23,392 bases of DNA from the IMG/VR virus record IMGVR_UViG_3300046009_006193, positions 1-23,392 of that record. One strand, 5' to 3'. Source of the DNA: a virus. The notes beneath the pieces were generated by a model. The model was not told the DNA's origin. It was given only the letters and a program-made list of their open reading frames with translations, and ran no database searches. Within the stretch, counting starts at the first letter, position 1. The number at the start of each line of letters is the position of its first letter. Of the stretch, positions 1 through 23,392 are shown piece by piece. Made by a program: the position numbers and the translations under genes.

Positions 1-727
1 GCGGTGTGCCGTTCACCGTGGCGTTTTGCGGGTTGTCGGTGTGGAAGAAGTCTTGCCCGATGGGGATTACAATGGACTCGATGTTGTACCCGCTAACGCT
101 GTGCACCAAATCATGGAAGGCATTGGCGAATACTGATTCAGCAATCTTTAGGTCGTAAGCGTTGCCGGTCTCCGCCGCCCATGCCAGCTTGCCAAAGTGC
201 GCATCGAACAGGCCAAGCACTAGCAGGTGCGGTTCCCCGCTTGACTTACGCTTTACTGATACCTGCTTGGGCGCAATCTTGCGGATGCCGTCAATGAGGC
301 TTTGCAACGGGTCAACGAATACGGACTGCTTCCGGCGCCTAAGCCATACCTTGACCTGCCACAACTCGATTGCGTCCCACTTGTCCGCCTGGTTGCCGCG
401 TGCCATGTCCCACTTATTTATCGTGTGGCGCTCGACTTCCCATACCAGTTGGTCCACGTTCGCCGCTCCTAGGGCATCCTCAAGCGTTCGTACAGTATTC
501 GATACCGATGTGATTGTCTGCGCCGTGTCGGATTGCTCTATGGAGAAGGATTCTTTACCTTGCGGGGCAGTTTGCGCTTGCTGGGCTTGCGGCTTACCCA
601 TCTTGTCTATGTGGTGCTTGGCGGTAGATTTATGGATGCCCAACGCCCGGGCCGTGCCGCGAATGCTTCCGCACTGGCGATAGGCTTCCCACACATCTTC
701 GCTCTTGATGCCCTTGTTTTCACTCAT
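1..727 (-). CDS. HTH plus calcineurin-like metallophosphoesterase, 5' part only
   Basis: This gene starts at 727 and is still open at the window's left edge, so only the first 242 residues are visible. Residues 9-42 look like a helix-turn-helix (SIRGTARALGIHKSTAKHHI), followed by a polar linker. From about residue 167 the sequence LLVLGLFDAHFGK, then IVIPIGQDFFHTDN, matches the first metal-binding blocks of calcineurin-like phosphoesterases. Candidate ligands are D175, H177 and D226. Phage proteins joining a DNA-binding N-terminus to this fold are familiar, and a nuclease or phosphatase role is likely. The ATG overlaps the upstream stop as ATGA, so the gene is translationally coupled to the 88-aa gene. 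The remaining metal ligands lie outside the window, so activity cannot be judged. Confidence 0.75.
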   Translation of the reverse strand, partial: MSENKGIKSEDVWEAYRQCGSIRGTARALGIHKSTAKHHIDKMGKPQAQQAQTAPQGKESFSIEQSDTAQTITSVSNTVRTLEDALGAANVDQLVWEVERHTINKWDMARGNQADKWDAIELWQVKVWLRRRKQSVFVDPLQSLIDGIRKIAPKQVSVKRKSSGEPHLLVLGLFDAHFGKLAWAAETGNAYDLKIAESVFANAFHDLVHSVSGYNIESIVIPIGQDFFHTDNPQNATVNGTP

Positions 728-990
728 GCGAGCCTGCGCTTTACACGCTTGAGAATCAAATAACCTGCAAGGTCAAACTCTGGGTCCTCTGTATCGTCAG
801 TCTGCCCCGAACGTATCCGCGATAGCTTATCGTCTATTCGCACGTTGATTTGCTCTAACGTGTCGCACTTAGAGAATATCCGAACGGGGTCAAGTGCGGA
901 GTTGCCATACTTGCGATTCTTGTCGCAGAGCATGTCTGCAAGTTCGGCACACACGGCGCGTATCTCGGCTTGCGTACCAGTATCAAACAT
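724..990 (-). CDS. DUF1599-like small protein (nucleotide-modification-associated type)
   Basis: This 88-aa protein begins with a good Shine-Dalgarno (AGGAG, 6 nt before ATG). The core has the pattern KNRKYGNSALDP...F......L.QINVRIDDKLSRI, followed by DDTEDPEFDLAGYLIL. This resembles the DUF1599 family (Nmad1), which Iyer and colleagues linked by gene neighbourhood to modified-nucleotide metabolism in phages. The match is from memory of the pattern, not a search. The protein appears complete, with no membrane segment or signal peptide. Its start overlaps the end of the metallopeptidase-like gene by 8 nt, and its stop overlaps the next ATG, so the three genes form one coupled unit. The biochemical activity of the family is uncertain. 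Confidence 0.6.
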   Translation of the reverse strand: MFDTGTQAEIRAVCAELADMLCDKNRKYGNSALDPVRIFSKCDTLEQINVRIDDKLSRIRSGQTDDTEDPEFDLAGYLILKRVKRRLA

Positions 991-1264
991 GCTTTTCTCC
1001 TAGCAATTGTGGATTATCCGTGAGTGCTTGGAACACCCCATGCGCCAGCCCGTCAACCAGCAATTCGTTGTGCTTGCTGTATCCGAGGTTGTACATGATG
1101 CCGTGTATGATTTCGTGCCATAAGGTTACTGCTCGCGCTTCCGTTGACATCCCCGCCCTTATCAAAATGGTTTGCGTCTCATAATCAATAGAGCCGTAGG
1201 CCGCTAATTCAGACTCGACTATGGTGTAGGTGATTGCACCAATCTTTATGGTTGACGCGCTCAA
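983..1264 (-). CDS. Small HEXXH zinc metallopeptidase-like protein (ImmA/IrrE or SprT type)
   Basis: The core motif is LWHEIIHGIMYNLG, an HEXXH zinc site, preceded by a short beta-rich segment (IDYETQTILIRAG). This arrangement is common in small phage metallopeptidases related to ImmA/IrrE, which cleave regulators such as phage repressors. The open frame extends to an ATG at 1330, but that would overlap the 46-aa gene by 70 nt. A TTG at 1264 overlaps that gene's stop as TTGA and follows an AAGGG sequence, so I prefer it (93 aa). The protein is short compared with full ImmA enzymes and shows no DNA-binding domain. The substrate is unknown. Confidence 0.65.
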   Translation of the reverse strand: MSASTIKIGAITYTIVESELAAYGSIDYETQTILIRAGMSTEARAVTLWHEIIHGIMYNLGYSKHNELLVDGLAHGVFQALTDNPQLLGEKHV

Positions 1265-1401
1265 TAGCCTAGCAGCCCTTGAATGAATAGCGTTGCCCCC
1301 ACGGCGGACCATGCCGCCACAAACACCCAAGCGAGCGATATCAGCTTGGCCTTGCGCACGGCAAGGAATGAGATTAGCCCCTTGCGGAGATCGTCTAGCA
1401 T
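1261..1401 (-). CDS. 46-aa single-pass membrane peptide
   Basis: A short frame fills the gap between the endolysin gene and the metallopeptidase-like gene. It starts with ATG 4 nt after the endolysin stop and encodes 46 residues. A basic N-terminus (residues 6-19, including RKGL and VRKAK) precedes a hydrophobic segment of about 25 residues (LISLAWVFVAAWSAVGATLF). The composition fits an inner-membrane peptide with the N-terminus in the cytoplasm. Its place beside the endolysin suggests a lysis-related role, but I do not recognise the family. The exact fit in the gap and the TTGA coupling to the next gene support it being real. Confidence 0.55.
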   Translation of the reverse strand: MLDDLRKGLISFLAVRKAKLISLAWVFVAAWSAVGATLFIQGLLGY

Positions 1402-1405
1402 TGCG

Positions 1406-1996
1406 CTAAACCCCCAACGCTAAGGCTTCTTTGACAGATACCAGCCTTTTGCCGCCCTTGCCCCACAAGATTATCTGCCGCTTGTTTTGCCGCGTACTGG
1501 ATGCCACATGAACCCATGCAGGCGCGCCCGGTTCGCCAAATTCGTGAATCACTTGGTCAATGTCCAGCGCGTCTAGGTTTAAGACTACGTGAACGAAAAG
1601 GTAGAAGTTGGGGGGCCAGTGCTTGCCGGTGTCGGGGATTCCTAGAATCTCGAATACCATGCCGCGCAAGTCCGCCCGATGCCGCAAGTGCGCCTCGCTC
1701 ATAAAATCGTAGGATAGTTTCAGGTCCGCAGCCTCACCAACGAGGTGTTGGCTTGTCGCGCTGCCTTTGACTATGGTGTTAACCCGGTTGCACCGATACC
1801 CGCTAGACACGTTCACGGGGACACCCAAGCCGGTGCGGATGGGGTCCAAAGTGACATTCGCCAGTCGCGTCAAGTTGTCCACCACTAGAAACGGGGGATT
1901 GAATTGCAGGGCTTCCAAGCCGTTCCGCGTGGCGGTGTCGGATTCCAGCAATTCGTACAGCCGGAAGTACCGGCCTAGCGGCTTGTCGGCAACCAT
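1406..1996 (-). CDS. Endolysin, peptidase M15 family (zinc D-Ala-D-Ala carboxypeptidase-like)
   Basis: This 196-aa protein has the M15 zinc-peptidase layout: VSSGYRCNRVN (residues 63-73), GSATSQHLVGEAADL with H84 and D91 (78-92), IDQVIHEFG (146-154) and WVHVASS with H163 (161-167). H84, D91 and H163 are the expected zinc ligands, and the acidic residue in the IDQVIHE block is the likely general base. In phages this family cuts peptide crosslinks in peptidoglycan. There is no signal peptide, so export would need the nearby holin candidate. The start follows AAGG about 9 nt upstream, inside the end of the 34-aa gene. Its position in a cluster of small membrane proteins fits a lysis cassette. 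Confidence 0.85.
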   Translation of the reverse strand: MVADKPLGRYFRLYELLESDTATRNGLEALQFNPPFLVVDNLTRLANVTLDPIRTGLGVPVNVSSGYRCNRVNTIVKGSATSQHLVGEAADLKLSYDFMSEAHLRHRADLRGMVFEILGIPDTGKHWPPNFYLFVHVVLNLDALDIDQVIHEFGEPGAPAWVHVASSTRQNKRQIILWGKGGKRLVSVKEALALGV

Positions 1997-1997
1997 G

Positions 1998-2102
1998 CTA
2001 CTTGCCCTTCTTGGGTTTGGGCGGCTTTACAGGCTTCTCAGGCTTCTTTGGCTTGGCGGGTTTGCTAGATGGGGCTTTTTGTTTGCCGGAATTGTTTCCC
2101 AT
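1998..2102 (-). CDS. 34-aa Lys/Pro-rich peptide
   Basis: A short frame lies directly upstream of the endolysin gene, with GGAG 9 nt before its ATG. The 34 residues are mostly lysine and proline, with a repeating K-P pattern (KPAKPKKPEKPVKPPKP). It has no hydrophobic segment and should be extended and strongly basic. It may bind nucleic acid or anionic cell-wall polymer, or simply serve as a translated leader that couples ribosomes to the endolysin start 2 nt after its stop. I know no family for it. The good ribosome binding site and neat fit in the gap are the support. Confidence 0.5.
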   Translation of the reverse strand: MGNNSGKQKAPSSKPAKPKKPEKPVKPPKPKKGK

Positions 2103-2119
2103 GCTGTAAAACTCCAACT

Positions 2120-2162
2120 GTCAAGGATTCCTTGACTGTTCAGTTGTCAAGTAATGCTTGAC
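2120..2162. promoter_or_regulatory. Two tandem 17-nt palindromes, GTCAAG-N5-CTTGAC
   Basis: The 59-nt gap between the lipoprotein gene and the 34-aa gene is largely filled by two inverted repeats of identical design. GTCAAGGATTCCTTGAC (2120-2136) is a perfect 8+1+8 palindrome. GTCAAGTAATGCTTGAC (2146-2162) has 6-bp arms around 5 nt. Their centres are 26 nt apart. Such tandem sites usually bind a dimeric regulator. They could also form small RNA hairpins upstream of the endolysin. No T-tract follows, so an intrinsic terminator is unlikely. I see no good -10 element at proper spacing. Confidence 0.55.
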
Positions 2163-2638
2163 TACTCACACCCGCACAGGCTACGCGACTGCGAAAGCAT
2201 CGGGGAGCCGTCCACGATGCCCGCAGGGACGCGGCACAGCAATTCGCATAGACTTGCCAACCGGTCGAGCGGTGAAGTATCAGGGGCCACTACGTCAATC
2301 TTAGGCGTGAACAGTCCTGCACTCGCTAGGCTGGCAACAATGGATGTCACAAGCTGGCCGGCAACCTGTGCAGCTTCAATCTGCCCGCTGTTGTCCAAGC
2401 CTTCCGCGTTCGCCCCCACTTCGATAGTGCCATCGGTAGCATTCCATCGGTAGGTTAGGTGCTGATTCGTGGAATCAAGCTGGCCGAACGGTCCAGCCTT
2501 GGCCGTGGCCTTAAAGCTGGTTCCATCTGCGTCAATGAATTCGGTTTGTGCCTTGGTAGCGCACCCGCTTACCAGAATGATTGACAGCACGATGCCCATG
2601 AAAATCAGCAGGTGCAAAGTCTCTTGAGATTGCTTCAT
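2162..2638 (-). CDS. Phage lipoprotein in the lysis cassette (outer-membrane spanin candidate)
   Basis: The best start is the ATG at 2638, which shares one base with the stop of the holin-like gene (TGATG). The 158-aa product begins with a lipoprotein signal: a hydrophobic stretch LLIFMGIVLSIILVSGC ending in the lipobox LVSGC, with C26 as the predicted lipidated residue. The rest is polar and predicted soluble, and ends LCGCE with several cysteines. A lipoprotein beside a holin and an endolysin suggests a role in outer-membrane disruption, as for Rz1-type spanins. It is longer than usual Rz1 proteins and lacks their proline-rich character, so that role is only inferred. Confidence 0.65.
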   Translation of the reverse strand: MKQSQETLHLLIFMGIVLSIILVSGCATKAQTEFIDADGTSFKATAKAGPFGQLDSTNQHLTYRWNATDGTIEVGANAEGLDNSGQIEAAQVAGQLVTSIVASLASAGLFTPKIDVVAPDTSPLDRLASLCELLCRVPAGIVDGSPMLSQSRSLCGCE

Positions 2639-2898
2639 CAGTTGCGCCTTTCGGTTGGGCGGCGGTATTCCCGCCATGCCGCGATTCCTGCGCCTATCAA
2701 GACACTAATCAAGGCAGTCAGAGCCGCCGTGACATGCGCAGGGGGTTCGGCAAACCCGTAGAGGGTGTAGGCATAAATCAGCAAGGTTGTGATTGGCACA
2801 GCCGCCGCGCCACCCGTGCCGTAATCCGCGCCGTTGCGCTTCAAGCGGTTAGTGGCCTGTGTGGCCTTTGTCGGGGGAATGGGAGTCGTTGTGGGCAT
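2638..2898 (-). CDS. Holin-like protein with two membrane segments
   Basis: The start chosen is the ATG at 2898, preceded by AAGGAGG at 7 nt spacing. An in-frame ATG at 2919 lacks such a site and would overlap the upstream gene. The 86-aa product has a basic, threonine/proline-rich N-terminus, two hydrophobic segments (PITTLLIYAYTLYGF and VTAALTALISVLIGAGIAAW) and a charged tail (REYRRPTERRN). Two membrane passes and a charged C-terminus are typical of small holins, which open the inner membrane to release endolysin. The neighbours support this. The family was not recognised by sequence. Confidence 0.6.
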   Translation of the reverse strand: MPTTTPIPPTKATQATNRLKRNGADYGTGGAAAVPITTLLIYAYTLYGFAEPPAHVTAALTALISVLIGAGIAAWREYRRPTERRN

Positions 2899-2900
2899 GT

Positions 2901-3197
2901 TTACGCCTCCTTGGGGCAACGGTATACGGGAGTCTCTACCGTGTAGCTTCCGCCGCCGTTGTTGGCATGTTGCCGATGCCCGCCCGATTCGTGGATGGTT
3001 TCCAACCGCGTGATACGCATGTCGTGCTTGTTGGCTTGCGTGTTGACACCGGCAATGGTTGCCTTTAGTTCATTGACTGAAACAGTGAGGTGCTCAAGCA
3101 CGCTGGACAGCTTGCCCCATGCCCGAGCAACGAAGATGATGTTGACCATTGCAGCAAGCACAAGGCTGCAAACTGCCACTGTTTCCGGTAGCGTCAT
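2901..3197 (-). CDS. Membrane-anchored coiled-coil protein of the lysis cassette
   Basis: This 98-aa protein has one N-terminal membrane segment (about residues 5-25, VAVCSLVLAAMVNIIFVA). A heptad-rich region follows (about 30-70, LSSVLEHLTVSVNELKATIAGVNTQ), and then a polar, His/Asn/Gly-rich tail. The layout is like inner-membrane spanins or XhlA-type phage proteins. With the lipoprotein two genes downstream it could form a two-part spanin, but this is inference. Its ATG overlaps the stop of the 40-aa gene as ATGA. Its last codons contain the ribosome binding site of the holin-like gene. Confidence 0.55.
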   Translation of the reverse strand: MTLPETVAVCSLVLAAMVNIIFVARAWGKLSSVLEHLTVSVNELKATIAGVNTQANKHDMRITRLETIHESGGHRQHANNGGGSYTVETPVYRCPKEA

Positions 3198-3316
3198 CCC
3201 GCACCGCCGAGGCTAGAAAGGAATTCGATTAGGGCGGCGATCAAGCCTGAACCACCCAAGCCAATCAGCGCGTCGAATATCAACCGCGCAATCGCAAAGA
3301 AAAAATCTTGTGTCAT
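3194..3316 (-). CDS. 40-aa hydrophobic peptide, first gene of the lysis cassette
   Basis: This frame has GGAGG 7 nt before ATG and ends in an ATGA overlap with the next gene. Its 40 residues are mostly hydrophobic (FFFAIARLIFDALIGLGGSGLIAALIEFL) with glycine in the middle, so it could insert as a short hairpin or a single helix. It is the first gene after a strong promoter-like sequence. A small phage membrane peptide here could be a second holin, an antiholin or a pinholin, but none can be assigned from sequence alone. The ribosome binding site and overlap make it a likely real gene. Confidence 0.6.
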   Translation of the reverse strand: MTQDFFFAIARLIFDALIGLGGSGLIAALIEFLSSLGGAG

Positions 3317-3334
3317 AGCCTAGCCTCCGCGTGC

Positions 3335-3364
3335 ATTGTAGTATGGTTATCCGTTTTCTGTCAA
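3335..3364 (-). promoter_or_regulatory. Sigma70-type promoter for the lysis cassette
   Basis: On the minus strand, TTGACA (3364-3359) is followed after 18 nt by TACAAT (3340-3335), giving a perfect -35 and a 5/6 -10. Predicted initiation lies a few bases before the GGAGG of the 40-aa gene, so the leader would be very short. It sits in the only sizeable gap between the structural genes and the lysis genes. This suggests lysis has its own transcription start. No terminator was seen upstream of it. Confidence 0.6.
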
Positions 3365-3379
3365 TGGGTTATTATGGGG

Positions 3380-3820
3380 CTAAATCAGCTTTTCAACAAT
3401 CACCACGCCGGTATCACTGGCGCGGGGGTTCCAAGTGCATCGCAGCATTTTGGCCGTGGTATCCGCCACCAAATCCGCGCCCGTGCTTGTGCGCACATTC
3501 GTGCTGTTAGTGGACCCTGTACCGCTGCCATTCTTTACCGTGATATCCCGGCTACTGCTTGTGGTGCGCATGTAGAACACAATGACCGCATCCAAATCAG
3601 GGAACACGCTCATGTCTATGCCGGTCAAATCATCGGAAGATGCCGCGCCCTCGGTGTCTATCAGGAAAGCGTTGCCCACCGCCGCAGGGGTAAAGACACC
3701 GCTAACCAGTTCAACGCCCGTGGCTAGCGTGTGCTGCAAAACACCCGGCACCACTTCGCCGGTCGAGTACACCTGTGCGGCGTTGATGTCGTTCGCTACG
3801 TTCAAGTCACCTGCTGCCAT
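3380..3820 (-). CDS. Structural protein at the end of the tail-tip cluster, unassigned
   Basis: This 146-aa protein is complete. It has no signal peptide or membrane segment, and is rich in Ser, Thr, Val and Gly with alternating hydrophobic residues (AVIVFYMRTTSSSRDITV), suggesting mostly beta structure. Such small proteins at the end of a tail module can be tail-tip decorations, short fibre parts or receptor-binding accessories. The sequence itself shows no motif I recognise. It sits 11 nt downstream of the large tail-tip gene and immediately upstream of the lysis promoter. Confidence 0.55.
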   Translation of the reverse strand: MAAGDLNVANDINAAQVYSTGEVVPGVLQHTLATGVELVSGVFTPAAVGNAFLIDTEGAASSDDLTGIDMSVFPDLDAVIVFYMRTTSSSRDITVKNGSGTGSTNSTNVRTSTGADLVADTTAKMLRCTWNPRASDTGVVIVEKLI

Positions 3821-3831
3821 GTCTAATACTC

Positions 3832-5160
3832 CTAAAGTAATTCCAAATCACACGCATCGAGCGGTACAGGAGTGCCAAACGTCAAGTTAGGCGTGAAAAT
3901 CATACGCCGCCCCGCACGCTGAACATCCTCATCCCACCCACTATCATACAACCAAGAATCCTCGCCCGCCCACTCGCCCCTCAACAACCCACCACTCGCC
4001 ACCGTCTTCCAAGCCTTCAAAGGCGCAGCAGCAGCCCACTCAATTCCAAGAACCACCGTTACGCTGCCCCCTATAAACTTCACCGTCTTCGTCGCAACTG
4101 GCCCCCCACCGCCCGGCGCATAGCCCGCACCCGAATCGCTCACCTCATCCACCGAAAGCGTCACCGTCGCCGCAGCACCATCCGCATTCGCTTCGTCAAA
4201 CGGCGCCCCCTCAAACGAATTCAGTAAAATTACCTCCACAGGCACCTCTACATCATCCGGCAAGCCATAAGTCTCCAAATACTCCGCCCAATCATCAGCA
4301 TCAAAATGCAGCTCCTGCGTCTTCTGCGCCTCAGCCCGCGCACGCCACAAATTCAACGCAGGAGACGTATCAGTGTCAGGCCCCCCGAAAAACTCACTCG
4401 AAGCCCCACCCCCTTCGTTCAATATCCGCACCCGATAATCGCAAATCACCCCCACCTTCCCATCCTCAATACCGCTCGCGCCGCCGCCGCTCGTCGGGCA
4501 ATCCGCCGCCACAGACGTGTCCAAGTAATACCCCGGCCGCCCCCACGTGCTTCCAGACGTATACGGCCCACCGGTACCACTGTCATACACCGCCGTCCCG
4601 CTCGACTCCCCAAAATCCCCCGTATGCACATAGCTCACCGAACCATACTGCAACGTATACAACGCCGCAGGATGCGGGATCGGAAACATCGTCTTTTGCC
4701 TATCCAAAGCATCTACCACAGTCCGTAAATTCACCATCAAGGACTTCCAGCCCCGCAAATCACTAGGCACACTCGGCCCCGTGAAAGTCATCGGCTTCGC
4801 AGCATCTAAATTAGTGCAATACACCAAACTCCCCTCGTTCGGCGCATAAAACCACAACTTGCAATCTTCGCCCAGGCTCTCCTCGCAAATCGTGTTCAGT
4901 GTCGAAAAAAACTGCTCCATATACGCCTTCGCAAGGTCGTGCTTATTGCCCGCATGGCCTACCAGAAAATCATCCTCCGGATACTGCACCGCAGACCCCG
5001 GGTTCAAAACATTCCGCCAATTGCACGTCACACCAATGTCCTCGCCACGCCGCGAAATCTGCCGCATCATCTGCGCCCAAATACGGGAATACCAGAATCC
5101 CTCAAGAGGGAACCAATCCTCCATATCCCCTTGGCTAGGACTCGTTCGATAGGTCGCCAC
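3832..5160 (-). CDS. Large tail-tip or receptor-binding protein candidate
   Basis: The best start is the GTG at 5160, 2 nt after the upstream stop, with GAGGAGG 7 nt before it. The frame extends to an ATG at 5247, but that would overlap the previous gene by 85 nt. The 442-aa product opens with ATYRTSPSQGDMEDWFPLEGFWY and has many aromatic residues, glycine-rich loops (SGGGASG, APGGGGPV) and no membrane segment. Position after the tail hub genes suggests a tail-tip or host-recognition part. I recognise no domain. The coding strand is much richer in G than C: window lines 4081 and 4141 on the plus strand have 30 C to 13 G and 26 C to 10 G. Neighbouring genes are more balanced. Confidence 0.6.
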   Translation of the reverse strand: MATYRTSPSQGDMEDWFPLEGFWYSRIWAQMMRQISRRGEDIGVTCNWRNVLNPGSAVQYPEDDFLVGHAGNKHDLAKAYMEQFFSTLNTICEESLGEDCKLWFYAPNEGSLVYCTNLDAAKPMTFTGPSVPSDLRGWKSLMVNLRTVVDALDRQKTMFPIPHPAALYTLQYGSVSYVHTGDFGESSGTAVYDSGTGGPYTSGSTWGRPGYYLDTSVAADCPTSGGGASGIEDGKVGVICDYRVRILNEGGGASSEFFGGPDTDTSPALNLWRARAEAQKTQELHFDADDWAEYLETYGLPDDVEVPVEVILLNSFEGAPFDEANADGAAATVTLSVDEVSDSGAGYAPGGGGPVATKTVKFIGGSVTVVLGIEWAAAAPLKAWKTVASGGLLRGEWAGEDSWLYDSGWDEDVQRAGRRMIFTPNLTFGTPVPLDACDLELL

Positions 5161-5162
5161 CG

Positions 5163-5438
5163 CTAAGCCTCCTCGCCCGGCGTTCCATCGTAATCCGTCC
5201 AGTCGCTGCACGGATACCAATGAGTATGTCCCGGCGCAGCAAACCATAAAGCGTTATCGCCACTAAAATGTACTAATCTTGGCTGTGCGGGGATAGCAGG
5301 AAAAATATCTACGGTCGCTATTCCGCCACCACTCCCACCACTCCCGCCCCCGCGCACGGTCACGCGTAAGTTGCTGCCAAGCAACCGGTCTACGCTCGCT
5401 TCAATGCGCTCTATGCGGCTTGCTAACTGCCTATCCAT
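5163..5438 (-). CDS. Small tail-tip protein with coiled coil and glycine linker
   Basis: This 91-aa protein has three parts. An N-terminal amphipathic helix (residues 1-22, RQLASRIERIEASVDRLL) probably forms a coiled coil, perhaps a trimer. A flexible linker follows (GGGSGGSGGG, about 30-40). The C-terminal part is rich in aromatic residues (FSGDNALWFAAPGHTHWYPCSDW). This looks like a small adaptor or fibre-attachment part. Its start overlaps the end of the 677-aa hub gene by 8 nt. Its last codons supply the GAGGAGG ribosome binding site of the next gene. No family recognised. Confidence 0.6.
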   Translation of the reverse strand: MDRQLASRIERIEASVDRLLGSNLRVTVRGGGSGGSGGGIATVDIFPAIPAQPRLVHFSGDNALWFAAPGHTHWYPCSDWTDYDGTPGEEA

Positions 5439-7464
5439 TGAAAGACTCTGCGAAGTCCATTTCGCTGAACCCGGTCTGCCAAGATGTTCCTTGCTGCCCC
5501 GGCGTAAAATTCCATTGCACGCTTGTAACCGGCGTGCCTACCTGCGTCACACCTTCCGGTCCCTCGGTTGCGGCAATCAAAGTGCCTACGCCATAAGCCA
5601 CGCTAATGCCACGCGCCCTGAAAGCCAACGTGGCGCGAACCTGCCCATACCACGAAACCGCCATTGCAGCCGCCATGTAAATGCGGTACGTATCATCGCG
5701 GAGTAGTCCGGAATACGCCCTCACAAGTTCACCATCCACCACGCCCGACACCGTACCCGGCACCACGTATTCAGCGCGGCATTCCGGCATGTAAATCACT
5801 TTCGTTTTGCCCGTCTCCAAAAACTCGGAAGTGGGGATTCTGGAATACACGCCTAGCTTTTCGTCTGTCTTGAATCGCGCCGTAAGCATCAAGGTTTCGT
5901 AGTCAAGTTTCGGATCTTCTTCGCTTTCCTGTACCTCTGTATCCCAATGGTTCAATGCCAGCGTATGGTTAATCGTCGGGCGCAATGTCATACCCAACAA
6001 GCCATCTGCAAGTTCCAGCGAAGTCCCGCGCATTTTCAGCTTTTCAATAACCTCGGTGAACGCATACAGCGTGGTAGCTGCATCTTCCTCATCTTCCGGG
6101 TCATCAACAAAGTCCGGGTCCGGAAAGCTGCACACGGCAAATGCCTTGGCGTATTCCGGCTCGCTTGTAGAAGTTGCAAGCGGAGACTCCCAAGGGAGAT
6201 CACGCTCGAAACGTTTACCGGCGCGGAATGCCGCCGCTTGAATGTCCGGGTATATCTGCCCATCCAAGTCAACAGACGGGAGCGCGTTGTATTGCTCGCC
6301 ACCAATACCATCGCCCAAGAACGCATCCCATCCGCTCGGAACCCGGAACCCTTGGAACACGTTATCAAATTGCTCTTCGCGCCGGTACGCATCCTTGCGC
6401 CAGATTTCAACATCGCCTATGTCAGCGTCTTTGTAATCCGTTTCTTCCGTGGAATCCCATGCAGGCTCTAGCGTGCCGTCTGCAATGCTTACCGTGCCCG
6501 TGGTGAACACGTTGCCGCCCTCGACTACCACCTCATCGTAATGGGTGACTTCGCCAAAGCTGTATTCGACTTCCGCATCGCGGTATCCGGCGAACCAGAG
6601 CACCGCTTGATTCTCGTTTGCTGGCACGTAGGAATACCCCGCGCCCGTGGCCTCTGCCAGTTGCGAGAAAACGTAAATGTAGACCGTGCCCGCGCCATTG
6701 GTCTGGATGGTGTACCCAAGCCCACGCCGCCGGTCAACGAGGGTGTCTAGGATTTGCTTGGGGGTCATGCCTTTTGGGTCAAGCCTGCGGTACGATGTTT
6801 GCAACGCTACCTGCGCTTCGCCTAGCCCTTCAAACGTAATTCCAAATGCCGCGTTCACGTAGTTGTTGAACACGTAATTCAGGATATCCCAATCACTCCA
6901 AAAGACGCTGTTCGGACCAACGAAAAACACGCCGCCGCCAACAAGCTGATTGGCGAACAAATCACTACGCCCGCTCATGCTGCCGTTGAATACAAGATTC
7001 TCTTTAATGTACTGAGTACCACCGCCTAGCCCGTTGTTGACGTATGCCCCGCGAATGGGGTAGCGGTCGAGCAAGTGGTGAAGCTCATACGCCGTAAACG
7101 TCTGTTCGCCGGTCGTAAGCGTGGCGTTGCCCCACGGGCGCACCTGTTCATTCTCCACCACGCCAACCCAAGTTTGAAACGCGCCCCACTTGTTAAGCGT
7201 TTCAACCGCCACATACATGCGGTTCAGGTAATACGGGGTAAACGTCTGGAATGTGCGCGTCTCCGCCCTACGGATATAGCCAAAATCCCATGTAAGCGTA
7301 GCGGTCCCCACACCCGGCCCCGCCTGCATACTGCACTGGTTGCAGGTCACGAAAGGTAGATACGTCCAAGCATCATCCCAATTACGCTTCGCATAGACAA
7401 GGGGTTGTGAGTCACGGTATCGAACCGCACCCGCCGCGCCGCCGCTTAGGAATACTCCAGCCAT
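5431..7464 (-). CDS. Tail hub/baseplate-like protein
   Basis: This complete 677-aa protein lies in the position of tail hub genes, downstream of the tape measure. The N-terminus has a CNQC pair (VTCNQCSMQ, residues 40-48) followed by GTATLTWDFGYIRR. The middle contains TPKQILDTLVDRRRGLGYTIQTNGAGTVYIYVFS and YDEVVVEGGNVFTTGTVS, resembling the tube-like and inserted domains of phage hub proteins that detect and fold segments of the tail tip. It would form the bottom ring closing the tail tube. The cysteine pair could bind metal but has no partner pair that I see. Assignment rests on size, position and general pattern. Confidence 0.6.
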   Translation of the reverse strand: MAGVFLSGGAAGAVRYRDSQPLVYAKRNWDDAWTYLPFVTCNQCSMQAGPGVGTATLTWDFGYIRRAETRTFQTFTPYYLNRMYVAVETLNKWGAFQTWVGVVENEQVRPWGNATLTTGEQTFTAYELHHLLDRYPIRGAYVNNGLGGGTQYIKENLVFNGSMSGRSDLFANQLVGGGVFFVGPNSVFWSDWDILNYVFNNYVNAAFGITFEGLGEAQVALQTSYRRLDPKGMTPKQILDTLVDRRRGLGYTIQTNGAGTVYIYVFSQLAEATGAGYSYVPANENQAVLWFAGYRDAEVEYSFGEVTHYDEVVVEGGNVFTTGTVSIADGTLEPAWDSTEETDYKDADIGDVEIWRKDAYRREEQFDNVFQGFRVPSGWDAFLGDGIGGEQYNALPSVDLDGQIYPDIQAAAFRAGKRFERDLPWESPLATSTSEPEYAKAFAVCSFPDPDFVDDPEDEEDAATTLYAFTEVIEKLKMRGTSLELADGLLGMTLRPTINHTLALNHWDTEVQESEEDPKLDYETLMLTARFKTDEKLGVYSRIPTSEFLETGKTKVIYMPECRAEYVVPGTVSGVVDGELVRAYSGLLRDDTYRIYMAAAMAVSWYGQVRATLAFRARGISVAYGVGTLIAATEGPEGVTQVGTPVTSVQWNFTPGQQGTSWQTGFSEMDFAESFNG

Positions 7465-7477
7465 TTATAACACTCCA

Positions 7478-9442
7478 CTAAAGCGCAAGGATTGCCGCTT
7501 CATTCATGGTGAATTCTAACTTACCGCGCACACGTAGTTCACCCGTTTCGGCCATAAGCGCAGCCATAGGGCGATTGCGTTGATACTCTTCATCGAACGG
7601 GCTATAAAGGCTCTGGTTGTATCCGGTGTAGATATAGCCAAAATCTTCCATGCTGATATCTGCATCGTCCACGGTCAACGCATTGATTGTGGCCTGCATG
7701 GTCACAACGTCGAATACCGCGAGATTCTGCCCACGGGCGCGAAGTACAACTTCTTTGTTGCTGCCGTCCCATGTACCAAAGCCTACCGCGTCATTCTCGC
7801 CAGCATCGCCACCGTCATAGGCTTCAAGCGTTACCTCATATTCGGCAGGGATATAGAACCCGTTATCAGGGTGATTGGCCCCTCGATAAATCATGCGGAA
7901 TAGCACCTTGCCATCAGCTTGCAGCCGCAGGCTGCCGGAAGAGTAGTACCAAGCAATCCCCTTGCCAGCGTCAACGGTTATAGTTCCTGTTCCGTCCCCT
8001 GCCTTACCAAACCACAACCCCGCCGCGTTGCCCGCAAACGCCCATGCGCGGGGGGCGGATACGCCGTCTATCTTGTGTGTCATGCTGGCAAGCGTTGCAG
8101 TGCTGTCTTGCACCACGCCTGCACCCTCATTCCTGCGCACCTTCACCGCCACGCGCACGGGGGAATCGTCTAGGATTGCATCGCTATCCCAAGAAAGGAA
8201 TTCTGGCAAGTCGCCCGTTTCGTATTCCATCTCGACAACTTCCGGCGTGGCTAACAACGGGTCTGTGTCATCGGTAGTGATATACACAAGCCACTCGTTG
8301 CCGCGTTGGTCGTTGATTTCTTCGATATTATCCCCTTCAAATTCAGGGGCATAGGTTGCCGTAATTCGGGCATCCGTTAGTGATACGCTGTTCACACTCA
8401 CGCCACCGGGCGGGCGCGGGGGATTCAGTGTCACATCCCCGCCAGCATCAATGGTAACTTTCTGAACAGCCGCCGCGCTGTAAATGTTGTATTCATTGAC
8501 GGCGAACCCCGCAAAATAATGTATTCCCTCTGTTAAGTCTAAGTCAGCAATATCCCAATCGCCAGCCGCCCCCGTCCATAGCGGGGTTATGGTTTCTCCC
8601 GGCGGGGTATCTTCAACCGAAACGATAAAGCCACTAAGCCCAGCACTACGGAAAAGCCCGATCAATGTCACGGTAATATCGTCGCCAGTCCTAACCATCT
8701 TCACCTTGATACGCACAGGCCTGCGCCCGCTTGCATCCCCATCGGCTTCAATCGTCCGCTGTATCCAAAGCCCTACGGAATCACCAACCGCCACGCTGCT
8801 AATGATGCTCGCGCCGCCTTCACTTGTGGATGTTGAAAACGTTAGCCCAGTGGGGGAATCCTCATCATCCGTAATCTCTTGGATATCCCCTGAACCGTCC
8901 GTATCTTCAAGCGCAACCGCAACGCTAGGATCACAGTCAACGTCAATCCATGCCTTGATTGAATCCCATGCAACGGTATCTTCATTGCGAAGGAACACGC
9001 CAGCGTAAAGCGTAATCCCTGCGGCTAGCTCTGCCGTTGTGGTGTCGCGCCCGCCTATTGCGTTGTTGTACCCTTCCATTACCTGCACAGCCACAGCACC
9101 GCCCATTGGAAGGGAATCGGTACGCTGTACAACCACATAGGCAGCATCGCTATCGGCACCCGTAAGCACGGCACGTTCGCCACGCAGCACGGTCACAGCC
9201 GCGCCAGCTTCACCACCCGGCGGAGTCCATATAAGACTGTCCCCAGTTGCCGCCGTAATCGTGCCGACACCTAAGGAATTACCCGGCCCTAGTTCCACAA
9301 CCGAAAGCCCACGAATGCCATTGACCATGCGCGGCCAATACAGTTGCTCCCGTGTGCTGGAACGCTTACCGCCCAAACATGCGCGGGCATCCGTCTGCGG
9401 TACTCCGCGTGTCTCTGCGCCGCTATAATAGACTCCAAGCAT
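7478..9442 (-). CDS. Large beta-rich tail-tip protein
   Basis: This 654-aa protein is complete. Its ATG shares one base with the stop of the 178-aa gene (TAATG). It has no signal or membrane segment and consists mostly of beta-strand-like segments with acidic loops (VDCDPSVAVALEDTDGSGDIQEITDDEDSP). The region near residues 340-460 (NPPRPPGGVSVNSVSLTDAR) looks like fibronectin-type-III or other Ig-like modules, which are common in siphovirus tails. The C-terminus is short and hydrophobic (FTMNEAAILAL). It probably decorates the tail tip or forms part of its central structure. Assignment is by context. Confidence 0.55.
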   Translation of the reverse strand: MLGVYYSGAETRGVPQTDARACLGGKRSSTREQLYWPRMVNGIRGLSVVELGPGNSLGVGTITAATGDSLIWTPPGGEAGAAVTVLRGERAVLTGADSDAAYVVVQRTDSLPMGGAVAVQVMEGYNNAIGGRDTTTAELAAGITLYAGVFLRNEDTVAWDSIKAWIDVDCDPSVAVALEDTDGSGDIQEITDDEDSPTGLTFSTSTSEGGASIISSVAVGDSVGLWIQRTIEADGDASGRRPVRIKVKMVRTGDDITVTLIGLFRSAGLSGFIVSVEDTPPGETITPLWTGAAGDWDIADLDLTEGIHYFAGFAVNEYNIYSAAAVQKVTIDAGGDVTLNPPRPPGGVSVNSVSLTDARITATYAPEFEGDNIEEINDQRGNEWLVYITTDDTDPLLATPEVVEMEYETGDLPEFLSWDSDAILDDSPVRVAVKVRRNEGAGVVQDSTATLASMTHKIDGVSAPRAWAFAGNAAGLWFGKAGDGTGTITVDAGKGIAWYYSSGSLRLQADGKVLFRMIYRGANHPDNGFYIPAEYEVTLEAYDGGDAGENDAVGFGTWDGSNKEVVLRARGQNLAVFDVVTMQATINALTVDDADISMEDFGYIYTGYNQSLYSPFDEEYQRNRPMAALMAETGELRVRGKLEFTMNEAAILAL

Positions 9443-9978
9443 TAGCCGATGGTCCCTTCCGCGTTGCCTGTTCCACCGTCATAATCTACCGTGAATTCTG
9501 GCGCATCGGGACGGCGCACAACGCGCACGGGGATAGAGGTTGCTTTGCCTAATTGCTCGCTATCGAATACGGGGTAGATGCTGAATTCATATTCACCGGC
9601 ATCCAAGATGGGGCTTTCCCATCGCTCTACGGGGTATTGCGCGGGAATTGTCCCCAGTAATATCGGGTTGTCCACAATCGGGGCATCTTGCACAATCTGG
9701 TAGTACACCGCGCCGGGGCTTCGCTCCCATTGCAGCACAATGCGCGGGGGATATCCGGGAGTAGCAACCGTGGCAGGGTCATCAAACACTTCAAACGCAA
9801 CCGATAGCCCAGCGGCCACGGCGCGGAATATCTGCCCTATCTTAGTCACAGATATTAGCTGCCCTTCCTCATACCAGTAGAAGGTTGGCGTAGCATCATC
9901 GCTTACGGCATCCAGCCGATAGACGCGCCCGCCGTTTATCTCTTCCGTTAGGGTGTAGGTAAAAGCTGTAATCGCCAT
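9442..9978 (-). CDS. Fibronectin-III-like minor tail protein
   Basis: This 178-aa protein has a first half with alternating beta strands (FTYTLTEEINGGRVYRLDAV). A second part resembles a fibronectin-type-III module: PPRIVLQWERSPGAVYYQIVQD, then DAGEYEFSIYPVFDSEQLG. In this type of domain the tryptophan and the YEFSIYPV strand are usual. The C-terminus is glycine-rich. The gene lies between a small tail protein and the 654-aa gene, to which it is coupled by TAATG. A structural or adhesion role in the tail tip is likely. No enzyme motif is visible. Confidence 0.55.
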   Translation of the reverse strand: MAITAFTYTLTEEINGGRVYRLDAVSDDATPTFYWYEEGQLISVTKIGQIFRAVAAGLSVAFEVFDDPATVATPGYPPRIVLQWERSPGAVYYQIVQDAPIVDNPILLGTIPAQYPVERWESPILDAGEYEFSIYPVFDSEQLGKATSIPVRVVRRPDAPEFTVDYDGGTGNAEGTIG

Positions 9979-9981
9979 GTG

Positions 9982-10356
9982 TTACACCGCCTGCAAACGC
10001 CACGAAAGGCGCAATTCATATTTGCCGCTAGTCAATCCGCCAACCGCAAGCGGGCTATCCAGCTTGCCCACCACGTTGATTCCCAACACAGCCACGCTCC
10101 AAGTGCGGGCATCGTTATCAACAAGGCTCACAACGTAACCTCGGAGCGCGTTGAAGGAAGCGTGGGCAGCGTGCCTATCCGATTCGGTATCGTAATCTGA
10201 AACAGATTCCATCTCGAACGGTTCACTCCGCCCGCCCATCGCTATCAGGTCGTATCCAGAAACGCCGGGACGGGTCCGCAATTCCAGCGAACCACCCAAG
10301 GGTTGCACCTCGTTTTTAGTCCAAGCGTGAACATTTACGCCGCCTATGCTTGCCAT
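9982..10356 (-). CDS. Small minor tail protein, unassigned
   Basis: This 124-aa protein is encoded immediately after the tape measure gene, where distal-tail and tail-tip adaptors usually lie. It opens with a beta-like segment (IGGVNVHAWTKNEVQPLGG) and ends with KYELRLSWRLQAV. A central part (SFNALRGYVVSLVDNDARTWSVAVLGINVVGKL) resembles segments of small tail proteins in which a beta barrel contacts the tube, but I cannot name the family. No membrane segment is present. Spacing is 3 nt to both neighbours, so it belongs to the same operon. Confidence 0.5.
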   Translation of the reverse strand: MASIGGVNVHAWTKNEVQPLGGSLELRTRPGVSGYDLIAMGGRSEPFEMESVSDYDTESDRHAAHASFNALRGYVVSLVDNDARTWSVAVLGINVVGKLDSPLAVGGLTSGKYELRLSWRLQAV

Positions 10357-10359
10357 TGG

Positions 10360-12126
10360 TTATGCACCTCCTGCGGCTTGCCGGTCTGGCGTTCGGGGGG
10401 CGGTAGTGCTCTTTTCAAGATTGGCGTTGACTTTCTTTAATTCCCCAACAACTTCGTCTAAACCAGCCTTTAATTTATCTGCAACTTCCGGGTCGCGCTC
10501 GCTCCTATACCCAATAGCAGACTGCATTGTATTGGTGTAGGCTTCGCTTTCAGACTGCCCGAACAACATACGCCTAGCACTGTAATCAAAGCCTGCCGCA
10601 AATTGGTCCCAACTACCAGCACCAGCAGCCTGCATTTCTTCTTGTAATTTTGCCTTAGTTAAAGATACGCCGGGGGATTCTTCCGCGCCTGCATATAGGT
10701 TTTGTTCGGTTGACGAATCAGCAGCGCGGCGTATATCCCCCTCTTGCACAGACGGCAGGGCATTAGTGCGGGCGCGGCGTGACTCCACGCGCATAGCAAG
10801 TTCTTCCTCGCTAGTCGCGCTTTCTGCAATTATCCTGTCAACGCCGGTGGACATTGTAGACGTAACATCAAGAATCATATTGCGAACAGGGCCGCTAACT
10901 TCGCTGGGGAGCGCAGATTTATCTAGGTATTCCGCGCCCAACTTGGCATTGCTTTGTAGCATCTGAATCTGTTGATAAAGACCTAGCTTTTCACCATCTT
11001 CGCCAACGTTGTATTTCTTACCCGCGCCACTATCGAAAAACTCAAATATCTCTTTTATGAATGCCCGCATACCAGTTGCGCTACGTTCGCCGGTCGCATC
11101 ATCTGTTTCTTGTGTGCTTTGCGAAAAGAGTGCAGCCGTCTCTTGGATGTCATAACCGTAGCCACTGGCAAATTTGAGCAAGCCGGGTACTGTGGAAGAA
11201 ACGGCAGCGGGAGAGCTAAGGCGTGAGTTCATCCCCACGCCTTCTAGGATACCTTGGGCAGCGTCCGCATTATTGGTTTTCATGCCAGCCATAACGGATA
11301 GGACACCCGCAGTACCGGCCTGCAAGTCTCCCGGCGTTGCGCGGTTAAGTTCCGCTTGCTGTTCCACGGCTGCAAGCGTAGCGTCGATATCGCCACCGCT
11401 TGCGCTTAGTCCAGATGCTACTGCGCTTTGAACGTCGAGAATAGGCAGATTGGTTTTTTGCGAAATGGCAATGCCACCTTGCACAGCCCGCAAGCCATTT
11501 TCCGCATCAACAACAGGGTCGCCAGTAACCGCTATGTTTTGAACAATAGCAGCCTCCGCACCCTCAACGGATGCAAACTTTTCTGCCTGTTTTTTTGACA
11601 ATGCTTCAAGTGCTTCCATTTCAGACGTTATCAATTTGATTGCGCCCGCCACACCAATGCCCAAGCCCAAGCCCGCAACCAAAGACTTTGCACCCGCAAG
11701 CAATCCCGTAAACGTGCTAGTCCCTGCACCCTTTAGGCTTGTGAAGGATTGTCGTAGCTTGCCGTTATCGTTGATTGCAATACCCGTCTGCGTAGACAGC
11801 CTATTGTACTCTACCGATAGCTGATTGGACTCTTGCCGCAATTGCTGGAACGTGGTTGTGTTTGTGGTGGCAATTTCTTTTAGCGTCTTGATCTTCGCCG
11901 CTAGCCGCTCGTTAGCTTCGCGCAACTTATCGGCGGATGTTTTCGCATCATCCGCGCCCTTTTTCATCTTCGCGCCCATATCAACGGATTGCTTGCCCGT
12001 CTCTTTGGATTGCTTGGCGATTTCCTCTAGGCTCTTGTCAATCTTTTCATTCGCAGACGTAGCATCCGCCGCAGCTTTCACTACGCTCGCAGCATCGCCC
12101 TGAAATGTCACCTTCGCTACTGACAC
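10360..12126 (-). CDS. Tail tape measure protein
   Basis: This 588-aa protein begins with GTG at 12126, with GGAAGG upstream. Residues about 28-115 are highly charged with a heptad pattern (KSLEEIAKQSKETGKQSVDM, DKLREANERLAAKIKTLKE), a long coiled coil. A glycine-rich hydrophobic region follows (about 141-166, LLAGAKSLVAGLGLGIGVAGA), a usual membrane-inserting part of tape measures. The remainder is alpha-helical and rich in Ala and Gln. The gene follows the frameshifted tail chaperone, the standard arrangement. Tape measures set tail length at roughly 0.15 nm per residue, so the tail would be about 90 nm, a moderately short siphovirus tail. No peptidoglycan hydrolase domain is visible. Confidence 0.8.
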   Translation of the reverse strand: MSVAKVTFQGDAASVVKAAADATSANEKIDKSLEEIAKQSKETGKQSVDMGAKMKKGADDAKTSADKLREANERLAAKIKTLKEIATTNTTTFQQLRQESNQLSVEYNRLSTQTGIAINDNGKLRQSFTSLKGAGTSTFTGLLAGAKSLVAGLGLGIGVAGAIKLITSEMEALEALSKKQAEKFASVEGAEAAIVQNIAVTGDPVVDAENGLRAVQGGIAISQKTNLPILDVQSAVASGLSASGGDIDATLAAVEQQAELNRATPGDLQAGTAGVLSVMAGMKTNNADAAQGILEGVGMNSRLSSPAAVSSTVPGLLKFASGYGYDIQETAALFSQSTQETDDATGERSATGMRAFIKEIFEFFDSGAGKKYNVGEDGEKLGLYQQIQMLQSNAKLGAEYLDKSALPSEVSGPVRNMILDVTSTMSTGVDRIIAESATSEEELAMRVESRRARTNALPSVQEGDIRRAADSSTEQNLYAGAEESPGVSLTKAKLQEEMQAAGAGSWDQFAAGFDYSARRMLFGQSESEAYTNTMQSAIGYRSERDPEVADKLKAGLDEVVGELKKVNANLEKSTTAPRTPDRQAAGGA

Positions 12127-12132
12127 GCTTGC

Positions 12133-13055
12133 CTACCTTCCGCGCCGTTGCACTATCTGCACCGGCGGAGCATTCCTATGGTCAACCTGTTCAATCGCGT
12201 ACCATGCAATCTCCGCCATGCTGGGCGGAAGCTGCCTCATGCCGCCACGCCACCATTCATAGTTGCGCCGGGCGTTGCTTGTTTTTTTTTACGGGACAAT
12301 TCAATCCATGTGGGCAAGTCAACCGTGGCGTTTAGCACTTCTTCCGCTATGCCCTCGGGCAGCAATCCAAGTATCTCGCACTCAGTTGCGCCTAGCCGGT
12401 AATTCGTGAACAACGCCCGCAAGGCGCATTCAATCTTTTCGTGGAAGTCAAACGTTACGTCATCTTCTTCCCTGTCAATCGCAGCCTTGCCAGCAATTAT
12501 CAGGTTGTCCCACCACAGTTCGGCTATGCGCCATAGCTCGCTGTATTGGTGTTCAACGCCATCGCTTACCCAAAGCCCGGATTCCCGGTCTAACCGCGTC
12601 CGCTTGGGTAACGCCTGCCCGCCAAGGATATGACCGCTTGGCGTTTCAACGATTGCGCGAGCAACCGGAACCGTCCATAGCTTGCCGTCTCCCAAGCGAA
12701 CAGGATGGCCCCTAAGCACTCGCGCACGCGCAAGGCTACCTGCACTGGGCTTTGCGCCACGAATCCAGCCCACAAAGATTCTAGGCCCACTGTCAGAATC
12801 GCCAGCCACGTTCACAATCACGGGCGGCACTTCCTGCCAATCCTGAATCTTAGGCCGGAACCCGCCAGCGTCCGCCGGGACAGAATCGCGCAACCAAATC
12901 ACCACGCCAGCCCCACACCCATCCGGCCCGCGTGTAGTCCCGCAAAAGTCCACAATGCCACCATCGAAAGCATAGCCAAGCCCAAGCTGCAACAATTGCA
13001 ACGGGTCGGGCTTCTTTTCTAAGCCTTCGATAAAGTAAAGAAAACCGTAATCCAT
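12133..13055 (-). CDS. Tail assembly chaperone long form by -1 ribosomal frameshift (GT-like)
   Basis: After the nine A residues at 12290-12282, the zero frame stops at 12237. A one-base backward shift instead continues for 49 codons to a TAG at 12133-12135. The extension includes NYEWWRGGMRQLPPSMAEIAW and ends VQIVQRRGR. It fills what would otherwise be a 110-nt gap before the tape measure start, ending 6 nt from that GTG. The +1 frame stops within nine codons of the slip site. Tail chaperone genes just upstream of tape measures make a long form this way in lambda (G and GT). The predicted product is about 307 aa. The amount made is unknown. Confidence 0.75.
12237..13055 (-). CDS. Tail assembly chaperone, short form (G-like)
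   Basis: This zero-frame product has 272 residues. The N-terminus (YGFLYFIEGLEKKPDPLQLLQLGLGYAFDGGIVDF) is followed by charged and beta-rich segments. The later part (FHEKIECALRALFTNYRLGATECEILGLLPEGIAEEVLNATVDLPTW) is helical. It lies between the tail tube candidate and the tape measure gene, the position of the tail chaperone, which coats the tape measure during tail assembly and is absent from the virion. Residues 256-258 are encoded by AAA AAA AAA, the slippery site. It is longer than lambda G (140 aa), so the N-terminal half may have an extra role. I recognise no enzyme motif. Confidence 0.65.
   Translation of the reverse strand: MDYGFLYFIEGLEKKPDPLQLLQLGLGYAFDGGIVDFCGTTRGPDGCGAGVVIWLRDSVPADAGGFRPKIQDWQEVPPVIVNVAGDSDSGPRIFVGWIRGAKPSAGSLARARVLRGHPVRLGDGKLWTVPVARAIVETPSGHILGGQALPKRTRLDRESGLWVSDGVEHQYSELWRIAELWWDNLIIAGKAAIDREEDDVTFDFHEKIECALRALFTNYRLGATECEILGLLPEGIAEEVLNATVDLPTWIELSRKKKQATPGATMNGGVAA
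12282..12290 (-). promoter_or_regulatory. Slippery A9 frameshift site
   Basis: Nine consecutive A residues in the mRNA, read as AAA AAA AAA in the zero frame and followed by C, contain the heptamer A AAA AAA, which satisfies the X XXY YYZ rule for -1 slippage. The position, 45 nt before the zero-frame stop, is typical of tail chaperone genes. A possible 5-bp GGCGG/CCGCC stem lies about 40 nt downstream, probably too far away to act as a stimulator. Confidence 0.7.
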
Positions 13056-13063
13056 TGGTGCGC

Positions 13064-13984
13064 CTAGCTGATTGCGGAAGTGGTGTCAATCGTCACAACA
13101 GCATTCGTGCCGTCATCAATACCTTCAAGCACAAGGGTTGCCGGGGCATCCTCGTTGCCGCTGGAATCGGTATTCTCGATGTGGGCAAAGCACGCCATTG
13201 AAAACTTGATGTGCTCCGCAGTTGCCGCCGCAACAAAGGTGCTGCCCTTTGCCCGCTTGCGGAACCAGCCGTAGGTGTTAGCCTGCGTACCAGCCGCGCC
13301 TAGTGCGGGGATAATAGAAGCTGCCAACCATCCCGCCGTGAATCCTTCAATGCGGATGGTGGGCAGGTATTGGCGGATGCTGCACCGCGTAGGAATAGGG
13401 AACCCATCGCCCGCAACCCATTGCTCGGTTATACCAAAGTCCACCGATACCCGCGTAATGCCGGTCAAGGCAACGTTGCCTACCGTCCAAGGGCCAATGG
13501 TGAACCGCTGATCATCGTCCGGGTCAAAGGTGGGAAGCGCGGCGTTGTCTGCAATCGTGAAAGGTAGCGTTGTGCCGTTGCTCGATATCGGCAGGATATC
13601 CGCCTGTATCACCGCATCCTCTTCTTGCCCGCACGAAACGTTTCGGCAAATCATCATGCCCGCAGGGACAGCAAAGGAACGGTGCGTGCTGCCGCTGGCA
13701 TACACGCCGCCCGTTACGCGCTCTGCCATGTACTGGGTATAGCCGCTTGTCCAGCTTGCAAGATTCTGGTACGGGTTGGCAGACACACCCTTATCCAGCA
13801 CCGCCGCCACTTGCCGCGAGGTGAACCCGAACATCGGCTGGGCTTTCTTCACGCTCGCATACGTTGCCGTGGCAAGGTTAGCAGGGTCACGGTTAGTCTC
13901 AATGCCCATCATTACCTTTTGGGCGGTAACGTCCGAAATCACCACATCATCCAGCTTCACCATATGTCCAGTAAAGATGCTCAT
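13064..13984 (-). CDS. Major tail tube protein candidate
   Basis: This 306-aa protein is complete, with no signal peptide. It is rich in beta-type sequence and has a C-terminal segment (APATLVLEGIDDGTNAVVTIDTTSAIS) similar in style to tail tube proteins with an extra Ig-like end. The region NVALTGITRVSVDFGITEQW is a typical amphipathic strand series. It lies just upstream of the tail chaperone and downstream of the tail-completion gene, which is the place of lambda gene V. It should polymerise around the tape measure to form the tail tube. Assignment is mainly by gene order and size. Confidence 0.65.
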   Translation of the reverse strand: MSIFTGHMVKLDDVVISDVTAQKVMMGIETNRDPANLATATYASVKKAQPMFGFTSRQVAAVLDKGVSANPYQNLASWTSGYTQYMAERVTGGVYASGSTHRSFAVPAGMMICRNVSCGQEEDAVIQADILPISSNGTTLPFTIADNAALPTFDPDDDQRFTIGPWTVGNVALTGITRVSVDFGITEQWVAGDGFPIPTRCSIRQYLPTIRIEGFTAGWLAASIIPALGAAGTQANTYGWFRKRAKGSTFVAAATAEHIKFSMACFAHIENTDSSGNEDAPATLVLEGIDDGTNAVVTIDTTSAIS

Positions 13985-13996
13985 GTCTGAATCCTT

Positions 13997-14515
13997 CTAT
14001 GCTATTCGCTTGCGCGTTTCTGTGTTTGTCGCGTTAATCATCTTCGCAAAGTGGTTTGCAGCCACCACGCCCAAGTAGCGCGTTTCTTCCGAGTTCACAA
14101 ATTCCAGTTCTTCGCGCATCCGCATACGCGGCCCCATCCACTTCACCACCGTTACACCTCCCGTTCCCTTTATTGGCCGATAGCTGCCGAAATAATTCAG
14201 CTTGGGGACGCGCATGTAAATGCTGGCACCGCTTGAAGTGCCGCGTATGTCTTGCTTTTCCGATTGCCGTAAAGAATCGCCGCTGTCAAACAAGGGTTTG
14301 CTATGACCCTTCTTTTTAGTCGTGTAGGCTGCACGCCGCTTGTAAATGTTGTATCTCGAAAACGCCGCTTCCGTAAAGTGAAGCGGGCGGTAAACCTTGT
14401 GCCAATGCTCCGCCACCGCACGCCATGCGCCCTTAGCCCACGCCGGATACATACGCTTGTACCCTTTGGGCATCGCGCCTTTTTCGGCAATGACTATCTG
14501 GTAGCGAACGGCCAT
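13997..14515 (-). CDS. Tail-completion protein (gpZ/HK97 gp10-like)
   Basis: This 172-aa basic protein contains KRRAAYTTKKKGHSKPLFDSGDSLRQSEKQD (about residues 59-89), close to the 'Y.KRK......PL..TG.L..S' pattern of phage neck and tail-completion proteins related to lambda gpZ and Mu virion morphogenesis factors. The C-terminal part (RMREELEFVNSEETRYLGVVAANHFAKMI) is helical. It lies between the possible tail terminator and the tail tube gene. The start is 2 nt downstream of the preceding stop. It probably acts at the head-tail or tail-end interface. Confidence in the family is moderate. Confidence 0.6.
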   Translation of the reverse strand: MAVRYQIVIAEKGAMPKGYKRMYPAWAKGAWRAVAEHWHKVYRPLHFTEAAFSRYNIYKRRAAYTTKKKGHSKPLFDSGDSLRQSEKQDIRGTSSGASIYMRVPKLNYFGSYRPIKGTGGVTVVKWMGPRMRMREELEFVNSEETRYLGVVAANHFAKMINATNTETRKRIA

Positions 14516-14517
14516 TG

Positions 14518-15027
14518 CTATGCGTCCCCTACGCCCATCAATTCACACCAAAAGCCCCACCGCAAATCAAACGTTCCAACGGCATCGCTTGCCGTTACGC
14601 GCTCTAACTCTTCATCATCAAATTCCGGCCCTATCATTTCCTCAACCGTGCGGAATTGCACATAGCTAGGGTCAAGGGCCAGCGTCATAAACTCTTCTTT
14701 GATTGCGCGGATGGATTCCATGAATTCGGTTAACATTTCCGTCATGTTGCCCGCGCTCGTTAGCGTGCCGTGGAATACCAGATACACGCGGCCCGTGGGC
14801 CATGTGTTCCAATGCGTCCAGCCTTGCCGCTCTATACGAATGCCTTCGCTCTGCAAGATGCAGCCATTGGCCGTGAATTCATCCTTGTGCGCACACTCAA
14901 CCCATACCCGCGCCAATGCAGCCGCAGCCGGGTCTACTTCACCATCCATGCCCGTCCATTCCTGAAAGGCTTCGCACTCGCTAACCATTTCAGCAACCCG
15001 GTTCATTAGTGTAAGTTCGGGACTCAC
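14518..15027 (-). CDS. Tail terminator-like or minor tail protein
   Basis: This 169-aa acidic protein starts with GTG at 15027, overlapping the upstream stop as GTGA, with AGGAG 9 nt before. A second start, ATG eight codons later, is possible. It alternates helical and strand segments (RIERQGWTHWNTWPTGRVYLVFHGTL, followed by MTEMLTEFMESIRAIKEEF), fitting the alpha-beta fold of tail terminator proteins such as lambda gpU. It lies between the head-completion and tail-completion genes, where such a protein would be expected. No diagnostic motif was seen, so the function is inferred from place and size. Confidence 0.5.
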   Translation of the reverse strand: MSPELTLMNRVAEMVSECEAFQEWTGMDGEVDPAAAALARVWVECAHKDEFTANGCILQSEGIRIERQGWTHWNTWPTGRVYLVFHGTLTSAGNMTEMLTEFMESIRAIKEEFMTLALDPSYVQFRTVEEMIGPEFDDEELERVTASDAVGTFDLRWGFWCELMGVGDA

Positions 15028-15377
15028 CGGCCCATTCTCCTAGCCACCTGCATTTCACGTAGCTTTATCGTTACCCGCCACAACCCGCCGCCCGTGGTAT
15101 TCGCCTGCATAACGGTATAGGTATTGCCGCCATACTCAACGCGCCAACCTTTTTGGGGTAGCCCACCCGCCACAGCATCGGGCAACATGTCCACCGTGAG
15201 GCTCTGCGTATAGTCAACCGTCTCGCTCGCCTTGTCAGTCATTGTGGGCATTTCTAGCACCATTCCAACGCCGCTAATCGTCTGGTTGGAAAGGTTCACC
15301 CAAGAAAGCGTTTCACCGAATACGGATACCAAATCCTCACCGGCAATCACTTGGAATTCGTCGCTAAAATTGCTCAC
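15024..15377 (-). CDS. Head-tail completion protein (FII-like)
   Basis: This 117-aa protein has the same length as lambda gpFII and similar end features: GGLPQKGWRVEYGGNTYTVMQANTTGGGLWRVTIKLREMQ followed by a basic tail VARRMGR. Beta strands around 'GdtLt..g..Y.V' and a basic end are usual in phage head-tail attachment proteins of this family. It is the first gene after the capsid block and a strong hairpin. It likely closes the neck so that the tail can join. There is no close sequence match that I can confirm without a search. Confidence 0.55.
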   Translation of the reverse strand: MSNFSDEFQVIAGEDLVSVFGETLSWVNLSNQTISGVGMVLEMPTMTDKASETVDYTQSLTVDMLPDAVAGGLPQKGWRVEYGGNTYTVMQANTTGGGLWRVTIKLREMQVARRMGR

Positions 15378-15397
15378 TGAAATATCCCGTTGTTACA

Positions 15398-15433
15398 GTG
15401 GCGGGCGACACCCTTATCAGCATCGCCCGCCAC
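15398..15433 (-). terminator. Perfect 11-bp hairpin between head and tail gene blocks
   Basis: GTGGCGGGCGA (15398-15408) is exactly complementary to TCGCCCGCCAC (15423-15433) across a 14-nt loop. The mRNA hairpin is very G+C-rich and lies in the 76-nt gap after the capsid cement gene. No U-tract follows on either strand, so it is not a canonical intrinsic terminator. It may partly terminate, protect the upstream mRNA 3' end or be a processing site, allowing more capsid than tail mRNA. Confidence 0.55.
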
Positions 15434-15453
15434 CATCAACAATCAATCACCGC

Positions 15454-16173
15454 CTAGTAGCGGCCAAAGTGAACCCATACGCGGACAGCACCCGCAGGCG
15501 AGCCACCCGCCGTGGCCTGAACCACCTTGACATACGCACCCTTGCCAGCGGGCAATTGCTTGCCCGTGGTAGCGCGCAACTGCACGCCCACGGCATCGGG
15601 GGTCGTATTCGTGGTGGTAATGCGGGACAACTCGTTGTCATCCTCGTCGAAGAGACCAAGGATAAGCTGATCTTCCGAGGAGCCTACGGGCTGTTCGGTG
15701 ACCGTGCCGAAAAACAGCACATGGCTACCATTGACGTTATCCTCTGCGGCAATAACGTCATGCTCGGTAGCATCCGCATGGTCGAGGGTAATTCCGCGAG
15801 TGTGGCGCACAACAGGGTTGCGGCCCGCGAAACCTTCCACCATTGCCACAGACACCACAAGCTCGCCGGAAACCTTCGCGGCAACCGCACGGCCAATGTA
15901 GAAATCATCTACGCCGGTCGAAGTCGCTACGGCGGTAGACGCGCTGGCATCCCAGTAGATTTCGCTGCCTTGGCTGAAGGTAGTACCCGTCAACGCGGTA
16001 ACGTCAATCTCGCCCTCAGTGACAAGCTCGATGATGTCACCGATAGCGCAGGTCTGCGAACCCGTGAAAACGCCTACGCGCCCATCGGGCAGGCTAACAA
16101 TATCGCCGGGGGCCACGGCTGCCGTGGCGGTAATCCGCACGCGCCCCACTTCATTCTTCACAATCGCTTGCAT
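15454..16173 (-). CDS. Capsid cement/decoration protein (DUF2190-like N-terminus)
   Basis: The 239-aa protein has an N-terminal domain with the DUF2190 capsid-cement pattern: GRVRITATAAVAPGDIVSLPDGRVGVF..., followed by AIGDIIELVTEGEIDVTAL, YWDASASTAVATSTGVDDFYIGRAVAA and SGELVVSVAM. Such proteins bind the outer capsid surface and stabilise the expanded shell. Residues about 120-239 form a second beta-rich part (HVLFFGTVTEQ, GVQLRATTGKQLPAGKGAYVKVVQA) that is not part of the usual short form and may project from the capsid. It lies just after the capsid fusion gene, with AAAGG 8 nt before ATG, in keeping with lambda gene D. Confidence 0.75.
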   Translation of the reverse strand: MQAIVKNEVGRVRITATAAVAPGDIVSLPDGRVGVFTGSQTCAIGDIIELVTEGEIDVTALTGTTFSQGSEIYWDASASTAVATSTGVDDFYIGRAVAAKVSGELVVSVAMVEGFAGRNPVVRHTRGITLDHADATEHDVIAAEDNVNGSHVLFFGTVTEQPVGSSEDQLILGLFDEDDNELSRITTTNTTPDAVGVQLRATTGKQLPAGKGAYVKVVQATAGGSPAGAVRVWVHFGRY

Positions 16174-16189
16174 CGTATTCGCCTTTCAT

Positions 16190-16203
16190 GCCCCAGTAGG
16201 GGC
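16190..16203 (-). other. Short hairpin between capsid and cement genes
   Basis: GCCCC-AGTA-GGGGC (plus-strand reading) forms a perfect 5-bp stem with a 4-nt loop, 16 nt before the cement gene start in the mRNA sense. No T-tract follows. It may stabilise the 3' end of the capsid mRNA or tune translation of the cement protein. The effect is unknown. Confidence 0.4.
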
Positions 16204-16240
16204 TTAGTTTCAACCTTTACCACATCAACGACACAGCAAC

Positions 16241-18448
16241 CTATGCTGCGCCGGTAGCCTTCAACACGCCGCGCCAGTCGAGAGCCTTGCAGCCAATCGT
16301 GTGCTGGATATCGTACCCAACGCCGAAACGGCCAACGGGAAGGGCCATCTTGCGCATCAACGGGCGACGATTACGCCCGCGCAGGTAGCCCACTTCGATG
16401 GTCGGGGTAGTCGTCGGGTTGGCGAACAGGAAGTAATTCGTTGCCGTGCCAGCGTAAGCCGTGCCGGTTTCGGGGTGAATCACGCCGTTTACGCCCACGC
16501 GATCATCCGCATGAATCTGGATACCAGCCGTGGCAAGCGGGTTAAACGTGCCGTTCTCGCTGGCGTTGTTGCGTTCAGCGGAGGTCAACAGAATCTGCGC
16601 AAGGAACTTCAAATCGTGAGGCACCACAAGGTGGGCAGCACGGATATTGAGGGGAATCTTTTGCTTCCCTTCCTGCTTGTACTGCTTGCCCATAGCCGTG
16701 ATTGCAGCCTGCAACGTGCTAGACGCAAGTGCGCTGCCCGTAGTCAACAGGTTGTTGTGATCGGCATGGAACAGGGCCACGCTATCGCGCATGGAAGCAT
16801 TCGCCAGCAACGTAGCGTATACAAGGTCGGGGCGCAGACGGTTGGCGGCGTTGCCGATTTCCATGATGGTGCGAAGAATCGCGCCAAGGTCATCATTGGC
16901 AATCGTGATTTCGTCCACTTGGAATTGCTTGGCGTAGCGCACAACCTGATAGCTTTCCTTGCCGTCGCCCATGCTGGCATGGTCAGCCGTGCCACCTTCA
17001 GGGGTGGGGGAAAGCGTGGGCACCTTGTCGAGTGCGCCACGGTCCACAGTGCGGTAGTCCGCCACATCGGTGTCAAACGTCAAGCCAACAGTGGAATCTT
17101 CCGCCTCATCGAACGCCTGCATAAGCATACGGTCAACCACCACACCCAACACGTTGTTGAACGAGGTGCTGGAGAACGCCTGCTGTACGCGGGCTTCGCG
17201 GCCAATCTCAGGCTGCATACGGTCAAGGCGGATGCACTGTTCCGCGAGGTCCAGCAAGCCCATACCGTTGAAGCGGCCCGCAGCGTCCGCCACGCGCTCG
17301 CGCTCTGCACGCTGAGAAACCGTAGCGCGGGGGTCAACGTAGGCAACGCCCGCGCTCTGGCACACAGCCGCAGCGAACACGTTTGCATCGGTCGGGGTAT
17401 TACCCGCGCCCGTGTTGATGTTCGGCGCAACCGGCGCAGTGCGGCTGGCGCGAACGCTGGCAAGGAACAGGCCATTAGCCTGTTCCACAGTCAATGCGCC
17501 GTCAATGGCACGCTGCAACACATCGGCGGGGATATCCGGTCCCGCAGCCTGCCGGATAGCGGCAACCCGCGCACGTTCCGCAGCCACCGCATTGCGGCGA
17601 ATGGCGGCAACGTCTACGCGCTTGGGCGCAGACTGTTCAACCGGAAGCGGCTCGGTTGCCGGTTCCGTTTCGGGGGCAGGGGTTTCCTCCGGCTCTTCGC
17701 CGGGGTCTGCCGCCTGCAACTGGGCCACAGCGGTATCAAACGCCGCAGCCTGTTCAACCGTCAATGCCGCACGCGCCTGCAATACCGCAGCCGCATCGGC
17801 ATCGGGGGCCACTAGCCCCATCTGCACAAGTACACTCTTAGTCCAGTCCATTTTGCTAACACTCCTATTGTTCCTGTTTGCCGCTGCTTGCCGCGCCGCT
17901 ATACGGGCGTTATCATCGGCTCCAAACACCACTAGACTCACTTCGATAGGCTTCCACGCGGTATTGATACGCAATGCCCGCGTGCCAGCCGTATACGTTT
18001 TTCCTTCAACCGTGGCAGTCTCGCCCGGTTCAATCGTTTGGGATGCAATCAACTGCGCACCAATACTCACGCGGCTAATATGGCCCTCTTTAACCCGTAT
18101 CCATTTGCTTTCGGTTTCGGAGTCTGAAGAGAATTCCAGCCGCCCTCTAAGGGCCATTTCGACAACCCGCAAATTAACCACGCTGCCAAGCACTGAATCA
18201 GTGGTGTAGCTTTCATGGTCACTGATAAGTGAAACCTTATCCACGGGTTGATACCCGCTCATAAGGAAGATGTTGTCGATGTACTCCATACGCACATAGT
18301 CAAAAACCACGCTAGGAGTAGAGCTTTCAGTGACAATCACAGCCTCAACGCTACGGGTCTCAACAGAAATACTTTCGCGCTGCAAGACAATGCTCATAGT
18401 CACATCGGCCATTACGGGCTTGCTGTGTTGCTCGATAATGTTAATCAT
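16241..18448 (-). CDS. Prohead protease / scaffold / major capsid protein fusion
   Basis: The start at 18448 overlaps the portal stop in ATGATTAA; an upstream in-frame ATG at 18550 would overlap the portal by 110 nt. The 735-aa product has three parts. Residues 1-199 are an S78-type serine protease with SDHESYTTDSVLG (H78), EGHISRVSIGA (S128) and IEVSLVVFGADDNARI (169-183). Residues 200 to about 400 are scaffold-like, with ALTVEQAAAFDTAV, a Pro/Glu-rich linker and a second ALTVEQA. The C-terminal part is a Mu gpT/HK97-fold capsid domain (YQVVRYAKQFQVDEITIANDDLGA; ending IGCKALDWRGV). Protease-capsid fusions are a known phage family. Self-cleavage should release capsid subunits. An internal start is described separately. 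Confidence 0.85.
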   Translation of the reverse strand: MINIIEQHSKPVMADVTMSIVLQRESISVETRSVEAVIVTESSTPSVVFDYVRMEYIDNIFLMSGYQPVDKVSLISDHESYTTDSVLGSVVNLRVVEMALRGRLEFSSDSETESKWIRVKEGHISRVSIGAQLIASQTIEPGETATVEGKTYTAGTRALRINTAWKPIEVSLVVFGADDNARIAARQAAANRNNRSVSKMDWTKSVLVQMGLVAPDADAAAVLQARAALTVEQAAAFDTAVAQLQAADPGEEPEETPAPETEPATEPLPVEQSAPKRVDVAAIRRNAVAAERARVAAIRQAAGPDIPADVLQRAIDGALTVEQANGLFLASVRASRTAPVAPNINTGAGNTPTDANVFAAAVCQSAGVAYVDPRATVSQRAERERVADAAGRFNGMGLLDLAEQCIRLDRMQPEIGREARVQQAFSSTSFNNVLGVVVDRMLMQAFDEAEDSTVGLTFDTDVADYRTVDRGALDKVPTLSPTPEGGTADHASMGDGKESYQVVRYAKQFQVDEITIANDDLGAILRTIMEIGNAANRLRPDLVYATLLANASMRDSVALFHADHNNLLTTGSALASSTLQAAITAMGKQYKQEGKQKIPLNIRAAHLVVPHDLKFLAQILLTSAERNNASENGTFNPLATAGIQIHADDRVGVNGVIHPETGTAYAGTATNYFLFANPTTTPTIEVGYLRGRNRRPLMRKMALPVGRFGVGYDIQHTIGCKALDWRGVLKATGAA
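17849..17866 (-). promoter_or_regulatory. Internal ribosome binding site and ATG for scaffold-capsid form
   Basis: Within the fusion gene, AGGAG (17866-17862) lies 10 nt before an in-frame ATG (17851, residue 200) exactly where the protease ends and the scaffold-like part begins. Translation here would produce a 536-aa scaffold-capsid protein without protease. This resembles the nested C/Nu3 arrangement of lambda. It would help supply many capsid subunits per protease. Confidence 0.55.
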
Positions 18449-19901
18449 CTTCTTTGCCCTTCTTTGGTGCATCATCGCCGTCATCTTCCGGTATCTGTTC
18501 GGCTGGCACCGTGCTACGCAGGAACGGATGCACGCCGCCCATGCTTTCAACTTGCTCTATTTCCGCCTGCAACTCGGATACCAATTGGTCGTAATCAATG
18601 CCGCGCTCTGCGCAAGCACGGTGAAGCGTGGTAAGCCCATTCTCCAATTCCGTAGCCTGCCCATTGGCTTCTTTTTGCGGGTCAACATTGGGTTTCTTAG
18701 ACCATACCCATTGGACTTTCATATCCTTGGGGCGGGGTCCAATAAGCCCCATATTCACGCACTCAGCAAAGAAGCGGGCGAAGATAACGTTGAGAATCTT
18801 GCGCTCTATCTTGCCCCGGTCGAACATAAGGCTTTGCTCATATTCGCCGTCTGTCCAGCGCATCGAGGAGTAGTTGTACCCCGCGCTATCCGCCTTGATA
18901 TTGAGCAAGGGGATATTCCGCGCACGGCCAATCTCGCGGAGTCTTTCATCACGATATTCAACGTGATTCACGCCGGGTTGTTCCGGCTTCAATTGCTTGA
19001 TTGAATAACCAACTGGCGCAGCCGTCATGCTGCCGGTCTTGATTTCCCACTTAGTCCAAGTGCTCAGGTCCACCGGTTCCGGGCTAAATTCGCCGCCGTT
19101 GTTTGGGGATTCCAGCACAGCACCGCCAAGCGTGGCGGCAATCTTCATAGACTCCAGCACATGCTTGTCTAGGTCGCGCAGGTCTGTAATCGTCTGCAAT
19201 GCGCACGCCGCCAAAGGCGCACCGCGCAACTGGCCCGGCTCCGCAGGCTCATAGTAGTGCAGCATGTCCGCAGCGGGGATTGCCGTGGTGGCAAAACTAA
19301 GGGCATCGTCTATCGGGTCGCCAACGTGGTAGCGAATTACGCGCCCAGTAGCATCAATCTCAACACCCTCTTGCATATACGGGTCCAGCCCGCCAACGCC
19401 GGGATTCTTCACCCGGTTAGGGTGAACGCTCTTTAAGCGCAGGCTGGGCAAGTCAATCGGCACCATAGGGTTGGCCGTTACGTATTGCTCAAAGATATCG
19501 CCATGATTCCACAAAAGCGGCCCAAGCCACATGCGCAACTTATCGGGGCCATGCTCGCGCCCTTCAAAGTCGCAATACTCGTTCCACCACCGGCCCCAGA
19601 TGGATTCCAGCTTGTTGGCATAATCGGTTTCTTGCGTTACAACACGCACCTGCGGCCCCGCCTGCCCAACCATGCGGGCGGCGTAGGAATTAACCACACC
19701 CTGCAATACCGGGTTATTGCGGTATTCCAATTCGATACGCGGGGTAAGCACGGGGCGTTCCGCTTCCAGCGCAGCATTCATGCTTTCGCCGGTCGCGCCC
19801 ACGTAGCTTGCAGAGTTGATGCGATTGGTAAGCGAGCCAAACCAGCCGGTCAGGTTCGCAACCGCCTTGCCGATATATCCTTGATTACGGGACGTAGCCA
19901 T
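18441..19901 (-). CDS. Portal protein, lambda gpB family
   Basis: This 486-aa protein matches the lambda portal pattern: early NPVLQGVVNSYAARMVGQAGPQVRV, then WGRWWNEYCDFEGREHGPDKLRMW and GDIFEQYV, followed by LRLKSVHPNRVKNPG, MQEGVEIDATGRVIRYHVGDP, MLHYYEPAEPGQLRGAPLAACALQTITDLRDL and NSAGYNYSSMRWTDG-like sequence (ADSAGYNYSSMRWTDGEYEQS). Portals form the dodecameric ring at one capsid vertex through which DNA is pumped. Length agrees with the family. The C-terminus is acidic and lysine-rich (EDDGDDAPKKGKEDD). Its start overlaps the gpW-like gene by 17 nt, and its end overlaps the capsid fusion gene by 8 nt. Confidence 0.88.
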   Translation of the reverse strand: MATSRNQGYIGKAVANLTGWFGSLTNRINSASYVGATGESMNAALEAERPVLTPRIELEYRNNPVLQGVVNSYAARMVGQAGPQVRVVTQETDYANKLESIWGRWWNEYCDFEGREHGPDKLRMWLGPLLWNHGDIFEQYVTANPMVPIDLPSLRLKSVHPNRVKNPGVGGLDPYMQEGVEIDATGRVIRYHVGDPIDDALSFATTAIPAADMLHYYEPAEPGQLRGAPLAACALQTITDLRDLDKHVLESMKIAATLGGAVLESPNNGGEFSPEPVDLSTWTKWEIKTGSMTAAPVGYSIKQLKPEQPGVNHVEYRDERLREIGRARNIPLLNIKADSAGYNYSSMRWTDGEYEQSLMFDRGKIERKILNVIFARFFAECVNMGLIGPRPKDMKVQWVWSKKPNVDPQKEANGQATELENGLTTLHRACAERGIDYDQLVSELQAEIEQVESMGGVHPFLRSTVPAEQIPEDDGDDAPKKGKEDD

Positions 19902-20166
19902 GTATGCCCCCGTACTTTATTGGCGTGGTGGTGAGTTGAGAACCAGCGGCACCCGCAACGCGGCGAGCTTCCCGGTTGACTTGTTCAATCAACTCGTTGA
20001 CGGCTCGCCGGTCATACTTCAGTTCCGCTTCACCGTGGCGGGTATCCGGTCGTGTGGCAATACCGGCAGACGCAGCAATGAGTTTTGCCCGTGCCGCTGC
20101 CCAGTTGCCGTCCGACATGAAAGTTACGGCGGCATCTACTAGCGTGTTAATTTCAGTTACCGTCAA
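19885..20166 (-). CDS. gpW-like head-tail joining protein
   Basis: This 93-aa protein has an N-terminal helix (INTLVDAAVTFMSDGNWAAARAKL), a short strand-turn (GEAELKYDRRAVNELIEQVNREAR) and a tail ending GIHGYVP. This order is like lambda gpW (helix, beta hairpin, helix, short tail with an aromatic residue), and the place between terminase and portal is the same. gpW plugs the portal after packaging. The start is TTG at 20166; ATG at codon 17 lacks a ribosome binding site and would cut off the first helix. The TTG lies directly at the end of a terminator T-tract, and the preceding GGCGGG is a weak ribosome site. Confidence 0.6.
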   Translation of the reverse strand: MTVTEINTLVDAAVTFMSDGNWAAARAKLIAASAGIATRPDTRHGEAELKYDRRAVNELIEQVNREARRVAGAAGSQLTTTPIKYGGIHGYVP

Positions 20167-20201
20167 AATAAAAGCCCGCCAAGTTGTTAAACTTATGCGG
20201 G
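20166..20201 (-). terminator. Intrinsic terminator overlapping the structural-operon start site
   Basis: On the minus strand CCCGC (20201-20197) pairs with GCGGG (20179-20175), and AAGTT pairs with AACTT around a TAAC loop, with small mismatched bases between. The stem is followed by CTTTTATTTT. This has the structure of an intrinsic terminator for RNA coming from the terminase genes. RNA starting at the promoter predicted here would lack the CCCGC arm and should escape. No similar T-tract appears on the plus strand. Confidence 0.6.
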
Positions 20202-20230
20202 ATTAGACAACGATATCGCTAGTGTGTCAA
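20196..20230 (-). promoter_or_regulatory. Sigma70-type promoter of the virion-structure operon
   Basis: The minus strand has TTGACA (20230-20225), a 17-nt spacer, and TCTAAT (20207-20202), close to consensus. Predicted initiation is around 20196-20195, about 30 nt before the gpW-like TTG. A 17-nt palindrome lies 8 nt upstream of the -35. An imperfect palindrome TGTGTTGACACA (20223-20234) covers the -35 itself. This suggests regulated initiation of head and tail genes separate from terminase. Confidence 0.65.
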
Positions 20231-20234
20231 CACA

Positions 20235-20525
20235 TTACATAACACGTCGTGTTATCTCAACACTTAGAAAGGTTTCACCACACCGGCATTTATGTTGCCG
20301 GATACGCCGCCCACCTTCCGGCGCAGGGCTAGACTTGACGCGCACATTCTTTGCTCCGCACCGGGGGCAAGCCGCCCCAAACACTTGTGGCACTGGCGGC
20401 ACGTAAACCACATACTTAGACGGCGGGATAAAATCAGCACCGCAAAAGTTGCAATGGCATCCACCATCAACGATGGTCACATCATTGGATTCGCAGCTTG
20501 TGCAACGGATGATCTTTTTACCCAT
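20235..20525 (-). CDS. Small zinc-ribbon protein
   Basis: This 96-aa protein contains two pairs of CxxC or CxC type: CTSC (residues 8-11), CNFC (25-28), CPRC (53-56) and CRCG near residue 81. The first two pairs, about 14 residues apart, form a typical zinc ribbon; the second set probably forms another with the spaced cysteines. Small phage zinc ribbons can bind DNA, RNA polymerase or terminase. It overlaps the terminase large-subunit gene by 8 nt and precedes the structural promoter. The place between terminase and gpW is not filled in lambda. Function is unknown; a role in packaging or in transcription of the next operon is possible. Confidence 0.7.
   Translation of the reverse strand: MGKKIIRCTSCESNDVTIVDGGCHCNFCGADFIPPSKYVVYVPPVPQVFGAACPRCGAKNVRVKSSPAPEGGRRIRQHKCRCGETFLSVEITRRVM
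20239..20255. promoter_or_regulatory. 17-nt operator-like palindrome at the structural promoter
   Basis: ATAACACGTCGTGTTAT is a perfect 8+1+8 palindrome in the last codons of the zinc-ribbon gene, just upstream of the structural promoter -35. It shares the core TAACA-N5-TGTTA with the palindrome at 23310-23326 before the XRE gene. A shared regulator, probably the XRE protein, is the simplest explanation. Confidence 0.6.
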
Positions 20526-22452
20526 GCCGCGTCATTCCTATGTAGCACGCCAACCGCGAGAGCGTGTATGCATCGAAATAGTGATTTTCCCGCCTCACCC
20601 GTTCCCAATAAACAACAGGGGCTTTACCTACCTTGAATTCCTCTACCTTCTTTTCTGCCGTGATATGGTTGGCAAACCGGGCGTGCTCGCGCTCATTGGC
20701 AACAGGGAACAGCACCACGCTGCCAGCTTCGCCAATGTCAAGGCTAAGGCTTTCCGCGCTATCCGTTTTCCATGCGTCTGCATCAAACTTCAGCATGTAG
20801 GGAGAATTAGGACCGCGTTGCGCGATTTCCTCATGGCACCATCGACCAATGAATGGATTGCGCCTAGACTCGCGCATACTCTTGGGCTTGCTATACATGG
20901 CGTTGCCGTATCGCTCGCTTGCGCCAAAGCCCTTGCTGGCGTATATCGGCACCCCCTTGCGCTTCCATTTGTTGACAACGTCGAGTACATCATCTGTCCA
21001 GTTGCCCGCGTCAATCAAAAGCGCACCAAGCTGCATGGTATGCCCGGACTGCGTAACCGTCCCCTGCATGAATACGTCAACGGATTGGTCTATAACCGCC
21101 GCTATGCCACGCCGCTCCCCTAAGCTGGCACTCTGCACCTCCAGCACGCCGTAATCGGCCAACACGCCGCCCATAGCATCGTCAAGCCCAGACCCGCAGA
21201 AATGCGCGAAGTGCTTGCCCAAGTCAACGCCAACGCCGTAAACGATAGCGGAATCTAGCACTACGCGCCGGGGTAGCTTCCCTTGCCTGTGCATGATCGC
21301 GTCTTTGCTTAGGGGCAGGTCATCTTGCTTGGCTTTCTGCGTAGGAATAGCCCACCACCATTGCCGCATGACACGTTCCGCGTTTTCCTCGTTTGGGTCA
21401 CGGGCGGCTTTCCACTCCGCTACGCCCAAGTCCCCCATCGTCTTGAACATGTTATCTACCGCACTCACGCGAAAGCCTAGCGTTTCAGTCTCTTTGGCTT
21501 CGCCGGTTACGTTGCCGCCGCCGTCAATCAACTGCCCCGCGTGAACGAGTACCGAGTATTTCGCCGCCTCTTTACGCTCTGCGTCTGTCCAAGGGCTTTT
21601 ACATTCGTAGCAGACAAAATGCGACAACGCACGCGCCCGTACTATCGTTCCTGCATCCTGCCAGCCAACCAAATCATCGCGCCCAAGGCTTACGTACTGC
21701 TCACAGTGTGGGCAGGGCATCGCTAACCGGGATTCTGTCCCCGCGCTGTACTCGCGCCAGCTTCGCCCATCCTCATCCGTAAGCGTACACTCGAAAGTCA
21801 CGTAGGGCTTTACCCCAAAGGCATCGCCAAACGCCCCCACGCGGCCCTCTAATTGGCTCAACTTGTCGGCTTCGCGGCTTGTCGCCCCCGCTGAATCGAA
21901 TCCGTCTATCTCTGTCACGTTCAAGATTCTGGTAGTGAAGCCCGCCCTAGACTTATCGCCGCCGCCACCTGTCATAAAGCGCAGCACAGCCCCGTTGCGA
22001 AACTTAATCATGTCCTTCACGCGCCCGCCTCCGCTGCCAGCACCCGCCGTGGGCAGCAAATCCGCGTACTCGCTCGACCTAATCATGGGTAGCAGGTCAA
22101 CTTCCCACTTGTCATTCACCATCGCCAAGTCAGGAACACCGCAAAGTGTGGTTTCCTTCAACTCAAACAGGCTGTAAAGCGTTGGGATACCAAAGGCGTT
22201 GAACGTCTTACCGCATTGTTGGGGGCCAATGAATACGCGCCGGTAGTATTCATCTTTGCAAAGCTGTTCAAGCCATATCCGCGAGAATGGCTGTGTGTCA
22301 GGGTCATACGATTGATTAGCAAATGGCCCGTCTGGTATGCGCAACGTGTCCCTTGCCCATTCCAGCATATCCCGTATCTGCCGTGGCCTAGCAGCTTGCA
22401 GGAATTCCACCCAATCCGCCGTAGCGGGCTGGATAAATGGACTACTCGCCAT
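20518..22452 (-). CDS. Terminase large subunit, GpA family
   Basis: The chosen ATG at 22452 has GAGGA 8 nt upstream; the frame extends to 22476 but lacks a better site. The 644-aa product has FIGPQQCGKT (residues 74-83), an adapted Walker A, and ILNVTEID as the likely Walker B segment. It has CPHC and CYECKSPW (a zinc-binding insertion typical of GpA), and nuclease-type acidic blocks VYGVGVDLGKHFAHF and GALLIDAGNWTDDVL. The enzyme pumps DNA into proheads with ATP and cuts concatemers. It overlaps the small-subunit gene by 11 nt. GpA terminases are usually found with lambda-like portals, as here. Confidence 0.9.
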   Translation of the reverse strand: MASSPFIQPATADWVEFLQAARPRQIRDMLEWARDTLRIPDGPFANQSYDPDTQPFSRIWLEQLCKDEYYRRVFIGPQQCGKTFNAFGIPTLYSLFELKETTLCGVPDLAMVNDKWEVDLLPMIRSSEYADLLPTAGAGSGGGRVKDMIKFRNGAVLRFMTGGGGDKSRAGFTTRILNVTEIDGFDSAGATSREADKLSQLEGRVGAFGDAFGVKPYVTFECTLTDEDGRSWREYSAGTESRLAMPCPHCEQYVSLGRDDLVGWQDAGTIVRARALSHFVCYECKSPWTDAERKEAAKYSVLVHAGQLIDGGGNVTGEAKETETLGFRVSAVDNMFKTMGDLGVAEWKAARDPNEENAERVMRQWWWAIPTQKAKQDDLPLSKDAIMHRQGKLPRRVVLDSAIVYGVGVDLGKHFAHFCGSGLDDAMGGVLADYGVLEVQSASLGERRGIAAVIDQSVDVFMQGTVTQSGHTMQLGALLIDAGNWTDDVLDVVNKWKRKGVPIYASKGFGASERYGNAMYSKPKSMRESRRNPFIGRWCHEEIAQRGPNSPYMLKFDADAWKTDSAESLSLDIGEAGSVVLFPVANEREHARFANHITAEKKVEEFKVGKAPVVYWERVRRENHYFDAYTLSRLACYIGMTRHG

Positions 22453-23074
22453 TGTCATCATCCTCAACCGTGGCACGCCGCTTGATATTCTTGACAGTCT
22501 CCGCCGCTTGCGCTTTCTTTTCTTGCGCCATGCGGTATTCTTCCTCCGCTTCGCGCTGGGCTTCCGCTATCAATTCGCCTATCGTATCGTCCAGCACCTT
22601 GGCGGCGTTGTTACCAAAGCCACGGCGCAGGATATCGGCACCATCGCGCAGCCGCCCGGCCAACTGCATCAACTTCCCGCGCACATCTTCACGCGATACC
22701 AGCCGCCCAGACTCTTGCCCGTGCTTCAATTTCTCGCGTTCCATCTTCCAGTAGATAAGTTGGTCCCGCACGCCGGTATTGTCTAGGTATGCCGCCACCA
22801 AATCGGGGTCGCGTTGCTCTTCCGGGGTTAAACCAGCCAGAACATCGCCGCCCGTGTTCCGGGATGCGCGGTACTGAATCAAGGCTGGCAGGTCATACGT
22901 GCCATTCTCGTTGCGCGGAACCCCCACCCATTCCCGAACCGCCCGCGCCGTCACACCAAACAGCGTGGCTACTTGGGCTTGCGAGATTGCCCGGTAATCG
23001 TCGATACCATATTCCGCCTTAGCCGGGGGTCTGCCTATGCGTTTTGTCGTTGCTGGGGCTTTAGGTCTACTCAT
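22442..23074 (-). CDS. Terminase small subunit (Nu1-like)
   Basis: This 210-aa protein has a basic N-terminus (TTKRIGRPPAKAEYG), then a helix-turn-helix SQAQVATLFGVTARAVREWVGVPRNENGTYDLPALIQYR (residues 31-69), as in lambda Nu1 and related DNA-recognition subunits. The middle (DQLIYWKMEREKLKHGQESGRLVSREDVRGKLMQL) is the coiled-coil region that contacts GpA and other subunits. The tail is charged (EEEYRMAQEKKAQAAETVKNIKRR). It recognises the packaging start site and guides the large subunit. It overlaps the XRE gene by 8 nt, so the two are coupled. Length is near that of Nu1 (181 aa). Confidence 0.85.
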   Translation of the reverse strand: MSRPKAPATTKRIGRPPAKAEYGIDDYRAISQAQVATLFGVTARAVREWVGVPRNENGTYDLPALIQYRASRNTGGDVLAGLTPEEQRDPDLVAAYLDNTGVRDQLIYWKMEREKLKHGQESGRLVSREDVRGKLMQLAGRLRDGADILRRGFGNNAAKVLDDTIGELIAEAQREAEEEYRMAQEKKAQAAETVKNIKRRATVEDDDNGE

Positions 23075-23270
23075 CCGGCCTCACAAAGCACCGCAAAGGC
23101 TTGCGCAATGCTATCTGCAATAGTGCCGCGTGTCGCCATGATTCCGGCGCAGACTCCGCACGTTCCCAATTTTGCACGGTAATCCTAGATACCCCACAGC
23201 ACGCCGCAAGCTGTGATTGCGTCATTTTAAGCCGCTTTCGGCACTCTTTTACGCGCTGCCCAAATGTCAT
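23067..23270 (-). CDS. XRE-family helix-turn-helix regulator
   Basis: This 67-aa protein has the XRE/Cro pattern: FGQRVKECRKRLKMTQSQLAACCGVSRITVQNWERAES. The helix-turn-helix covers about residues 17-36 (MTQSQLAACCGVSRITVQNW). The remaining tail is short, so dimerisation would depend on the domain itself. The start has AAGG 7 nt upstream. It is cotranscribed with the terminase genes. A 17-nt palindrome before it and an equivalent palindrome before the structural promoter are likely binding sites, giving a regulator of late genes. Whether it represses or activates cannot be read from sequence. Confidence 0.8.
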   Translation of the reverse strand: MTFGQRVKECRKRLKMTQSQLAACCGVSRITVQNWERAESAPESWRHAALLQIALRKPLRCFVRPDE

Positions 23271-23326
23271 ATGATTACCTTATCACAAGCAAAGGTGGAT
23301 TATCAATACCTAACATTGCGTGTTAG
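23270..23326 (-). promoter_or_regulatory. Control region of the XRE gene, with operator-like palindrome
   Basis: CTAACATTGCGTGTTAG (23310-23326) has perfect 6-bp arms and the TAACA-N5-TGTTA core. On the minus strand, CTAACA, a 16-nt spacer and GATAAT form a possible promoter in which the palindrome covers the -35 and part of the spacer. A leader of about 25 nt with AAGG would follow. An alternative is TTGATA with GATAAG further downstream, which would give an almost leaderless RNA. The first fits autoregulation better. Confidence 0.5.
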
Positions 23327-23392
23327 CTAGTCGCTGTAAGTGCTTGGGAAGGAACGACATAAAAGCCGTTTGCACAAAAATCCCGATAGATG
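23323..23392 (-). CDS. Possible C-terminal end of an upstream gene
   Basis: From the right edge, one minus-strand frame reads IYRDFCANGFYVVPSQALTATS and stops at TAA (23325-23323), overlapping the palindrome. It looks like normal coding sequence, and tight gene packing makes a gene tail here plausible. All three frames are open for about 20 codons, so the choice is weak. No function can be assigned. Confidence 0.25.
   Translation of the reverse strand, partial: IYRDFCANGFYVVPSQALTATS

Follow-up and report, generated by a model that had tools for sequence, protein, structure and literature searches.

The stretch of viral DNA analysed here, called the window, has 23,392 nucleotides (IMG/VR record IMGVR_UViG_3300046009_006193) and probably carries a ribosomal -1 frameshift site of the lambda G/GT type. 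Most long-tailed phages, like lambda, use -1 slippage in tail building. Judging from the sequence, a run of nine A's in the gene that precedes the putative tape measure gene would yield, as a minor product, a fusion protein of about 307 amino acids; that this fusion is made by slippage in some form is highly probable. On the minus strand, a putative major tail protein gene is followed by an open reading frame of 272 amino acids and then, directly downstream, by the putative tape measure gene. The names tail chaperone, major tail protein and tape measure are putative throughout, and rest here on position, size and recoding layout. The features are the following:

13064..13984, minus strand: putative major tail protein, 306 aa, named by position (gp11 of phage S-CBS3, at the same place, has 310 aa)
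12237..13055, minus strand: frame-0 ORF, 272 aa, G-like putative tail assembly chaperone, named by position
12282..12290, minus strand: A9 run, codons 256-258 (AAA AAA AAA) of the 272-aa ORF
12288-12282, minus strand: slippery heptamer A_AAA_AAA, in frame, inside the A9 run
12133..12282, minus strand: -1 extension, T-like part of the predicted fusion, 49 codons and TAG
12133..12240, minus strand: alternative separate ORF of 35 codons, with ATG at 12240-12238 in the -1 frame
12203..12274, minus strand: possible stimulatory RNA, two predicted hairpins, -32.4 kcal/mol
10360..12126, minus strand: putative tape measure, 588 aa, GTG start, named by position and size, with a weak match to phrog_1885 (minor tail, E 0.058)

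The slippery site lies near the 3' end of its gene: the frame-0 stop comes 14 codons past the heptamer. The -1 frame runs beyond this stop and stays open up to the start of the putative tape measure gene; from position 12282 its translation is TSNARRNYEWWRGGMRQLPPSMAEIAWYAIEQVDHRNAPPVQIVQRRGR, ending with the TAG at 12135-12133, which leaves 6 nucleotides before the GTG at 12126. In the +1 frame, a stop comes after 7 codons. The predicted fusion thus has 258 + 49 = 307 amino acids. The initial annotation had described the in-frame A9 with its heptamer, the 49 open codons and the 6-nucleotide gap, a +1 stop within nine codons and a long form of about 307 amino acids: recomputed coordinates and translations agree on every point, and all its coordinates and lengths are correct. 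Its statement that the extension lacks an independent start does not hold for most of the segment, since the ATG at 12240-12238 opens the last 35 of the 49 codons. This ATG overlaps the frame-0 TGA at 12239-12237 as ATGA, so that these 35 codons could form a separate, coupled ORF.

The model drawn from lambda is that -1 slippage occurs in a minority of ribosomes, that the part common to both products binds the tape measure, and that the domain added by the shift brings in the tail tube protein; the mechanism is conserved despite low sequence similarity (PMC5009743). Frameshifting is known to occur at the heptamer A_AAA_AAA, and was measured at 6-7% in two tail chaperone cassettes (PMC3711429). 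For the window, slippage, its ribosomal nature, the amounts made and the binding roles are inferred: most ribosomes would finish the 272-aa frame-0 protein, and a minority would slip one base back on the heptamer at 12288-12282, adding the 49-residue extension to give the fusion of about 307 amino acids. The roles would be those known from lambda, with tape measure binding by the frame-0 part and recruitment of the tail tube protein by the extension. The window shares with lambda G/GT the place directly upstream of the tape measure, a slippery site close to the 3' end of the gene, a -1 frame that continues open up to the tape measure and an extension added C-terminally. It differs by having A_AAA_AAA inside an A9 run, an extension of 49 amino acids, a 272-aa product with no detectable homology, and a frame-0 tail of 14 codons with its ATGA overlap.

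The window's genes have 7,271 codons, and in-frame heptamers of the form X_XXY_YYZ, with Y being A or T, are rare among them: there are 5. Four of these are 219-446 codons away from the ends of their genes, and their -1 frames shut within 5-23 codons; the A9 site is the window's only heptamer close to a gene end with a -1 frame that passes the stop. A -1 frame is open for at least 49 codons at 5% of the codon positions of the window's genes, and the product of heptamer rarity and open-frame chance is, as a rough estimate, 1e-3 or less. Codon usage in the 49-codon extension, at 0.099 bits per codon, is intermediate: it exceeds that of 98.5% of the off-frame windows but ranks at the 6th percentile among true frames. 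The last 35 codons by themselves score 0.025 bits per codon, which is weak. Codon usage thus lends mild support to the extension. A second in-frame A_AAA_AAA is found at 11590-11596, within the putative tape measure gene, where the -1 frame closes after 8 codons.

A search by protein patterns gave two relatives that cover the site, the assemblies L002 and L003, and scans of genome contigs gave none. A third candidate, L102, with a 59% match to the extension, was rejected as spurious: no other window gene was convincingly matched in it, and its surroundings are unrelated. The region is the same in L002 as in the window, and the 35 differing positions over 10.8 kb indicate a separate assembly. 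L003, also a separate assembly, is the one diverged relative available at the site. The A9 run and all 49 residues of the extension are unchanged in both. The initial annotation had asked whether nine is the true length of the run and whether relatives keep the slippery site and the -1 frame: the length is nine in all three assemblies, one of them diverged, which makes a sequencing or assembly error unlikely, and both site and frame are kept, identically in L002 and in spite of divergence in L003.

The comparison with L003 gives 40 substitutions in the 765 nucleotides before A9 (about 5%), 35 of them at third positions, and 1 substitution in the 149 nucleotides from A9 to the next gene. That one, C>T at 12262 when read along the gene, alters the frame-0 protein (T265I) but not the -1 product (AAC>AAT). 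The deficit after A9 (binomial P about 0.002, Fisher P about 0.009) fits a segment that would be under constraint, but the near-identity may partly mark a recombination junction, because a different tape measure allele starts just downstream. That allele (positions 5930-7672 of L003) encodes 581 amino acids against 588 in the window, with about 50% amino acid identity, and it sits between flanks that are about 97-98% identical to the window: most of one gene has been exchanged. There is a second mosaic boundary, since 15024-16173 has 0.3-0.6% substitutions with respect to L003, and the genes on its downstream side have 4-5%.

The layout found in the window is also found in distant siphophages. 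The head genes of the window are of lambda type, with a gpA-like terminase, a lambda portal and a protease/capsid fusion, and distant loci were gathered through a shared lambda-type portal or capsid, at about 25-34% identity. In 28 of them, the gene upstream of the tape measure has a slippery heptamer at its end, from which the -1 frame stays open as far as the tape measure; where a locus lacks annotation, a long ORF stands for the latter. The heptamers are A_AAA_AAC (21 loci), C_CCA_AAC (3), G_GGA_AAC (2), A_AAA_AAG (1) and A_AAA_AAA (1). The number 28 counts the loci that show the pattern, and is not a frequency among all loci: a mechanical pattern search gave 30 matches, from which L040, L170 and L182 were dropped as portal genes, and to which L018 was added. 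Nor are the 28 loci independent cases: a portal or capsid gene in common led to them, and there is some redundancy among them. Out-of-frame heptamers, used as a control, gave 9 and 18 matches versus 30 in frame; the control is weak because many of these are the same sites, A-runs reading as heptamers in several phases. Several of the frame-0 products or extensions in the comparison loci match known tail chaperone or tail families. The window departs from the 28 loci in two measures: 14 frame-0 codons follow the heptamer, versus 0-4, and the frame-0 product has 272 amino acids, versus 83-218 in 27 of the loci and 360, counted from the first start codon, in L064. The comparison loci that were fetched hold no homologues of the window's tail genes.

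Among these loci are the Roseobacter phages CRP-831 and CRP-406 and the IMG/VR loci L063 and L074, with a putative tail chaperone, whose lambda-type portals are about 25% identical to that of the window. All four have a short -1 extension (48-55 amino acids, against 49) that reaches the tape measure start, with A_AAA_AAC as heptamer. Unlike the window, they have a frame-0 product of 113-114 amino acids that stops right after the heptamer, and that of CRP-831 matches phrog_344, while the window's does not; neither part has detectable sequence similarity between these loci and the window. The Synechococcus phages S-CBS3 and S-LBS1, with Phage_TAC_4 and a DUF1799 extension, have the gene order of the window, a slippery heptamer and a -1 frame, and neighbours of comparable size: the major tail protein has 310 versus 306 amino acids, and the tape measure 586 versus 588. 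Their frame-0 product of 125-126 amino acids and extension of about 111-114 (DUF1799 in S-CBS3) are unlike those of the window. The IMG/VR locus L166, like the window, has an A9 run that reads as A_AAA_AAA ahead of a putative tape measure gene; it differs by a 114-aa extension and a 120-aa frame-0 product with its stop 3 codons past the site.

The 272-aa protein has no significant family match in Pfam, PHROGs or NCBIfam, including Phage_TAC_4 and PHROGs 313, 344 and 569, and tblastn against phages and plasmids gave no match. Profile comparison with 12 comparison chaperone groups was negative and of low power, two accepted groups being mutually unmatched. The initial annotation had proposed to look for T-like C-termini with the 49-residue extension: it matched nothing in Pfam and PHROGs, including DUF1799, phrog_337 and phrog_680, and hhalign against the short extensions of the comparison loci gave no match either. 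A match to phrog_11694 (E 0.53) was dropped, being absent from 30 related records. An AlphaFold model of a near-fusion, with two Lys for three at the junction, has a pLDDT of 34 and was set aside. The chaperone label of the 272-aa ORF is therefore positional, since neither part has detectable chaperone homology. Of the proposal of a tail chaperone of the lambda G/GT type, the reading as a -1 extension stands as the best supported. The 306-aa putative major tail protein also has no family match in profile searches.

Elsewhere in the window, the prohead protease and major capsid protein are apparently fused in a 769-aa ORF at 16241-18550, which matches NCBIfam NF045541 at 336 bits, under the curated cut-off of 525. 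A Peptidase M15 domain protein (Pfam PF08291), possibly an endolysin, is encoded at 1406-1996, and a small lipoprotein-like ORF adjoins it at 2162-2677.

Ribosomal frameshifting is not the sole route to the same fusion, since A9 is also a known slippage site for RNA polymerase. If the RNA polymerase added one A to the transcript, the resulting A10 would bring the -1 frame in frame. Bacterial RNA polymerase slips efficiently on runs of nine A's or T's (PMC5009743); programmed transcriptional realignment has been linked to A-runs longer than 7, and frameshifting in an A9 cassette was about 40% (PMC3711429). Moreover, the window and L166 have nine A's, versus 6-8 in most comparison loci. We nevertheless consider this route unlikely: the A6-A7, CCCAAAC and GGGAAAC sites of the comparison loci suggest that slippage at this position is usually ribosomal, and the phase of the A9 run is exactly the one needed for A_AAA_AAA. 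The distant viral contig L166 (4357-5051) is a second candidate for polymerase slippage at the position before the tape measure.

The ATGA overlap suggests another possibility, in which a separate protein of 35 amino acids is translated from the ATG at 12240-12238, coupled to the frame-0 stop, and no frameshift takes place. The ATG overlaps the TGA exactly, the codon support of the -1 frame upstream of this ATG is not independent of frame 0, and L116 also has ATGA at this place. Yet L116 carries a canonical A_AAA_AAC beside its ATGA, in most comparison loci the frame-0 stop has no start codon close to it and a shift is needed, and the codon support of the 35 codons is the weak value given above. 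Since this reading also leaves the window's only gene-end slippery heptamer unexplained, we find it quite unlikely. As for the possibility that the A9 run and the -1 frame are incidental, or that an assembly error masks a plain single ORF, it draws on the 5% of positions with a comparable open frame and on the proneness of A-runs to misassembly; the agreement of three assemblies, one diverged, and the rarity of finding the site, the open frame and the gene junction together, a combination that 28 distant loci share, make it highly improbable. We would give little credence to a bolder conjecture, in which the window holds a chaperone family with no detectable relatives and about twice the usual size, where RNA polymerase slippage on A9 determines the G:GT ratio, in part or entirely, and ATGA gives a third, separate T-like product.

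Ribosomal -1 frameshifting at the A9 site has points against it: the lack of chaperone homology, the 14-codon frame-0 tail, the unusual length, the ATGA start, and a single diverged relative with a possible recombination junction. The predicted downstream RNA structure counts on the same side: its first hairpin begins about 8 nucleotides past the heptamer, with a z-score of -1.2 against shuffled sequences, which is not significant. Rfam gave no match. On the other side are the site itself, the open -1 frame, conserved in the sister despite its divergence, and the recurrence of this layout in distant phages. Very probably, this locus adds to the well-known G/GT class with a protein too diverged to be recognized.

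The annotation of this uncultured phage lineage is thus to be corrected, as one product or coding segment is missing from it. The G/GT recoding layout would again mark a chaperone even where the protein has diverged beyond recognition, and the A9 run offers a natural case for asking whether transcriptional slippage can set a tail-assembly ratio.
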